Part shown: in pieces, positions 1 to 64,000 of the stretch
Layout: each line of letters opens with the position of its first letter
Numbering within the stretch: the stretch's first letter is position 1
NCBI RefSeq assembly: GCF_900101505.1
Contig: NZ_FMZI01000005.1
Location: 124,001 to 188,000, forward strand
From: Antarctobacter albus
GTDB taxonomy: Bacteria; Pseudomonadota; Alphaproteobacteria; Rhodobacterales; Rhodobacteraceae
DNA: 64,000 nucleotides
Reading direction: 5' to 3'
The notes under the pieces: model-generated
What the model was told of the DNA's origin: nothing
Databases searched by the model: none
What the model saw: the letters and a program-made list of their open reading frames with translations, nothing else
Made by a program: the position numbers and the translations under genes

Positions 1-3
1 GCC

Positions 4-519
4 ATGCAAGGCACTTTGGCGGCCTACGACGACTTTGGGAAACGCGGGCGCGAGGGCCTGCTGACCATGCCGCAAAAGGACCACTGGCACCCCATGATGA
101 TGTGGTACGGGCCGTCGGGCATCGGCACGACGCGCGGCCTGCAGGGTTTTGTGGATTATCATCAGCTGCCGTTCCGCCGCGCCTTTCCCGGTCGCAAGGG
201 CGGTGGGCAATGGGATGAAATCGCCGAACTGAAGGCCCGGCACAAGGGTGGCCACTATATCCGCGTGGGCGACGGCCCCTACTCGGTGACCGGCGGCTGG
301 CCCAGCGTCTTCGCCACGCATGACGGCCCGGATTTCCTCGGTCTCGCGGCCACGGGACGCCCGGTGATGATGCGGGTGATGGATTTCTACCTGCACCACC
401 AGGGCCTGATTCGCGAAAACTGGGTACCGCTCGATATCCTGGACCTGCTGATGCAGATGGGCGTGGACGTCCTGGACCGCCTGCAGAGCCATTTCCGCCG
501 GGGCGCCGGGCTGGAGTGA
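4..519 (+). CDS. SnoaL-like (NTF2-fold) protein, probably 5'-partial
   Basis: The encoded 171 residues are rich in aromatic and His residues and look like a SnoaL-like/NTF2-fold protein, a family holding small-molecule cyclases, isomerases and unknowns. An ATG lies 3 bases from the window edge, but the first residues already look like an internal helix (GTLAAYDDFGKRG) and no ribosome site can be seen, so the true start probably lies to the left. A larger relative of the same general fold begins 72 bases downstream on the same strand, so the two probably form an operon. The substrate is unknown. Confidence 0.55.
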   Translation: MQGTLAAYDDFGKRGREGLLTMPQKDHWHPMMMWYGPSGIGTTRGLQGFVDYHQLPFRRAFPGRKGGGQWDEIAELKARHKGGHYIRVGDGPYSVTGGWPSVFATHDGPDFLGLAATGRPVMMRVMDFYLHHQGLIRENWVPLDILDLLMQMGVDVLDRLQSHFRRGAGLE

Positions 520-591
520 CGTGAGACTTGCAATCGTATGCATTGCATGCTTCATTCCGCGCAAGTGAAACCGCAACGTCAGGACAGAGAC

Positions 592-1776
592 ATGGCCACG
601 AAGGACCAGCCCGCAAGCGAAACGGCACCCAGGGGCAAGGACACGCCCCCGGGCAAGACCAACCCGGCATCCGTGCTGCAGGTCGAGCGGCGCGACTTTG
701 TCGACATCGTCCCCGAAGGCCGCGACCGCGCGCAACCGATGCGGGGTTTCGACCCGATCTATACCGACATCGTGGATTACATCGTCCGCTGCACGCACCG
801 CATCTGGGACGAGCGCGACGTGGGGCTGATCTATACCCACTACACGCATAACTGCGTCGTCTACCACGCCACCGGCACGATCTATAACCGCGAGGATGTG
901 GTCCATGACACCATCAAGCGGATGTTCATGCTGCCCGAACGCCGCGGCATGGCCACCCAGGTGATCTGGAACGGCAACGAGGACGATGGCTTTTACACCT
1001 CGCACCTCGTCACCGGCACCGGGCGGCACACCCAGCCCGGCATCTACGGCAAGCCCACGGGCCGCACATTTGTCGCGCGCACCATCGCCGACTGCATGAT
1101 CTACGAGAACATGATCTACCGCGAATGGCTGGTGGTCGACAGCATGGCGCAGGTGAAACAGATCGGGCTGGACGCCCAGGCCTACGCCGAAAACCTCGCC
1201 CGGCCCTACTTTGAAAAGGGGCTGCTGGCCGTCGACATGGGCGAAAACCGCCGCCTGATCGGCCAGTACCCGCCCGAGACCGCCCCTGACACCGAGATCG
1301 CCAATACCGACCTCGAACGCGAGGTACTGGAGTGGCTGCACGAGATCCACAACAAGCGCATGTTCGGCAAGATCCGCGAGGTCTATGCCCCCACGGTCCA
1401 GTACCACGGCCCCCTGATGAAGGAACTCTACGGCCACGGCGCCGTCACGCACCAGACGGTCGGCCTCTATGCCACCGTGCCGGACGGGTTCTACATGCCG
1501 CAGCACATCTGTTCGGTCCCCTGCGAGGAAGGCGGAACCAAGGTTGCCGTGCGCTGGCTGATCGAGGGGCATCACCTCGGCTGGGGCGTGATGGAAGAGA
1601 TCGGCGCGCCCACCGGCAAGCGGGTGCAGATCATGGGCATGAGCCATTTCCATATCAAGAACGGCCGCATCGTCGATGAATGGACGAACTACGACGAAAT
1701 GTCGGTACTGATGCAGATCAAGCTGGCCCAGATGGCCGACCGCGACAGCGCGGTCCTGGACGAAGGCGACGCCTGA
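592..1776 (+). CDS. Large SnoaL-like (NTF2-fold) protein, two-domain
   Basis: A 394-residue protein that looks like a tandem of two NTF2/SnoaL-like domains. The first, roughly residues 50-200, has YIVRCTHRIWDERDVGLIYTHY; the second, roughly 245-385, starts at EVLEWLHEIHNKRMFGKIREVY, and the two segments resemble each other in helix pattern. The ATG at 592 is preferred over one at 538 because AGGACAG precedes it at good spacing. No signal peptide is seen. It follows another SnoaL-like gene, suggesting a shared pathway, perhaps breakdown of a cyclic compound. Substrate and reaction are unknown. Confidence 0.6.
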   Translation: MATKDQPASETAPRGKDTPPGKTNPASVLQVERRDFVDIVPEGRDRAQPMRGFDPIYTDIVDYIVRCTHRIWDERDVGLIYTHYTHNCVVYHATGTIYNREDVVHDTIKRMFMLPERRGMATQVIWNGNEDDGFYTSHLVTGTGRHTQPGIYGKPTGRTFVARTIADCMIYENMIYREWLVVDSMAQVKQIGLDAQAYAENLARPYFEKGLLAVDMGENRRLIGQYPPETAPDTEIANTDLEREVLEWLHEIHNKRMFGKIREVYAPTVQYHGPLMKELYGHGAVTHQTVGLYATVPDGFYMPQHICSVPCEEGGTKVAVRWLIEGHHLGWGVMEEIGAPTGKRVQIMGMSHFHIKNGRIVDEWTNYDEMSVLMQIKLAQMADRDSAVLDEGDA

Positions 1777-1833
1777 GGCCGCCTGCCCTGACGGCTTGGC
1801 GGGGCCGTCCCGACAGCCCCGCCAAGCACGTTC

Positions 1834-3312
<1,479 letters not shown>

Positions 3313-3420
3313 GACCGCCTCTCCTCAAAGCGATTTCAGGTTGCGCTGTCGCAGCGCCGAGTATGGGGGGAAAACAAGGGGTGGTCGAGGCCCCGAAGGG
3401 CCCCGACCGGGGAGGAAGGC

Positions 3421-5133
<1,713 letters not shown>

Positions 5134-5221
5134 TTGTTGGTTTCCTCCCATTTTGAACCATTGACTGAGGAACAAGCAGATCGCGGCCGGGTCTCCTCTG
5201 GTCCCGGCCCCGCGCCCGTCG

Positions 5222-5494
5222 CTACACCCAGCGGAAGACCGCTGCGGCGTAGATCAGGCAGACAATCAGCGCGTAAGGTTGGTTCGCGCCGACCAATCCA
5301 AGCCAGGCCAGGTTGATGAAGGCCGAGCCGAGAAGCGTGATGAAGAGCCGGTCACCGCGCGTTGTCTCGATCCGCAGAATGCCCGTGCGGGGCGTTTCCG
5401 GGAACTTGATCGCCAGCACCGTGAAGGTGATCAGCAGCGTGGCGATGACCATGAAGAAGATCGCGGTCGGCCAGGTCCATGCCATCCAGTCCAT
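5222..5494 (-). CDS. glpU: DUF2160-type small membrane protein of the glycerol transporter
   Basis: A 90-residue inner-membrane protein with three predicted membrane segments (about residues 5-27, 48-63 and 68-86). The start at 5494 follows GGGAGG; the longer reading frame upstream has no ribosome site. It sits between the permease glpQ and the binding protein glpV, the position of glpU in rhizobial glycerol operons. Members are called DUF2160; a direct role in glycerol transport is inferred from constant gene neighbourhood, not from a known mechanism. Confidence 0.82.
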   Translation of the reverse strand: MDWMAWTWPTAIFFMVIATLLITFTVLAIKFPETPRTGILRIETTRGDRLFITLLGSAFINLAWLGLVGANQPYALIVCLIYAAAVFRWV

Positions 5495-5516
5495 TGAAAT
5501 TCCTCCCTTTCCCGGG

Positions 5517-6371
5517 TCACACGCGGCCCAGGGCAAAACCCTTGGCGATGTAGTTGCGGACGAAGTAGATCACCAGCGCGCCCGGCACGATGGTCAGGAT
5601 GCCCGCCGCGGCCAGCACGCCCCAGTCGATGCCCGAGGCGCCCTGCGTCCGGGTCATGATCGCGGCGATGGGTTTCGCGTCCACCGTGGTCAGGGTGCGC
5701 GACAGCAGCAGTTCCACCCAGGAGAACATGAAGCAGAAGAAGGCCGCGACCCCGATGCCGCTGGCGATCAGCGGGGTGAAAATCTTCACGAAGAAGCTGC
5801 CAAAGCTGTAGCCATCGATATAGGCGGTTTCGTCGATTTCCTTGGGCACACCGCGCATGAAGCCTTCGAGAATCCAGACCGCCAGCGGCACGTTGAACAG
5901 GCAGTGCGCCAGCGCCACGGCGATATGTGTGTCGAACAGCCCGACCGAGGAATACAGCTGAAAGAACGGCAGCGCAAAGACGGCCGGCGGCGCCATCCGG
6001 TTGGTCAGCAACCAGAAGAACAGGTGCTTGTCACCCATGAAGTGATAGCGCGAAAAGGCATAGGCCGCCGGCAGCGCCACCGCGAGGCTGATCACCGTGT
6101 TCATCACCACGTAGATCAGCGAGTTGACGTAGCCCATGTACCAGGCCGGATCGGTCAGGATCGTGGCGTAGTTGGCAAAGGTCAGGTTGCGCGGCCAAAG
6201 CGTGAATTCGTTCAGGATCTCCGTGTTCGTCTTCAGGCTCATGTTCAAGAGCCAGTAGATCGGCAGCAGCAGGAACAGCAGGTACAGCGTCATCACCACG
6301 GCCCGGCTGTTGATCCGGGGCAGCGACAGCCCGCGAGAAGTCGATTGGTTTGCACTCAGGTCGGCCATCAC
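5517..6371 (-). CDS. glpQ: Glycerol ABC transporter permease (MalG type)
   Basis: A 284-residue permease with six predicted membrane segments. The cytoplasmic EAA loop that docks on the ATPases is at EIDETAYIDGYSFGSFF (about residues 180-196). The first segment follows a short cytoplasmic N-terminus (TLYLLFLLLPIYWLLNMS). It starts right after the stop of glpP, and two ATG codons in tandem are possible starts. With GlpP it should form the membrane channel for glycerol. Confidence 0.9.
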   Translation of the reverse strand: MMADLSANQSTSRGLSLPRINSRAVVMTLYLLFLLLPIYWLLNMSLKTNTEILNEFTLWPRNLTFANYATILTDPAWYMGYVNSLIYVVMNTVISLAVALPAAYAFSRYHFMGDKHLFFWLLTNRMAPPAVFALPFFQLYSSVGLFDTHIAVALAHCLFNVPLAVWILEGFMRGVPKEIDETAYIDGYSFGSFFVKIFTPLIASGIGVAAFFCFMFSWVELLLSRTLTTVDAKPIAAIMTRTQGASGIDWGVLAAAGILTIVPGALVIYFVRNYIAKGFALGRV

Positions 6372-7240
<869 letters not shown>

Positions 7241-7244
<4 letters not shown>

Positions 7245-8317
7245 GCCGCACTCCCCTGCACACGCCAGTCATTGGCATAGACGTTGACGTGAGCCGCATC
7301 GAAGGTGACGCGGTTCATGTCGGCGCTGATCCGGTCATCCTCGCCCGCAATGATATTGATGTCGGTGCCAAAGAACTCGGCCCGGATGATCTTGTGGCGG
7401 CCCACGTCCTCGACGCGGCGCACCTTGACAGGCAGACCCTCGGACTGGCTCAGGCGGGCGAATTCGGGCCGCACGCCGATCTCGACCTTGCCGTCGAGCG
7501 GCTTGTACCCCTGCGACAGCTCCACGAAGGACCCGTTGATATAGGCCTTGTTGCCATCGATCTTGGCCGGGATGACGTTCATGCCCGGCGAGCCGATGAA
7601 ATAGCCCACAAAGGTATGCTCGGGCCGTTCGAACAGCTCTTCGGGTGTGCCGATCTGCACGACCCGACCGTCATACATGACCACGACCTTGTCGGCGAAG
7701 GTGAGCGCCTCTGTCTGGTCATGGGTGACGTAGATCATCGTGTGGCCGAAATCGTGGTGCAGCTTTTTCAGCTGGGTGCGCAGTTCCCATTTCATGTGTG
7801 GGTCGATCACGGTCAGCGGCTCGTCGAAGAGCAGCGCGTTCACGTCCTTGCGCACCATGCCCCGCCCCAGCGAGATCTTCTGCTTGGCGTCCGCCGTCAG
7901 GCCGCGCGCCTTTTTCCGCAGCATGTCCTCCATGCCGATCATGCGGGCGATTTCCTGCACGCGCTCGGCCACATAGGCCTCGTCCCGCCCCCGGTTGCGC
8001 AGCGGAAAGGCAAGGTTGTCATGCACGGTCATGGTGTCGTAGACGACCGGGAACTGGAACACCTGCGCGATGTTGCGTTCCGCGGTGGGCGCCCCGGTGA
8101 CGTCCTTGCCGTCGAACAGGATGCGCCCCTGGCTGGGATGCAACAGCCCCGAGATGATGTTGAGCAGCGTGGATTTCCCGCAGCCCGAGGACCCCAGAAG
8201 CGCATAGGCGGCCCCGTCCTCCCAGTCGTGGTTCAGCTCCTTCAGCGCGAAATCATCCTCGCTGGCCGGGTTCGGCAGGTAGGAATGCGCCAGGTTGTCT
8301 AGCGTGATCTTGGCCAT
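7241..8317 (-). CDS. glpT: Glycerol ABC transporter ATPase (second)
   Basis: A 358-residue ABC ATPase. Walker A is GSSGCGKST near residue 42; Walker B is ALLFDEPLTVIDPH near 160; the H-loop is YVTHDQTEAL near 197. The usual LSGGQ signature is replaced by TADAKQKISLGRG before the Walker B, a degenerate form, while the partner GlpS keeps LSGGQQQR. A C-terminal TOBE-like domain follows residue 240. Having two different ATPases, one with an altered signature, is typical of this transporter and suggests an asymmetric ATPase pair with one full catalytic site. Confidence 0.9.
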
Positions 8318-8328
8318 TGTGTCCCCCC

Positions 8329-9417
8329 TCAGGCCGCAAGCGCATAGGCGGCGGGCGCGACCAGTTGGCCGTCCTCGCCGAAGATGTAGACATGGCGCGG
8401 GTCCAGCCAGACGCTCAGCTCATCGCCCAGCGTCAGGTCATGCACGCCGTGGATCAGGCCGACCCAGCGTTCGCCGTGGTGATCGAGGTGCACGAAGGTT
8501 TCGGACCCGGTCAGCTCTGTCACGTTCAGCCTGGTCTTGAACTCCATCGCGTCCGTGGCATGTTTGCCGATCTCCAGGTGGTTGGGACGGAACCCTGCGG
8601 TGTAGCGGCCATCCCCAAGTTCGGCGATCTTGCCCGTCGCCTGCGCGCTTTGCCCGTCGCCGAACATGATCCGGTCGCCGGTCTTGGAAATCTGCAGGAA
8701 GTTCATCGGCGGGTCGCTGAACACGCGCGCCGTCGTGGCGTCGACCGGCTGTCGGTAGACCTCCGGCGTGGGGCCGAACTGCGTGATCCGCCCCTCCCAG
8801 AGCGTTGCGACATTGCCGCCCAGCAGAAGCGCCTCTTCCGGTTCGGTCGTGGCATAGACAAAGATGCTGCCCGAGGCCTCGAAGATCTTGGGGATCTCCA
8901 CCCGCAGCTCCTCGCGCAGCTTGTAATCCAGGTTGGCCAGCGGTTCGTCCAGCAGCACCAGCCCGGCGTTCTTGACCAGGGCCCGCGCCAGGGCGCAACG
9001 CTGCTGTTGCCCGCCCGACAGTTCCAGCGGCTTGCGGTCCAGCATCGGGGTGAGTTTCATCAGGTCGGCGGTCTCGCGCACGCGGCGGTCGATCTCGGCC
9101 CGGTCCGCGCCCATCAGCTTCATCGGAGAGGCGATGTTGTCGTAGACGCTCATCGACGGGTAGTTGATGAACTGCTGGTAGACCATCGCCACCTTGCGGT
9201 CCTGCACGCGCTGGCCGGTCACGTCCTCGCCATTCCAGACCACCTGCCCCGTCGCCGGAACGTCCAGCCCCGCCATCAGGCGCATCAGCGATGTCTTTCC
9301 GGACAGGGTCGGCCCAAGCAGCACGTTCATCGTGCCCTTTTCAAGCGTCAGGTCGGTGGGGTGGATATGCACCTGCCCGTCCACGGTCTTCGATACGCCT
9401 TTCAGTTCCAGCGTCAT
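8329..9417 (-). CDS. glpS: Glycerol ABC transporter ATPase (first)
   Basis: A 362-residue ABC ATPase with Walker A at GPTLSGKTS (about residue 35), signature LSGGQQQRCALARAL (about 130), Walker B LVLLDEPLANLD, and a TOBE-like C-terminal domain. The Walker A is slightly unusual because the second conserved Gly of GxxGxGKS is Leu. The start at 9417 follows AGGAGGA and lies 13 bases after the glpD stop. It would drive glycerol import together with GlpT. Confidence 0.9.
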   Translation of the reverse strand: MTLELKGVSKTVDGQVHIHPTDLTLEKGTMNVLLGPTLSGKTSLMRLMAGLDVPATGQVVWNGEDVTGQRVQDRKVAMVYQQFINYPSMSVYDNIASPMKLMGADRAEIDRRVRETADLMKLTPMLDRKPLELSGGQQQRCALARALVKNAGLVLLDEPLANLDYKLREELRVEIPKIFEASGSIFVYATTEPEEALLLGGNVATLWEGRITQFGPTPEVYRQPVDATTARVFSDPPMNFLQISKTGDRIMFGDGQSAQATGKIAELGDGRYTAGFRPNHLEIGKHATDAMEFKTRLNVTELTGSETFVHLDHHGERWVGLIHGVHDLTLGDELSVWLDPRHVYIFGEDGQLVAPAAYALAA

Positions 9418-9430
9418 CGGGTCCTCCTCC

Positions 9431-11029
9431 TCATTCCGCTGCTGCGGGCGTGCTGTGACGGTTGCGGGCCATCCAGGCATCCAGGGCCTCGATCTGCCCG
9501 GCGTCCAGCCGGAGCCCCAGCTTGTTCCTGCGCCAGACCACGTCCTCGGCGGTGCGCGCGTATTCATGTGTCATCAGCCAGGTCACCTCGGCTTCGGTCA
9601 GGGTCGCGCCGAAATCGCGCCCCAGGTCGGCGGCCTCCTTCGCATCCCCCAGCACCTTGGCGGCCTCGGTTCCGTAGGCCCGCACCAGCCGCCTGGCCCA
9701 GAACTCGGTCAGGAAGGGATAGCCCCCCCTGAGATCAGAGATCAGTGTCCCCACGCCGCGCACGCGGAAATCGCCACCGGGCAGGGGCACACCGGCGGTC
9801 CATGCGCCCTTCGTGACCTCGATCTGTGTGCCGATCTTCTCCAGCGCGCTTTCGGCCAGCCGGCGATAGGTGGTGATCTTGCCGCCAAAGACGTTCAGCA
9901 TCGGCGCACCGGCACTGGTATCGACCTTCAGCGTGTAGTCCCGTGTGGCGGCGGTCGCACTGCTGGCGCCATCGTCATAGAGCGGGCGAACGCCCGAATA
10001 GGTCCAGACGACGTCCTCTGCCGTCAGGTCGCGCTTGAAATAGCGGTTGGCGAAATCCAACAGGTAGTCGCGTTCCTGCGGGGTGCATTCCGGTTTCGTG
10101 GACGGATCGTCATGGTCGGCATCCGTGGTGCCGATCAGCGTGAAATCCGTCTCGTAGGGAATGGCAAAGATGATCCGCCCGTCCGTGCCCTGGAAGAAAT
10201 AGCACTTGTCGTGGTCGTACAGCCTCTTGGTGACGATGTGGCTGCCGCGGACAAGGCGCACCCCCTCGCGTGAGTTCAGCCGCGCCTTGGTCTGGATGAT
10301 GTCGCCGACCCAGGGGCCGCCGGCATTGACCAGCATCCGCGCATAGAAAGTGCGAGTTGCGTTGCTTTCGGAATTGCGCGTTTCGATGCGCCACAGACCA
10401 TCTTCGCAGGTCGCGCTGAGCACCTTGGTGCGGGTCATCACGTGCGCGCCCCGGGCCTCTGCATCGCGCGCATTCAGGACCACAAGGCGCGAATCCTCGA
10501 TCCAGCAATCGGAGTATTCGTAAGCCTTCTCGAACCTGTCCTCCAGCGGCGCGCCTTCCGGCCCGTTCACAAGGTCCACGGTTCGCGTCCCCGGCAGGAT
10601 CTTGCGCCCGCCAAGGTTGTCATAGAGGAACAACCCCAGCCGGATCAGCCAGGCCGGGCGCCGCCCCTTCATCCAGGGCATGAAGACCCCAAGCAGCTTC
10701 GACGTCGGCGTTTCCGAATCGAACCGCATATCCTTATGATATGGAAGCACAAAGCGCATCGGCCAGCTGATGTGGGGCATCGCCCTCAACAGCACTTCAC
10801 GCTCGATCAGCGCCTCGCGCACCAGCCGGAACTCGAAATACTCGAGATAGCGCAATCCTCCGTGAAACAGCTTGGTCGAGGCAGAAGAGGTCGCCGAGGC
10901 AAGGTCATTCATCTCGGCCAGGGTGACCGACAACCCGCGCCCGACCGCATCCCGTGCGATACCACATCCATTGATGCCGCCGCCGATGATGAACAGGTCA
11001 GTAACCGTCTTGTCTGTCGGTCGTCCCAC
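9431..11029 (-). CDS. glpD: Glycerol-3-phosphate dehydrogenase (FAD, respiratory)
   Basis: A 532-residue FAD-dependent dehydrogenase that oxidises sn-glycerol 3-phosphate to dihydroxyacetone phosphate and passes electrons to the quinone pool at the inner membrane. The FAD-binding dinucleotide fold is at DLFIIGGGINGCGIARDAVG (residues 11-30), followed by the family segment TSSASTKLFHGGLRYLEYFE. A C-terminal DAO-C domain occupies roughly residues 390-520. It is the first gene of the minus-strand operon and is divergent from glpR, which probably controls it. The start has GGGGGGA upstream. Confidence 0.94.
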   Translation of the reverse strand: MGRPTDKTVTDLFIIGGGINGCGIARDAVGRGLSVTLAEMNDLASATSSASTKLFHGGLRYLEYFEFRLVREALIEREVLLRAMPHISWPMRFVLPYHKDMRFDSETPTSKLLGVFMPWMKGRRPAWLIRLGLFLYDNLGGRKILPGTRTVDLVNGPEGAPLEDRFEKAYEYSDCWIEDSRLVVLNARDAEARGAHVMTRTKVLSATCEDGLWRIETRNSESNATRTFYARMLVNAGGPWVGDIIQTKARLNSREGVRLVRGSHIVTKRLYDHDKCYFFQGTDGRIIFAIPYETDFTLIGTTDADHDDPSTKPECTPQERDYLLDFANRYFKRDLTAEDVVWTYSGVRPLYDDGASSATAATRDYTLKVDTSAGAPMLNVFGGKITTYRRLAESALEKIGTQIEVTKGAWTAGVPLPGGDFRVRGVGTLISDLRGGYPFLTEFWARRLVRAYGTEAAKVLGDAKEAADLGRDFGATLTEAEVTWLMTHEYARTAEDVVWRRNKLGLRLDAGQIEALDAWMARNRHSTPAAAE

Positions 11030-11275
11030 GCGAATCCCCCCATGCGCGTCTCTGCGACAGTTATGACCAAGAAATTTGCGTGAAGCAATGGATTCCTTTT
11101 CGTTTGTGTTCGATTTTCCGATTTATCGCGAAACATCGCGCTTTCTTCGGTTTCGCTTCCGCAGAAAACGAACCCACACACCCTTCGAACCGATCCTACC
11201 GGTTGCCATTTCGCGCGTTTCGGGGAAGGCTGGGCCGCATCACTCTAGAAACGCCCAGACCCGAAAGCCCCGAAC
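11030..11275. promoter_or_regulatory. glpD-glpR divergent promoter region with TTCG-type repeats
   Basis: This 246-base AT-richer gap separates the divergent glpD and glpR. It holds several TTTTCG/CGAAAA-type elements: TTTTCGTTTGTGTTCG at 11097-11112, TTCGGTTTCGC at 11147-11157, and GAAAACGAAC at 11164-11173, which is the inverted form of the first. DeoR-type GlpR proteins are known to bind repeats of this kind, so these are candidate operators for induction by glycerol 3-phosphate. The exact -35/-10 boxes cannot be assigned with confidence. Confidence 0.5.
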
Positions 11276-12049
11276 GTGTCCCAATCCTTCCGGCAGCCAG
11301 AGATCCTCGACATCGCGCGCCGCGAAGGCAAGGTCACGGTCGAAGGGCTCGCCGCGCATTTCGGCGTCACCCTGCAGACCATACGCCGCGACCTGACCGA
11401 CCTGGCAGAGGCCGGGCGGTTGGAGCGGGTGCATGGCGGCGCGGTCCTGCCCTCGGGGACGACGAATATCGAATACGGCGAACGCCGGTCGCTCAACCAG
11501 GAGGCCAAGCGCGCCATCGCCCGCGCCTGCGCCGACCAGATCCCCAACGGCATTTCGTTGTTCCTGAACATTGGCACCTCGACCGAGGCCGTCGCCGAAG
11601 AGCTGAAACACCATGAGAACCTCATGGTGGTCACGAACAACATGAACGTGGCCAACATCCTTGCAGGCAATCCCGGCTGCGAGATCATCGTGACGGGGGG
11701 ACAGTTGCGCCGGTCGGACGGCGGCCTGATCGGCAATCTCGCTGCCGAGACGATCCGCAAGTTCAAGTTCGACCTCGCGGTGATCGGCTGTTCGGCGCTG
11801 GACCGCGATGGTGACCTGCTCGATTTCGACATCCAGGAAGTCAGCGTCAGCCAGGCGATTCTGCGGCAGTCGCGCAAGACATTCCTCGTCTCGGACCACA
11901 CCAAGTTCTCGCGCAGCGCCCCTGCCCGCATCGCCTCGCTGGCCGATCTGGACGCCTTCTTTACCGATGCACCGCTGCCCCCCGGTCTTGCCACGGCCTG
12001 CCAGTCCTGGGGAACGCGGGTCGTGACCTCGGTTCGGCCAGACACCTGA
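11276..12049 (+). CDS. glpR: DeoR-family regulator of glycerol genes
   Basis: A 257-residue DeoR-family repressor, normal length. The N-terminal helix-turn-helix is VTVEGLAAHFGVTLQTIRRD (about residues 21-40), followed by the DeoR signature RVHGGAVLP. The C-terminal effector domain has the phosphate-sugar pocket NIGTSTEAVAEEL near residue 99. The start is a GTG at 11276; no ATG gives the full N-terminus. It is divergent from glpD-glpS-glpT-glpP-glpQ-glpU-glpV-glpK and most likely represses that operon until glycerol 3-phosphate accumulates. Confidence 0.88.
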   Translation: MSQSFRQPEILDIARREGKVTVEGLAAHFGVTLQTIRRDLTDLAEAGRLERVHGGAVLPSGTTNIEYGERRSLNQEAKRAIARACADQIPNGISLFLNIGTSTEAVAEELKHHENLMVVTNNMNVANILAGNPGCEIIVTGGQLRRSDGGLIGNLAAETIRKFKFDLAVIGCSALDRDGDLLDFDIQEVSVSQAILRQSRKTFLVSDHTKFSRSAPARIASLADLDAFFTDAPLPPGLATACQSWGTRVVTSVRPDT

Positions 12050-12120
12050 CGGATACAGACCGCGCAGCGGTCAGCAGGATAGCTGCCAGCCGGAGAATTC
12101 CATTGGTGTCCGAGAATTGA

Positions 12121-12197
12121 TGGTACCGCCTTCCCGGTTCGAACGGGAGACCTCTTGATCCACAATCAAGCGCTCTAACCTACTGAGCTAAGGCGGC
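12121..12197 (-). tRNA. tRNA-His (GTG)
   Basis: A full cloverleaf reads on the minus strand: acceptor GCCGCCT with AGGCGGT, D arm, anticodon stem-loop CTTGA-TTGTGGA-TCAAG with anticodon GTG, T arm TCCCG-TTCGAAC-CGGGA, and an encoded CCA. The base before G1 is T, so there is no genomically encoded G-1; the first pair is G1-U72 and the discriminator is A73. This is the noncanonical histidine tRNA known from many alphaproteobacteria. Confidence 0.97.
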
Positions 12198-12255
12198 ACA
12201 TCAGGCCTTGCAGGGCTAACCTGCCAGAAACCGTGCGGCTTACTAACAGCACGCC

Positions 12256-12301
12256 CCGAACAGCGCAAGCCCTCTGTGACACAGAATTCCGCGCTGTTCG
12301 G
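12256..12301. terminator. Stem-loop after thiolase gene
   Basis: CCGAACAGCGC at 12256-12266 and GCGCTGTTCGG at 12291-12301 form a perfect 11-bp stem with a 24-base loop, ten bases after the stop of the thiolase gene. No T-run follows in the direction of the thiolase transcript, so it is only a candidate factor-assisted terminator or mRNA-stabilising hairpin. Confidence 0.45.
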
Positions 12302-12310
12302 AGGCTCATT

Positions 12311-13510
12311 TTACCGCACCTTTAGGATCAGCGCCATTGCGGAATCGCCGGCCGCGCAGCCCTGGAAAAGACCGTGCCCACCGCCCCGCATTTCCAGCTC
12401 TTCGATCATCTCGATGATGGCCCGCAGACCGGTCGGCCCCTGCGGATGCCCCCAGATCAGCGAGCTGCCAAAATTGTTCATGTCGCGCCAGTCGATGCCA
12501 AAGGCGCGGGCAAAGGCGATGTCGTTGACCGCAAATGGGTTGTGTGACTTGACCACCTCCATGTCATTGATCGACAGCCCCGCCAGGTCCAGCGCGCGGC
12601 GCGCGGCGTCGATGGGGGCGGCGGGCATATGGGCCTTGTCCTCGCGCGCCTGCGCCGCCGCCACCAGCTCGACCAGCGGCGCATCCCCCCGCGTGGCCAG
12701 TTCACGCGCCCGGCCCGGATCGGACACCATGACCAGCCCCGCGTTGCCATCCGCCGGATGGGTCTGGGCCGCAAAAGTGACCGTGCCGCCCTCGCGCACC
12801 GGTTTCAGCGCCGCCATCTTCTCGGGCGAGGCCGGATAGACGCCGCAATCGCCTGAAATCGTCCCCACCGTCTTGCGAAAGCGCGGATCGGGCACCGCGA
12901 ATTCCGCCGCCATGTAGCGTTTCTGAAAGGCCCGGTCGTCTTTCAGCGCCTCCTGGTACTGGCCCTGACGGTACAGGGTCAGCTCATGCTGTTCGGCGGT
13001 CTCGATCCCCACGCGGCGCGCCACGTTGTCCGCCGTGTCGATCATCGCGCAACGGGCAAAGGGATCCTTGTTGAAACTCTCCAGCACGATGTCTTCGCTC
13101 TGTCCCGTGCCGCCGGGCGCGCCCGGTGCGGGATAGTAGACATGCGGGCTGTTCGAGGTCCGGTCCCCCGAGACGAGCAACGCGGCAGAGGCCGCCCCGA
13201 TGGCAAACTCGCCGGCCGCGGTGGCCAGCAGACGCGCCCCCGTCGCGCAGGCCTGGTTGACGGTCGGCCCCGGCAGGCGTTCGGCCCCGATCATGCCCGT
13301 GAACCAGGGCAGGCCATAGAAACTGCGGTATTGCGGCACCGTCAGACCGTAGGCCGCGAAATCGAAGGTCTCGACGGGAATGTCTCGCTGAGCCAGCGCC
13401 TCGCGCGTCACATGCGCCGCGAATTCCATCGCGTGCAGTTCCGCGAACTCGCCCTGCCAACGGGCAAAAGGTGTGCTCCAGTAAGCGCCGTAAGGGATAT
13501 AGGCCTGCAT
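12311..13510 (-). CDS. Thiolase-family protein (acetyl-CoA acetyltransferase-like)
   Basis: A 399-residue thiolase-superfamily protein. The nucleophilic Cys lies in NQACATGARLL (about residue 87), the active-site His in IWGHPQGPTGLR (about 350), and a second Cys in FQGCAAGDS near the C-terminus, where degradative thiolases usually have CxGGG(M)G. The C-terminal motif thus departs from classic thiolases and resembles the lipid-transfer/thiolase branch. It lies at the edge of the benzoyl-CoA epoxidation cluster and could cleave a ring-fission product such as 3-oxoadipyl-CoA; this role is inferred from location only. Confidence 0.75.
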   Translation of the reverse strand: MQAYIPYGAYWSTPFARWQGEFAELHAMEFAAHVTREALAQRDIPVETFDFAAYGLTVPQYRSFYGLPWFTGMIGAERLPGPTVNQACATGARLLATAAGEFAIGAASAALLVSGDRTSNSPHVYYPAPGAPGGTGQSEDIVLESFNKDPFARCAMIDTADNVARRVGIETAEQHELTLYRQGQYQEALKDDRAFQKRYMAAEFAVPDPRFRKTVGTISGDCGVYPASPEKMAALKPVREGGTVTFAAQTHPADGNAGLVMVSDPGRARELATRGDAPLVELVAAAQAREDKAHMPAAPIDAARRALDLAGLSINDMEVVKSHNPFAVNDIAFARAFGIDWRDMNNFGSSLIWGHPQGPTGLRAIIEMIEELEMRGGGHGLFQGCAAGDSAMALILKVR

Positions 13511-13810
13511 GGCCGCCTCCGTGTTGAGTGGGAATGGAAGGTTCGGCCCTCAGTCCGAGGAAGACCAATCATCGAGAAACGGGAAGGCCGGCCGCCATAC
13601 CGCCAGAGCGGCCCTCATCAGCCCCTTTGAAGCCATGACAAATCCCCCTCCCGAATTTGTTATGTTTCATCCTAATTTGTATACTTAACAAATTTCATCC
13701 CCGAAAACAATCATCTTCCTTCAGCCGTGTTGACAGAGGTCAATGTCCAGGCGCCGATCCTGCGGCATGCTCCGCTCAAAGACAGGATTGCATTTGCAAG
13801 GAATACCCCG
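13511..13810. promoter_or_regulatory. Thiolase/DUF6455 divergent spacer with an inverted repeat
   Basis: This 300-base AT-rich spacer separates the thiolase gene (minus) from the DUF6455 gene (plus). It contains AATTTGTTA at 13654-13662 and its inverse TAACAAATT at 13686-13694, a 9-bp perfect inverted repeat with 23 bases between. A third AATTTGT lies at 13674-13680. This looks like a regulator-binding region for the thiolase promoter; which regulator is unknown. Confidence 0.45.
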
Positions 13811-14044
13811 ATGTTCATGAGAAAGATGGCGCAAAGCACCGAACTGACCCACGGAATGGCCCAGCGCCTCGGCTACGATCTGGCAGAGACGACCCAACGC
13901 AACCCCGAAGGTCAGGCCATCGCCTTTCGCGCGGCGGTGATGCGCTGCACCCAGTGCCGCCAGCAGGAAGACTGCAAGCAGCTGCAGGCCTGCAACGACC
14001 GGCTGGAGCGGGCACCCGACTACTGCCGCAACACCTGGCTCTGA
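13811..14044 (+). CDS. DUF6455-family small protein
   Basis: A 77-residue soluble protein with a four-Cys pattern (CTQCRQQEDC, then LQAC and DYC near the C-terminus) and the closing motif APDYCRNTWL typical of DUF6455 proteins of Rhodobacteraceae. The start at 13811 follows AAGGAAT; longer readings from 13727 lack a ribosome site. Function is unknown; the Cys residues could bind a metal. It is convergent with boxR, whose stop is 21 bases away. Confidence 0.65.
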   Translation: MFMRKMAQSTELTHGMAQRLGYDLAETTQRNPEGQAIAFRAAVMRCTQCRQQEDCKQLQACNDRLERAPDYCRNTWL

Positions 14045-14064
14045 CCCGCGCAAAGGCGGCGCAT

Positions 14065-14961
14065 CTAGCTGCCCTGCCCTGCCAGCAGGCCCTGCGCCGC
14101 GATCAGCCCGCGCAGGTCCTGCAAGGACTGCTCCACCGAGCGGCCGCTGGTGTCTAGGTGATGTTCGGCCTTTCGGTAACTCACTTCCCGCGCCTTCAGG
14201 ATCTCGCGTAACTGCAACATTGCCTGCGGATTGCCTGCCATCGGCCGGGTATCCCCCTGCGCCCGGACCCGGTCCATGTGATCCCCCGGCGCGGCCTTGA
14301 CCCAGATCGTGTGAAAGCCCGCCAGCGTCCGTTCAAAGGTCCGCGGTTCCTCGACGATGCCGCCGCTGGCGGCAAGGACGATCCGGCTTTGCGTCGCCAA
14401 GAGACGGTCCAGCGCCTCCGCCTCGATCTGGCGATAGCCCTCCGCCCCGTACAGCGCGATAATCTCGGACACCGCCATGCCGGCGCTGCGCTCGATCTCG
14501 GCGTTCATCTCGACAAAGGGCAGACCCAGGTCGGCGCCGATGCGCGCACCCAGCGTGGATTTGCCCGCGCCGCGCAGACCGACAAGGCAGATGCGTTCCG
14601 CCTTTTGCGCCCGCAGGCGCCCCGGGTCCAGCACCCGAAAGACCTGTTCTCGCGTCGCGCCGCAGGCATTGCGGTACAGCAGCGAAAGCTGCGCAAGATC
14701 CGGCGCCAGCGGATCCTCCTCGGCCAAAAGCTCTGCCATCGGACGGCCCAGGACCAGCGCCACCCGTTTCAGAAGGCCGATCGAGATATTGCCGTCACCG
14801 CCTTCCAGCTTGGCCAGGTAGCGCGGCGAGACGCCCGACAGCTCCGCCAGGTCCTGCCGTGTCAGGCCCGAGGACTTGCGGGCCGCGCGCACGCGATCTC
14901 CGACCAACCGGTAAAGCGCAGCTGGATCCGCCTCTTCCGCCCCGCGCGCCGGTCCGGTCAT
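14065..14961 (-). CDS. boxR: Benzoyl-CoA-responsive regulator BoxR (HTH plus shikimate-kinase-like domain)
   Basis: A 298-residue two-domain regulator of the BzdR/BoxR family. Residues 20-80 form an XRE-type helix-turn-helix (SGLTRQDLAELSGVSPRYLA). Residues 120-290 resemble shikimate kinase, with Walker A GLRGAGKST, and in this family bind benzoyl-CoA as the inducer instead of acting as a kinase. It lies next to the thioesterase and boxA genes and should repress the cluster until benzoyl-CoA is made. TGCA-type operators before boxC and the ligase gene fit the binding preference described for BzdR. Confidence 0.9.
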   Translation of the reverse strand: MTGPARGAEEADPAALYRLVGDRVRAARKSSGLTRQDLAELSGVSPRYLAKLEGGDGNISIGLLKRVALVLGRPMAELLAEEDPLAPDLAQLSLLYRNACGATREQVFRVLDPGRLRAQKAERICLVGLRGAGKSTLGARIGADLGLPFVEMNAEIERSAGMAVSEIIALYGAEGYRQIEAEALDRLLATQSRIVLAASGGIVEEPRTFERTLAGFHTIWVKAAPGDHMDRVRAQGDTRPMAGNPQAMLQLREILKAREVSYRKAEHHLDTSGRSVEQSLQDLRGLIAAQGLLAGQGS

Positions 14962-14978
14962 GGCACCCGCGCCCCGGT

Positions 14979-15413
14979 CTAGGCCGCAGGCAGCCGCGCT
15001 TCGATCGCGGCGCGCATGTCATCGGGCGGCGTGCGCTTGGAAAAGGCATCCGCCTCGATGAAGACACTGACCGTCCGCGAGGAAAAGCACAGCTTGCCGT
15101 CCTGCTCGCCATCGACCCGGAAGGTGATCGAGGTCTCGCCAAGTCGCACCGGCCAGACGTGGCAGACCAGTTCGTGGCGGGGCGTGATCGGGCTGCGGAA
15201 ATCCATTTCCAGCCGCACAAAGGGCGTGCCCACGTTGCGGTCGATCTCCATCTGGAACCAGCCGTCGCCGCCCAGGTTCTCGACCCACCAACCGTTGATG
15301 GCATCCAGCGCGAACCAGGGGATGCGCGCCGTGTAGACGATCTTTGCCGGGTCGCAGTCGCCCCAGGTCACGCGGATCACATGCCGGTGGGCATTGTCGG
15401 GACGGTCTTCCAT
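14979..15413 (-). CDS. Hot-dog acyl-CoA thioesterase (4HBT type)
   Basis: A 144-residue hot-dog thioesterase. The catalytic 4-hydroxybenzoyl-CoA thioesterase-type segment is TWGDCDPAKIVYTARIPWF near residues 15-33, with Asp17 as likely nucleophile or base. The start at 15413 is chosen because it lies one base after the boxA stop, coupling translation; a longer reading from 15458 would overlap boxA. In the box cluster it could release CoA from dead-end acyl-CoAs or overflow benzoyl-CoA; this is an inference. Confidence 0.82.
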   Translation of the reverse strand: MEDRPDNAHRHVIRVTWGDCDPAKIVYTARIPWFALDAINGWWVENLGGDGWFQMEIDRNVGTPFVRLEMDFRSPITPRHELVCHVWPVRLGETSITFRVDGEQDGKLCFSSRTVSVFIEADAFSKRTPPDDMRAAIEARLPAA

Positions 15414-15414
15414 C

Positions 15415-16608
15415 TCAATAGGTCTCGACGTGATAGCGGCCTTCCTCGCGAAGGACATCGCGCAGGTTGCGCCACTGCTGGCCGATGCTTTCGGCGATAT
15501 TGGTGAACGAGCGTTCGACGCCCTCCTCCATCTCCTTCAGCCCGCAGATGTAGATATGCGTGTTGGGGTCCTGCAGCATGTCGGCCACGATGTCCTCTTC
15601 GACGCGCATCCGATCCTGGACGTATTCCTTGTCCTGGCCGGGCATCCGGCTGAACACCAGGTGCTTTTGCAGCAGGCTGGAAGGCACCTTGTTGAGCGGT
15701 CCGAAATAGGGCAGCGAGTCCGGCGTGCGTGCGCCAAAGAACATCACCATGCCGCCGGATTTCTTGCCCACGGTGCGCTGACGCGCCATCGTGAAGGACC
15801 GCATCGGCGCCGAGCCGGTGCCGGTGCAGATCATCAACAGGCGGGCATCGGGATCGTTCGGCATCAGGAAGGTCGCCCCGAAAGGCCCCGTCACCTGCAC
15901 TTTGTCACCCTTTTTCAGGTCACAGACGTAGTTCGAACAGACGCCGCCTTCCTCGCGCTTCACCGTCAGAGAGACGTTGTGATAGCCCGCGCGTTCACCG
16001 TCACGTGGTGAAGAGACAGAGTAGAGCCGCGGCAGGTGCGCCTTGCCCTCGGCATCTGTGCCCGGCGCGATGATGCCCAGCGACTGCCCCTCAAGAGCGG
16101 GAAAGGGCTTGCCCTGGAAATCCAGGATGATGTGACGAACATCCGTGTCCGCGCCTTCGGCGGTCAGGCGATAGTTGCCCTGGACTACGGCCTCGACCGG
16201 GTTGGCGAGGTTGTAGAGGTTGACCGTCGGCTTGGCCGCGCTGGCGGGCGCCTTTGCCTTGCCGCCAGCGCCCTTGTGCGCCTCGGCCAGCAGGGCCGCC
16301 ACCGGGTCCTCACCGCTTTCGGTGCCGTCCTCGGCGCTTTCGGCCACGGAAACCTCGCCCTGTTCGGGCAGTTCCATCCACTCGTATTGCTCTTCGAGCG
16401 AATAGGGTTTCTCGACCACGCGCCATTCGTCGATGGACCCGGTCGGACAGACCGGGATGCAGTCCATGCAGAAATCGCAGGCATCCGCGTTCACGACGAC
16501 GTTGTTCTCGTCATGCTCGATCGCGCCCACGGGGCAGGTCATCTCGCAGGTATAGCAGCGGATGCAGATTTCCGGGTCGATCAGGTGCTGTTTCAGCGGC
16601 TTGTTCAT
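15415..16608 (-). CDS. boxA: Benzoyl-CoA 2,3-epoxidase reductase component BoxA
   Basis: A 397-residue iron-sulfur flavoprotein that takes electrons from NADPH and passes them to BoxB. The N-terminus carries two 4Fe-4S ferredoxin motifs, CIRCYTCEMTCPVG and CDFCMDCIPVCPTG (residues 15-55). A linker rich in Ala and Glu (about 80-140) leads to a ferredoxin-NADP reductase domain: FAD motif RLYSVSSP near 208 and NADP motif ICTGTGSAPMRSF near 275. The start overlaps the stop of the preceding Cys-rich gene by 4 bases. Cytoplasmic. Confidence 0.94.
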   Translation of the reverse strand: MNKPLKQHLIDPEICIRCYTCEMTCPVGAIEHDENNVVVNADACDFCMDCIPVCPTGSIDEWRVVEKPYSLEEQYEWMELPEQGEVSVAESAEDGTESGEDPVAALLAEAHKGAGGKAKAPASAAKPTVNLYNLANPVEAVVQGNYRLTAEGADTDVRHIILDFQGKPFPALEGQSLGIIAPGTDAEGKAHLPRLYSVSSPRDGERAGYHNVSLTVKREEGGVCSNYVCDLKKGDKVQVTGPFGATFLMPNDPDARLLMICTGTGSAPMRSFTMARQRTVGKKSGGMVMFFGARTPDSLPYFGPLNKVPSSLLQKHLVFSRMPGQDKEYVQDRMRVEEDIVADMLQDPNTHIYICGLKEMEEGVERSFTNIAESIGQQWRNLRDVLREEGRYHVETY

Positions 16609-16772
16609 TGCGTCCCCCGGTGCAAAACGGCCTCTGGGACAGCTATGGCCTCGATCACGGCCTGGCACAAGCCGCGGCAATTCTCGCATCCGATGCAGCA
16701 GCCGATCTCGCCCAGTTCCTTCGCGACCTCGGTCACGCGCGGCGCATGGCCGACGTTCCGTTTGGTAATCAT
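16605..16772 (-). CDS. Small Cys-rich protein between boxB and boxA
   Basis: A 55-residue protein with the dense motif GCCIGCENCRGLC at residues 25-37 (five Cys), fitting a metal or Fe-S site. A strong ribosome site (GGAGGAGG) precedes the ATG at 16772 and its stop overlaps the boxA start as ATGA, so it is almost certainly translated with boxA. The motif resembles half of a ferredoxin-type cluster site. It might help electron transfer or cluster assembly in BoxA/BoxB, but no function is known to me. Confidence 0.72.
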   Translation of the reverse strand: MITKRNVGHAPRVTEVAKELGEIGCCIGCENCRGLCQAVIEAIAVPEAVLHRGTQ

Positions 16773-16870
16773 CGCGTTTCCTCCTCCTGCTGGTCGGTCC
16801 GGCGCGGGGCCATGCCCCGCGCCGCCCTTTGGTTCGGGATGGACGGAGGTGATCCCCCGTCCCCGGCGCA

Positions 16871-18322
16871 TCAGGCCATGTGCAGCTTGACGTATTCGAA
16901 GTCGCCCGGCTTGTTGTCGATGCCCACCTTCGGCGGGGCGATCCAGCTGGCGTATTTGCCCGGCTCGTAGACCGGCTTCATCAGCGACTGGATATAGTCA
17001 CCGTCCGCATGGGTCGGCAGCCACTTGGTGATGCCCTTGTCGTATTCCTCGCCCGAGACATGGTTGCCGTCCGGGTCGAAGTTGTGGCCCGCGAAGATGC
17101 CGATCTTGCGATTGAAGGCCTGATGCGGCAGCTTCAGCTCGAACTCGATCCCGGCCTTTTCGATGATCTTGTTCCAGCGCTTCACGCCGCCCGCCGCGTC
17201 GCGGATATAGTCGTCGCGCAGGCGCATGTTGATCGCGGTCAGCGCGGGCACGTCCTTTTCGACAATCTTGCCATCCTCGAGGTCCAGCACCTTGTAGGTG
17301 TCGTTTTTGAGCATGTGGTCGTCGTCGATCCGGTTCTCCATGTACCGGCCCTTGATGCCCGCGTTGAAGGCATTGGCCGCGTTGGTGGAGACTTCCTGCC
17401 CGAAGAGGTCCAGCGAAAGCGTGTAGTGCAGGTTGAGCTTCTTCTGGATGGTCGGCAGGTCGATCACGTTCAGGTCGCGGATCTTGCCCACATCGTAGGG
17501 ATCGGTGATGCCGGCCTTGTTCATCGCCTCGACGGTCGCCTGGATGGTGCGGCCGACACCGGTCTCGCCCACGAACATGTGGTGCGCTTCCTCGGTCAGC
17601 ATGAACCGGCAGGTGCGCGACAGAGGGTCGAAGCCCGACTGCGCCAAGCTCTCCAGCTGCATCTTGCCGTCACGGTCGGTGAAGTAGGTGAACATGAAGA
17701 AGGAGAGCCAGTCCGGCGTTTCCTCGTTGAAGGCGCCCAGCATCCGCGGCGCTTCTTCGCTGCCCGACGAGCGGATCAGCAGGTCATCCGCCTCTTCGCG
17801 CCCGTCCTTGCCGAAATACTTCTGCAGCAGGTAGACCATCGCCCAGAGGTGGCGGCCCTCTTCGACGTTGACCTGGAACAGGTTGCGCATGTCGTAAAGC
17901 GACGGCGCGGTCAAGCCCAGGAAACGCTGCTGTTCGACCGAACCCGGCTCGGTGTCGCCCTGGATGACGATCAGGCGCTTCATCAGGTTGCGGTATTCCC
18001 CCGGCACTTCCTGCCAGGCCGGCTGGCCGGCGTGTTCGCCACAGGGAATGGTGCGGCCTTCGACCTGCGGCGCCAGCAACACGCCCCAGCGGTATTCCGG
18101 CATCTTGACGTAGTCGAACTTGGCCCAGCCCTTGGGGTCCACGCTGACGGCGGTGCGCAGGTAGACCATCGATTCCTGGAAGTTCTGCGGGATCAGCTTG
18201 TTCCACCAGTCCAGGTAGCCGGGGTGCCATTTCGACAGCGCCTTCAGCACTTTCTTGTCGGACGACAGACCCACGTTGTTCGGGATCTGGGTGTCGTAGC
18301 TCACGTTGATCAGATCGAGCAT
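16871..18322 (-). CDS. boxB: Benzoyl-CoA 2,3-epoxidase oxygenase component BoxB
   Basis: A 483-residue di-iron oxygenase that turns benzoyl-CoA into 2,3-epoxybenzoyl-CoA using O2 and electrons from BoxA. Candidate di-iron ligands lie in NVEEGRHLWAMVY (about residues 150-162) and LTEEAHHMFVGETG (about 240-253), the paired ExxH pattern of this enzyme. The start at 18322 follows a run of GGGAGAGAGA; the reading frame extends further up but without a ribosome site. It is followed by the Cys-rich gene and boxA on the same transcript. Confidence 0.94.
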   Translation of the reverse strand: MLDLINVSYDTQIPNNVGLSSDKKVLKALSKWHPGYLDWWNKLIPQNFQESMVYLRTAVSVDPKGWAKFDYVKMPEYRWGVLLAPQVEGRTIPCGEHAGQPAWQEVPGEYRNLMKRLIVIQGDTEPGSVEQQRFLGLTAPSLYDMRNLFQVNVEEGRHLWAMVYLLQKYFGKDGREEADDLLIRSSGSEEAPRMLGAFNEETPDWLSFFMFTYFTDRDGKMQLESLAQSGFDPLSRTCRFMLTEEAHHMFVGETGVGRTIQATVEAMNKAGITDPYDVGKIRDLNVIDLPTIQKKLNLHYTLSLDLFGQEVSTNAANAFNAGIKGRYMENRIDDDHMLKNDTYKVLDLEDGKIVEKDVPALTAINMRLRDDYIRDAAGGVKRWNKIIEKAGIEFELKLPHQAFNRKIGIFAGHNFDPDGNHVSGEEYDKGITKWLPTHADGDYIQSLMKPVYEPGKYASWIAPPKVGIDNKPGDFEYVKLHMA

Positions 18323-18409
18323 CTCTCTCTCTCCCTTTGGGTGTGGTGTCACGGGAACGGCCTTCGCCGGGGCCCGCAGGGCGGGGTTCACCCCGCCATG
18401 CCGAACGCG

Positions 18410-20068
18410 TCAGACGCGCTCCATGTTGTAATCGCCGCGTACGCCGGTGCCATAACGCTGCAACGCGCCGTCCTTGCCGACGGCATTCGGGCGGTTGAAG
18501 ATCCAGTTCTGCCAGGCGGTCAGTCGGCCAAAGATCCGGGTTTCCATCGTTTCCGGCCCGGCAAAGCGCAGGTTCGCCTCCATGCCGGTCATCGCATCGG
18601 GGCTGAAGCTGGCGCGCTCTTCCATGAAGATCCGCACCTCGTCTTCCCAGTCGATGTCATCCAGGATCATGGTGACAAGGCCCTGCTCGTCCGCCTCTTC
18701 GGCCTCCAGCGCCTCGCCGATCTTGCCTTTCAGCTCGTCCACATGCTCCGGCTCGCCCAGGAAACGGGTTTCCAGCCGGGTCAGACCGTTGCCCATCGGA
18801 TAGGGGCCAAAGTTGTCCTTGGTCAGGGTGATGGTCGCCATGTGGCGGTTGTCGCCCTCGAACTCGTCTTCCATCATATAGCTGCGGTCGACCGCGAACA
18901 GGATCTCAGCCAGCACGCCGACATAGCACGAGCCATGTTCGACAAAGGCCGCCAGAGAGCGCGAGGTCACGTCGATCCGCTTGAGCGTGCGCTTCCAGTA
19001 GTGGCGCACTTCGTTGGCCAGCCAGTGATCCGCGTTCTCGGCCAACAGCGCTTCATGCGCGGCCAGTTTTTCCGGGTCGCCCTGCGTGCGGAAGATCCAC
19101 AGGCCGATTTCCATCTCGTTCAGGCGCAGGTGCAGGATCGCATCCTCAAGCTCACGGCAGAGCTTCAGCATGTAGGCCTGGTCGCCCTGTGCGGCAAAGG
19201 CGTCCATGTCGGCGGGCGCATCCTCTTCGGGGCCTTTCAGCGTGATGGTGGCCTTGCGCCCCTTGCGGTCGATCTCGACCTCGACCAGCGAATAGCTGAC
19301 CGCGTCCTCGGTGATGGTCCGCGACAGCGGGCCCAGCTGGATGCCCTGCGCCACATCCGCCTTGTCCGAGGCGGCGGCGAATTCCTTCGCCCGCTCCATC
19401 ACCGTGTCGTCGAATTTCGAGTTCGGGATGACCTCGTCCACCAGGCGCCAGTCCTTGGCGCGCTTGCCCTTCACGCCTTCCTCGATCGAGCAGAAGATAT
19501 CGGCCAGGTCGCGGCGCACCTTGCGCTTGTCGGTGACGCGGGTCAGGCCCCCGGTGCCCGGCAGAACCGCCAGCAGCGGCACCTCGGGCAGGCCGACGGA
19601 CGAGGTGCTGTCATCGGTCAGCATGATGTGGTTGCAGGCCAGCGCGAGTTCGTACCCGCCCCCGGCGCAGGCGCCCTTGACGGCGGCGATGTACTTCTGG
19701 CCGCTCTCCTCTTCGGCGGCCTCGAAACCGTTGCGGGTCTCGTTGGTGAACTTGCAGAAGTTCACCTTGTGGCTATGCGCGGCACCGCCCAGCATCCGGA
19801 TGTTGGCACCGGCGCAGAACACGCCCGCCTTGCCCGACTTCATGACCACGGTCTTGACCTCGGGATGTTCGAACCGCATCCGCTGCACGATATCGCTCAG
19901 CTCGATGTCGACACCCAGGTCGTAGGAATTCAGCTTGAGCTTGTAGCCCTCGAAGAGGCCCGCATCCTCGTCGACGTCCATGATGAGCGTGGCTACGGGG
20001 CCATCATACTCAACACGCCAATGGCGGTACTTTGACGGGTCGGTCTGAAAGTCGATCATCTTGGTCAT
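18410..20068 (-). CDS. boxC: 2,3-epoxybenzoyl-CoA dihydrolase BoxC
   Basis: A 552-residue member of the crotonase superfamily, with the long C-terminal extension typical of BoxC. It opens and cleaves the epoxybenzoyl-CoA ring, giving 3,4-dehydroadipyl-CoA semialdehyde and formate. The oxyanion-hole segments are VFCAGANIRMLGG (about residues 83-95) and GACAGGGYELALACNH (about 131-146). It starts the run boxC-boxB-Cys-rich-boxA-thioesterase. Upstream lies a TGCA-rich region likely bound by BoxR. Confidence 0.93.
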   Translation of the reverse strand: MTKMIDFQTDPSKYRHWRVEYDGPVATLIMDVDEDAGLFEGYKLKLNSYDLGVDIELSDIVQRMRFEHPEVKTVVMKSGKAGVFCAGANIRMLGGAAHSHKVNFCKFTNETRNGFEAAEEESGQKYIAAVKGACAGGGYELALACNHIMLTDDSTSSVGLPEVPLLAVLPGTGGLTRVTDKRKVRRDLADIFCSIEEGVKGKRAKDWRLVDEVIPNSKFDDTVMERAKEFAAASDKADVAQGIQLGPLSRTITEDAVSYSLVEVEIDRKGRKATITLKGPEEDAPADMDAFAAQGDQAYMLKLCRELEDAILHLRLNEMEIGLWIFRTQGDPEKLAAHEALLAENADHWLANEVRHYWKRTLKRIDVTSRSLAAFVEHGSCYVGVLAEILFAVDRSYMMEDEFEGDNRHMATITLTKDNFGPYPMGNGLTRLETRFLGEPEHVDELKGKIGEALEAEEADEQGLVTMILDDIDWEDEVRIFMEERASFSPDAMTGMEANLRFAGPETMETRIFGRLTAWQNWIFNRPNAVGKDGALQRYGTGVRGDYNMERV

Positions 20069-20224
20069 CGGGTCCTCCCTGGTCGCGAAGCTGCAGCCAA
20101 CTTACATCAAAGCCAAAAGTAAGTAAACTTATGTGTGCACAATAGAGCACAAAATAAATCCTGCAAACTCAATAATCTCGCCAATAAAAAATGTCCCATC
20201 GGCAATAAGGTGCATTATAATGCA
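20069..20224. promoter_or_regulatory. boxC promoter region with TGCA operators
   Basis: This AT-rich stretch before boxC holds TGCA at 20092, GTGCAC at 20135-20140, TGCA at 20162 and the perfect 14-bp palindrome TGCATTATAATGCA at 20211-20224, which overlaps the end of the DUF309 gene. BzdR, the relative of BoxR, is reported to bind operators made of TGCA repeats. A near-identical TGCATTATAGTGCG lies before the benzoate-CoA ligase operon at 23187-23200. Both are best read as BoxR sites. Confidence 0.6.
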
Positions 20225-20649
20225 GGTTTCAGATCTGCCTCCAGAGAATCGAGCATTGCGTGGATGCGTTCTGCGCCAATGCCCATGACCCAAGCCTCGC
20301 GCGATGCCGGCAGCAGGTCGCGCGCGATCCCGCACAGCCGCCGCGCCGCACCGGGACGCATCATCTCGCGTTTCAGAAGGGCATTGGCGGTCTGGATCAG
20401 CGCCTGGAGGAACCGCCGGTCCTGCCCTTCGGGCAAGGCCATCCAGATCGGCTCCAGCACTTCGTGCGCTTCCCAGTAGAAACCGCTGTCGATGTAGAAA
20501 AGACCGTGGCGGAAAGCATCGCTTTCCGCCAGGTCCGCCGGGGTCATGCCCGGTTGGGCCGAGGCCCTGATATGGTCGAAAGCACCTTCCATGTGCCGGG
20601 CATTCTGCCCCGGCACATGGGCGTGGGTCGGCCTGTGCCAGGCCGACAT
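20215..20649 (-). CDS. DUF309-family protein
   Basis: A 144-residue DUF309 protein; the signature is DSGFYWEAHEVLEPIW (about residues 54-69), a helical His/Glu motif that may bind metal. GAGG precedes an ATG at 20649; a GTG at 20655 overlapping the upstream stop as GTGA is an equally possible start. It lies in the same direction as, and immediately after, the hydrolase and benzoate-CoA ligase genes. Its role in benzoate breakdown is unknown. Confidence 0.7.
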   Translation of the reverse strand: MSAWHRPTHAHVPGQNARHMEGAFDHIRASAQPGMTPADLAESDAFRHGLFYIDSGFYWEAHEVLEPIWMALPEGQDRRFLQALIQTANALLKREMMRPGAARRLCGIARDLLPASREAWVMGIGAERIHAMLDSLEADLKPAL

Positions 20650-20651
20650 GG

Positions 20652-21466
20652 TCACGCGACCTCGGGTTCGGCGGCTTCGATCCGCTCCAGCCGGGCGCAG
20701 AACTCTGCGATGCCCGCGACCACCTTTTCCGGCTGGTCCAGGTGTGGCGCGTGGCGGCAGTCGTCCAGGATCAGAGTGTCCACCGGCGCGTAACTGCGGC
20801 TCTCGACTTCCTCGATCTGCGCCAGCGTGCCGTACTGGTCGTCCTTCCCCTGCACCGCCAGCACCGGGATGCGCAGGTAGTCGATCACGTCACCCACGTT
20901 CCAGGCCTTGAATTCCGGGTGCAGCCAGCTGTCGTTCCAACCCCGGAAGGTATTGTCCGGGTCGCGGTGATAGCGCGCCATCTTCTCACGCAGGTCAGTG
21001 GTGTCATAAGCCGTCTTCGCCTTGGCAATCTCGGCCAGCCCCATCTCCTCGGTAAAGAAATGCGGCGCCATCAGCACCAGCCCCCGCACCCGCAGGTCCG
21101 ACACGCTGCCCGCGTAGATCGCCGCGATGGTCGCGCCGTCGCTGTGACCCACCAGCACCCCGCGCTGAAAGCCGATCGCCTCCAGCACCTCGGGCAGCAC
21201 GTCCACCGCCTCGCGCGTCATGTAATCCAGCGGGCGCGGCAGGTCCGCCGGGTCCGACTGGCCATAACCCGCGCGCGAAAAGGCAAAGACGCCAAAGCCC
21301 GTCGCCTCGGCCAGCGCCTTGGGGAAATCCCGCCACAGTGCCACGCACCCCAGCCCCTCGTGCAACAGGACCAACGTCGGCGCCTTGTCCGGCGCGGACC
21401 CGTAGCAGGCGTATTCCAATTCCTTGCCGCCGGCGCTCAACCGGCCGCTTTCCGTCCATTCCGCAG

Positions 21467-21470
<4 letters not shown>
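20652..21470 (-). CDS. Alpha/beta hydrolase of the box cluster
   Basis: A 272-residue alpha/beta hydrolase. The oxyanion region is LLHEGLGCVALW (about residue 31), the nucleophile elbow is GHSDG (about 101), the catalytic acid probably lies in AVQGKDDQYG and the His in DDCRHAPHLDQP. The start at 21470 overlaps the ligase stop as ATGA. Hydrolases at this place in box clusters could cleave benzoate esters or pathway lactones; substrate unknown. Confidence 0.8.
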
Positions 21471-22996
<1,526 letters not shown>

Positions 22997-23100
22997 GACT
23001 TGGCCTCCTCCTGCCGGTCATCCCGTCCCTTACCCGGTGCCGCGATCCTCCCCGATCGAACCGCACCCAAGACGCGCCGCGACGATCCTGCCTGCGGACA

Positions 23101-23221
23101 GAACGGAATCGTCATTTTGATAAGCGTACACCTTATCTGAGCGATATGCAATTTGATGCATCAAATCAGTTTCCTAGTTTGAAATCTGCATTATAGTGCG
23201 AAAATTGAGCGGAAACCGGGC
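23101..23221. promoter_or_regulatory. Promoter and operators of the benzoate-CoA ligase operon
   Basis: Three palindromic elements lie before bclA: GATAAG-N7-CTTATC at 23119-23137, the perfect 16-mer ATTTGATGCATCAAAT at 23151-23166, and TGCATTATAGTGCG at 23187-23200, which matches the 14-bp palindrome near boxC at 12 of 14 positions. Several TGCA cores (23147, 23157, 23187) fit BoxR-type binding; the GATAAG element may belong to another regulator such as the adjacent MarR protein. Confidence 0.55.
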
Positions 23222-23686
23222 TCAATCACCCTGCAACGCGGTCTCCACCGCGCCCCCGGCATTCGACTCGATCAGGTGCAAAGCGGCATTCAGCGCCTCG
23301 ACCTCGGCCAGGGACAAGCCCTGCACCAGCCGCCGATCCGCGGCCTGCACCGCTTCGAAAGCGCGCCGATGCAGCAGCTTGCCCGCCTCGGTCGGGTGCA
23401 GCGCATAGGCCCGCCGATCCCCTTCGGCCTGGCGCCGCTGGATCAGGCCCGCCGCCTCCACTTCATCCACGATCTTGACGAGGTTGGGCCGCTCGATCGC
23501 CAGCGCATCGGCCAGCTGCGTCTGCCGCAACCCCGGTTGGTCCACCACCACGGACAGCGCCGAAAAGGTCGTCCGACGCAGGCCAAAAGGCGCCAGCTCC
23601 TGCGAAATGGTCGACAGCATCTGCACCGTGGCGCGACGCAGCCGGTAGACGGTCAACTGCCTCAGACCCGCATCCGGTCGTTCCAT
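23222..23686 (-). CDS. MarR-family regulator
   Basis: A 154-residue MarR-type winged-helix regulator. The DNA-binding segment spans about residues 55-95 (TQLADALAIERPNLVKIVDE) and the wing contains EGDRRAYALHPTEAG. The start at 23686 follows GGAAAGGG; longer readings enter the divergent promoter. It lies upstream of and in the same direction as bclA, and divergent from a second MarR gene. It may sense an aromatic acid or CoA ester. Confidence 0.82.
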   Translation of the reverse strand: MERPDAGLRQLTVYRLRRATVQMLSTISQELAPFGLRRTTFSALSVVVDQPGLRQTQLADALAIERPNLVKIVDEVEAAGLIQRRQAEGDRRAYALHPTEAGKLLHRRAFEAVQAADRRLVQGLSLAEVEALNAALHLIESNAGGAVETALQGD

Positions 23687-23741
23687 CCCCGGCCCTTTCC
23701 CAATCCCATCGCCCCGCCAGACCTCGCACACCGGGCCAGCC

Positions 23742-23808
23742 TTGTCACGGCTGGCGGCACGGCGCCTCGGGGCAATAGGCAGTACCATGACAATATGCGT
23801 ACTTGTCA
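23742..23808. promoter_or_regulatory. MarR-type operator between two divergent marR genes
   Basis: TGACAA at 23788-23793 and TTGTCA at 23803-23808 form a perfect inverted repeat with a 9-base centre, and a further TTGTCA is at 23742-23747. The size and place, between two divergent MarR genes, fit a shared autoregulatory operator. TTGTCA may also serve as a -35 box for the plus-strand gene. Confidence 0.55.
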
Positions 23809-23837
23809 CTTTCCCCGGCCTGTCCGATCATGGCACC

Positions 23838-24329
23838 ATGAAAGCCATCTACACAATGCCCGGCCACCTGATCCGCCGGCTGCAACAGCTCTCGGCCTCG
23901 ATCTTTGCCGAACGCATGCGCGAGGCGGGGGTCGACCTGACCTCGCCGCAATTCGCGGCCCTTGCCATGCTGCAGGAACATCCCGGCATCGACCAGGCGA
24001 CGCTGGCCGGGATGATCGCGCATGACCGCGCCACCATCGGGGGGGTGATCGAACGGCTCTGCGCCAAGGGGCTGATCGAACGCCGGACCAACCCGAAGGA
24101 TCGCCGCGCAAAGGTGCTGGCCCTGACGCCCGAGGGCGCCGAGCGCATCGCCCATATCCGCCCCATCGTCGAAGAGATGCAGCGCAACCTGCTTGTGGGA
24201 CTGGACGAGGACGAAAAGCGCGAGTTCATCCGCCTGGCCACCAAGGTCGCCATCGCGGGCAACGACCGCACCCGGGCGCCGCTGCGGATGCCGCCGGAGA
24301 AGCCCGCGGACAAGACCGGGACGGATTGA
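23838..24329 (+). CDS. MarR-family regulator, divergent, next to paaG-like gene
   Basis: A 163-residue MarR regulator with helix-turn-helix TLAGMIAHDRATIGGVIERL (about residues 56-75) and wing RTNPKDRRAKVLALTPEG. The start at 23838 is chosen because the protein then begins at the conserved first helix (MPGHLIRRLQQLS). The enoyl-CoA isomerase gene follows 53 bases downstream, so the two likely form an operon and the regulator may answer to an aromatic CoA ester. Confidence 0.82.
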   Translation: MKAIYTMPGHLIRRLQQLSASIFAERMREAGVDLTSPQFAALAMLQEHPGIDQATLAGMIAHDRATIGGVIERLCAKGLIERRTNPKDRRAKVLALTPEGAERIAHIRPIVEEMQRNLLVGLDEDEKREFIRLATKVAIAGNDRTRAPLRMPPEKPADKTGTD

Positions 24330-24382
24330 TCCCGCCGCAGGCCCGTGCCATCCACCGCGACAATCGCCTTGAGGAGGGGAAC

Positions 24383-25171
24383 ATGTCGGACACCATTCTT
24401 GTCACCGATCACGGCAACTGGCTGGAAATCACGCTGAACCGGCCCGAGCGGCTGAACAGTTTCACGCCCGAGATGCACCTGGCCCTGCGGGCCGCCCTGA
24501 CCCGGGCTGCGGATGAGGCCAAGCGCGCCGTGCTGCTGACCGGCGCCGGGCGCGGCTTTTGTGCCGGGCAGGACCTCGGCGACCGCGACCCGCGCAAGAT
24601 GGACGGCCCGCCCGACCTGGGCGAGACAGTGCGCAGCTACTGGGCGCCGCTGGTCCGCCAGATCCGCGCTCTGGACATGCCGGTGATCTGCGCCGTCAAC
24701 GGTGTCGCTGCCGGGGCCGGCTCCTCCGTGGCGCTGGCCTGCGACATGGTGCTGGCCGCCGAAAGCGCCAAGTTCATCCAGTCCTTCTCCAAGGTCGGGC
24801 TGATCCCCGATACCGGCGGCAGCTGGCACCTGACGCAATTCCTGGGCCGCGCCCGCGCGATGGGCCTGGCCCTGACCGCCGAACCGCTGCCCGCCGTCAA
24901 AGCAGCCGACTGGGGCCTGATCTGGAAGGCGCTGCCCGACGACACGCTGATGGAAGAGGCGCGCAAGCTGGCCGCGCAGTTCTCCGAAGGCCCGACCTTC
25001 GGCTATGCCCGCACCAAAGAGGCGATCACCGCCGCCGCGACCAACACGCTGGACGCGCATCTGGATCTCGAGGCAGAACTGATGAAGGCCTGCGGCGAAC
25101 ACCCGGACTATGCCGAGGGCGTGGCCTCTTTCCTGGACAAGCGCGCGCCCAAATTCACCGGCGAACGCTAG
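24383..25171 (+). CDS. paaG: Enoyl-CoA hydratase/isomerase, PaaG-like
   Basis: A 262-residue crotonase-family protein with oxyanion segments GRGFCAGQDLGDRDP (about 62-76) and NGVAAGAGSSVALACD (about 107-122). Length and motifs fit PaaG, 2-(1,2-epoxy-1,2-dihydrophenyl)acetyl-CoA isomerase of phenylacetate breakdown. A strong GAGGAGGGG site precedes the start at 24383. No other paa gene lies nearby, so it may serve a related CoA-thioester pathway, perhaps helping the neighbouring box pathway. Confidence 0.78.
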   Translation: MSDTILVTDHGNWLEITLNRPERLNSFTPEMHLALRAALTRAADEAKRAVLLTGAGRGFCAGQDLGDRDPRKMDGPPDLGETVRSYWAPLVRQIRALDMPVICAVNGVAAGAGSSVALACDMVLAAESAKFIQSFSKVGLIPDTGGSWHLTQFLGRARAMGLALTAEPLPAVKAADWGLIWKALPDDTLMEEARKLAAQFSEGPTFGYARTKEAITAAATNTLDAHLDLEAELMKACGEHPDYAEGVASFLDKRAPKFTGER

Positions 25172-25172
25172 G

Positions 25173-25652
25173 TTACAGGTCCACCTCGTACCCCTGTTCC
25201 ACGACCTCCGTGCCGAAGCTCACCTTCGGCTCGGAGCGGACCAGCCGCCAGCCCGACTTTTCGTACAGCGCGCAGGCGGCGCGGTGGCTTTGATGCGTCC
25301 AGAGCGCCATCCGGCGATAGCCCTTGTCCCGCGCGAAGCCCATGCAGGCCTCCAGCAAGGTCCGGCCCAGACCCCTGCCCCGCGCCTCCGGCACCAGCAG
25401 GAAGAGGCGCAGCTTGGCGGTCTCGTCATCCTCGCGCACGCAAAAGATGCTGCCCAGCCGCTGATCCCCGTCCCAGGCGATAAAGGATCTTTCGCACGCA
25501 GGGTCATGGTCCCGCGCGAATTCCTCGAGGATCTGCCGCACGAGCACCGGAAAGCTGTCGTCAAAGCCTTCGTCGCGGGCGTAAAGCCACGCGTGCTGAT
25601 CGACAAGCCAGTCGATGTCGCCGGGGCCAAGGCCTTTCAGGTCGACTGTCAT
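25173..25652 (-). CDS. GNAT-family N-acetyltransferase
   Basis: A 159-residue GNAT acetyltransferase. The acetyl-CoA pyrophosphate-binding motif is VPEARGRGLGRTLLEA (about residues 95-110), followed by the C-terminal ALYEKSGWRLV. The start at 25652 gives the usual N-terminus; no clear ribosome site is seen. Convergent with paaG, whose stop is one base away. Substrate unknown. Confidence 0.82.
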   Translation of the reverse strand: MTVDLKGLGPGDIDWLVDQHAWLYARDEGFDDSFPVLVRQILEEFARDHDPACERSFIAWDGDQRLGSIFCVREDDETAKLRLFLLVPEARGRGLGRTLLEACMGFARDKGYRRMALWTHQSHRAACALYEKSGWRLVRSEPKVSFGTEVVEQGYEVDL

Positions 25653-25744
25653 GAGGGCAAGAAACCCCCGCACGGCTTGCAAATCAAGCCTTTCGCCGCT
25701 AGGTCACGACGATCTTTCGCGGGTCTCAGAGAAGGCAGAGGCAG

Positions 25745-25942
25745 ATGGGCATCAACGACGAACGCGACATCGAGGCCAACCTCCAGATTGGCCCCACCGA
25801 CGCCGGCATGGTCCGGCTGTTCATCCTCGCCGACGGGATCGAGATCCCGATGGACTTCGACCCCGTGGAGGCCGAGGAAATCGCCGAGGAACTGCGCGCC
25901 GCCGCCGCCACCGCGCGCAAGGCAAAACCGAAGAAACGCTAG
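25745..25942 (+). CDS. DUF6324-family small protein
   Basis: A 65-residue soluble acidic protein (DGIEIPMDFDPVEAEEIAEE in the middle, basic tail KAKPKKR). I recognise it as DUF6324, a small family of Rhodobacteraceae. AGAGGCAG precedes the ATG. It overlaps the convergent VOC gene by 4 bases. Function unknown. Confidence 0.72.
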   Translation: MGINDERDIEANLQIGPTDAGMVRLFILADGIEIPMDFDPVEAEEIAEELRAAAATARKAKPKKR

Positions 25943-26319
25943 GGTTTCGGCACATGCTGGTCCAGAAAGACCCGGTTTCCGTCCGGGTCGACCAGCGTCA
26001 TGCAGGCAGGCCCGGCCCCCTCTTCATCCGTCCCCTTTTCCGGCTCGATCCCCTGTGCCCTCAGGCGCGCCTGGATCTCGCGGATATCGGTGAACTCCGA
26101 CAGCGCCTCGTCCTCGGATTGCCATCCGGGATTGAAGGTCAGCATGTTGCCTTCGAACATGTCCTGGAACAGGCCGATCACGCTGTCGCCGTTGCGCAGG
26201 ATCAGCCAGCCCTCTTCAGCCACGCCGCCGACCGCCTTGAACCCCAGCGCCTCGTAGAATGCCCGTGAAGCGACCAGGTCACGGACCGAGAGACTGACCG
26301 AAAACGCACCAAGCTGCAT
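25939..26319 (-). CDS. VOC-family (glyoxalase/bleomycin-resistance fold) protein
   Basis: A 126-residue single VOC domain with two beta-alpha-beta units: SVSLSVRDLVASRAFYEALG at the N-terminus and MTLVDPDGNRVFLDQH at the C-terminus. The usual metal ligands are not all evident, so it may be a metal-free or unknown-substrate member. Standalone gene, convergent with the DUF6324 gene. Confidence 0.8.
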   Translation of the reverse strand: MQLGAFSVSLSVRDLVASRAFYEALGFKAVGGVAEEGWLILRNGDSVIGLFQDMFEGNMLTFNPGWQSEDEALSEFTDIREIQARLRAQGIEPEKGTDEEGAGPACMTLVDPDGNRVFLDQHVPKP

Positions 26320-26428
26320 GGCAAATCCTTTCCGTTGGCAAAGGGGCCTTTTCGGACATGGTGGGACGGATCGGTCCCGCCCGGCAACCCCCGTCCGGCC
26401 CCGCCCGCGTGATTTCCTGCAAGCCCCG

Positions 26429-26908
26429 TCAGCCCAGGTGTTCCAGCCCCGCGCCCGGATCGCGCAGCCCGTGCAGCCGCCGCGCCGCGTGGACGGCGAA
26501 CTTGCGGATCAGCTTGTTACGCCGCGCCGCCGCCAGCTTGTCCTCGGGGGCCATGCGCAGGATCTCGGCGTCATAGCCGTCGGCGATGATCAACCCCGTC
26601 CCCTCGGGCAGCAGCTCGGTCGGGAAATCCTGGTCCACCGCCCAGAAATAGCGGTCGCACCAGTCCAGATACCCCTGCCACTTGCCGTCGCTCATGTAAT
26701 CCGCGCGGCTCGACTTGCACTCGACCACCCAAAGTTCTCCCTTGGGGCCAAGCGCCATTACGTCGACGCGCAGCCCCCGGTCGGGCACGAATTCCTCGAT
26801 CACGGCAAAGCCATGCCCCGCCAGGTGGCGGCACACGCCCCGCGCCAGGAGCTGGCCGGGCATCAGGTCGGAGGTGACAGGCAAGTCCATGCCCAAATTC
26901 TTGAACAT
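26429..26908 (-). CDS. MmcB-like DNA repair nuclease-fold protein
   Basis: A 159-residue protein with a PD-(D/E)XK-like core: VPDRGLRVDVMALG followed by LWVVECKSSRADY (about residues 46-72), where Asp, Glu and Lys match the E-x-K catalytic pattern. This matches the MmcB family, linked with DNA repair in alphaproteobacteria. Two starts are possible (26908, 26890); neither has a strong ribosome site. It diverges from the membrane protein gene at 27005. Confidence 0.68.
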   Translation of the reverse strand: MFKNLGMDLPVTSDLMPGQLLARGVCRHLAGHGFAVIEEFVPDRGLRVDVMALGPKGELWVVECKSSRADYMSDGKWQGYLDWCDRYFWAVDQDFPTELLPEGTGLIIADGYDAEILRMAPEDKLAAARRNKLIRKFAVHAARRLHGLRDPGAGLEHLG

Positions 26909-27004
26909 TTCGTGAACAAATGCAACCCCACCCCGGGCCGCCTTCCCTCTGCCGGGGAAAGGACTAGGCTCGCCCGGAACCTCAGAGATGACCCAAGGCC
27001 CCGT

Positions 27005-28333
27005 ATGTCCCAGGACCAGACCGACACCCGCCTGACCCGCGCCGAAGCCCGTGGCGTGCGCGCCGCGCGCGAACTCGAAGGCCACCTGACGTGGCTCGAC
27101 AGCTTCTCCGGCACGGCGCTTGGCGTGCTCTCGGTCGCCTCGGGGATCTATACCTACCTCGGCGTGTCCTCGCTGCTCGATGAAAACGGCGCCATGTCGG
27201 TCTTTGCCGCCATCGCCTATTCCACCGCCGTTTCGGTGGGCATCTTCGTGTTCTGGTCCTACATGCTGCGGCTCTTTCCCGCTGTCCGCACCACCCGCGC
27301 CCGCACCGGGCTGATGGCGGCGATGGGGCTGGGCAGTCTCGCCATCGTCGCCATGTCCTCCTGGCTGAACGCCGCCGCCCTGGCCGGTTCGGCCGCTGTC
27401 GAACAGCATCTCGCCGAAACCGTTCAGGACTATCAGGCCGCGCTGGAACGCGCGCATGAGATCGCCCTCACCGGCCAGGCACTGGAACGCGACGTCGCCC
27501 GCGTCCGCCAATCGTTCGAGGATCTTTCCGACCTCGAGGCCGAGGGCGCGCTTTCGGGCCTTGCCGGGCGCGGCGCCGTTTTCCGGGTCCTGCGCCAGAA
27601 GGCCGCCGAACTGACCGCGCTCGAGGCGCAGATCGCCGAACAGACGCCGCTGGTCGACACCGCCTTTACCGAGGGCAACACCATCCTCAGCCGGATGCGC
27701 GCCCTGACCGTCGAACCCGGCAGCGTCGAGGCCCGCAGCGTCGAGTTTTCCGAGGCCGCCGTGCGCCTGCAGGGCCTCATCACCCAGCTGCGCCAGCTGT
27801 CGGTAGCCCCGCTGGTTGAACGCGCGGCACAGGACCTTGCCGCCTCCGTGGTGCTGCCAGAACTGGACAGCACCACGGCGCAGGGCCGGGCCGACCAGTC
27901 CGCCACCATCACCTCGGTGCTGGAGGTGCTGGCGCAACGGGCGGCAACGCTGGAGCGCGCGGCGCAGAACGTCCAGTCTCTGCAACCGCCGACCGACGTC
28001 ACCTACACGCCGCTGTCCGCCGCCGACGCGGTGATCCTCTACGCGCGCAACTTCGTACCCTCCTGGGCCGGGGCCATCGCCATCGACCTGCTTCCGATGG
28101 TGCTGGTCTTCATCCTTGCCATCACCCATGCCGCCATCCGCCAGGGCCGCGAGGGCGCCGGCGTCGAAGATACTCTGACGCTGGCCGAACTGCGCGCCGC
28201 CGTCACCGCCCTGCGCGAGGTCGAGGCCGTCGCCGGCCCGCCCACGGCACCGCCTGCACACACCGCCCAGCCCGCCGCCACCCCGCGCCCCGAGGGCGAG
28301 GAGGTCACGCCGCTCAAGGGAAAGTCCGCATGA
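27005..28333 (+). CDS. Membrane protein with long coiled-coil domain
   Basis: A 442-residue protein of unknown family. Three predicted membrane segments lie in the first 130 residues (about 35-55, 70-92, 103-128), then a long Ala/Glu/Gln-rich helical region, probably coiled coil (about 135-350), then a final membrane segment (AIAIDLLPMVLVFILAITHA, about 365-385) and a Pro-rich tail. The coiled coil would lie in the periplasm if the termini are cytoplasmic. A COG3904 serine-hydrolase-like gene follows after 25 bases, suggesting a functional pair. Confidence 0.6.
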   Translation: MSQDQTDTRLTRAEARGVRAARELEGHLTWLDSFSGTALGVLSVASGIYTYLGVSSLLDENGAMSVFAAIAYSTAVSVGIFVFWSYMLRLFPAVRTTRARTGLMAAMGLGSLAIVAMSSWLNAAALAGSAAVEQHLAETVQDYQAALERAHEIALTGQALERDVARVRQSFEDLSDLEAEGALSGLAGRGAVFRVLRQKAAELTALEAQIAEQTPLVDTAFTEGNTILSRMRALTVEPGSVEARSVEFSEAAVRLQGLITQLRQLSVAPLVERAAQDLAASVVLPELDSTTAQGRADQSATITSVLEVLAQRAATLERAAQNVQSLQPPTDVTYTPLSAADAVILYARNFVPSWAGAIAIDLLPMVLVFILAITHAAIRQGREGAGVEDTLTLAELRAAVTALREVEAVAGPPTAPPAHTAQPAATPRPEGEEVTPLKGKSA

Positions 28334-28358
28334 CCCGGGCCATGCAGGGACACCGGCC

Positions 28359-29096
28359 ATGAACCGCTCCGTCGCCCGCACCCTGTCGGCTGTCCTGGTC
28401 TTCCAGGTCGGCATCGGCGTCCTGCTGGTCCTCGGTGACATGCGTCAGGGGCCGATCTCGCTGCCCGGCTTCAAGCCAGACGCCCCGCGCCTGTCAGAGC
28501 CCGTCCGCCCCGGCGACCAGCGCCGCGTCTTCGACCCGCGCCGCGACCGCCCTGCCGTGGCGCCCGAACGCGATCCCGGCGAACTGCCCAACCGGCTGAC
28601 CCTGACCTTCGACCAGGGAATATGGCGGCTCGAAGGGGCCATCGCCGAGGGCGACGCCGAACGCCTGATCCCCCAGATCGACCGCGCCGACCCGCCGATC
28701 GAAACCCTTCTGCTGCAGTCCGAAGGCGGCTCGGTGCGTGACGCGCTCGACCTTGGCCGCCACCTGCGCGCCTCGGGCATCGCCACGCAGGTCCTGCCGG
28801 GCGAATTCTGCTATTCCGCCTGCCCCTACCTCTTTGCCGGCGGGCAGACCCGCAGCGCCGCCGCCTCCGCCTCCATCGGGGTGCACCAGCACTACTTTGG
28901 CGAAAACACCCTGCTGCCCGCCTTCACCGCCGTCGAGGACATCCAGCGCGGCCAGGCAGAGGTCATGGGCTATCTCGACGACATGGGCGTCGACACCCGC
29001 GTCATGCGCCATGCGCTCGCCACGCCGCCCGATGAAATCTACATCCTGCTGCCCGAGGAACTGGCACGCTACGCGCTTGTCACCGAAACACCCTGA
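28359..29096 (+). CDS. COG3904-type Clp-like serine hydrolase, membrane anchored
   Basis: A 245-residue protein with one N-terminal membrane segment (TLSAVLVFQVGIGVLLVLG) and a periplasmic Clp/crotonase-like fold (about 75-235). LLLQSEGGSVRDALDLGRHL resembles the ClpP GG-loop, and GEFCYSACPYLFAGG holds the likely nucleophilic Ser plus two Cys; IGVHQHYFG holds a His placed like the catalytic one. It follows the coiled-coil membrane protein gene. Protease activity is inferred. Confidence 0.68.
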   Translation: MNRSVARTLSAVLVFQVGIGVLLVLGDMRQGPISLPGFKPDAPRLSEPVRPGDQRRVFDPRRDRPAVAPERDPGELPNRLTLTFDQGIWRLEGAIAEGDAERLIPQIDRADPPIETLLLQSEGGSVRDALDLGRHLRASGIATQVLPGEFCYSACPYLFAGGQTRSAAASASIGVHQHYFGENTLLPAFTAVEDIQRGQAEVMGYLDDMGVDTRVMRHALATPPDEIYILLPEELARYALVTETP

Positions 29097-29159
29097 GGCC
29101 GGCGACACAATTTCTTCGCAGGCCCTTGTCTCGGCGCCCCGCGCAACTTAGGTCTGCGC

Positions 29160-29325
29160 GTGGCGGGTTCTGCCCTTCTCGTGAGACGGGTACATTCCGG
29201 TGGCCTTAAGCAAATCCGAGGGAGCTGGCTCTGGCGGGATCGTGGTCTCGTTACCTGGCGCCCACCTGTATATACAGGTCCTCGGGAATGCGTTACCCAC
29301 ACGGTTGGCGCGGTTCCCGCCGCTT
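29160..29325 (+). ncRNA. ssrS: Probable 6S RNA (rod-like regulatory RNA)
   Basis: The 286-base gap after the COG3904 gene has no convincing gene but folds into a nested long rod: 29162-29167 with 29316-29321, 29180-29183 with 29300-29303, 29188-29192 with 29294-29298, and 29193-29198 with 29285-29290. A 16-bp palindromic hairpin, ACCTGTATATACAGGT, sits at 29264-29279, and GGCCTTAA at 29202-29209 recalls E. coli 6S RNA. TTGTCT at 29126 and TTAGGT at 29148 fit a promoter starting near 29160. The 6S identity and exact ends are inferred; strand rests on that promoter. Confidence 0.55.
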
Positions 29326-29382
29326 CCCCATCATGACCGAACCGGCAAGCAGGCTGGAGGGCGGGCCGCTGAGCCGCATGGC

Positions 29383-29715
29383 TCAGCCGGGGCGTCCGAA
29401 AGGCGGCTTACCCCCGATGCCGGACCGCCGGCCTGTGACCTCGACAGACAGCGGACGTCGCGGCCCGCTTGGCGGTGGCGGCGCAGGGGTCTCCCGCTCG
29501 CCCAGACGCATGACCGAAATCGCGATTTGCGCCGCCGCAAAGACCGCCGCGCAATGCACCCAAAGCAGCAACACCGCAAAGGGCCCGATGGCTGTACGGG
29601 TCGCCAGGTGCCACAGGTTGCCCACGTCCAGCACCAGCAGGCCCGCCACGAAAACCGTGGCAAGTCCGACACCGACAAGGCTCTGCGTGATGTAAAGCCG
29701 GATGATCCGTGGCAT
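29383..29715 (-). CDS. Small two-segment membrane protein, copy 2 of a tandem pair
   Basis: A 110-residue membrane protein with two hydrophobic segments (about residues 10-30 and 42-65) and a Pro-rich cytoplasmic tail. It is clearly a paralogue of the upstream 111-residue protein: MPRIIRLYITQSLVGVGL against MPKLIRLYILQVLAGFGL, and later QIAISVMRLGE against QFAISIMRMGE. The start follows GGGAGG. The family is unknown to me. Confidence 0.7.
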   Translation of the reverse strand: MPRIIRLYITQSLVGVGLATVFVAGLLVLDVGNLWHLATRTAIGPFAVLLLWVHCAAVFAAAQIAISVMRLGERETPAPPPPSGPRRPLSVEVTGRRSGIGGKPPFGRPG

Positions 29716-29793
29716 CTGCGCCTCCCTTTCCACGTGAAAGGGTATGGCGCGCGTCGCCCGCGGCAAGGCCGGGCGCGACGTGCCGTCAACACC

Positions 29794-30129
29794 TCAGCGG
29801 CGCAGCAGGCCGCGCAATGCCCGGTTCCGCGGGGCCTCTGCCGCCACCCGCACAGGGGCCGGTTCCTGCGACCGCACATGCTGACGCTTGCCGCCCGAGG
29901 TGTCGTCCCCTTCCCCCATGCGCATGATCGAGATGGCGAACTGCACCCCGGCAAAGACGATGCCGTTGAACATGAACAGCATCAGCACCGCCACGACCCC
30001 CATGTCGCTGCCAGAGATCAGGTGCCAAAGGTTGGCCACGTTGAACCACAAGAGCGCGCCGACAAAGACCGCCGACAGGCCGAAACCGGCCAGGACCTGC
30101 AGGATGTAGAGACGGATGAGCTTGGGCAT
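29794..30129 (-). CDS. Small two-segment membrane protein, copy 1 of a tandem pair
   Basis: A 111-residue membrane protein with hydrophobic segments at about 10-30 and 44-65, then FAGVQFAISIMRMGEGDD and a basic tail. It and the next gene are tandem paralogues 78 bases apart. The start follows AAGGAG. Upstream, between this gene and nusB, lie repeated CGTAC elements that may regulate the pair. Function unknown. Confidence 0.7.
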   Translation of the reverse strand: MPKLIRLYILQVLAGFGLSAVFVGALLWFNVANLWHLISGSDMGVVAVLMLFMFNGIVFAGVQFAISIMRMGEGDDTSGGKRQHVRSQEPAPVRVAAEAPRNRALRGLLRR

Positions 30130-30185
30130 GGGGCGACTCCTTCGCATTCCGGGTTCAGAATACAACTTGGGGTGCAGAAGGCAAC

Positions 30186-30263
30186 CGTACAAGGGTTAAG
30201 CCTTCGTGACCTCGTTGTACGTTTTGCCGGAATCCGCGTACGAAACGTACAAAACGTACAAAG
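30186..30263. repeat. Tandem CGTAC repeats upstream of the small membrane protein pair
   Basis: Three direct 9-bp units occupy 30237-30263 (CGTACGAAA, CGTACAAAA, CGTACAAAG). Further copies are CGTAC at 30186-30190 and the inverted GTACG at 30217-30221. The region lies between the stop of nusB and the start of the 111-residue membrane protein gene on the minus strand, where its promoter should be. A repeat-binding regulator is the likely reader. Confidence 0.6.
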
Positions 30264-30297
30264 GTCTCGCCCGGACTGGCCGCCCGGCGGGCCGGGC

Positions 30298-30771
30298 TCA
30301 GAAGGCCTCGGGGCGCGCCTCGCGGGCCATGTGGTCCAGCACCGCGTTCACGAAACGCGCCTCCTTGCCCTCCGGAAAGAAAGCGCTCGCCACGTCCATG
30401 TATTCGACAATGGCCACCTTCGGCGGCGTGTCGAACTCCAGCAGCTCGGCCCCCGCAACGCGGAACAGCGCCCGCAATGTCGGGTCGATCCGCGCGATGG
30501 GCCATTTCGCCACCAGCGCCCGGTCGGTCATCTGGTCGATCTTCACCTGCCAGTTGACCGCCTGTTCCAACAGCCGGGCAAAGAAATCGACATCCCCGTC
30601 GATCATCTCTTCGCCGTCGATCTGTTCGGCACCGAACCGGAACTCCAGAAACTCGCGCCGCACCTTGTCCAGCCCGGCATCCGACTGTTCCATCTGGAAC
30701 AGGGCCTGAACCGCGTAGAGCCGCGAGGCGCTGCGCATCTTGCGTTTCTGGTTGCCCGAAAGCTTGGTCAT
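30298..30771 (-). CDS. nusB: Transcription antitermination factor NusB
   Basis: A 157-residue all-helical RNA-binding protein that joins NusE (S10) at boxA RNA for rRNA antitermination. The N-terminal RSASRLYAVQALFQMEQS (about 13-30) and the C-terminal VAIVEYMDVASAFFPEGKEARFVNAVLD are hallmarks. The start overlaps the ribH stop as ATGA. The order ribBA-ribH-nusB is common in alphaproteobacteria. Confidence 0.94.
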   Translation of the reverse strand: MTKLSGNQKRKMRSASRLYAVQALFQMEQSDAGLDKVRREFLEFRFGAEQIDGEEMIDGDVDFFARLLEQAVNWQVKIDQMTDRALVAKWPIARIDPTLRALFRVAGAELLEFDTPPKVAIVEYMDVASAFFPEGKEARFVNAVLDHMAREARPEAF

Positions 30772-31319
30772 GCGATGCCGGGGTCCTTGCTGGTGCCTGC
30801 GATCTGGATTTCATCGCCGAAGGGGACGAATCCCACTCCCTTGCGAGAGCCGCCCCACTTACGTTCCAGCGCCAGGAGATGCAAGGCCGCAGCCGCCGCG
30901 CCGCCGCCCTTGTTCTGACCTTTTGCCTCGGCCCGCACGCGGGCCTGTTCGTAGTTTTCCACCGTCAGGATACCGTTGCCGATGCACAGCCCCTGCAGGC
31001 CCAACAGGGTCAGCGCGCGCGAGCTGTCGTTGCACACGGTCTCGTAATGGGTGGTCTCCCCCCGGATCACGCAGCCCAGCGCGACATAGGCATCGAAATT
31101 CGACAACCGCCCGGCAATGCCGATGGCACTGGGCACTTCCAGCGCGCCTGGCACCTCGATGGTCTCATGCCAGCCACCCGCGGCCTCGATCTCGGCCTCG
31201 GCCCCGGCGACCAGCTGATCGGCGATGTCCTTGTAGTAGGGCGCCACGACGATCAACACCTTGACCGGCTTGTCGAACGACGGCCGGTCCAGCGTGTGGT
31301 GGGTCTCGTTCGATGCCAT
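30768..31319 (-). CDS. ribH: 6,7-dimethyl-8-ribityllumazine synthase
   Basis: A 183-residue lumazine synthase that joins the butanone phosphate from RibB with the pyrimidine intermediate in riboflavin synthesis. Family motifs: VLIVVAPYYKDIADQLV (N-terminus), PGALEVPSAI, and VIRGETTHYETV with the catalytic His; then GLCIGNGILTVEN. It starts with a 1-base overlap on the ribBA stop (TGATG). Cytoplasmic, usually a pentamer or larger. Confidence 0.94.
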   Translation of the reverse strand: MASNETHHTLDRPSFDKPVKVLIVVAPYYKDIADQLVAGAEAEIEAAGGWHETIEVPGALEVPSAIGIAGRLSNFDAYVALGCVIRGETTHYETVCNDSSRALTLLGLQGLCIGNGILTVENYEQARVRAEAKGQNKGGGAAAAALHLLALERKWGGSRKGVGFVPFGDEIQIAGTSKDPGIA

Positions 31320-32446
31320 CAGCCCAGCTCCGAGATCTTGCGGGTGCCCGTGATTTCAAGACCATAGGCATCGAGGCCGACCACCTTGGGAGTGGGCGAA
31401 TTGGTCAGCAGGGTCAGCTTGGACAAGCCCAACGAGGACAGGATCTGCGCCCCCAGCCCGTATTGCCGCAGCGTCTTGGGAGAGACCTCGTCGCTGGCGT
31501 CCAGGTGCTGCGAGGTATCGCGCAATAACACGACGACGCCGCGCCCTTCGCGCGCGACTTCTTCCATCGCGTGCTGGAATTCATGCGCGCGGCCCTTGGG
31601 CCCTGTACCGACCACGTCCAGCAGCGGGTCCATCGCATGCATCCGCACCAGCACCGGATCAGGGGTCGAGATATCGCCTTTCACTAGAACGATATGCTCG
31701 TCGCCGTGGGTCTCGTCGGTATAGACCCGCATCGTCCACTCGCCGCCGAACTCCGAGGTGATCGGCGCCTCCGAACGGACCTTGACCAGGTTGTCGTTAC
31801 GGCGGCGGTAGGCAATCAGGTCGCTGATGGTGCCGATCTTCAGCCCGTGGCGCTGCGCAAAGGCGACCAGCTCGGGCAGGCGCGCCATCGTGCCGTCCTC
31901 GTTCATGATCTCGCAGATCACACCCGCCGGGTTCAGGCCGGCAAGACGGGAGATGTCGACCGCCGCCTCGGTGTGGCCCGCGCGGACCAGCACCCCGCCC
32001 TTGCGGGCGCGCAGCGGAAAGACATGGCCCGGCGTGGCGATGTCCGCCGCGCCCTTCGAAGCATCGACGGCCACCGCGATGGTCCGTGCGCGGTCCGCGG
32101 CGGAAATGCCCGTCGTGACCCCTTCGCGCGCCTCGATCGAAGTGGTGAAGGCGGTTTCATGCCGGGACGAATTGTTCGTCGACATCAGCGACAGGCCCAG
32201 TTCCTCGATCCGGTCCGAGGTCATGGACAGGCAGATCAGCCCGCGGCCATAAAGCGCCATGAAGTTGACCGCATCGGGCGTCGCCCATTGCGCGGGAATC
32301 ACCAGGTCGCCTTCGTTCTCACGGTCTTCATGGTCGACCAGGACGAACATGCGCCCGTTGCGGGCATCGTCGATGATTTCCTCGATCGAGGAGATTGCGT
32401 TGGACCAGTCCTGTTCCACCGGTCCGGGATTTTCGAAATCGGGCAT
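31319..32446 (-). CDS. ribB: RibBA-type protein: active RibB domain, degenerate RibA domain
   Basis: A 375-residue fusion. Residues 15-215 are 3,4-dihydroxy-2-butanone 4-phosphate synthase, with VDHEDRENEGDLV for metal and substrate and HTEAAVDISRLAGL. Residues 220-375 align with GTP cyclohydrolase II, but the zinc-binding Cys triad (usually RVHSECLTGD and CDCG) is missing: the region reads RMHAMDPLLDVVGTG. It should therefore make only the butanone phosphate, and a separate cyclohydrolase must exist elsewhere. First gene of the ribB-ribH-nusB operon. Confidence 0.9.
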   Translation of the reverse strand: MPDFENPGPVEQDWSNAISSIEEIIDDARNGRMFVLVDHEDRENEGDLVIPAQWATPDAVNFMALYGRGLICLSMTSDRIEELGLSLMSTNNSSRHETAFTTSIEAREGVTTGISAADRARTIAVAVDASKGAADIATPGHVFPLRARKGGVLVRAGHTEAAVDISRLAGLNPAGVICEIMNEDGTMARLPELVAFAQRHGLKIGTISDLIAYRRRNDNLVKVRSEAPITSEFGGEWTMRVYTDETHGDEHIVLVKGDISTPDPVLVRMHAMDPLLDVVGTGPKGRAHEFQHAMEEVAREGRGVVVLLRDTSQHLDASDEVSPKTLRQYGLGAQILSSLGLSKLTLLTNSPTPKVVGLDAYGLEITGTRKISELG

Positions 32447-32577
32447 AGGGCCTCCCTCCTGCCAGTCTCAGGCGGGATACTTGAGACCCGGGCCAAATGC
32501 CAGAGGCAAGCGGACTTGAACGGAACGCCGGTTTCAAAATACACTCGGGCATTCCGGGGGGTCCCGGTCGCGCGCCC

Positions 32578-32910
32578 TCAGTCGAAGATGTCCTCGATCA
32601 GGTCGAAGGCCTCGCTCAACAGCTTGTAGGCCGGGCTCTTGCGCCGCTTTTTCTTCTTTTTCTTCGGCTTCTTCAGCGGCGGTTCCCAGGTTTCCCGGCG
32701 CGTGGCATGGACCTCGGGCGCGCGCTTGCGCTTGCCCTTGCGGGGCGGGCGGTGCGCCTCGGGGTCGACGGCATCGACGCGCAGGGATTTCAGGTTGTGC
32801 AGCGGCGCCCCGCAGCCGGAACAGGCCAGTTCGTGACGCCGCTCTCCTTCCAGGCGCAGCGCGGCACGGGTGCCGCAGTAACAACAGGTGGCAATCTTGG
32901 TGGTCGGCAT
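32578..32910 (-). CDS. Zinc-ribbon protein with Lys-rich tail
   Basis: A 110-residue protein. CCYCG and CSGCG (about residues 9-13 and 30-34) form a zinc-ribbon pair. A long basic region follows with KKPKKKKKKRRK near residue 79, then a hydrophobic helix (AYKLLSEAFDLIEDIFD). This layout suggests nucleic-acid binding. It lies 9 bases after rlmB on the same strand, so it may be co-transcribed with this 23S rRNA methyltransferase. Function unknown. Confidence 0.65.
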   Translation of the reverse strand: MPTTKIATCCYCGTRAALRLEGERRHELACSGCGAPLHNLKSLRVDAVDPEAHRPPRKGKRKRAPEVHATRRETWEPPLKKPKKKKKKRRKSPAYKLLSEAFDLIEDIFD

Positions 32911-32919
32911 TCAGCGCAG

Positions 32920-33696
32920 TTAGGCACGCGCCGCGTAAAGCGCAACCGCCGCCGCGTTCGAGACGTTCAGAGAGCCGAAGTCGCGCGCGAAATCGATCCG
33001 CACCAGCGCATCGACCGTCTCCTTGGTCTTGGGCCGCAGCCCCGGCCCCTCTGCCCCCAGCACCAGCCCGACAGGCACATCCCGCCGGCCCTCCAGCGCC
33101 TCTTCGATGGTCTGTTCCGCCTCGCCGTCCAGGCCCAGCACCAGGTATCCCATCTTCTGCAACGCGACGATCGTATCCGCCAGGTTGCGCTCGCGCAGGT
33201 AGGGCTGGCGTTCCAGCGCCCCGCTTGCGGTCTTGGCCAGGGCGCCGGTTTCCGGCGCCGCATGGTGACGGGTGCCGATCACCGCCTGCGCCCCGAAGAC
33301 CTCGGCCGAGCGCAGAATCGCCCCCACGTTGTGCGGATCGGTGACGCGGTCCAGGAGGACCAGCCGCAAAGCTCCCTCGCCCGAAAGCGCCACGTCCTCC
33401 AGTCGCCCCCAGTCCAGCGGCTTGACCTCAAGCGCCGCGCCCTGGTGCACGGACCCGGGATCCAGCGGCGCGCCGAACTTGCGCGGATCGTGGATTTCGG
33501 GCGTCATGCCAGAGGCTTCGACCGCATCGGTCAGTTTCTCGGCGGCATTGGGCGTCAGGATCAGCCGCAGCTTGTCGCGCCGGGGGTTCATCAGCGCGTC
33601 GCGCACCGCGTGCAGCCCGAAAAGCCAGACGGTTTCCGCCGCCGAAGCGCGTTTCGCCTGCTCCTTCTCGATCACCCATTTCGGTTTCTTCGCCAT
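32920..33696 (-). CDS. rlmB: 23S rRNA 2'-O-ribose methyltransferase (SpoU/RlmB type)
   Basis: A 258-residue SpoU methyltransferase with a short N-terminal substrate-binding domain (LFGLHAVRDALMNPRR) and the knotted SPOUT catalytic domain: motif 1 DRVTDPHNVGAILRSAEVFG, motif 2 GLVLGAEGPGL, motif 3 SLNVSNAAAVALY. RlmB methylates G2251 of 23S rRNA; related SpoU enzymes act on other sites. The start at 33696 gives the usual MAKKPKW N-terminus; an ATG at 33711 is also possible. It diverges from tRNA-Tyr. Confidence 0.88.
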   Translation of the reverse strand: MAKKPKWVIEKEQAKRASAAETVWLFGLHAVRDALMNPRRDKLRLILTPNAAEKLTDAVEASGMTPEIHDPRKFGAPLDPGSVHQGAALEVKPLDWGRLEDVALSGEGALRLVLLDRVTDPHNVGAILRSAEVFGAQAVIGTRHHAAPETGALAKTASGALERQPYLRERNLADTIVALQKMGYLVLGLDGEAEQTIEEALEGRRDVPVGLVLGAEGPGLRPKTKETVDALVRIDFARDFGSLNVSNAAAVALYAARA

Positions 33697-33828
33697 CGCC
33701 GATGCCCCCATGTCCTGAGGTGACAGGCTTTGCATCCAAGAAGGGCCTTTGCCAAGGGAATTTCCTGTTGACGCGGATTTTGGGCGGTTGTAATCAGCCC
33801 CCCACGCCGGCAGCGACCGGCGCTCGGT

Positions 33829-33912
33829 GGGCGACAGGCCGCAAGGTGTGGCAGGGGACTGTAACTCCCTCGCGGAGACGCACGCTTGGTTCGATTCCAA
33901 GGTCGCCCACCA
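33829..33912 (+). tRNA. tRNA-Tyr (GTA)
   Basis: A class II tRNA with acceptor GGGCGAC/GTCGCCC, anticodon stem-loop GGGGA-CTGTAAC-TCCCT (anticodon GTA), a long variable arm, T arm CTTGG-TTCGATT-CCAAG, A73 and encoded CCA. The lower-GC accessory region begins right after its 3' end, so it is a plausible integration target, but no direct repeat of its 3' end was found in the window. Confidence 0.97.
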
Positions 33913-34288
33913 AACTCCCAAATTAAACAATGATTTCAATGCAGATGTGTCCCGCACATTTCCCGTTTTGCGTCAATGAAAATCAATGGCTTACAGGGCA
34001 AGTGTCCCGCAGATGTCGGGCTTTCTCAATCTGTCCGCGTCCCCCCACATTGCGTCGGCCCCAGGATCGTAAAATCTGTGCCTGTCAGAGGCGCCGACGT
34101 GGCGGCAACGGCGACACTGCCTGCGACGCAAGATCTGAACATGCAGCAGGCCGTTGCTCTCATGCAGGGCGGAGTTGACGCCAGCGACATTCGCACTTGC
34201 CCACTGCCACCATCACAGCGTAACGAAACTACCGGCAACCCGATTATCGGTTAAGTTGTCTTTCAGACTTGAACACCGAGGTAGTTTC
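33913..34288. other. Gap after tRNA-Tyr, left edge of the accessory region
   Basis: No convincing gene. Two imperfect repeats containing TGTCCCGCA lie at 33948-33956 and 34003-34011. An open frame at 33976-34254 codes for 92 residues but has no recognisable domain or ribosome site. Base composition changes here from chromosomal to AT-richer. This may be a decayed end of a former mobile element; no att repeat could be confirmed. Confidence 0.4.
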
Positions 34289-36793
34289 ATGCCGCAACAA
34301 ATTGACAATATCTCCGTCTTTATCGCTTCACCTGGAGGCCTCGATGAAGAACGACAAGCGGCGTACCGCATTGTACAAGATATCAACCGCGCAAATGCCA
34401 AACACTGGGGCTGCCAACTAGAGTTGGTAGGCTGGGAAGAAACCCTCCCCGGGCATGGGCGACCTCAATCCATTATTAATCGCGATCTAGACAGATGCGA
34501 GTACTTTATTGGTTTAATTTATGACCACTGGGGCTCACCACCATCATCAGAGGATACCAAGTTTTCCTCAGGGTTCGAAGAAGAATTTGAACGTGCTCGC
34601 GGTCACGTCGCCAATGGCAAAATGAAGAATATGGTCGTATACTTTAAGGAGATTCCCCCAGAACGCTTGCGCGACCCCGGCAAATCCCTGGAAAAAGTTA
34701 TCAATTTCAAAAATAAATGCTTCACCGAAAAAACAGCACTCTACAAAGAGTACACAAGCACCTCAGATTTTGAGAATGCAGCAAGAGGGATACTGACTGA
34801 GATTGGCTGGGAGGAATCAAAATTAATAAAGCCACAGCCAGAACCCGCGGCTAGCTCTGAGGAAGAAAGCACGAAACAACTCAGTGATGGCAATAGTAAA
34901 AATTCAAGAACAGAGACTTCGAAAGCCACTGGCGGCGTGATCGCAACAAGTGCAAGCGCATTTGTGTCGCAGCTTTTGAGCAGCGCAGAAGAAAATAACA
35001 AACCCACAAATACAGATATTGCAAGATTTCGTTTGATTGGCTGCTCCATGAAGTCGCCCGGAAATGACGAAGAATACTTAGGGAACCACGACGCGAACCT
35101 CCTTTTCAACTCGAGAGAACAGCATTCATGGTCCGACCAAGAAGTCATAGAACTGATAAAGTGCGGAGTTGCCGGCTACCGCGACCAAAATGTTCCACTT
35201 TGGTACTGGGTTGAACTCCTAAAGAAAAGGCTCCCCAAGTATGACTACTTAGATATTATGTCAGTCATCGGAAGCGAACAAGTGAAGCCGAACGCGATCC
35301 GTTTGTCTCAATTACTTGGGCGGACGACACCAGAAATTAGCGACGTTCTCACTCGCGAAGACACAATAAAAAATTGGTTGTCGCATGAAAATCCGAGCAG
35401 CGTCTTTGATGCCGCTATAAGTTTTTTAAGCACCAACGGAACGCTAGACGATCTACCCTTTCTTGAAGCTTCACTCGCTGATTTTGAAGGCAATGAGAAA
35501 GAAGGCATTCAGAAGGCAATTGTTTTCGTTCAATTGAAGGAGGGTGAAGCCAAAGCTCTTGATAGGGTCTTAGATTTTGAAATTTCCGATGTCGGTGCAG
35601 AACTATTGGATACTCTTTTCTCACAGCCTTCGTCATTGACCTCTGAATTGCTTCGAAAGTGTCTGGCCGCAAACGACGGCAAGGTGAGAGCGAAGGCACT
35701 TGCATTGCTCAATTCTAGAAAAGCAACTTCAAAAGAAGAGGCTGAAAGTATGCTTGGCGACAGTAACTTTGCGGCGAGACTGCAAGCGGTCGAGGCGTTG
35801 CATTCACTTGGGAATCCCCTAGACGAAGATTTGACTAAGACAACTTTGACCAAAACAAAAGCCCGTAGCAGGTTTGGTGTTACATCACCTCTCTTCTCAC
35901 TTTCCGATCAAACGGACCGCTCCTACTATGACGAATTTTGTTTAAACAGATGGTCTGAATTAAGTTTCAGCCAACTTAAGTCACTGGTAGATAAAGCCGG
36001 GCCATTCTTGGGGGGAGAAATTTCAATTCTTTACCAAAAATTTGCCGGGAAAATTGCAGGCGAACTCCGATGCAATCTTGCAGATGGATTTGAAACATTC
36101 TTCAAAAATCGAGAAGAAGAGTTTGCTGCGCAGATAGGCGGAAAAGAAACAGACATGTATCGCCGCCTGGAGAAACTTTTACCGATCACAAAACGAATTG
36201 TCGTTACCGATGCCCTGAAAGGGCTTTGTGGATTAAGAAAAAGAGATGATCTGCCACTCGTTCGCGATGTAATCGACAATTGCAACGTAGATGCGTCCGA
36301 TGAAGTCTTGAGATTTCTAGGATCGTTCGGAGATTGGAGTGATTTTGGGAGAATAACCTCATTGTCGGGCTACCCATTAACAAACGCTGGAATCCTGTCC
36401 GTCTACAAATCTGGATTTGAGAAGGAAAGAGCATCTGCACTTCTCGGAATTTCCAGAAAACAGATAGCCGACCTCTTATCGGAGAACATCGAACATTCCA
36501 TCAGAAAGGAGATTCTGCTGGCTCTAACCTCTACACACCTTACCGAGATGAGCGACGAAATACTTCTGTCTGAGCTAAACCGCGAGGGAGATACCTGCCG
36601 AATAATATTGGCGCTGCAATGCTGCATTCATTTACCGAAGCGCAGGATTTCAAAATTGATGGATAGACATGTTTCCCGCGATGGCCATCGTTTTTATAAC
36701 ACTGTCCATTGCCTGGATATCGGCGCCAGCCTTCCCGGCAAGGTTGCAAAGTCTCTCGCTCGGAAAAATCTGCGTCTTCTGGGGAATGGTTGA
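34289..36793 (+). CDS. DUF4062-like N-terminal domain plus helical repeat protein, candidate defence gene
   Basis: An 834-residue protein with AT-rich codon use unlike its neighbours. Residues 7-150 look like a DUF4062 (TIR/SEFIR-like fold) domain: NISVFIASPGGLDEERQAAY, then DRCEYFIGLIYDHWGSPP. A low-complexity Ser/Glu linker (about 185-230) leads to a long all-helical region resembling HEAT-type repeats (LVRDVIDNCNVDASDEVLRFLGSFG and similar). No NTPase motif is seen. DUF4062 domains occur in several antiviral and STAND proteins. The start follows GAGGTAG. Activity and trigger are unknown. Confidence 0.6.
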   Translation: MPQQIDNISVFIASPGGLDEERQAAYRIVQDINRANAKHWGCQLELVGWEETLPGHGRPQSIINRDLDRCEYFIGLIYDHWGSPPSSEDTKFSSGFEEEFERARGHVANGKMKNMVVYFKEIPPERLRDPGKSLEKVINFKNKCFTEKTALYKEYTSTSDFENAARGILTEIGWEESKLIKPQPEPAASSEEESTKQLSDGNSKNSRTETSKATGGVIATSASAFVSQLLSSAEENNKPTNTDIARFRLIGCSMKSPGNDEEYLGNHDANLLFNSREQHSWSDQEVIELIKCGVAGYRDQNVPLWYWVELLKKRLPKYDYLDIMSVIGSEQVKPNAIRLSQLLGRTTPEISDVLTREDTIKNWLSHENPSSVFDAAISFLSTNGTLDDLPFLEASLADFEGNEKEGIQKAIVFVQLKEGEAKALDRVLDFEISDVGAELLDTLFSQPSSLTSELLRKCLAANDGKVRAKALALLNSRKATSKEEAESMLGDSNFAARLQAVEALHSLGNPLDEDLTKTTLTKTKARSRFGVTSPLFSLSDQTDRSYYDEFCLNRWSELSFSQLKSLVDKAGPFLGGEISILYQKFAGKIAGELRCNLADGFETFFKNREEEFAAQIGGKETDMYRRLEKLLPITKRIVVTDALKGLCGLRKRDDLPLVRDVIDNCNVDASDEVLRFLGSFGDWSDFGRITSLSGYPLTNAGILSVYKSGFEKERASALLGISRKQIADLLSENIEHSIRKEILLALTSTHLTEMSDEILLSELNREGDTCRIILALQCCIHLPKRRISKLMDRHVSRDGHRFYNTVHCLDIGASLPGKVAKSLARKNLRLLGNG

Positions 36794-37175
36794 GCCTCAC
36801 TTTCTTCGCATTCCGCTCTCTGAGTAACTCGGCTTTCTCCAAGAAACGTCGCATCGAAGTGGCATGGGACTGTCTGGGTGAATGAAAATAGATCGCACAC
36901 CGCGATTTGGGAAACCAGGTCGCGCGCGAAACACCCATTCGGTCAGAGCGCAGCGCAAGGCTGCTATCCGCCCTCCTGCGTGAGGCAACGCTAACCCAAT
37001 CGCCCCTGTCCCGTCTTCCAAAGATGTCCCGTCGAACGTCCGCTCTTCAGCCGTATTTTGCGTAGCTGAGTTTCGTTCGACCAATCTGTGGCACCTATGG
37101 GAGGTCAGAGCATCGTTCAATTGGTTTCGAAAAGTCTGAAGGACTATGTTTCGGATAGTTTGAGACGACGGATTA
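36794..37175. other. Gap between repeat protein gene and IS remnant
   Basis: No supported gene in 382 bases. Reading frames are broken on both strands; one plus-strand frame near 37096-37175 is open for about 30 codons but lacks a start context. It probably contains decayed accessory DNA. Confidence 0.4.
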
Positions 37176-37382
37176 TGACCTGCCCCCTGCTGGTCCCTCA
37201 TTCATGAAGAGAGTCTGCAGGTTGGATTCGGGTATTGGGCTTCGCCCTCGGGCGCAAACGCGCCGGGCGCGGAGCCCTCAAATTGCTCAAGCGCTCGCGC
37301 GCCTGCTGTGGGGGCTGGTTGGCCAAAGATGAGTGGGGTCTGACCGTGTTGTAATCGTAGCGCCAGAGCGCCAGCTTTCGCC
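37176..37382 (-). pseudogene. IS3-family transposase (OrfB) C-terminal remnant with element end
   Basis: On the minus strand one frame reads ARRKLALWRYDYNTVRPHSS and continues SLANQPPQQA (about 37382-37290); after a frameshift, a second frame gives ALEQFEGSAPGAFAPEG and a stop at 37202. These are the typical closing segments of IS3-group transposases of Rhodobacteraceae. TGACCTGCCCCC at 37176-37187 looks like the terminal inverted repeat. The rest of the element is missing, cut next to the nuclease gene. Confidence 0.65.
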
Positions 37383-37389
37383 GCGCTTA

Positions 37390-37878
37390 TCAACGCGACG
37401 TGCAGTACCCCGGCACCTCACCACGGAACGGCCCAGCCGCCACCTGCACCTCTACATACCCACCCTGCGGATCGAACCGCGCACAGCGCGCACAGACCCC
37501 CTGCCCGATCAGCACTGCGCCGATGTCGCGGCCATCGTCCAGCACGCAGCGGCCGACCTCTCGATCGTATGTCCGGTCACCGTTCAGCCTGCAGGTTAGG
37601 TGCCGCCCCTCGACCAGGTCGCGCATGGCAGCGGTCGCGAGCTTCCCGAAGTCAGAGCCGCTTTCCTCGCAGTTCAACCCGTTGAGGCGGATAGGGATGC
37701 CGGAGACCTCGATCGTGTCGCCGTCGCGGATGTGGGTGACGCGGCCCGTGACCAGGTTGGGATCTGCGGGCAGATCGCCGGCACGATCCAAGGCCCAGCC
37801 ACCGGCAACGACGACGAGGAGGGCCGGAAGGATACCCCGTCGAAGGCCACGTCGCATTCTCTGACCGATCCGAAACAT
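37390..37878 (-). CDS. Thermonuclease-family (SNase-like) secreted or anchored protein
   Basis: A 162-residue protein with an N-terminal membrane or signal segment (GILPALLVVVAGGWAL) and an SNase-like OB fold: GRVTHIRDGDTIEVSGIPIR and LNGLNCEESGSDFG carry the usual Arg/Asp/Glu region; YDREVGRCVLDDGRDI follows. The C-terminus is rich in Cys. GGAGGTGAG precedes the ATG. It is divergent from hicA and shares that promoter region. It may act as a periplasmic nuclease or be a cargo gene of the element. Confidence 0.75.
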   Translation of the reverse strand: MFRIGQRMRRGLRRGILPALLVVVAGGWALDRAGDLPADPNLVTGRVTHIRDGDTIEVSGIPIRLNGLNCEESGSDFGKLATAAMRDLVEGRHLTCRLNGDRTYDREVGRCVLDDGRDIGAVLIGQGVCARCARFDPQGGYVEVQVAAGPFRGEVPGYCTSR

Positions 37879-37956
37879 CTCACCTCCAAAAACAACACGC
37901 AGACGTTGCCTCTACCTCGATCCCGCAAGTCGATCAACGCGCAACCCGACATTTTG

Positions 37957-38015
37957 GTGTATATATTTACACAAAATTATTTACGGCTTCTGCGAAATGG
38001 TGTATCTATATACAC
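37957..38015. promoter_or_regulatory. Paired palindromic operators before hicA
   Basis: Two near-identical palindromes, GTGTATATATTTACAC at 37957-37972 and GTGTATCTATATACAC at 38000-38015, share GTGTA-N6-TACAC and lie 43 bp apart centre to centre, about four helical turns. The second ends 15 bases before the hicA start. HicB proteins with a ribbon-helix-helix domain repress their own promoter, so these are the likely HicB operators. Confidence 0.65.
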
Positions 38016-38030
38016 ATGAAAGGAGGGGCG

Positions 38031-38219
38031 ATGGAGCTGGAACGAAACTCAAGAAAGCTCCTGAAAGTTCTGAAAGGCCAAGGTTTTGAACTCGTCTCGA
38101 TCAAGGGAGACCATCACAAACTTCGGAAAGGCGACACGACAGTGATCGTACCCCACCCGAAGAAAGACCTGCCAATCGGAACCGTCAGAGCGATATACAA
38201 ACAGGCCGGGCTTCTTTAG
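38031..38219 (+). CDS. hicA: HicA-type mRNA interferase toxin
   Basis: A 62-residue HicA toxin with the double-stranded-RNA-binding-like fold. The catalytic His lies in IKGDHHKLRKGDTTVIVPHP (about residues 24-43). AGGAGGGG precedes the ATG at 38031, so this start is preferred over 38016. It cleaves mRNA when free of HicB. The order toxin first, antitoxin second is the usual hicAB order. Confidence 0.9.
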   Translation: MELERNSRKLLKVLKGQGFELVSIKGDHHKLRKGDTTVIVPHPKKDLPIGTVRAIYKQAGLL

Positions 38220-38271
38220 CCCGGCCAGCCATCGCCCTTCCGACCACCACAGCACCCACAGGAACCGACAC

Positions 38272-38670
38272 ATGCGCTACTATATTGCCCTCGTTCACCA
38301 CGACGAAGACAGCGCCTATGGCCTGACCTTCCCGGATCTGCCCGGCGCCTTCGCGGCTGCGGACACTTGGGACGGCATCCCCCAGGCCGCCGCCGAGGCG
38401 CTGGACCTCTGGTTCGAGGATCAGCCGGACGTCGAGGAATCGTCGCTGGAAGAGATCCGCCAGCGACCGGACGTCGCCGAGGAACTGGAGGCCGGGGCCG
38501 TCCTGATGCCGGTCCCCTACATCCCTGCAGACACGGCCGCCGCGCGGGTCAACATCACGCTGGAACGCGGGCTGCTGCGCGCGATCGACGAAACCGCCAA
38601 GGCCCGCAAGATGACCAGGTCGTCGTTCCTGGCATCAGCAGCGCGGCGAGAGCTGGTGGGGGCAGCGTGA
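38272..38670 (+). CDS. hicB: HicB-type antitoxin with C-terminal DNA-binding domain
   Basis: A 132-residue HicB. Residues 1-65 form the degraded RNase-H-like part (YGLTFPDLPGAFAAADTWD) that binds HicA. Residues 90-130 form a ribbon-helix-helix (ARVNITLERGLLRAIDETAK) for operator binding. It begins 52 bases after hicA, with room for its own start signals. It should neutralise HicA and repress the promoter through the two palindromes upstream. Confidence 0.9.
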   Translation: MRYYIALVHHDEDSAYGLTFPDLPGAFAAADTWDGIPQAAAEALDLWFEDQPDVEESSLEEIRQRPDVAEELEAGAVLMPVPYIPADTAAARVNITLERGLLRAIDETAKARKMTRSSFLASAARRELVGAA

Positions 38671-38904
38671 AACTCATCAATCCGTGCTAGAACGCAGGGA
38701 CCGAGCCGAGGTGACCGAGAGCGGCCCCCTGCGGACATTCGGACTTGGTGGGGGACATGACCGGTCCCAGCACTTTGGGGATAGTCCATCTGGACGCAGG
38801 TCAGGCCTGCTATAAGCAAAAGACTAGCGCGTGCCGCAGTCGACGGCTACCAAGGAATGTGCTTCTGACGCATCTTCCCATTTGAAAGTAACGGAGTAAA
38901 CTTC

Positions 38905-40581
38905 TTGAAGATCAATAGCGTGAGCGTGAAAGGGTATCGCACCATCAAGGAGGAATTGGCCTTCAATATGGATAGGTCCATCACCTTTGTTGGGCCAAAC
39001 AATTCCGGAAAGACAAATACGCTCAAGGCAATTAAGTATTTTTTCACTGGGTATGAGAATAAATTCTCCTATGACTTTGAGGCGGATATTTGCAAGGGTG
39101 AAAAATCACTCAGAACCAGCATTCAATTGACCGTCGGAGAAATAAACCCGCTAGAAGACTCTGATATTATTGAAACTGTAGATGCCATCAGGGCGGCTCT
39201 CTTGATCATGCCAGGTCCTGTTGAAGAGATTACCCTTTACCTCACCTTCTCACCCAATTCAAACCCTGTATATCGCGTATACCCGAATAGCAAGAGCCCC
39301 AAAGGTAGTGAAGGGGTCGCATACTCAAGGCTTGTTAGACGACTTTTCGACCTTGTATTAGATCGAGTTTCGATCCATTACATCCCCTCCGAGAAAAGTG
39401 TAGTAGAATTATACAAGGGGCTTGTTGAACCATTTCTGTTCAGAGAGCTTTACGACGTTATTCTTCCTCACCTGGGAGAACTTGATCAAAAACTCACAAG
39501 CATTGCCGGCGAGATAAACGACATACTTGCAGACGGAGGCTTGAGCGCTATTTCCTCGTCCTTTTCACTACCTAAGAATCCGGAGAGCTTTTTTAGGGAT
39601 GTGAATTTCAACCTCAGAGATATAAATGAAACAAGCGTATTTGAGAAGGGGATGGGCATCCAGTCAGCGACACTAATGAGTGGTTTTTGCTGGATTGCTA
39701 AGCAGGAACGCCAAGCGGGTAAGCTTTCTGTTTGGCTTCTGGAGGAGCCGGAATCGTTCCTGCATCCAGAGATGGTTGGGCAATGCCTGCGCCTCCTGTC
39801 GAAGTTGGCGGAAGATGCTCAGGTAATTACAACAACTCACTCTTTAGGCTTCGTACCCCAAGATCCGAGCAAAGTAATCGGCGTTCAATTGAATGCAGGC
39901 TGGACTGAGACTGAGAAATTCAAAACATACCATGAGGCCACAAAAAAAATCCGATCTTCTCTTGGAGTGCGCTTCTCCGACTACTACAATCTTTCATCCT
40001 TTAATGTTTTTGTTGAAGGTCAAACCGACCGCCTCTACCTCAAAACTGTCCTGAAAGGGATTTCGAAGAATCCAAGCCTGTGCGACGAATATCCAACACT
40101 TATGTCAGAAGACTTGAGCGTCCAAGATTTTGGAGGGACATCAGGACTTGAAGGTTTCTTAAAGGCGACCTTTGAGTTCATCAAAGGGGAGCGAGCAACG
40201 ATCACGCTTTTCGATGGAGACGATGCTGGCGATAGGGCGAGAAAAGCTCTCCAAGGATACCTCGGCAATAAGAATATCGGATTCGAACACAATCGTGACT
40301 TTGTGATTCTTCGAGATCGGTTCGCTGTTGAGGGCTTACTGCCGGACTCGTGGATCAAAGAGATATATAATGATCACCCAGGCTGGTTTGCGGATTATGC
40401 AGAAGATTCCGGAGGAGCAATCCTCCCTTTTAAAGTCAAAGATGCAAATAAAGATAGCTACCTGAAAGCCTTCGAGCACATGGTTTCTGAGCGGGAAACA
40501 GACGAGTGGATGGGGCGATGGAAGCCTGTATTGGATGCTTGCGAAAAATCACTTTCGGATCAGCATGCCCGGCTTATGTGA
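38905..40581 (+). CDS. OLD-family ATP-dependent nuclease (AAA ATPase plus TOPRIM)
   Basis: A 558-residue OLD-family protein with AT-rich codons. The ABC-type ATPase has Walker A VGPNNSGKTN (about 29-38) and Walker B WLLEEPESFLHP (about 280); the TOPRIM nuclease has VFVEGQTDRLYL (about 370) and TLFDGDDAGDRARKA (about 433). The start is a TTG at 38905 with GGAG upstream. OLD proteins of phage P2 and many defence islands cut DNA and exclude other phages. No UvrD-like partner (as in Gabija) is adjacent, so it is probably a single-gene system. Confidence 0.82.
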   Translation: MKINSVSVKGYRTIKEELAFNMDRSITFVGPNNSGKTNTLKAIKYFFTGYENKFSYDFEADICKGEKSLRTSIQLTVGEINPLEDSDIIETVDAIRAALLIMPGPVEEITLYLTFSPNSNPVYRVYPNSKSPKGSEGVAYSRLVRRLFDLVLDRVSIHYIPSEKSVVELYKGLVEPFLFRELYDVILPHLGELDQKLTSIAGEINDILADGGLSAISSSFSLPKNPESFFRDVNFNLRDINETSVFEKGMGIQSATLMSGFCWIAKQERQAGKLSVWLLEEPESFLHPEMVGQCLRLLSKLAEDAQVITTTHSLGFVPQDPSKVIGVQLNAGWTETEKFKTYHEATKKIRSSLGVRFSDYYNLSSFNVFVEGQTDRLYLKTVLKGISKNPSLCDEYPTLMSEDLSVQDFGGTSGLEGFLKATFEFIKGERATITLFDGDDAGDRARKALQGYLGNKNIGFEHNRDFVILRDRFAVEGLLPDSWIKEIYNDHPGWFADYAEDSGGAILPFKVKDANKDSYLKAFEHMVSERETDEWMGRWKPVLDACEKSLSDQHARLM

Positions 40582-40937
40582 CGCTTAAATAGAAAAGGTC
40601 GACCTGTTGCAAAGCTACAGCTAACTGCGCTGTTCTGCGCGACCACGGCAGCGCAGTTAGCGATCTCTGCCGTTCTTGCGATCCTTAGCGAAGGTCCGCT
40701 CTCCGCCCCTCCCGGACGATTACGAACCGGGCAACTCCTCCTGCCCCGCGGCTTTCGCCTGCGTGTGAACCGCACAGCCCCCCAAAACTCAGACGCTGGG
40801 CAAGGCATCAACTAACTTTGACAGCTTGCCCCGTGATCGAGTATCAGCGCCCTGCGGCGAGGCCGGATCAGCCTGAAAGGACGGCTGGACGGAAGCGGAA
40901 TTAGACCGTGGATGGTTCGCACCGCCTCCCGCTCCAC
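40582..40937. repeat. Gap with long perfect inverted repeat after the OLD gene
   Basis: GCTAACTGCGCTG at 40620-40632 and CAGCGCAGTTAGC at 40649-40661 form a perfect 13-bp stem with a 16-base loop, 39 bases after the OLD gene stop. No T-run follows. It may end transcription or be part of a small repeat element. I see no gene in the rest of this 356-base gap. Confidence 0.5.
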
Positions 40938-41480
40938 TCACATCCCACCCAACAGTTCCCGCGTCCAGCCGGACATCGACCTCATCCGCGCGCGATACTC
41001 CGGGGCCAGGGCCTGCCAGGCGGGCCGGAAGGTCTCGCAGGCCTTCCACGGCTGGCGCCCTTCGTCCCAGTAGTGCGGGCGGTCATCCATAGGCACGCCG
41101 CACAGGACGACCCGGTCGAATCCCATGTCGATCAGCGCGACCTTGGCCGCGAACAGGCCGGATGATCCGGACCTGGTCTGCCCCGGGAACTTGTAGGGGA
41201 TGAACTCCGTTCCCTCGGGCAGATCCTTGCCCGCGTGACAGCGCCCCGCCGCACCGTGGCCCAGGTGGCGCCGCGCGGGCGGATAGCCGCGATCGGCGCG
41301 CCCCCGCACCCAGCCCTTGCCGATCCAGTGCGTCGCGTGCAGCGACACCCAGGCGTCCAGCTCTCCCGGCCAGACCATGCCCGCATCGTTCGCCGCGATC
41401 GCGCCGTCGACCGGGCCGCCATAGGCGGAAATGTCGTCCTGCAGCGTGCCACCGCCGCCCAGGACAAGGCAGGTTCTCAT
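40938..41480 (-). CDS. Phage protein of unknown function, Rossmann-like start
   Basis: A 180-residue protein beginning MRTCLVLGGGGTLQDDISAY, a Gly-rich loop like a nucleotide-binding Rossmann turn, with DRVVLCGVPMDDRPHYWDEG in the second half. It is the last gene of the prophage late region in this direction. Its start overlaps the stop of the preceding 56-residue gene as ATGA. I do not recognise the family. Confidence 0.55.
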   Translation of the reverse strand: MRTCLVLGGGGTLQDDISAYGGPVDGAIAANDAGMVWPGELDAWVSLHATHWIGKGWVRGRADRGYPPARRHLGHGAAGRCHAGKDLPEGTEFIPYKFPGQTRSGSSGLFAAKVALIDMGFDRVVLCGVPMDDRPHYWDEGRQPWKACETFRPAWQALAPEYRARMRSMSGWTRELLGGM

Positions 41481-41647
41481 CTAAGCAACTCCGGAACGAT
41501 GGCGCGGACGTCATGGTGCGCCTCGACCCAGGCGCGCGCGGGCGCGGCACCGCGGGCCGCCGCGACGACCTCGGACAAGTCGGGCGTGATCCCGCCCCTG
41601 CCCGAATAGCTGTTGTGCATCTGGCGGGTCAGGTCGCCGTCCAGCAT
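41477..41647 (-). CDS. Small phage protein, 56 residues
   Basis: A 56-residue protein (SGRGGITPDLSEVVAAARG in the centre) whose stop overlaps the start of the next gene. The ATG at 41647 is chosen because the upstream part of the frame is unlike a protein; no clear ribosome site is seen. Unknown function. Confidence 0.45.
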   Translation of the reverse strand: MLDGDLTRQMHNSYSGRGGITPDLSEVVAAARGAAPARAWVEAHHDVRAIVPELLR

Positions 41648-41767
41648 GGTCGACGGTTGACCCGAATCCAGTTTCTGGCAACCATGACCTGCAATCGACA
41701 AATAGCCGGTAAGATCGCAAGACGAGGCAGATCCGGCTGACCAAAATACCATTTTTTAAGGTTGAAT

Positions 41768-42832
41768 ATGAAGCACTTGTTTCTCGCCGTTGTCCTTCTG
41801 TTCCCCAACGCGGTATTCGCAAACTATTACATAGGGGTAAGAGTTTCAGATACATCCAAGAAATGCAGTGTTCAGGTTAATGAGGTAACATCCGACAGGG
41901 CCCGAAACGCGGGCATCGTGAGCGGCGATGTCGTCAAGAAAGTCGATACGCTCAAGGTCTGCACCAATGAAGCGCTCATTGCGGCGGTTCAGAAGGCCGG
42001 CATCGATGGCAACCAAAAGGTAACTGTAACACTTACTTCAAAAAACGGCTCCACCAAGACCATAGACGTACCGATCAAAAGCAGGGAACGCCCGTCCGCT
42101 GCATACCGCGCATACTCGATCAAGGAGGAGCCGTTTTATGCCCTTCCACTCCTCGTTGGTATCCATCCCCGGCAAGTGGATTGCGCACTTTCTCATGCAC
42201 CAACCTGGTTTTCCGGAAGCCTGCGGGACCTGGCCGAAGAAGCCGTTTTCATTGCTTTCAGTCTCGGCGGGAACGAGGATCGTCTTCAGAGCGCTATGAT
42301 GAAGCTGCCCCTAAGCTATCCCGGGACTATGGCTTGGATCTTGACCCAAGACAAAGAGAAGATGGAGCGGGAGTTCAGAGCTTTCGGAGACATCATGGAA
42401 TCGAAAGATCCCTGCAATTTTTCGAACATCTCCGATCCAGCAAAGATCTACGAAACCTCAGGCCCTTTCCAATCGGTTATCGGCATAACTTACAGCACAA
42501 ACAGCGAAGCTGTGATTGCAGACCTTTACCCTGACATGGTCCTCAACTCGATTGGCAAACAAGCCGGTTTCGGGCCTGGCCAGGATTCTACATCCGTCGG
42601 TGTCTACGTATCGGGCATTAAAGATGGAATGGCCGCGCAGAACGTGGGGCTTGAAGCCGGCGACATCATTACCTCGATCAACGGCATCCCCGTAAATGCA
42701 GAGAACCTCAAGGAGGTCGTCCGCAAGTTTCCGCCCGGTCAAACTGTTTTTGCGGTCGTACTGAAGAAGGGAGCGCTGAAAGTCCAACAGGTCGGACTGC
42801 TCCTGTCGGAGCGACCTGAGCCCGAAGACTGA
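41768..42832 (+). CDS. Secreted double-PDZ protein, prophage cargo (moron) candidate
   Basis: A 354-residue exported protein: signal peptide MKHLFLAVVLLFPNAVFA, an N-terminal PDZ-like domain (residues 20-100, NAGIVSGDVVKKVDTLKVC), a middle domain of unknown type with paired Cys, and a C-terminal PDZ domain (residues 255-345, QNVGLEAGDIITSINGIPVN). No protease triad is visible. AAGG precedes the ATG at 41768. It is on the opposite strand to the lysis genes and AT-richer than they are, as expected for a moron. A role at the cell envelope is inferred. Confidence 0.65.
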   Translation: MKHLFLAVVLLFPNAVFANYYIGVRVSDTSKKCSVQVNEVTSDRARNAGIVSGDVVKKVDTLKVCTNEALIAAVQKAGIDGNQKVTVTLTSKNGSTKTIDVPIKSRERPSAAYRAYSIKEEPFYALPLLVGIHPRQVDCALSHAPTWFSGSLRDLAEEAVFIAFSLGGNEDRLQSAMMKLPLSYPGTMAWILTQDKEKMEREFRAFGDIMESKDPCNFSNISDPAKIYETSGPFQSVIGITYSTNSEAVIADLYPDMVLNSIGKQAGFGPGQDSTSVGVYVSGIKDGMAAQNVGLEAGDIITSINGIPVNAENLKEVVRKFPPGQTVFAVVLKKGALKVQQVGLLLSERPEPED

Positions 42833-42945
42833 CGGCTTCCGCAGCTTTTCGACCGCGCGTGCAGGATCTCACTACCCGGGAACTGCGATGAGGGCATCGA
42901 CTCCGGCTTGGCGTAGATAATGCCTTTGCAAGCATAGGGCGATCT

Positions 42946-43221
42946 TCACTGCGCAAGCTCCGCCCGCCTCTTCGCGCTCGCCGGCGTGTGATCGGCACAG
43001 CGGGCGCGGGTCCAGACACCGGCCGCACAGCCGCGCGCAACGGTTTCGTCGATGCGCTCCTGGTCCTCGATCGTCAGGCCCTGCGCGCCGGGCAGCGCGT
43101 CACCGAGGGTCGCTGACAGGCCCGGCACACTCTCCGGCTGCGAAATCCCACAGCCCCCCAGAAGCAACACAGTCGCGGCGGCCCAGCTCCGCCCAGATCG
43201 CGGCTTTCGTGGCATCGTCAT
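42946..43221 (-). CDS. Rz1-like outer spanin lipoprotein
   Basis: A 91-residue protein with a lipoprotein signal: basic start MTMPRKPRSGRSWAAATV then lipobox LLLGGC. The mature part contains two more Cys. AGGAGA precedes the ATG at 43221, which lies inside the preceding spanin gene in another frame. As an o-spanin it would link to the inner-membrane spanin and fuse the membranes at lysis. Confidence 0.65.
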   Translation of the reverse strand: MTMPRKPRSGRSWAAATVLLLGGCGISQPESVPGLSATLGDALPGAQGLTIEDQERIDETVARGCAAGVWTRARCADHTPASAKRRAELAQ

Positions 43222-43321
43222 TCTCCTGTTGGATGTCCCGGGCATGGTCGCGCCTCCCCAGCGCGTAGATCCCGGCGGCAAGGCTGGCGGCCAGCGCCAG
43301 CGCGATGGCAAGGCGGGTCAC
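43100..43321 (-). CDS. Rz-like inner spanin
   Basis: A 73-residue protein starting at a GTG that overlaps the upstream stop (GTGA). It has one N-terminal membrane segment (LAIALALAASLAAGIYALG) and a short helical periplasmic part (RDIQQENDDATKAAIW region) with two Cys. It overlaps the lipoprotein gene by 122 bases in a different frame, the arrangement of Rz/Rz1 spanins. Shorter than lambda Rz, so function is inferred from architecture. Confidence 0.6.
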   Translation of the reverse strand: MTRLAIALALAASLAAGIYALGRRDHARDIQQENDDATKAAIWAELGRRDCVASGGLWDFAAGECAGPVSDPR

Positions 43322-43605
43322 GCCTCGATCTCCGGCAGGTCGATGGTCTGCCCCGCAAGCTGGTGCGTGCTGTCCGGCAGGAACCGGATGCGGCCATTCT
43401 CGACAAAGCTGTGGCATCGCTGGGTCTTCCTCTCCGGGCCCCACTCTCTCCACGCATTGATCGACGGGCTGATCGTCGGCCGGTCGACGTCACCGTTGAA
43501 CGACCAGACCGGGCGCTGCGCAGAGTCGGTGTTCAGAACATGCGTCCAGCCGCAGCCGGGGCAGTCGAAGGAAACGGATTGGCCCCGCCGAGTAACCCGG
43601 CTCAC
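43318..43605 (-). CDS. DUF6527-type phage protein
   Basis: A 95-residue protein with FDCPGCGWTHVLN at the N-terminus, PTISPSINAW in the centre and CHSFVENGRIRFLPDSTHQL at the end; Cys and His residues suggest metal binding. I recognise this as DUF6527, common beside phage lysis genes. The start is a GTG overlapping the endolysin stop (GTGA). Confidence 0.65.
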   Translation of the reverse strand: MSRVTRRGQSVSFDCPGCGWTHVLNTDSAQRPVWSFNGDVDRPTISPSINAWREWGPERKTQRCHSFVENGRIRFLPDSTHQLAGQTIDLPEIEA

Positions 43606-44357
43606 TTCCACACCGCCTTCAAGACGCGCACGAGGACCAGCAGGCCGAGAGCAGCGGCCAGGAACAGGCCCAGCCCCCATGCCGCATCCAGCGCCCAGGG
43701 TGGCGCGCTGTCGATCACGCGGGCGCCGCCATAGCCCGTCCCTGCCCCGCCCAGCACCTTGGTCGCCTCCTTCAGCGAGGTGTCGATGCGCGAGGTGACG
43801 GGGTCCTTGGGGTCCGGCTGCGGCGCGGCGCGGATCTGGCGCAGGGCGGTCATGACTTCGTCGATGCTGGCGTGCGCCTTGTTGAGCCCGTCACCCGCGT
43901 AGTAGCTCTGCCCGGCCCGCACGGTGCGCCCCTTGACCTGGACATCATGCGGCACCGGCAGGCTCGCCCACTCTTTCGCCAGCGACAGGGCGAAGGCCTC
44001 GGGCGCCATGCGGCCGGCCAGGAAATCGTCCAGGCCGCGACGCCGCAGCAGCCCCAGCGCCAGCCGGTCCTGCGTGGCCCGGTCGTACCGGGCGGTCAGG
44101 GGCACGCCCGCCTCGCGGTAGAGCCCGCGCAGCGTGTCCTCCAGGATCTGGTAGGCCCCCGCCGCCTCGCTGTTGTACCGGCGGTCGATGCTGTCCTGCC
44201 AGTCCAGCACCTGCCCCACGGTCATCTCGACCAGCGGGCGCGGCGGGTGATCCTGCGATTTGATCCCGCCCCAGACGGCGCCGTAATCGTCGGCGCTTTC
44301 GTGCAGGCGCAGAACCGCCAGCAGCGGTTCGACCGCCGCGATGGTCTTGTCGGTCAT
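43602..44357 (-). CDS. Endolysin, lambda R-like lytic transglycosylase with membrane tail
   Basis: A 251-residue enzyme whose first 150 residues resemble phage lambda R (GH104 type): HESADDYGAVWGG near residue 19 with the likely catalytic Glu, EAAGAYQILEDTL near 63, QDRLALGLLRRRG near 95 and KEWASLPV near 128. Residues 222-248 form a membrane anchor (ALDAAWGLGLFLAAALGLLV), which lambda R lacks. It would cut murein glycan strands; the anchor may hold it at the membrane until holin action. Confidence 0.78.
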   Translation of the reverse strand: MTDKTIAAVEPLLAVLRLHESADDYGAVWGGIKSQDHPPRPLVEMTVGQVLDWQDSIDRRYNSEAAGAYQILEDTLRGLYREAGVPLTARYDRATQDRLALGLLRRRGLDDFLAGRMAPEAFALSLAKEWASLPVPHDVQVKGRTVRAGQSYYAGDGLNKAHASIDEVMTALRQIRAAPQPDPKDPVTSRIDTSLKEATKVLGGAGTGYGGARVIDSAPPWALDAAWGLGLFLAAALGLLVLVRVLKAVWK

Positions 44358-44464
44358 GCCGAGTCCTTTCGATTGTCGGATGTGTCGTCGCGCACCAGCG
44401 CGCGCGGCAGCAGCGGCCCCCGGCGCCAGAGGCCCCAGAGGTTCAGCGCCAGGCAGCGCTTCAC
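44354..44464 (-). CDS. Very small phage ORF linking holin-like and endolysin genes
   Basis: A 36-codon frame that starts at a GTG overlapping the stop of the holin-like gene (GTGA) and ends overlapping the endolysin start (ATGA). The peptide (VKRCLALNLWGLWRRGPLLP, then acidic tail) is basic with a hydrophobic patch. The perfect coupling at both ends argues it is translated; it may act in lysis or just couple translation. Confidence 0.5.
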   Translation of the reverse strand: MKRCLALNLWGLWRRGPLLPRALVRDDTSDNRKDSA

Positions 44465-44787
44465 TTGAGGCCCAGGGCCTGGGCCAGCTTGTCCCAGAAC
44501 AGCGCCACGCCCCCGGCAGCCATCGACCCGAGACAGCCCAGAACGATCCCCGCGCCGGTCATGCGGGCCTTCCAGCTGGTGACGGATCGCGTGACCGGCT
44601 CGACCTCGTCCAGCCGCGCCTCGATCCCGCTGATGCGCAACTCGCGCAGGTTGTCCTCCTGCCTCTGGCGGACAAGTTCCTCGCGCAGACCCTCGGTCGC
44701 CGCCCGCTGGGTCTCTGCCTCGTGCAGCATGCGTTCCATCGTCCCGGCGAGGCGCCCCAGTTCGGCGGCCAGTCGTTCCTCTGTCAT
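44461..44787 (-). CDS. Holin-like coiled-coil membrane protein
   Basis: A 108-residue protein with a long helical coiled coil (about residues 1-75, rich in Glu, Arg and Leu) and one C-terminal membrane segment (GAGIVLGCLGSMAAGGVALF, about 78-97). The start overlaps the tail spike stop as ATGA. Position just before the endolysin suggests a holin or antiholin-type lysis protein. Confidence 0.62.
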   Translation of the reverse strand: MTEERLAAELGRLAGTMERMLHEAETQRAATEGLREELVRQRQEDNLRELRISGIEARLDEVEPVTRSVTSWKARMTGAGIVLGCLGSMAAGGVALFWDKLAQALGLK

Positions 44788-47570
44788 GCGAAGGTGACCG
44801 CCCCGGCGGCGCTGACCACCTCCCAGATCCCCGCCTCCAGGCATTCGACGGTGATGCAGCCGGGCACGGCGATGGTGGCCGTACTGGCGCTACCGTGAAA
44901 GCTGTCCCCGCTGGTGACGACATAGCCGACCGCATTGCCGCCGGTGTTGCGGTTGGCCAGGGTGAATGTCGCGCCCACCACGGCGGGCGGCAGCGTCCAG
45001 TTCGCCGCCGTGCCGCCGGTGTAGATGCAGTTCTGCCCGACCATGTCATAGGTCAGGGTCTGGGCCGTGGTGCGCTTGAAGATGCCGCGGAAGACGTTGT
45101 TGGCGATCCGGATCGTGCCCGCCAGGGTCACGCCGCTGGCGATGTCGAATTCGTTGCCCGTGGCGGCCTTGACCTGGTTCATGGCGACCAGCAGGTCCTG
45201 CACCGTCTCGGACCCGCCGATGGCAATGCCGAAGTTGGACCCGGCGTTCGACACGTCGACGATGTTCTCGATGATGCTGATCCGCTCGAAGGTCGATCCG
45301 TCGTTTTCCGTGTTGATCCGGATGCCGTAGACGATCGAGGCCGCCGTCGCCGCATCGACGGAGATCACGTTGCCGGTGCAGGAATACTGTTTCGGGCCGG
45401 TGGTGGCCGTCTCCAGCATGATGATCGAACAGGTCTGGGAATCGGCGCCAAGGTATTCGGTGATCACGTTGCCGCGGATCGCCACATCGTTGGTGTCCAG
45501 CCAGGTGAAGATCACGCTGACCGCCTTCGACTTGGCGCTGACATTGTCCGAGACGTTGACCCCGTGGCCGTCGCGGGCCGAGACGGCGATGTCGTACTGG
45601 GTGCAGCCCTCGGTGTAATTGCCGGTGCAGCTGACGTTTTCCGCCTGGATGTAGATGCCGGTCTGGTTGGCAGAGGTGCCATCGCACTTGATGACGTTGT
45701 CCGACACGACGCAGGCATAGCCATAGGGCGCATCCAGCGGCGAGGCCTCGCGCGACAGGCCCTTGACCGCGATCGCGCCGTTGTTCGCGCGCCCGCCGTT
45801 CTCGATCACGTTGTCGCTGACGTTGGAAAACCGGCACTTGGTATAGATCGCCTCGGCATCCTGCGTGCCGGCGTTGTAGAGATCGAAGACGATGTTGCCG
45901 CTGATGACCGCCCGCTTGCCGAAACAGATCGCGGCGTGGGTTTCCGCATCGGACACGCTGGACACGATGTTCTCAAAGACATTGCCCTCGATCACGTAAT
46001 CGCCGCGGTTGTCCATTTCGTCGGTGTCGTTCCCGCCGAACTGGATGCAGAAGATCGTCCCGGCGCGGGTGATGTCGAGGAAGTAGTTGCCCGTCGCGCG
46101 CCCGGTGCCGATCTGGTCCGCCTGCACGATGAAGCCGGATCCGCAGTCATGAACATAGTTGTCGGTCAGCCGGATGCGGTCGATCGTGATGGTCTGCGTC
46201 GTGGTGTCGATGCACTTGTCCCAGCCGGTCAGCACCGTGTCGTGGAACTGCAGGAAGCCCACGCCGTGGGCCAGGTCAAAGATCCGCTGCGAGGCATCGC
46301 AGGACAGGGTGACCTGCCGCGCCCGGAAATCGTCAATCGCCGCCGACGCGGTGAAGGCGGCGCCCGACCCGGTGTAATTCAGCGTGCCCCGGCCCGAGAA
46401 ATGCACCCCACCCGACGGCAGGGTGATCGCCGTCGAGAAGTTGATCGTGGTGCCGCGCTTGGTGACGATCTCGGCCCCCGCCGCCCGCGTCACCGCCGCC
46501 TGTAGCGCCGCGCCGGTCGTGCCGAAGGCTGCCAGGTGATAGCGGCCCCGGCTGTCCGGCAGGACCTCGAACGCGACCCCGCCGGCGTTGGTGAAATCTC
46601 CGCCAGAGGCCACGACCTGCACGGCCAGCCCCTCGGACCGCGTCCGCACGATCGTGCCATTGGCGAACCCCGTGTGGCTGGCGCTGGCCAGCGCCGCCCG
46701 GTCATCGTAGACGATGTCGCCCAGCCACCCCAGCAGCACGCCCGCGCCGCTGACGTTCTGGTAGACGCGCATGCCCGGCGCCGTCGACACAAGGAAGATG
46801 TCGTCGCTGACCGTGGCCGCCTCGCCCGCCGCCAGGCTGGCATAGATCGGATTCCCCGCCGCCTGCGCGGCCAGTTCGGCCACGCCCTGCGCCGCCTCCG
46901 CCGCCGTCTGCGCGGCCTCGGACCCGGTCTCTGCCAGCTCTGCCGCGGTCTGCGCGGCCTCTGCCGCCGCCTGTGCCGCCTGTGCGCCCGACAGCGTGGC
47001 CGCCGCGCTGGAGGTCGAGGTCAGCCGGTACTGCGTGCCGTCGTAGCGGAAGTCGATGACCATGTCCTCGACCAGGAACCCGGCCGCCAGGGCGCTGCCG
47101 TCCGCGTCGACCAGCGCCAGCGCGCTGCCCCCGTCCACAGCAACGGTGACGGCGCCGGTATTGTCCGCTGCCACCTGCATGGTGAAGGTCTCGGCAAAGG
47201 CGCCCGACTGCCAGGACCGGTTCGCGGTGGCCGCGATCGCATCCGCCGTCCCGCCCGCCGTCAGGATCACCGGGTCCGACGAGGTGAACCCCTCGGGCAG
47301 GTCGGCGACCTTGACCCAGGCGTCGGACTGTTCCTGGTAGACACCGCGGTTCGAGGCCGTGGCATCGTTCAGCACCATCGCGAAGCTGCCACTGGTCACG
47401 CCCGAGGCCGTGGGCAGATCGGCAAGATCGTCCTCGTAATAGCCGATGGCCGAGCCCAGCAGGCTCTCGAAATACGCCAGCAGCGTCGCCAGCTCGGTCG
47501 AAACGACCTGGTGGTCCGCACGATTGGGAAGGCCCAGCACCACGGTGCGGGCGGGAAGAGCAACAGCCAT
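44784..47570 (-). CDS. Tail spike/fibre with right-handed beta-helix
   Basis: A 928-residue protein. The N-terminus (1-100) probably joins the tail. An Ala-rich heptad stretch of AAEAAQTAAE type (about 165-205) looks like a trimeric coiled coil. Residues 350-800 contain Asn/Gly-rich repeats (such as ISGNIVFDLYNAG and VSDNVIENGGRANNG) typical of a right-handed parallel beta-helix, as in tail spikes that cut surface sugars. The C-terminus is a small beta domain. It should bind the host and may degrade its polysaccharide. Confidence 0.82.
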   Translation of the reverse strand: MAVALPARTVVLGLPNRADHQVVSTELATLLAYFESLLGSAIGYYEDDLADLPTASGVTSGSFAMVLNDATASNRGVYQEQSDAWVKVADLPEGFTSSDPVILTAGGTADAIAATANRSWQSGAFAETFTMQVAADNTGAVTVAVDGGSALALVDADGSALAAGFLVEDMVIDFRYDGTQYRLTSTSSAAATLSGAQAAQAAAEAAQTAAELAETGSEAAQTAAEAAQGVAELAAQAAGNPIYASLAAGEAATVSDDIFLVSTAPGMRVYQNVSGAGVLLGWLGDIVYDDRAALASASHTGFANGTIVRTRSEGLAVQVVASGGDFTNAGGVAFEVLPDSRGRYHLAAFGTTGAALQAAVTRAAGAEIVTKRGTTINFSTAITLPSGGVHFSGRGTLNYTGSGAAFTASAAIDDFRARQVTLSCDASQRIFDLAHGVGFLQFHDTVLTGWDKCIDTTTQTITIDRIRLTDNYVHDCGSGFIVQADQIGTGRATGNYFLDITRAGTIFCIQFGGNDTDEMDNRGDYVIEGNVFENIVSSVSDAETHAAICFGKRAVISGNIVFDLYNAGTQDAEAIYTKCRFSNVSDNVIENGGRANNGAIAVKGLSREASPLDAPYGYACVVSDNVIKCDGTSANQTGIYIQAENVSCTGNYTEGCTQYDIAVSARDGHGVNVSDNVSAKSKAVSVIFTWLDTNDVAIRGNVITEYLGADSQTCSIIMLETATTGPKQYSCTGNVISVDAATAASIVYGIRINTENDGSTFERISIIENIVDVSNAGSNFGIAIGGSETVQDLLVAMNQVKAATGNEFDIASGVTLAGTIRIANNVFRGIFKRTTAQTLTYDMVGQNCIYTGGTAANWTLPPAVVGATFTLANRNTGGNAVGYVVTSGDSFHGSASTATIAVPGCITVECLEAGIWEVVSAAGAVTFA

Positions 47571-47583
47571 GCTCGCCTCTCTG

Positions 47584-49818
47584 TCAGGTGATTTCGATGG
47601 TTTCCGGGCCGGTCTCGTCGCCCTCGATGCCAGAGGCATTGATCGGCGCGACCCAGTAGGCGTAGACGCCCGCCGCCAAAGAGGCGTCGAGCCATTCGTC
47701 GTCTGCGTCCGGCAGACCGTATTCCGTGCGCACAAGCACCGCATCGCCCAGGTCGAAGGGACCGGAATACGCGGCGGCATAATCCGCCCGGTAGATCCGG
47801 GTGGCGTAGTAGGCCGCGTCATCGGGCGAGGTGAAAGCCACGGTCACGTCGCTGCCGGACTTGGACACCGACAGGTTGCCGGACCCATGCGCCGCCGGCG
47901 CCGTGGTATTGGCCACTGCCACCACCGACAGCGGCGTGTCCGGCTTCCATTCGCTGACGTCATAACCCGAGGTGCGCGCGCGGATCTGCGCCTCGTAGGT
48001 GGCGCCGTCCACCAATCCGGTCTGGACGTATTCGCTGGCGCCTTCCTGCAGCTCGACCTCGACCCATTCGTCGCCGTCGCGGCGCAGCCGCAGGACCGGG
48101 AACAGGTCATCCGGCGCCGTCCAGGTCCACATGATCTGCGCCACCCCGCCCGTGCCCTCGACCACGGAACCGGCAAGGTCGGCGATCGGGTCGACCGGGT
48201 CGGACCCGGACACGTCGTCGTTGTTGTAGCTGGGGGGCGCCGGTTCTTCGGTCGCGGCAGTGAAGGTCCAGTCCTCCTCGACGCTTTCGGCCAGCTCGAT
48301 CTGAAAGCTGGTGCCGTCGGCGTTCATCTCGATCATTGAGACCTCGCAGGTCACGTCCCGCAACAGGATCGGGTGCTGCACCGTGACGAAGCGGTGCGCC
48401 AACTGTTTCGCGCCGCTGCTGGCCTCGGACCATTCCCGCCCGCCGATCACCTCGAACCCCGCAAGGCGCAGGGTGCCGGACAGCTTGATCGGCGCCCGTT
48501 CCGACCGGGCCAGCGGTTTCAGCACGCGCAGCGCCTGGTTGTGGTTGTCGATGCCGTAGATCGCCAGCGGGCGCGCGATGCGAGGCGCCACCGCGTCCAC
48601 GATGAACGGCGCGGACGGCGTCTCTCGGTAGGCATTGCCGGGTTCGCGGTACTCGGCGACGTACTCGGTCGGCGGGTTCATCCCGAAGTTGCCCTCGACC
48701 ATCGACAGCGACTCGAAATCGCTGGCGGTCAGGGTCAGGGTCGGTTCGATCCAGCGCCCGGCGTAGAAATCCACCTTGCCGTCCGGGCGTTGCCAGATGA
48801 ACCCGTTGGCCGCGGCGACGAACTGGGCCCGGACCTGTTCGAAGTTCTGGTCGTCGGTGAAAGTATGGTTGAAGGTGTAGCGCGACTGCGATCCGCCGTC
48901 GCGGTTGGTCACGCTTTCGTCGCAGACATCCGCCTCGATCGCGACCCGGTCCCAGTCGACCTCGAAGCCCCAGACGGTGACCAGCTCATGCGCAAAGCAC
49001 AGCGCCCAGTTGTTGCTGTAGCCGGTGCTGTCGTCGCGCGGGTCGTAGATCTCGTTCCAGAACTCCCAGACCGGGGCGTAGTCCGGTTCGCGCCCCTGGG
49101 TGTAGACCTTCAGCGCCTGTTCGGCGGCGGCGCGGCGGTACTGGATGGCCGCGTAGCTGTGCCCGGCAAAGTCATGGTTGGCGGTGATCTCGGCAAACTC
49201 GGCATCCAGGATCGCATCCACCGCCTGCGACGGCCCACCGGTGTGGGTGCGAATGTTGACGTAGGACCCGCGTTCCGCGTCGGTCGCGGAATAGGCACTA
49301 CGCCGGTAGCGGTCCGACACGACGTTCCCGACCTCGTTGACCGTCACCTCTTCGAAGTCGAGGAAATGCGCCACCGGCCCATTGGTGGGATGCGCGGCCA
49401 GGGTCACCGTCATGTGCCGCCGGTTGTCTACCAGCCCGGAGCGGAAGCCGACCGGACCGCCCTTGCGCAGCTTGCCATAGGCGCGCTCCATCAGCGCGGC
49501 GGACTGGATGTAATTCGACAGGCGCTCCGACGGTTTGGGCAGTTCCGGCTGCGGCGTCAGGGCCGAGACAAGCGCCGAGGTTCCAAGGGCCAGCAGGGCG
49601 CGCCCCGCCAGCGTACCGAAGAACCCCGTGACGTAGGTCGATGCCAGGACACCCGTCACAAACCCGGGCGCCAAAGCCGATACGCCCAGCGACAGCCCAG
49701 TGATCCCCTGGACAAGGCCAGCCACGAACCCCACCACCGGCCCGGCATGAGCCGGCACAGGCGCCGACAGCGCCGTTGTCACCAGCAGCGCCCCCAGCAG
49801 CCTTCTACGCCCCGTCAT
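47584..49818 (-). CDS. Phage central tail hub (baseplate, host-specificity J-like)
   Basis: A 744-residue protein of the central hub/tip family. The N-terminus has hydrophobic segments (LLVTTALSAPVPAHAG and a long Gly/Ala-rich stretch), common in siphovirus J-like proteins. The middle (150-530) holds the hub body; residues 555-740 hold two fibronectin-III-like repeats. GGAGGTGGGAT precedes the start at 49818. It forms the base of the tail and receives the spike encoded next. Confidence 0.8.
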   Translation of the reverse strand: MTGRRRLLGALLVTTALSAPVPAHAGPVVGFVAGLVQGITGLSLGVSALAPGFVTGVLASTYVTGFFGTLAGRALLALGTSALVSALTPQPELPKPSERLSNYIQSAALMERAYGKLRKGGPVGFRSGLVDNRRHMTVTLAAHPTNGPVAHFLDFEEVTVNEVGNVVSDRYRRSAYSATDAERGSYVNIRTHTGGPSQAVDAILDAEFAEITANHDFAGHSYAAIQYRRAAAEQALKVYTQGREPDYAPVWEFWNEIYDPRDDSTGYSNNWALCFAHELVTVWGFEVDWDRVAIEADVCDESVTNRDGGSQSRYTFNHTFTDDQNFEQVRAQFVAAANGFIWQRPDGKVDFYAGRWIEPTLTLTASDFESLSMVEGNFGMNPPTEYVAEYREPGNAYRETPSAPFIVDAVAPRIARPLAIYGIDNHNQALRVLKPLARSERAPIKLSGTLRLAGFEVIGGREWSEASSGAKQLAHRFVTVQHPILLRDVTCEVSMIEMNADGTSFQIELAESVEEDWTFTAATEEPAPPSYNNDDVSGSDPVDPIADLAGSVVEGTGGVAQIMWTWTAPDDLFPVLRLRRDGDEWVEVELQEGASEYVQTGLVDGATYEAQIRARTSGYDVSEWKPDTPLSVVAVANTTAPAAHGSGNLSVSKSGSDVTVAFTSPDDAAYYATRIYRADYAAAYSGPFDLGDAVLVRTEYGLPDADDEWLDASLAAGVYAYWVAPINASGIEGDETGPETIEIT

Positions 49819-50242
49819 ATCCCACCTCCCATGCGCGCATGATCCTTTCCGGCCGCACCGAATGCATGGGCGCCTGCCCGCCAGGTTCCCCCCGACAGGC
49901 AAACAGCCCCGGAGCGATGCAGATGCCGCCCACCGGCATCACCTGCCCCCGCCCCGGGTGAAACAGCTTGAACACGGCCACGTCCCCGCGCACCGCCTCG
50001 CGCGCCGGGGACAGGCCCGCCCTGCCCTCCAGGATCTCGGAGGCCAGCCGCAAGGGCTGGGTGAAAAACCGCGTGACGCGCTGCGCCTGGGCCGCGTCCT
50101 CGTAGGTCAGGCGCAGGTCCTCGGTCAGGTCGAGGCCGCGCACCTGCCCGGCCCAGTCCAGCGCCGACAGGCAGCAATCGGACACACCCCATCGGGCGGG
50201 CTCGGCAAGCCAGCCTTGGATGAACAGTTGCAGCCGGGTCAT
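49805..50242 (-). CDS. DUF6950/NlpC-P60-like tail tip protein
   Basis: A 145-residue protein whose WGVSDCCLSALDWAG (about 18-32) has the nucleophilic Cys context of NlpC/P60-like phage tail peptidases and of DUF6950. REAVRGDVAVFKLFHPGRG follows, as in the family. It probably opens murein during DNA entry or helps tail tip assembly. Coupled to both neighbours by overlapping start and stop. Confidence 0.7.
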   Translation of the reverse strand: MTRLQLFIQGWLAEPARWGVSDCCLSALDWAGQVRGLDLTEDLRLTYEDAAQAQRVTRFFTQPLRLASEILEGRAGLSPAREAVRGDVAVFKLFHPGRGQVMPVGGICIAPGLFACRGEPGGQAPMHSVRPERIMRAWEVGYDGA

Positions 50243-50829
50243 CCGATGATGCTCTTTTCCTGGCGGGGTTCGGTCGGGATGAACTCGTAGCTGGGGTTGT
50301 CCTCGCCCAGTTGCCGGGAATGGTCGGCAGTGTTGTAGACCAGCCGCCGCGCGCCGTTGCGCACCCGGAACGGGCTTTCCATGTGCAGGCGGATCACCCG
50401 GACCACGTCATCGGGCGCGTCGATGGTGATATGATCCATCGTCAGCTGTGTGACCTGGCGCGGCGCATGCACGGGCGCATACATCTGTTCCACGCTGTCG
50501 AAGACCTGCAGGTAGCGGGTAAAGGCCCGCCCCTTGACGTAGGCAGACCCCAGCTCGGTGATCTGCGTCACCAGGTCGGATGGATCGACCGGGTCCTCGA
50601 AAAAGGACAGCGACACGCTGGAGGCCTTGGCCGTTCCATTCAGCCCGAACCCCAGCGCATCCGCCTGCACCAGGCGCGACCCCCACCATGTCTTGCCGTC
50701 GATGTCGGTGAACTTGCCATCGGCGCCCAGGATGAACCCGTAGTCGCCGTCGGGCGTGTTGACATTGGCCAGGTGCAGCAACCGCTGCGACTGCGCCCGG
50801 AAATCGTATCCGCTGGGGAAAAAACTCAT
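50239..50829 (-). CDS. Tail tip/baseplate protein
   Basis: A 196-residue protein (MSFFPSGYDFRAQSQRLLHL start, TITELGSAYVKGRAF in the middle is part of the beta-rich body). The start overlaps the upstream stop (ATGA). Position between tape measure and hub indicates a tail-tip or distal-tail protein. Family not recognised with certainty. Confidence 0.6.
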   Translation of the reverse strand: MSFFPSGYDFRAQSQRLLHLANVNTPDGDYGFILGADGKFTDIDGKTWWGSRLVQADALGFGLNGTAKASSVSLSFFEDPVDPSDLVTQITELGSAYVKGRAFTRYLQVFDSVEQMYAPVHAPRQVTQLTMDHITIDAPDDVVRVIRLHMESPFRVRNGARRLVYNTADHSRQLGEDNPSYEFIPTEPRQEKSIIG

Positions 50830-51509
50830 CGCGTCACCACCTCGCGCAGCGCGATCTCTGGCCGGGCGCGGTGATCGCGCGCGTAATGCGGCGCGGCCCC
50901 GGTCGGATTGACCAGTTCGAACAGCCCGTGCGCCTCGAAATGGACGATGTCGCCATCGCTCACCGCGCTGCGCAGGCAGGGTTCCACCTGCAGGGTCTGT
51001 TCCGTGCCGCTGGTGTCCAGCACGCCGACCACTTCGAAGGGCCAGTCGTCGTGGCTCAGCCGCTGGCCCATCTGGACCGGCGTGCCCGTGGGCGCGTAAT
51101 CGACGGTGATCTGCGTGGCCCCGATCGCATGGGCGCCGACCGCCAGGCCGAAGGGCGTATAGGCGAACCCCAGCCCGTTCGAGAAATACTGGCCTTCGGA
51201 AAACGGCACGCCCTGCGCGGCATGACTGCCCGCCATCGCCGCCCAGTCCGTCCCCAGCGGGTCGATCATCGGCAGGCGGATCACCCGTTCGCGCCCGCGC
51301 GCCATGCTGACCACGGCCCGCCAATGCAGGATCGCAGCGCGGTGCAGGTGCAGCTTCGGCTGCCCCGTCCAATGCGGAAAGGCCGAGGTGAACATCTGGT
51401 TGATGTTGTTCGTTGTCGGCCCCGCGTCCTGGCCGCGATGGTCGAGGGTCCAGTTAATGCCACTGGACCGGACAAGGCTGCGTGGCACGGTCAGGATCTC
51501 GCGCGCCAT
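50826..51509 (-). CDS. Distal tail protein candidate
   Basis: A 227-residue, mostly beta protein (MAREILTVPRSLVRSSGINW start) directly after the tape measure gene, the usual place of the distal tail protein. Start and stop overlap its neighbours (TGATG and ATGA). No catalytic motif seen. Confidence 0.6.
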   Translation of the reverse strand: MAREILTVPRSLVRSSGINWTLDHRGQDAGPTTNNINQMFTSAFPHWTGQPKLHLHRAAILHWRAVVSMARGRERVIRLPMIDPLGTDWAAMAGSHAAQGVPFSEGQYFSNGLGFAYTPFGLAVGAHAIGATQITVDYAPTGTPVQMGQRLSHDDWPFEVVGVLDTSGTEQTLQVEPCLRSAVSDGDIVHFEAHGLFELVNPTGAAPHYARDHRARPEIALREVVTR

Positions 51510-53605
51510 CAGAGTGTTCCCCTGCCCTGCAGCTCGCCAATCATGGCGCCGAAGTTCTGGCGCTGGAACTGCGCGTAGCCGCCAAGCTGTTGCAGGCTGC
51601 GGGCCTCTGCCGCGCGCATCCACTGCACCTGCACGCCGTCACCGATGCCGATGAACGGGATATCCTGCTGACGGCCACCCGACCCGCGCCGATAGTCGCC
51701 CGCCGCGTCCGAGGACCAGCGTTCGCGCGGGTGCACGACGGCCATCATCCCGCCCTTGCCATCGACCCCGCCAGAGCGCGGCCCGTTGCCGGTATAGCCG
51801 CGCGTGTCGAAGCTGGGCAGGAGGCCCCCGACCACCGATTTGACCAGCCCCATGATGCCACCCGTCACCGGCTGGCCCGCGATGGTGCGATAGAGCGCGT
51901 ATTCGATGGCGGCGCGGGCAATGGCCTGCTTGAGCTGATCAAAGGCGTTTTTCTGGCCCATGATCGTGTTGATCACCGCATCCCGGCCCTGCTGGACGTA
52001 GCGGGTGAACTGCTGTTGTCCCTCGCTGGCCTTGCGGTAGGCCTCTTTCGTGGCCTCGACATGGCGGTTGTAGACCTCCTGGCTGATCCGGCCCGTTTCC
52101 AGCAGCTCCTGCGCCAGCCGCATCTTGGCGTTGTATTTCTCCAGTGCCGTTGTGGTGGCCCGGCGGATGCGCAGCGCCTCCTGATCCAGCCGGTTGGCCT
52201 CTCGCGAGGCAGCACCGCCGCCACCGCCGGCGACGTCCGGCAGCTTGAATTGCAAGCTCTTGGCAAGCTGGGCCCGCGGATCGTTCGTCTGCCAGTCCTT
52301 GATGGACCCCCCGAAGTTGCGGGGATCGCCCCCACGCCCGCGCCCGACCCGGTTTGCATAGACGGCATTGTCCGCAAGCGCCTGAGCGACACCGGCAGCG
52401 TAGACAAAGGCTTGCCGTAGTTGATCGACCAACCCCTCGGCACTTTTCTTTGCGCCGTCGAAGCTAATCCCTTCTGCTGCGTCTCCGACATCCCGCGCCA
52501 GTGCGGCGGCAGCGTCTGTCGCGTTCGACAATTCGATCATGCGGTCCACTGCCGCGCGGAACTCTGGCGGAAGATTGTTGGCTTCCACACCCGCCCTTTC
52601 GAGAAACGCGACCATTTCCTCCAGCGCTCTCTGCTGTTCGGGAAAGGTGGACGCCGTGAACATGTCCTGCAGGATTTGTTCGAGTGCGATTGCCTCGGTA
52701 CGACTGGTCCCAAACGCAGTCGAAATTCGGTCGATGGTCCTTTCAAAAGCGTAGCCGCTTTCCGTCGAAATGATGAACTGCGTCAGGAGATCGTCCAGCA
52801 CACTCGTTTGGGCCTGCAGAGCCTCTCGCGCATCGCTGACCCGGATCTGGGCCTGGAACTGGGCGAACTCTCTAACCCTGTCCGCAGCAGCACCGTACTT
52901 GTTGGTCAACTCCACAAGATCCATCGCGAGCAAGTCGGACGAATCCCCAAGGTCCGACATGATCAGATCCAAATCGGCGAGGGAGTCCTCAAATTCCTTT
53001 CCACCGTCCGCAGCATCGAAGAACGACATGGCGAGCGGACCCATGACGGCGGTCACACCGCCAGCAAGAACACCCCAAAGACCAAAAACAGCCAACATGT
53101 CTGCCGCCTGAATGGAAAGTGCGTTCATGTAGTTGCCCGTCACAGCGCCCTGTTGTGCCACTTGGTTCAGCTGGTAGGCGAACATCTTGGCATTGTTTTG
53201 AGCCGCAGGACTAAGACCCCTATTTACCCCGACACTGGCCGTGTCGACCAATTCCATCGCCGTGGCCGCGCTGCGCGAGCGCGTCTCGAGGCCGCGAAGA
53301 ACCTCGGCGGCCTCCTGCTGAGAAGTGACCCCAAGCTTCACCGCCCGGTTGACCTGGGCCTGCGCCCTCTCGAACCGCATCTGGGCGGCATAGGCCGGGT
53401 CGATGCTGGCCTTGAGCGCCTTGAACTGCCGTTCCTCCGCATCCAGCATCCGCTCGAACGCCTTGGCCGACTTCTCCGCCGACTTCTGCCCGCGGTCGAT
53501 CTTTTCATAGGCCTGCCGGCCCGAGTCGCCGATCTTCTTGAACCCGCCCTCGACCTGTTGGCCGCCGGCGAGTTCAGCCCGGTATGTGACCTTCCGCTGC
53601 ACCAT
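51509..53605 (-). CDS. Tail tape measure protein
   Basis: A 698-residue, mainly helical protein with an N-terminal coiled coil (about 20-105), a hydrophobic segment (MLAVFGLWGVLAGGVTAVMG, about 169-188) and a Gly-rich C-terminus. The length predicts a tail of roughly 100 nm by the usual scaling, but that is only a rule of thumb. The part around 52420-53250 has visibly lower GC than both ends, suggesting a recombined middle. It follows the tail chaperone genes as usual. Confidence 0.85.
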   Translation of the reverse strand: MVQRKVTYRAELAGGQQVEGGFKKIGDSGRQAYEKIDRGQKSAEKSAKAFERMLDAEERQFKALKASIDPAYAAQMRFERAQAQVNRAVKLGVTSQQEAAEVLRGLETRSRSAATAMELVDTASVGVNRGLSPAAQNNAKMFAYQLNQVAQQGAVTGNYMNALSIQAADMLAVFGLWGVLAGGVTAVMGPLAMSFFDAADGGKEFEDSLADLDLIMSDLGDSSDLLAMDLVELTNKYGAAADRVREFAQFQAQIRVSDAREALQAQTSVLDDLLTQFIISTESGYAFERTIDRISTAFGTSRTEAIALEQILQDMFTASTFPEQQRALEEMVAFLERAGVEANNLPPEFRAAVDRMIELSNATDAAAALARDVGDAAEGISFDGAKKSAEGLVDQLRQAFVYAAGVAQALADNAVYANRVGRGRGGDPRNFGGSIKDWQTNDPRAQLAKSLQFKLPDVAGGGGGAASREANRLDQEALRIRRATTTALEKYNAKMRLAQELLETGRISQEVYNRHVEATKEAYRKASEGQQQFTRYVQQGRDAVINTIMGQKNAFDQLKQAIARAAIEYALYRTIAGQPVTGGIMGLVKSVVGGLLPSFDTRGYTGNGPRSGGVDGKGGMMAVVHPRERWSSDAAGDYRRGSGGRQQDIPFIGIGDGVQVQWMRAAEARSLQQLGGYAQFQRQNFGAMIGELQGRGTL

Positions 53606-54289
53606 GTCCTGCGCTTTCGATTTCCTGGTCTGCCGCTTCGTTGATCGCGGCCACCGCCGCCTGCTCGATCCGTGGCATCAGCTCCGCCACGGCGATGCGC
53701 GGGATGCCCAGGGCATCCCCGACCGCCAGCACGGCGGTCATGTCGTATCCGATGACCCGGCCAGGCAGGGCGCGGATCTGTCCGCCGCAGCGCAGGGCCA
53801 GGTCCCAGACCTGCCGCCCCTCGATGCTCTGCGGTGCGTTCACCTTCATCGGGCAGGCGTCACAGACGCCCGCGCAACTGCTGCAATAGCCGTCCGAGCC
53901 GAAATGCCATTCGGCCCGACGGCTCAGCCGTTTCCCTCTTCGTCCACCGCCAGCGCGGGCAGGACGTACTTGTCCATGAACGCCCGGTAGATCATCCCGT
54001 CCTCAAGCATCGCGTTGATGTAGTCGCGCGAGGGTTCGATCGGGTTGCCGTTTTCGTCGCCGACGCCCTCCCAGGCGACGATCACCGCCCGCGCCAGCCC
54101 CTTGGCAAAGGGCACCATCCCGGCGGGCTGGGGCGCAGCATCTTCGGGATCTGCGTCAGGGTCCGCGCCCTGGCGCATGTCCAGGCGGACTTGCTCGACG
54201 ATCGTGCTGCCAGCAGGCAGGACCTGCACCTGCACGCCGCGCGGCAGGTCGATCCAGTAGGGTTCGGGTTTCAGGTTCAGGTTCAGCAT
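53574..54289 (-). CDS. Tail assembly chaperone fusion gpGT made by -1 frameshift
   Basis: Two frames, 53924-54289 and a second one open from 53936 down to a stop at 53574, are joined by the slippery heptamer G_GGA_AAC at 53936-53930. Slipping by -1 bypasses the TGA at 53926-53924 and yields about 238 residues: gpG-like residues 1-120, then a Cys-rich linker (GYCSSCAGVCDACP) and the T-like domain (MKVNAPQSIEGRQVWDLA onward). Lambda gpG/gpGT uses the near-identical G_GGA_AAG. An ATG at 53849 could also start the T part alone. Confidence 0.72.
53924..54289 (-). CDS. Tail assembly chaperone gpG-like
   Basis: A 121-residue protein (MLNLNLKPEPYWIDLPRGVQ start) lying between tail tube and tape measure genes. 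The zero-frame product ends shortly after the slippery site. It would coat the tape measure protein during tail assembly. The start overlaps the tail tube stop by one base (TGATG). Confidence 0.75.
   Translation of the reverse strand: MLNLNLKPEPYWIDLPRGVQVQVLPAGSTIVEQVRLDMRQGADPDADPEDAAPQPAGMVPFAKGLARAVIVAWEGVGDENGNPIEPSRDYINAMLEDGMIYRAFMDKYVLPALAVDEEGNG
53930..53936 (-). promoter_or_regulatory. Slippery heptamer G_GGA_AAC for -1 ribosomal frameshift
   Basis: Read on the minus strand in the gpG frame as GAG GGA AAC GGC TGA, this gives X_XXY_YYZ with X=G, Y=A, Z=C. The stop follows one codon later and the -1 frame is open for 29 codons up to the downstream ATG and on to 53574. Confidence 0.72.
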
Positions 54290-55239
54290 CAGTAGCTCTC
54301 CACCGTGTTCAAAAGGGTTGCGGTCAGCATCGCGCTGTCGTCGGTGGCGCGCGCCGCCATGAAGCTGAAGTTGGCCTCGATCCCGCCGGGCCCCTCGACC
54401 GGGCGGCCGGGGACGGACAGGAAGACGCGCGGCATGGCCAGGGTCAGCTTTTCCGTGGACGATTTCGTCAGCACGAAGGACAGCGCGATCGGCGTGCCCG
54501 CCTTGGCGGTGGCGAACAGGCTTTCGCTGGCGAAACGCAACCGCAGGTTCCCGGTCATGGCGGCACGCATCGGGTCCAGCCCGCCGATGAACTCATCGCC
54601 GGTCACCGTGTCCACCTGGTCCAGGTTGTTGCTGAACGTGAAATCCGCCGAGACCACGTTCGCCTGCGCCGAGGCGTCGATCTCGACGCTAGCCTGCCGC
54701 TGCATGAAGCGCGACAGCGCGTAGCTGGACGGCGTCCCGGCGGCGGTGCTGGAGGCCGGGGCCGTCACCGCCTGCCCGATCACGCCCACCGTTCCATTGA
54801 CCCGCCCACCCCGTTGTAGCGTCAGGCGCAGGGTGTCGGCGCGACAGCCGCGGAACATCTCGTAGCTGGGAACGTCCGGCACCTGCTTTTCCAGGCTGAA
54901 GCTGGGCAGCGACCAGGCACCGGATTCGAACGTGTGGATGTAGTAGCCAGAGTTACCCGAGTTGTCGCCGCTAGTCGGCGCGCCCATCAGCGCCTTGAGC
55001 CAGAAGCCCAGGGCCTCCAGGTCAATCGGGATGCCGATGTCGCCCGCGACATTCGCCACGTCAAGGTCCGCATCGCCCGGGTCGCGGGTGCCGACAAGGT
55101 CATCCTCGATCAGCCCCCGGTCCAGCGCCAGCCCGTTGGACATGTGCGGCAGGAAATAGAACCCGCTGCCCGGTGCCGTCTTTTCGGTGCTTTCGAATGC
55201 CGCGGCGGCCAGTGACCGCTCGCCCCTTCCTCGTGCCAT
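54289..55239 (-). CDS. Major tail tube protein
   Basis: A 316-residue beta-rich protein (GSGFYFLPHMSNGLALDRGL near the N-terminus; VTGDEFIGGLDPMRAAMTGN in the second half). The length and place just before the tail chaperones fit a two-domain siphovirus tube protein. A strong AAGGAGG precedes the ATG. Confidence 0.75.
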   Translation of the reverse strand: MARGRGERSLAAAAFESTEKTAPGSGFYFLPHMSNGLALDRGLIEDDLVGTRDPGDADLDVANVAGDIGIPIDLEALGFWLKALMGAPTSGDNSGNSGYYIHTFESGAWSLPSFSLEKQVPDVPSYEMFRGCRADTLRLTLQRGGRVNGTVGVIGQAVTAPASSTAAGTPSSYALSRFMQRQASVEIDASAQANVVSADFTFSNNLDQVDTVTGDEFIGGLDPMRAAMTGNLRLRFASESLFATAKAGTPIALSFVLTKSSTEKLTLAMPRVFLSVPGRPVEGPGGIEANFSFMAARATDDSAMLTATLLNTVESY

Positions 55240-55251
55240 GTCAGGCCTCCT

Positions 55252-55674
55252 TCAGGTCAAAGGGTTTGTGGTGGCGTAGGACAGGGTGACCCGCACCACG
55301 TCCACACGCATGCTTTTGCCGCCCTGGACGCGCTGATCGTCGCTCTCGACCGGCTGCGCCTCGACCCAGTCGCAGAGACCGCCCAGCGTCCGGTCCGCCT
55401 CGATCGCGGCGCCCAGCTCCTGACGGCGGGCGTCTGTCACGGCCTCGCGGCCCGTGGCGCCCTGGGCGTAGAACTCGAACTCGACATCGTGGTCGAGGTG
55501 ATAGGTGCGCGGCAGGGTCACGCTTTCGACCACCGGGCGGCCGTCACGCATGATCACCAGACCGGCGGCGGGAATAGCCTCCGGAACGACAAGGTTGCGC
55601 TCGACACCGCCTGTCACCGCGCCGTTCGCCAGTGTGTGCAACGCCGACAGGCGCGCCTCGACATCACTCGGCAT
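55252..55674 (-). CDS. Tail terminator/minor tail protein U-like
   Basis: A 140-residue protein with RTYHLDHDVEFEFYAQGA in the centre. Placed between the DUF6441 protein and the tube gene, where the tail completion protein normally lies. It probably caps the tail tube and joins it to the head. Confidence 0.68.
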   Translation of the reverse strand: MPSDVEARLSALHTLANGAVTGGVERNLVVPEAIPAAGLVIMRDGRPVVESVTLPRTYHLDHDVEFEFYAQGATGREAVTDARRQELGAAIEADRTLGGLCDWVEAQPVESDDQRVQGGKSMRVDVVRVTLSYATTNPLT

Positions 55675-55683
55675 CCCTGCCCC

Positions 55684-56316
55684 TCATTCTTCAAAGCCCA
55701 CGGAATCGAGGATGCGCGCCGCCCAGCCGTCCGACTTCGCGAGGAAATCCAGCTTCTTGCGCAGCTTGACCTGTTTCACGAGGTAGAAGACGACCGAGGT
55801 CTGTTCCCCGGTCAGTATTCCGTCCTTCCGGCGGCGCCCGCGCTTTTGGCGGACAAACCCGCTCTTGTTGATCCGGGTGCCATCGGCCACCAGGAAACTG
55901 ACGCGGCTGTCGCGGTAGACGAACCGCAGCTTCAGCCCGGTCTTCTGCTCGAAGGCGGCGGGCGTCATCTTGCGCCCGAACCGCTGCTTGCCGGCCCCCG
56001 GCGCCGGGATCGCAAGGTACAACCCGTTGGGCGACCGGATCAGCGATCCTTCGAGATGCGACAGGATGATCTTGGGCGAGTTGGCCCAGACCAGCGCCGC
56101 CGCGTTCATGCTGTTCTGCCCCTGCGGATAGGTCTGGTGCCTGACCGAATTGGCCAGCCGCCCGCCCAGCCCGCTTTCGCGGATCTCGTCGCGCCAGGCA
56201 TCCTGCAGGAACTGGCCCGCCCGCCGCATCGCCGCCGTGTGGCTGCGCTCCAGCTGCTCAAAGTCCCGGCGGGTGATGTCGCGCAGGTCGCCGTCCTGTG
56301 TCACGCGCAGGCTCAT
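55684..56316 (-). CDS. DUF6441-type phage protein (head-tail adaptor region)
   Basis: A 210-residue basic protein (GFVRQKRGRRRKDGILTG; KQVKLRKKLDFLAKSDGW), matching DUF6441, typical of siphoviruses at the head-tail junction. The start overlaps the upstream stop (ATGA). Confidence 0.68.
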   Translation of the reverse strand: MSLRVTQDGDLRDITRRDFEQLERSHTAAMRRAGQFLQDAWRDEIRESGLGGRLANSVRHQTYPQGQNSMNAAALVWANSPKIILSHLEGSLIRSPNGLYLAIPAPGAGKQRFGRKMTPAAFEQKTGLKLRFVYRDSRVSFLVADGTRINKSGFVRQKRGRRRKDGILTGEQTSVVFYLVKQVKLRKKLDFLAKSDGWAARILDSVGFEE

Positions 56317-56639
56317 GCCGGGCGCGCCTCGATCCGCCATTTCAGGCGGCGCTCATCCCGAACCGGCTCGCCCTGAACAGTGTAGGTTGCACCGTCGACG
56401 GTGATCGTGTCGCCCGCCACTGGCGCGGCCACATCCGAGACCAGCACCCAGAAGCCCGCCGAGGCGGACACGAACGTGCCCGCCCCGAACCCGTCCTGAC
56501 TGTCGGACAGGTCAGGCATCACGCGGATCGCCAAGTCCTCCGGCTCAGGGTCCGGCGGCCCTGCCCAGGCCGGTGTGTAGGTGGCATCCACCCCCAGCGG
56601 CCCGTCGAAGATGGCAGAGGCGTCGGCGGCGAATGTCAC
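56313..56639 (-). CDS. Head-tail joining protein
   Basis: A 108-residue beta-rich protein (TFAADASAIFDGPLGVDATY start; ITVDGATYTVQGEPVRDE near the end), a pattern of the FII-like head-tail connector. Coupled to both neighbours by 4-base overlaps. Confidence 0.68.
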   Translation of the reverse strand: MTFAADASAIFDGPLGVDATYTPAWAGPPDPEPEDLAIRVMPDLSDSQDGFGAGTFVSASAGFWVLVSDVAAPVAGDTITVDGATYTVQGEPVRDERRLKWRIEARPA

Positions 56640-57013
56640 GCGGGCGGCCCCGCCTGGGGATCACCGCCCGCGCTGTCATCCTGTTCGGTGGTGGGTGCGT
56701 CCGGAGGTTGCTGGACTGAACCGGTGGCCGGATCGGGAACTGTCGCCGGTTCCGTCCCGGTCTCAGCCCCGGGCTCCGGATTGACCTCTTCGAACAAGGC
56801 CGGGCTGAGCCGCCCCTTGAAATCCGCCACCTCGATGACCTCGCCCCGCTTGAACATCAGCCTTTGACCGCCGTCGAGGTCGACCGCCTTCAGGCGTTTG
56901 GGCACCGGACCCAGGACAGAGACACGCCGTTCCCACTGTTCCTTGGTCAGCTTGACCTTGCAGGGGCCGCGCAGCGCGGCCCCCTCGGGCTTGATTACGC
57001 GAACCTTGATCAT
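56636..57013 (-). CDS. Phage head protein with Pro/Thr-rich tail, unknown
   Basis: A 125-residue protein with a globular part (residues 1-75, MIKVRVIKPEGAALRGPCKV) and a disordered tail rich in Pro, Thr and Glu. It lies between capsid and joining genes. The start is two bases after the capsid stop. Function unknown, possibly head completion. Confidence 0.6.
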   Translation of the reverse strand: MIKVRVIKPEGAALRGPCKVKLTKEQWERRVSVLGPVPKRLKAVDLDGGQRLMFKRGEVIEVADFKGRLSPALFEEVNPEPGAETGTEPATVPDPATGSVQQPPDAPTTEQDDSAGGDPQAGPPA

Positions 57014-57015
57014 GA

Positions 57016-57966
57016 TCAGGTCGCCGTCGCCATGCAGGCATGCTGCCAGAAGCCGGGACCGCAGTTCGCCCAGTAGTCGAGACCAAAGGTCCAGCGGTCG
57101 TTGTCGAACTCTTCTTCCGAGCCCTCCGCCTTGGCCTTCATCTGCGGTTCGGTTTCCTGCTGCCAGATCACCGGGGCCGCCTGCCCATCCGAACGGAACA
57201 CGCACAGCTTGTCGGTCCAAGACAGGCCGGAATCGTCTGCGAGCGTGATGTTGTAGTTCGGCATGTTCGGCAAGAAGTTGGTGTCACCGCCACCGAGGAT
57301 CGGGTTGTAGATCGCCGCCATTGCAGCATCCAGGTATCCGTTGGGAACCACGACAGTGAAATTCCGCGCCGAGCGGTTCATCGGGCGGCCCCGATCATCC
57401 TTGAAGCCCTTGATGGCCTTGATGCAGGCCGTGACCATGCCACGCACTTCCTCCGCCGACGGTGATGTGGTCGATCCGTGGACGGAAGCCGGAAGCGCGC
57501 TGATGTCGACCGACAGGTCGTTCGACTGCGTTCCGCTTTCGCCTTCGGAATGGTCCGTATCGAAGAAATACTGGCCATCGTAGCAAACCAGGGCCTCGGC
57601 GCCGTCCAGCATGTCAACGATCAGTTCGTGTTTGTGGTTCGCCGCCGACACCGCCAGGTCGTCAATCTGGCGCATGATCTGCCCGGTCTTGTCGCGGCGG
57701 ATCCAGCTGATCGGGATTCCGATCCCGTTTGCCCAGTGGATGTTCTCGATGGTGATGCCGTTCTCGCGCAACCCGTCGATGATCCGGCTGCCCTTCCATT
57801 CCGTCATCAGCGGAGCGGCGCCCAGCCACTTGTACGTCTCAGAGTCCTGGTCGGACTCGAACGTGGCCGAGATATCATTGATCCAGCCCTCCGACATGAT
57901 CTCTTCGAGCCGCTGGTAGAAGGTCCCGATGATGGCCCGGGAAGAAAGGCCCTTGTTCTTGCTCAT
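57016..57966 (-). CDS. Major capsid protein, Mu gpT family
   Basis: A 316-residue capsid protein. YKWLGAAPLMTEWKGSRIID (about 45-64) and LVCYDGQYFFDTDHSEGES (about 126-144) match the hallmarks of phage Mu major head subunit gpT (Mu reads TYGWLG and CYDGQNFFDKEH). The fold should be HK97-like. Combining a Mu-type capsid with lambda-type portal, protease and terminase marks the head module as mosaic. Confidence 0.85.
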   Translation of the reverse strand: MSKNKGLSSRAIIGTFYQRLEEIMSEGWINDISATFESDQDSETYKWLGAAPLMTEWKGSRIIDGLRENGITIENIHWANGIGIPISWIRRDKTGQIMRQIDDLAVSAANHKHELIVDMLDGAEALVCYDGQYFFDTDHSEGESGTQSNDLSVDISALPASVHGSTTSPSAEEVRGMVTACIKAIKGFKDDRGRPMNRSARNFTVVVPNGYLDAAMAAIYNPILGGGDTNFLPNMPNYNITLADDSGLSWTDKLCVFRSDGQAAPVIWQQETEPQMKAKAEGSEEEFDNDRWTFGLDYWANCGPGFWQHACMATAT

Positions 57967-57983
57967 CTGTCTGTCTCCTGTGA

Positions 57984-58403
57984 TCAGGCCGCCGCGCCGA
58001 CAAGCGCTGCGTCGAACTCGACGATCGCCACGCCAGAGGACACGAAGCGTTCGACATAGCCGATGTGGGAATTGCCGCTGGCAACCAGCGTGAAGGTGTC
58101 GTCGTCGCTGGCGTAGACCGCCGGACGATCGTTGTCGGTGATCGCAACGGACGCGACCGCCAGCTTGATTTTGCCCTTGGTGCGCACCGTCACGTCGATG
58201 TCACCGGCGGACCCGGCCGAGTTGTCGGCGGTCTCGATGTTGAAGCCCAGGAACCGGTCCCCGGCCTGGAGCGGGCGGGCATAGCCCGACCCGTTTTCAC
58301 CGACGGCGGCGCCCTCGTAGATCACGTCGGACGCGATCACCGGATAGGCGCTCTGGTCGCCCGGCAGGTACTGCCGCGGGCTGTCTGCGGGAAGAGTCGT
58401 CAT
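57984..58403 (-). CDS. Capsid decoration (cement) protein
   Basis: A 139-residue beta-rich protein (DQSAYPVIASDVIYEGAAVG near the N-terminus; FLGFNIETADNSAGSAGDID next) placed between protease/scaffold and capsid genes, as decoration proteins are. It probably stabilises the expanded head. Confidence 0.78.
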   Translation of the reverse strand: MTTLPADSPRQYLPGDQSAYPVIASDVIYEGAAVGENGSGYARPLQAGDRFLGFNIETADNSAGSAGDIDVTVRTKGKIKLAVASVAITDNDRPAVYASDDDTFTLVASGNSHIGYVERFVSSGVAIVEFDAALVGAAA

Positions 58404-58432
58404 CTTTCTGTTTCCTTTCGATCAGCGGGCGA

Positions 58433-59827
58433 TCAGCCAGCCCGGTTGAGGATACGAACGCGGCCCGAAGCCTGGGCCTCCTGGAACTTCAGGTAAGCGT
58501 CCTTGTTACCGCCGAACTCGGCGCGCAGGTCGGCGTCGCGGTCCCAGGCGGCCTCGGCCTGTTCCTCGGGCGTGCCACCCGCGCCTTCGGTCAGGGTCGG
58601 GCGTTTCGGCACCACCGCCGCCGCATCGTCCTGCGCAGCCAGGTCCGCGACGTAGCCGGCGCCCTTGGCCTTGTCCGCCTTGACCATTTCCAGCGCCAGC
58701 GTCTCGGCGGTCCAGCCTTCGGCCTTGGCCTTGGCGACCATGTCCTCGGCCCCCGGGCGGGCGATGTCGTCGATGGCTGCCACACGGGACCGCTCTTTCT
58801 CCAACGCTGCGGCGACGGCGGTTTCAGTGTCCGAGGCCGCGCCGGACTTGGCCGCGCTCTCGATCTCGGTCACCAGGTCGGCCCGATGCTCGCGCAGCCC
58901 GGCCAGGGTCAGATCTTCCCAGTTCATGGAAGTCTCCTTTGCTGCGGTGGCGGGGGCCGCGGTTTCATTGGTCCGGGCCGCCAGCCCCGAACCGGTTTCC
59001 ATGTCTCGCGCACCAGACAGTGCGCCGATCACGCCGGACATCGTCCCGCGCGCATCGACCATCCCGCGGCGCTGCGCCTCGGCCCCGTCAAAGACGAGGC
59101 CCTGCCCGAAGCGGTCCAGCACCTCGGCTGAGGTGACACCCCGCATTTCGGCCACGGTGTCGACGAACTCCTGCCCGGCTGCATCGACCAGCGCCTGCAG
59201 TTCGGCCTTGCCCTCAGGGCTCTCGGGATCCAGCCGCTTGTTCGGGCTCTGCTCTGCGACCACGCGGACGATCCTTGCGCCCATCGCCTCGAACAGCGGT
59301 TCCATGTCGATGTATTCGATGACGGCCCCGACAGATCCGACCATCGCGCCCGACCCGACGGTGATGCGGCTGGCCGCGCTGGCCAGGTAGTAGGCCGCAG
59401 AGGCAGCCGTGCCGCCGACAAACGCCTCGACCGGCTTGTCGCCGCTCTCGCGCAGGAACCGGGTGCAGTCGTCGCAGCCGGCCACCATGCCGCCGCCGCT
59501 GTCGATGTCCAGGACAATGGCGCGCACCGCGGGGTCCGCCTGTGCCCGGGCCACGTCCCGCGCGATCTCTTCATAGGACCAGAAGTAGAAAGAGAACTGA
59601 CGCAGCAGCAGACCGCGAACGGGCACCACGGCCACGCCATCGACCACGCGGGCAAAATCGGACCCGTCGAGGATTTCACCATCGGCCAGAGCCGCGACCT
59701 CCTCGGTCGACTGCGCACTGCGCGCGGCTTCACGCTGACGCACGGCCTGCGCGATCATCATTTCATCCGGCCGCATCGCCCAGATGCGGCCCGAGCGGTC
59801 AACCTGCATCGTGCTTTCAAATGGCAT
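58433..59827 (-). CDS. S49-family prohead protease with scaffold domain
   Basis: A 464-residue protein. Residues 60-280 form an SppA/ClpP-like serine protease: LDIDSGGGMVAGCDDC (oxyanion loop), GTAASAAYYLAS with the nucleophilic Ser, and SPNKRLDPESPEGKA with the catalytic Lys. The Ala/Glu-rich C-terminal 160 residues look like an internal scaffold, removed during head maturation, as in lambda gpC/Nu3. Its start overlaps the portal stop by 11 bases. Confidence 0.88.
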   Translation of the reverse strand: MPFESTMQVDRSGRIWAMRPDEMMIAQAVRQREAARSAQSTEEVAALADGEILDGSDFARVVDGVAVVPVRGLLLRQFSFYFWSYEEIARDVARAQADPAVRAIVLDIDSGGGMVAGCDDCTRFLRESGDKPVEAFVGGTAASAAYYLASAASRITVGSGAMVGSVGAVIEYIDMEPLFEAMGARIVRVVAEQSPNKRLDPESPEGKAELQALVDAAGQEFVDTVAEMRGVTSAEVLDRFGQGLVFDGAEAQRRGMVDARGTMSGVIGALSGARDMETGSGLAARTNETAAPATAAKETSMNWEDLTLAGLREHRADLVTEIESAAKSGAASDTETAVAAALEKERSRVAAIDDIARPGAEDMVAKAKAEGWTAETLALEMVKADKAKGAGYVADLAAQDDAAAVVPKRPTLTEGAGGTPEEQAEAAWDRDADLRAEFGGNKDAYLKFQEAQASGRVRILNRAG

Positions 59828-61406
59828 GGCGTGCCCCCGGTGCTGTTTCAGTGTCCGACGTGTCGTCGTCGTCTTCCTCGTCCGGACCTTCGGCGGCTAA
59901 TCCGGAGGCGCCGACAGCATCGCTGCCGTCCTCCTGCCGCCGCTTGCGGACGTCGCGGTGATCCAGGCCAAAGCGCGCCGCGGTGATCGCGGTCAGCGAG
60001 GTGGCGCCCATGTCCAGGTATTCCCGGTCCGCCTTTGCGTCCTTGACCGGGTCGATCGAGATCCGCGCCGGTCCCATCCAGGTCGCGCGCAGGTAGGCCT
60101 GCCGCATCAGCGGGTTGTCGAAGAACCCGGGCGCCGCGATCAACCCGCGCGCCACCGCCTCCGAGATCACGGCCTCGTAGACAGGACGGCAGAACTGGGC
60201 GACATGCTGCGCCCGGTCCACGCGAAAGAACTGCCAGGCCATTTCAAGCGCGGCGCGGCTGGCGGAATAGCTGGCCTGGAACTTCTTCAGCAGCAGCTCG
60301 TAGGGCAGATCGGTCCCTGCCCCCACCTCCTGCGCCACCGCCTCGATGAACGGCGTGAACTGCGGCGACGGGCGCCCGGGCGCGAAGCTTTGCACGGACT
60401 CGCCGGGCAGCAGGTCGAACACCATCCCCGGATCAGTCAGCCGGATGTCCTGTTTCGCGTCCGACCCACCTGAACCGGAGGTTTTCAGCCCCTCCGACAG
60501 GTCGCCCCCCTCCGAGGTCATCCCGATCGCGAAACAGGCGCTGACCACAGCGGCCTGCAACTCTGCCTCGGTGTATTCCGACCGCTGTTTCAGCGAGGTG
60601 ATGACCGGCGCCAGCATCGGGGCATAGCGGCTCATGTCCGGGCGCCAGCGCGTGTTGTGCACGTGCAGGACCTGCCATTCACCGCGCGCGCCGTAGGCCG
60701 GGATGCGCTGCCAGGTCGTGCTGCCCTTCAACCCACGATCGAGGACGTAACGGTCCGCAACGTGGTAGGCCACGGCGGCACCGTCCTCGTCGAACTCGAT
60801 CCCGCCGGCGATGTCGTCGCTGTCGGTCCGCCAGTGCGGGTTGCTGATCCGGTCCGCCTCGACCACCTGCACCGCCGTCGCCAGCAGGCGCCCTGCCCGG
60901 CGCTTGAACCGCCGAACGACAAAGACATCCCCAGACAGCAGCCGCGACCGAAAGACAAGGTCCTCCAACTCGCCGAAGGTCTGGACGCGCGTAATGTCGC
61001 AATCCCGGCACCCGGCCCAGTCGGTCCAGATGTCCAGCGCCTCGCGCTCCCAGGCGCGGGCCTGGTCTGGCGTCATCCGCAACCGCTCCGCGTCGATCTC
61101 CGGGCGGACCATGTGCCCGGCCCCGATCACGTTGGTGACCTTGGTCGCGATCGACGACTGCCCGATCGGATCGTTGCGGACCAGGTCGCGGGACCGCCCG
61201 CGCAGTTCGTCGAGATCGGGCAAGGTGTCCGCATCCGCCGAGGCAGCAGCACCACGCCAGTTGACGGTCACGTTCCGATCACGCCGCGCACCAGCATAGC
61301 CCGACGCGGTGGAGAGGGCGCTGCGATAGCGCAGACGGTCAAGACCTGTCTTCGGGCTGATCCAGCCGATCAGGCGGTCCGCCAGGTTCTGCTTGGCAAC
61401 CTTCAC
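59817..61406 (-). CDS. Portal protein, lambda gpB type
   Basis: A 529-residue lambda-type portal. Landmarks are NWRGAAASADADTLPDLDEL, ELEDLVFRSRLLSGDVFVVR and YELLLKKFQASYSASRAALE (about residue 375). The C-terminus is very acidic (EGPDEEDDDDTSDTE). It forms the dodecameric DNA entry ring. The start overlaps the gpW-like stop (ATGA). Confidence 0.9.
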   Translation of the reverse strand: MKVAKQNLADRLIGWISPKTGLDRLRYRSALSTASGYAGARRDRNVTVNWRGAAASADADTLPDLDELRGRSRDLVRNDPIGQSSIATKVTNVIGAGHMVRPEIDAERLRMTPDQARAWEREALDIWTDWAGCRDCDITRVQTFGELEDLVFRSRLLSGDVFVVRRFKRRAGRLLATAVQVVEADRISNPHWRTDSDDIAGGIEFDEDGAAVAYHVADRYVLDRGLKGSTTWQRIPAYGARGEWQVLHVHNTRWRPDMSRYAPMLAPVITSLKQRSEYTEAELQAAVVSACFAIGMTSEGGDLSEGLKTSGSGGSDAKQDIRLTDPGMVFDLLPGESVQSFAPGRPSPQFTPFIEAVAQEVGAGTDLPYELLLKKFQASYSASRAALEMAWQFFRVDRAQHVAQFCRPVYEAVISEAVARGLIAAPGFFDNPLMRQAYLRATWMGPARISIDPVKDAKADREYLDMGATSLTAITAARFGLDHRDVRKRRQEDGSDAVGASGLAAEGPDEEDDDDTSDTETAPGARHAI

Positions 61407-61615
61407 GACATGACCCCGCGCTTGAAGGCGCTGCGCGTGCCAGCCGCGCGGTTCTTGAGCGTGATCAGCCGCTGTTCCTCGGCCCGAAGGGCGGGCATGT
61501 CCAGGTAGGTCACCCGCTGCCCTTCCAGCTCGTAGGACTTCATCTTGCCGGCCAGAATCGCGTTGATCGCCGCCTGCACCAGGGCAAGCCGCGCCGCGTA
61601 GTCGATGTCGCTCAT
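61403..61615 (-). CDS. gpW-like head-tail connector
   Basis: A 70-residue protein of lambda gpW size and pattern (ALVQAAINAILAGKMKSYEL; LDMPALRAEEQRLITLKNR). It probably binds the portal and forms the tail docking site. The ATG at 61615 lies 7 bases after the terminase stop, and the stop overlaps the portal start. Confidence 0.82.
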   Translation of the reverse strand: MSDIDYAARLALVQAAINAILAGKMKSYELEGQRVTYLDMPALRAEEQRLITLKNRAAGTRSAFKRGVMS

Positions 61616-61622
61616 GTGATCC

Positions 61623-63620
61623 TTACCTTGCCCGCCCGCGCAGCCTGCGCTGGCGTGTCTGTACCGTTGCGACCCCATCCTCGACCGGGGCCACCTGGAC
61701 GGCAGCCTGTGTCTCGAACAGGTCCGGTTGATCTTCCGGGGCCTCGACCCCGCGTTCCGCCTCGAGGGCGGCCCATTGTTCCCTGGTCATCGAGGTCCAA
61801 CCCAGCTCGCGCGCCGCCGCGTCCGAGTAGATCATCGTGTCCAGTCCCTCGTTTCGCCGTGTCGGTTCGACCAGCTGCCAGTTGCTGACCATCACGCCGA
61901 CCCGGTCGCGTTTCAGCACCCGCACCTCCGATGTGATCTGGCGGAAATACTCATCCCCCAGGCCCTTCGCGAAATGCACGTACCCGCGCGCCAGCGGATC
62001 GTCCTTGCCCAGCCAGGTGTAGAAATCCGCCTTGAGCTGCGAGACGTTCAGGATCCGCCCCTGACGCCGCGCGGCGCGGGCCCGGGCATCCTTGCGGTCG
62101 CCCATGACCATCCGCTTCATGATCGGCCCGGTCTGGCCGGACCCGCCCTTGACCACGATCAGGCGCTTGGCCTGCCACCGCTTGGCGAAGGCCCAGACAT
62201 CCTCTGTGTAGGTGCCGCCGTCGATGGCCATGCGGTCCAACGGCAGGCGGTGCCCCTTCTCGGTCCGCCAGGTCGTTTTCAGCAACGCATCCAGCGCCGC
62301 CCGCCCCTCTTCGCTGCCGACGTGATGCGGGATCACCCGGTACTCGATCACCCAGCGCTGGTAGTTCGCGCCATAGGCCACCACCTGCACCTCTGTCCGA
62401 TCGAGCTGACAGTCCACGCCCGCCGTCAGGATCACGCCCCGCGCCGGCACGATGCCGACCCCGCGGCCCTCACCGTCCGGCACGTTCTCGACCCGGTCGC
62501 GCAGTTTTTCCCAGTCCGGCCCCTTGCTCGCCTGTTCGTAGGGCAGGCCCAGGACATCGTTCCAGAATGTCTGTTCCGTCTCTGCTTCGACCTTGTCGCG
62601 CAGCGCCTGTTCTGTTTCGCCGCTGACCTTGGCCGTGGTCCAGCCCATGACCTGCGCGTATTCGTATGCGATCGAGGCCCAGTCCCGCTGCGGCCCGTAG
62701 GCCCGCCACAGGTGAAACCCCGGGTGATCGCCGCGGGGGTTCGTCGCCACCCACTTGCCGTTCGCGATCAGCGCCGGCTTGTCCGAATGCCGGATTTCGC
62801 AGCCGCAGGCTTCGCAGGTGAAATGCGCATCGGCCAGGTTTTGCGGGTCGATCCGCTTCTTGAAGTTCTCCCAGGTCAGCGGCGCCATGTTGCCGCAATG
62901 CGGGCATGGCACGTTGTAGTACCGCTGGTCCGACCGCGCAAAGGCGGCACTGATCCGGCAGGCCCCCAGGATCTGCGGGGTCGAGGCGCGCAGGATCTTC
63001 GCATCCTCGAAAGCGGCGGCCCGGCTGACCGCCATCGCCTCGGGGTCGCCCTTGGCATGCATCTCGAACTTCGACAGGTCGTCCATAACAACCAGCCGGT
63101 GCGAGGTCTGCGCCAGGTCATCCGGCGACCCGGCGCTGGTCACCTTCAGGATGCCGGACCGGTCCAGAGTTTCCTGCCGAAACTTGGCGTCGCTGTTCTT
63201 GTCGGCCCCGCCGCCGCGCCCGAACATGCGCCGCAGCGACGGCGCCGCCCGGCGGATCGGATACCACTTCTGGTCGATCCAGTCGGTGGCCGCCTTGTTC
63301 GTCGGGTGCACCACCAGCGAATTGAGCGGCATGTATTCATGCCAGGCCGCCACGGTCGGGTTGATCACCGATTCCGTCTTGGCGATCTGGGCCGATCCCC
63401 GCAGCGTCACTTCCCGGCAGGGATGCTCCGGGCTCAATACCGCGTGGATCTCCGCCAGGAACTGCACCGGACGGATCGAGAACGGGCCGGGAAACGGCGA
63501 CCGCTCGTCGAAGACGATGTTCTCCCGGCACCAGCGCGTGATGTCGGGTGGCGGCGGCGGGCGCATGGCATCGGCCATCGCCGAGGCGATGACGGCCCGC
63601 GCCGAGGTCAGGAAACCCAT
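61623..63620 (-). CDS. Terminase large subunit, lambda gpA family
   Basis: A 665-residue terminase. The ATPase Walker A is RGSAQIAKTES (about 74-84), atypical in having Ala before the Lys; the Walker B candidate is LVVMDDLSKFE. A zinc site follows (CPHCG and CEACGC). The C-terminal nuclease has DCQLDRTEVQVVAYG and RMAIDGGTYTEDV as acidic elements. It cuts and packages the concatemer. Start at MGFLTS, one base after the small subunit stop. Confidence 0.9.
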   Translation of the reverse strand: MGFLTSARAVIASAMADAMRPPPPPDITRWCRENIVFDERSPFPGPFSIRPVQFLAEIHAVLSPEHPCREVTLRGSAQIAKTESVINPTVAAWHEYMPLNSLVVHPTNKAATDWIDQKWYPIRRAAPSLRRMFGRGGGADKNSDAKFRQETLDRSGILKVTSAGSPDDLAQTSHRLVVMDDLSKFEMHAKGDPEAMAVSRAAAFEDAKILRASTPQILGACRISAAFARSDQRYYNVPCPHCGNMAPLTWENFKKRIDPQNLADAHFTCEACGCEIRHSDKPALIANGKWVATNPRGDHPGFHLWRAYGPQRDWASIAYEYAQVMGWTTAKVSGETEQALRDKVEAETEQTFWNDVLGLPYEQASKGPDWEKLRDRVENVPDGEGRGVGIVPARGVILTAGVDCQLDRTEVQVVAYGANYQRWVIEYRVIPHHVGSEEGRAALDALLKTTWRTEKGHRLPLDRMAIDGGTYTEDVWAFAKRWQAKRLIVVKGGSGQTGPIMKRMVMGDRKDARARAARRQGRILNVSQLKADFYTWLGKDDPLARGYVHFAKGLGDEYFRQITSEVRVLKRDRVGVMVSNWQLVEPTRRNEGLDTMIYSDAAARELGWTSMTREQWAALEAERGVEAPEDQPDLFETQAAVQVAPVEDGVATVQTRQRRLRGRAR

Positions 63621-63621
63621 C

Positions 63622-63993
63622 TCAGAAATCGGCGTCCTGTTCTTCCGGCGCCATCTCTGCCGCCTCGGCCTCCTGGTCGAGCTGCTGCGCCCGGGCGCTG
63701 CGATGCTCGCGCCAGACGTCGATCATGATCTGCCGGGCCGTCTTGAAGTCGACCCCCATCTTGTCGGCCACCGCCCGCGCCGCATTCCGCAACACGTTCT
63801 CGAACTGGGCCAGTTCCGCCGCCAGCGCGCGCCGGGCTTCACGCCCCGCCTGTTCCGCCAGGACCAGCGTCCCGTCATCTTGCGCATTGAGGCGGCGCAG
63901 CTTCCGGGCCTCTTCCTCGGCCTTGAGCGTCCGGGCCATTTCATAGCGGGCTTGGTCGGTGGTCCGCAGCGGCGCCGAGTCCCGCTCGGGCAC
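63622..63993 (-). CDS. Terminase small subunit, probably 5'-partial
   Basis: At least 123 residues, mostly helical (YEMARTLKAEEEARKLRRLN; VADKMGVDFKTARQIMIDVW). The frame is open to the window edge; the GTG at 63993 is only the first possible start, and small subunits are usually longer (about 160-190), so the N-terminal DNA-binding domain may lie beyond the edge. It precedes the large subunit by one base. Confidence 0.72.
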   Translation of the reverse strand: MPERDSAPLRTTDQARYEMARTLKAEEEARKLRRLNAQDDGTLVLAEQAGREARRALAAELAQFENVLRNAARAVADKMGVDFKTARQIMIDVWREHRSARAQQLDQEAEAAEMAPEEQDADF

Positions 63994-64000
63994 ATCCTGC

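Follow-up and report, generated by a model that had tools for sequence, protein, structure and literature searches.

The locus poses the question of how the second of two overlapping reading frames (G and T), flanked by tail tube and tape measure genes, is translated: from a start codon of its own or through a shift of frame at the end of the first. Judged from sequence, the prophage very probably makes its tail chaperone in two lengths by a -1 ribosomal slip.

A pair of overlapping frames flanked by tail tube and tape measure genes

The following features were distinguished in the window (the whole 64-kb stretch of DNA that was analysed):

54289..55239, minus strand: tail tube protein (context; Phage_tube_2, E 7.4e-52)
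53924..54289, minus strand: G-like tail assembly chaperone ORF (121 aa, 0 frame; PHROG 313 'Tail assembly chaperone', E 1.3e-6)
53930..53936, minus strand: slippery heptamer, in G_GGA_AAC phase, near the end of G
53888..53924, minus strand: stem-loop predicted to stimulate slippage (begins 5 nt 3' of the heptamer; 15 bp interrupted by a single bulged G, loop of 6 nt)
53574..53936, minus strand: T-like frame reached by a -1 shift (120 codons from the heptamer; the coordinates include the stop at 53576-53574)
53853..53885, minus strand: Cys4 motif CSSCAGVCDAC (C-x2-C-x3-C-x2-C), a putative metal knuckle
53847..53849, minus strand: ATG likely to be picked by a gene caller as the start of T (not conserved)
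51509..53605, minus strand: tape measure protein (context; phrog_1538, tail length tape measure protein, E 8.1e-8)

The G ORF ends in GAG GGA AAC GGC TGA, in which the heptamer is followed by a single codon (GGC) and the stop. The -1 frame, which encodes YCSSCAGVCDAC, is free of stops from the heptamer through 29 codons (GGG to CCG) to the ATG at 53849 and on to its own stop, and the start of the tape measure gene overlaps its end. The predicted G-T fusion comprises 238 residues, 120 from G and 118 from T. The original prediction had proposed a slip at this heptamer (53936-53930, minus strand, in phase), an open -1 frame running from it through 29 codons into T, and a fusion of this length; its coordinates, codons and lengths are correct. 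GGGAAAC occurs 7 times on both strands of the window, while 8.7 occurrences are expected from shuffles, and at such a chance frequency the motif by itself proves nothing.

The cysteine bridge and the stem-loop preceding it

Relatives of the pair were collected as 109 loci (L003-L111). Three without a usable site were dropped: L009 (no T match), L111 (E 0.07, not a relative) and L108 (a T remnant in a tube region, with G and the bridge missing); removal of duplicates reduced the other 106 to 102. The 80 loci found by a pattern that contains the slip codons were excluded from the slip counts. Of five partial matches fetched additionally, four are cut by a contig end and one (L307) is an isolated relic. 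A second set, obtained with a model covering only the distal domain of T, held 33 places: 28 distinct ones with a heptamer, one duplicate and four without a site, namely L203 and L218 (below the family cut-off and unrelated by context), L231 (at a contig edge) and L200 (above the cut-off, a frame-broken copy whose Cys motif is still visible in another frame). Eight further places outside this set comprise seven repeats of counted places and L211, the same remnant as L108. Most members of the T-like family come from alphaproteobacterial prophages; others stand in records of cyanophages and gut phages.

The Cys4 motif is the first module past the slip, located 3' of the core stem-loop. At least four cysteines lie within residues 16-60 of the T frame in all 102 distinct loci, and their paired arrangement is conserved both there and in the second set, as in zinc knuckle and zinc ribbon proteins. 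In an alignment of 33 rows (the window and 32 loci chosen for diversity out of the 102), the invariant columns are K2, W10, C18, C21, C28 and P29, and C25 is kept in at least 90% of rows. The linker had originally been described as unusually Cys-rich. It is Cys-rich, and cysteine is absent from lambda T and from 17 of 20 bridges of DUF1799 (PF08809) T proteins (the other three have 1, 1 and 3 Cys, with the paired motif absent); however, it is not peculiar to the prophage in the window but a rule of the family. Our searches of open-licence papers turned up no account that links zinc or cysteine to frameshifted tail chaperones.

The bridge is likely to bind a metal, for which zinc would be a plausible candidate. 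Among Pfam zinc families none matched the 33 members significantly, the zinc and 4Fe-4S matches being at chance level only. An iron-sulphur cluster or disulphides in place of zinc would be an unlikely alternative, though one to be reckoned with: the Cys4 spacing alone does not discriminate between them, and a Fer4 match at chance level (E 0.029) was obtained for one of the 33 members, but the usual layout of a zinc knuckle is two short pairs of Cys separated by a spacer that varies in length (here x3 in 85 of 102 loci, x9 in 7), and tails are assembled in the cytoplasm, an unlikely place for disulphides.

Between the heptamer and the cysteine codons a stem-loop is predicted, which outer 4 bp may lengthen. 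Its spacing, 5-7 nt 3' of the heptamer, is that of the usual stimulator of ribosomal frameshifting. In the window the fold has a z-score of -3.37 over the 60 nt after the heptamer and -2.93 over 77 nt counted from it, and only 0.1% of 1000 synonymous recodings are equally stable. Across relatives the mean z over 50 nt is -2.65, compared with 0.03 and -0.40 in control stretches of the same length; the signal over 80 nt is weaker (mean -1.43; 28% below -2), and only 17 of the 28 places of the second set fall below -2. A helix is conserved at this position in 35 diverse relatives, with 88.1% of cells paired, and a count over its 13 bp gave double changes at 8 of 13 pairs, with none of 500 shuffles as good. 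Structures slid along the same alignment were only 43-53% paired, yet showed double changes at 6-9 pairs, and the strength of the helix therefore lies in the percentage paired together with the shuffle control. Moreover, the stability of 28 of 34 loci equals or exceeds that of the best 5% of their synonymous recodings, a level reached by 2 of 34 in each control. RNAalifold returned a weak consensus only (-4.76 kcal/mol, 8 pairs); the claim is based on the count over the 13-bp helix and on the controls with shuffles and with synonymous codons. These point to a predicted stem-loop that covaries and is more stable than the encoded peptide demands. The stem-loop had gone unmentioned in the earlier description of the locus.

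The stem-loop covers the codons of a conserved RAEWHFG stretch, and the bridge peptide might accordingly be conserved as a mere by-product of the RNA structure, its Cys motif having no role in the protein. This is very improbable, as the core stem is over by +48 while the Cys codons begin at +51, and the cysteines are kept although the spacer between the pairs varies in length.

Conservation of the slip site and access to the T frame

The comparison of related prophages, suggested originally as a check, revealed a canonical XXXYYYZ heptamer at the aligned position in 102 of 102 distinct loci, the window's own copy included, together with the Cys linker in every one. The same holds at the aligned codon for all 88 distinct whole-genome loci (again with the window's own), against background heptamers at 12 of 15,598 other slip-phase positions in the same genes. 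Relatives that lack the heptamer or carry stops between the frames had been named as evidence against a frameshift; those encountered (L108/L211, L200, L307 and the copies cut by a contig end) were judged to be truncated or decayed. Conservation of the heptamer, of the -1 frame and of the downstream stem-loop together lends strong support to a programmed -1 frameshift that yields a G-T fusion.

Codon variability was counted in 64 gapless relatives in which the 0 frame is likewise open past the slip. Upstream of the slip the most variable codon position is position 3 of G (0.90 bits; others 0.66 and 0.49), whereas in the overlap it is position 3 of T (0.76 bits; others 0.42 and 0.39). The phase of variability thus switches at the slip which, with no conserved start codon, suggests that the T frame is read only through the shift.

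The opposing view, that G and T are separate genes, T being translated from its own ATG and the open -1 frame being accidental, can draw on the ATG at 53849 in the window and on Synechococcus and Nostoc phage records that give T its own CDS. We regard it as very improbable. T codons 3-50 contain no ATG in 83 of the 88 whole-genome loci; when the stretch is extended to 14 codons beyond the Cys motif, 13 of the 88 have an ATG, GTG or TTG, just one of them with an SD-like 4-mer; and the peptide 5' of the ATG, which holds the invariant K2, W10, C18, C21, C28 and P29, ranks with the best-conserved stretches of T. It is just as improbable that RNA polymerase, slipping on an A run, changes the frame instead of the ribosome: the slip site of most relatives is a run of seven or eight A, but GGGAAAC, found in the window and 14 other distinct loci, is no homopolymer, and a stem-loop at 5-7 nt is the usual stimulator of slippage by the ribosome.

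The A-site codon of the slip is nearly always AAC across relatives. A_AAA_AAC is described as far weaker than A_AAA_AAG in E. coli (PMC5009743) and A_AA.C is absent from the shifty tetramers, although an insertion-sequence cluster with A_AAA_AAC is listed as a proven case (PMC4066793). The efficiency of the slip in the window's host is accordingly uncertain; the fusion would be made at a low level. The near-exclusive use of AAC offers a testable point on slippage rules outside E. coli. A dedicated tRNA-Lys(CUU) as the reason for AAC over AAG was not supported: of 49 tRNA matches in the genome, two were tRNA-Lys(UUU) and none was an ordinary CUU gene, though the set may be incomplete, because one match, cut by a contig end, was unreadable and no tRNA-Tyr was seen.

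Family models, known systems and a proposed mechanism

T matches the Pfam family DUF7697 (PF24752) over residues 57-104 (E 8.6e-20; 70.9 bits, curated cut-off 27 bits), a family named in no open-licence paper that we found. At an E-value limit of 1, this is its only Pfam match and G has none, so the families of lambda gpG and gpT are not matched; NCBIfam gave no convincing match. Both PF24752 and phrog_11212, the best PHROG of T, begin at about residue 54-57 and thus exclude the Cys4 bridge. In the 33 members the distal domain of T is matched by phrog_680 (19 members) and phrog_23549 (9 members). The notion that the bridge is absent from all PHROGs was rejected, as phrog_23549 (103 positions, unknown function) extends into it in some members (L109 residues 18-116, L069 residues 26-104). 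Because gene callers start T later and the Pfam model and best PHROG begin downstream, the bridge is easily missed.

The predicted fold of T (pLDDT 86; alignment of the window and 50 of 83 distinct viral sequences) finds tape measure chaperones among its best viral matches, none at E <= 0.001; among PDB folds none reached E <= 0.001, and VIA Z was at least 2 in none of 17 aligned chains. The model of G (pLDDT 78.5; the window and 36 of 47 sequences) gave VIA Z 5.6 to YqbN 3klu (94 aligned, 4.2 A) and 3.5 to HK97 2ob9 (85 aligned, 5.2 A), both below the trusted level. Sequence searches for solved relatives of T or G gave none that was convincing. T as a duplicate of the G fold was rejected (profile comparison probability 0.3%).

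Frameshifted tail chaperones are textbook biology; what appears to be new here is that the slip adds a conserved, perhaps metal-binding, four-cysteine piece. The pair would add a new member to the lambda-type G/GT class, one that uses AAC in place of lambda's AAG; this assignment is based on the conserved heptamer, the codon-position switch, the covarying stem-loop and the joined CDS of Rhodobacter phages. With gpG/gpGT of lambda it shares (i) the order tube - G - T - tape measure, (ii) a slip near the end of G and (iii) G_GGA_AA. The label 'lambda-like' used in the original prediction thus fits the gene arrangement but not the sequence: G has no Pfam match, the third base of the A-site codon is C where lambda has G, and lambda's 146 codons from the slip contain no Cys, whereas T belongs to DUF7697 and has a Cys4 bridge. 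According to PMC5009743, lambda GT arises by a -1 shift, G binds the tape measure and T the tube protein, and neither is in the virion. The lambda record annotates T as a separate CDS.

Homologues occur in the Rhodobacter phages RcBaka, RcKemmy, RcKvothe, RcKai and RcSwan, whose G and T are 36-37% and 52-53% identical to those of the window and which have GGGAAAC and Cys4 as well. Of 11 Rhodobacter phage records matched, five were examined, and each of these annotates a joined tail assembly chaperone CDS. Their 0-frame G continues for about 30 codons beyond the slip, whereas that of the window stops at once. The DUF1799 T proteins have an apparently related distal domain (12 of 33 family-alignment members match weakly, best E 0.0019). 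In the 20 of 24 places examined (the other four, from one genome, being DUF7697 members), an A_AAA_AAC or G_GGA_AAC slip was found in 20 of 20, but their stem-loops score less well (mean z -1.54; below -2 in 8 of 19 tested). The g-t frameshifts of the haloarchaeal viruses HCTV-1 and HCTV-2, whose hosts are archaea, have comparable slip sites (G_GGA_AAC and A_AAA_AAC; PMC5009743).

In the reading that we hold to be highly probable as a whole on these sequence data, the genes encode the tail chaperones of a long-tailed prophage, whose host is probably a roseobacter. Most ribosomes would make G (121 aa), while a minority would pause at the stem-loop, slip by -1 on G_GGA_AAC and produce the G-T fusion, T being produced through the shift only. 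By analogy with lambda, G would coat the tape measure protein and the T part would recruit tail tube subunits, both G and G-T departing before the virion is completed. The Cys4 segment, as the first part of T, would probably hold one zinc ion and position the DUF7697 domain beside G. In our judgement, little is known of the way in which T recruits the tail tube, and a Cys4 module at the very start of the shifted frame, absent from lambda T, would provide a mutable handle on this step.

A long shot is that the Cys4 knuckle, present in the -1 product only, binds the adjoining stem-loop RNA and damps or stimulates further frameshifting, setting the G:GT ratio by feedback; all intact relatives that were examined have the possible RNA-binding module, and most have a predicted RNA element.

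Slip site and gene context

At the end of the G frame, which encodes the tail assembly chaperone, the minus strand reads GAA GAG GGA AAC GGC TGA, and the frame entered by a -1 shift (T) stays open far beyond this stop:

54289-53924, minus strand, G frame, 121 codons
53936-53930, minus strand, slippery heptamer GGGAAAC in X_XXY_YYZ phase
From the heptamer to the stop at 53576-53574, minus strand, open -1 frame (T)

The original prediction of a G_GGA_AAC slip leading through 29 codons of open -1 frame to the ATG at 53849 (start of the listed ORF), and so to a fusion of 238 residues (120 from G and 118 from the new frame), proved correct in every detail when the sequence was re-read. Since GGGAAAC is not more frequent in the window than expected by chance (7 occurrences vs. 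8.7 expected), the case depends on comparison with relatives.

The gene upstream of G encodes a tail tube protein (Phage_tube_2, E 7.4e-52), and T is followed by a gene that matches the tape measure family phrog_1538 (E 8.1e-8). G itself matches phrog_313, "Tail assembly chaperone" (E 1.3e-6), and T matches Pfam DUF7697 (E 8.6e-20) over residues 57-104 only. T is also matched at 98% in the genome record of Mameliella sp. CS4, which makes a roseobacter the probable host. The fairly confident AlphaFold model of T (pLDDT 86, falling to 75-76 over residues 11-30, the bridge between the slip and the DUF7697 domain) consists of a helix, a Cys-bearing loop and a helical domain that also contains two short strands. 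Among viral folds the top match, from Serratia phage Scapp (probability 1.00, E 0.079), is labelled "Tape measure chaperone"; several others also bear the name of a tape measure or tail assembly chaperone, none of these matches having an E as low as 0.001, and no PDB fold match was found at E ≤ 0.001. Weak matches to phrog_680 (tail length tape measure protein) were obtained for 19 of 33 T members (best E 5.6e-5). The prophage is a mosaic, containing elsewhere in the window an S49 peptidase and the following module:

57016-63620, mosaic head module with a lambda-type portal, a gpA-type terminase and a Mu gpT-like capsid protein

Frameshifts in such genes are published and annotated, and this one is therefore of a known kind. 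In lambda, G binds the tape measure protein and T the tube protein, the products being made at a ratio of 30:1 (reviewed in PMC5009743). PMC8601537 implies programmed-frameshift sequences in the tail chaperone genes of most of the Rhodobacter phages described there, with RcZahn as an exception without clear frameshift evidence. Joined coding sequences are annotated in all five Rhodobacter phage records inspected, out of eleven matched; one Synechococcus and one Nostoc phage record with the same genes have separate ones.

Conservation of the heptamer and switch of the coding frame

The 120-residue -1 frame, used as a query, matched 55 of 248 same-family genomes (own genome included), 15 phage records and 9 viral contigs. 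A canonical heptamer was present at the exact aligned codon in 106 of the 109 fetched loci, corresponding to 102 distinct loci with the window's own copy included (83 AAAAAAC, 15 GGGAAAC, 3 AAAAAAA and 1 AAAAAAT). All 88 distinct loci from whole genomes carry it, vs. any XXXYYYZ at 12 of 15,598 other same-phase positions of the same genes. Because the first two residues of this query are the slip codons, the test was repeated in two overlapping sets, 385 genomes from the class and 398 from the phylum, using the DUF7697 model, whose start lies 56 residues beyond that of the query. At E ≤ 0.001, 14 genomes were matched in each set. Of the 33 places examined, 28 distinct places carry the heptamer (24 AAAAAAC, 3 GGGAAAC and 1 AAAAAAA) and another is a duplicate; the four that lack it are two unrelated sub-cut-off matches, one copy truncated at a contig edge and one copy with a broken frame. 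The comparison of related prophages proposed with the original prediction thus came out in its favor in both sets.

Entropy was compared by codon position in 64 gapless relatives that have no 0-frame stop in at least the first 30 codons counted from the slip. Upstream of the slip it peaks at position 3 of the G codons (0.90 bits vs. 0.66 and 0.49). Within the overlap the peak moves to T codon position 3, i.e., G position 2 (0.76 vs. 0.42 and 0.39), and past the overlap the T pattern strengthens (1.19 vs. 0.45 and 0.44). The same pattern, weaker, is seen in 19 sequences below 80% identity (1.09, 0.93 and 0.80 upstream; 0.50, 0.55 and 0.86 in the overlap). This shift of the peak indicates that the coding frame switches at the heptamer. 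Moreover, a start codon for T is not conserved: T codons 3-50 contain no ATG in 83 of the 88 whole-genome loci (the window is among the five with one), and ATG, GTG or TTG up to 14 codons beyond the Cys motif occurs in 13 of 88, one of them with an SD-like 4-mer. The predicted frameshift passed all sequence tests applied and adds a member to a known class, and a G-T fusion made by it is very probably the biological product.

Slip sites ending in AAC were found in 98 of the 102 distinct loci and those ending in AAG in none. The same A-site codon occurs in 20 of 20 relatives of the DUF1799 sister family, contrary to lambda and to the preference of E. coli. In E. coli, A_AAA_AAC is a far weaker slip site than A_AAA_AAG (PMC5009743). 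An insertion-sequence cluster with A_AAA_AAC is presented as a proven case, alongside a tetramer hierarchy, in PMC4066793, and G_GGA_AAC and A_AAA_AAC are assigned to haloarchaeal viruses HCTV-1 and HCTV-2 in PMC5009743. No ordinary tRNA-Lys(CUU) gene that might account for the preference for AAC was seen in the host genome. On contig C14 of this genome (L267:209-285, minus strand), a tRNA-like gene, assigned the four-base anticodon cttc by ARAGORN, adjoins tRNA-Lys(UUU).

Several loci deviate individually. The frame-broken copy (L200; genome G317, contig C122) has its T domain in frame with G and its Cys motif out of that frame; it is either decayed or the result of a sequencing error. Locus L108 (genome G169, contig C6), a T-domain remnant fused to the tail tube region without G and the bridge, suggests a deletion in a prophage that is decaying. 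In Synechococcus phage Sc-Yong805-1 (OP858991.1), with an AAAAAAA slip and G and T annotated as separate genes, the coding sequence preceding G (L005:563-1501) is annotated as a site-specific tyrosine recombinase; its Phage_tube_2 match (E 1.6e-52) shows that this label is wrong and that the gene encodes a tail tube protein. The 0 frame of G runs about 30 codons beyond the slip in most relatives (32, slip codons included, in 58 of 88). An immediate 0-frame stop, present in the window's clade and in four other loci (L088, L098, L100 and L105), may have more than one origin.

Predicted stem-loop downstream of the heptamer

The analysis adds a conserved predicted stem-loop, an element that the original prediction did not report, and a family-wide Cys4 module. 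In 40 diverse loci, the 50 nt starting at +12 have a mean fold z of -2.65 (78% below -2), vs. 0.03 (T) and -0.40 (G) in equally long control stretches; 80-nt folds give a weaker signal (-1.43 vs. 0.00 and -0.47). The second, separately found set has a mean z of -2.8, with 17 of 28 below -2. Aligning 35 diverse relatives reveals a 13-bp helix that begins 7 nt past the heptamer; 88.1% of its cells are paired, 8 of its 13 pairs have changes on both sides, and none of 500 shuffles reached any of five measures. Sliding the helix partner by 1-3 columns lowers pairing to 43-53% and leaves about as many double changes, so the double-change count alone is weak evidence. The RNAalifold consensus structure for the relatives is weak. 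With the peptide fixed, native codons average -25.1 kcal/mol vs. -15.9 for synonymous recodings, and 28 of 34 loci fall within the best 5% of recodings, compared with 2 of 34 in either of the two control stretches. The window's own stem-loop, unlike the majority in sequence and with one bulge, still forms 15 predicted pairs and lies within the best 0.1%.

The Cys4 bridge

Directly 3' of the core stem-loop lies the Cys motif. Residues 16-60 of the -1 frame contain at least four Cys in all 102 distinct loci (84 with four, 17 with five and one with six), as do the first 55 residues in all 28 places of the second set. The commonest layout, C-x2-C-x3-C-x2-CP, occurs in 85 of 102, the remainder having other spacers. 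Residues K2, W10, C18, C21, C28 and P29 never vary among 33 chosen sequences, and C25 is conserved in at least 90% of them. The Cys-rich bridge of the original prediction is confirmed. Lambda, with its GGGAAAG slip, has no Cys in the 146 codons from the slip on, and 17 of 20 DUF1799 bridges have none either (the others have 1, 1 and 3 Cys and no paired motif). These distributions indicate that the motif is a mark of the DUF7697 branch and not peculiar to this prophage.

A paired-Cys layout of this type suits a zinc knuckle. In our judgement the family-wide module probably binds zinc; Pfam searches gave zinc and 4Fe-4S matches at chance level only. In the open-licence literature, neither a published account of the Cys4 bridge nor a publication naming DUF7697 was found.

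Family models mostly omit the bridge, PF24752 and phrog_11212 both beginning at residues 54-57. Nine of 33 members match phrog_23549, of unknown function (best E 3.1e-7), which in some spans residues 18-116 or 26-104; part of the bridge is therefore already within a catalogued family. Loci such as L042, L070, L071 and L104 carry inserts between the Cys pairs (e.g., CAPYEGREQAC, or in L104 repeated CEPS units), which make the loop longer and leave the Cys undisturbed.
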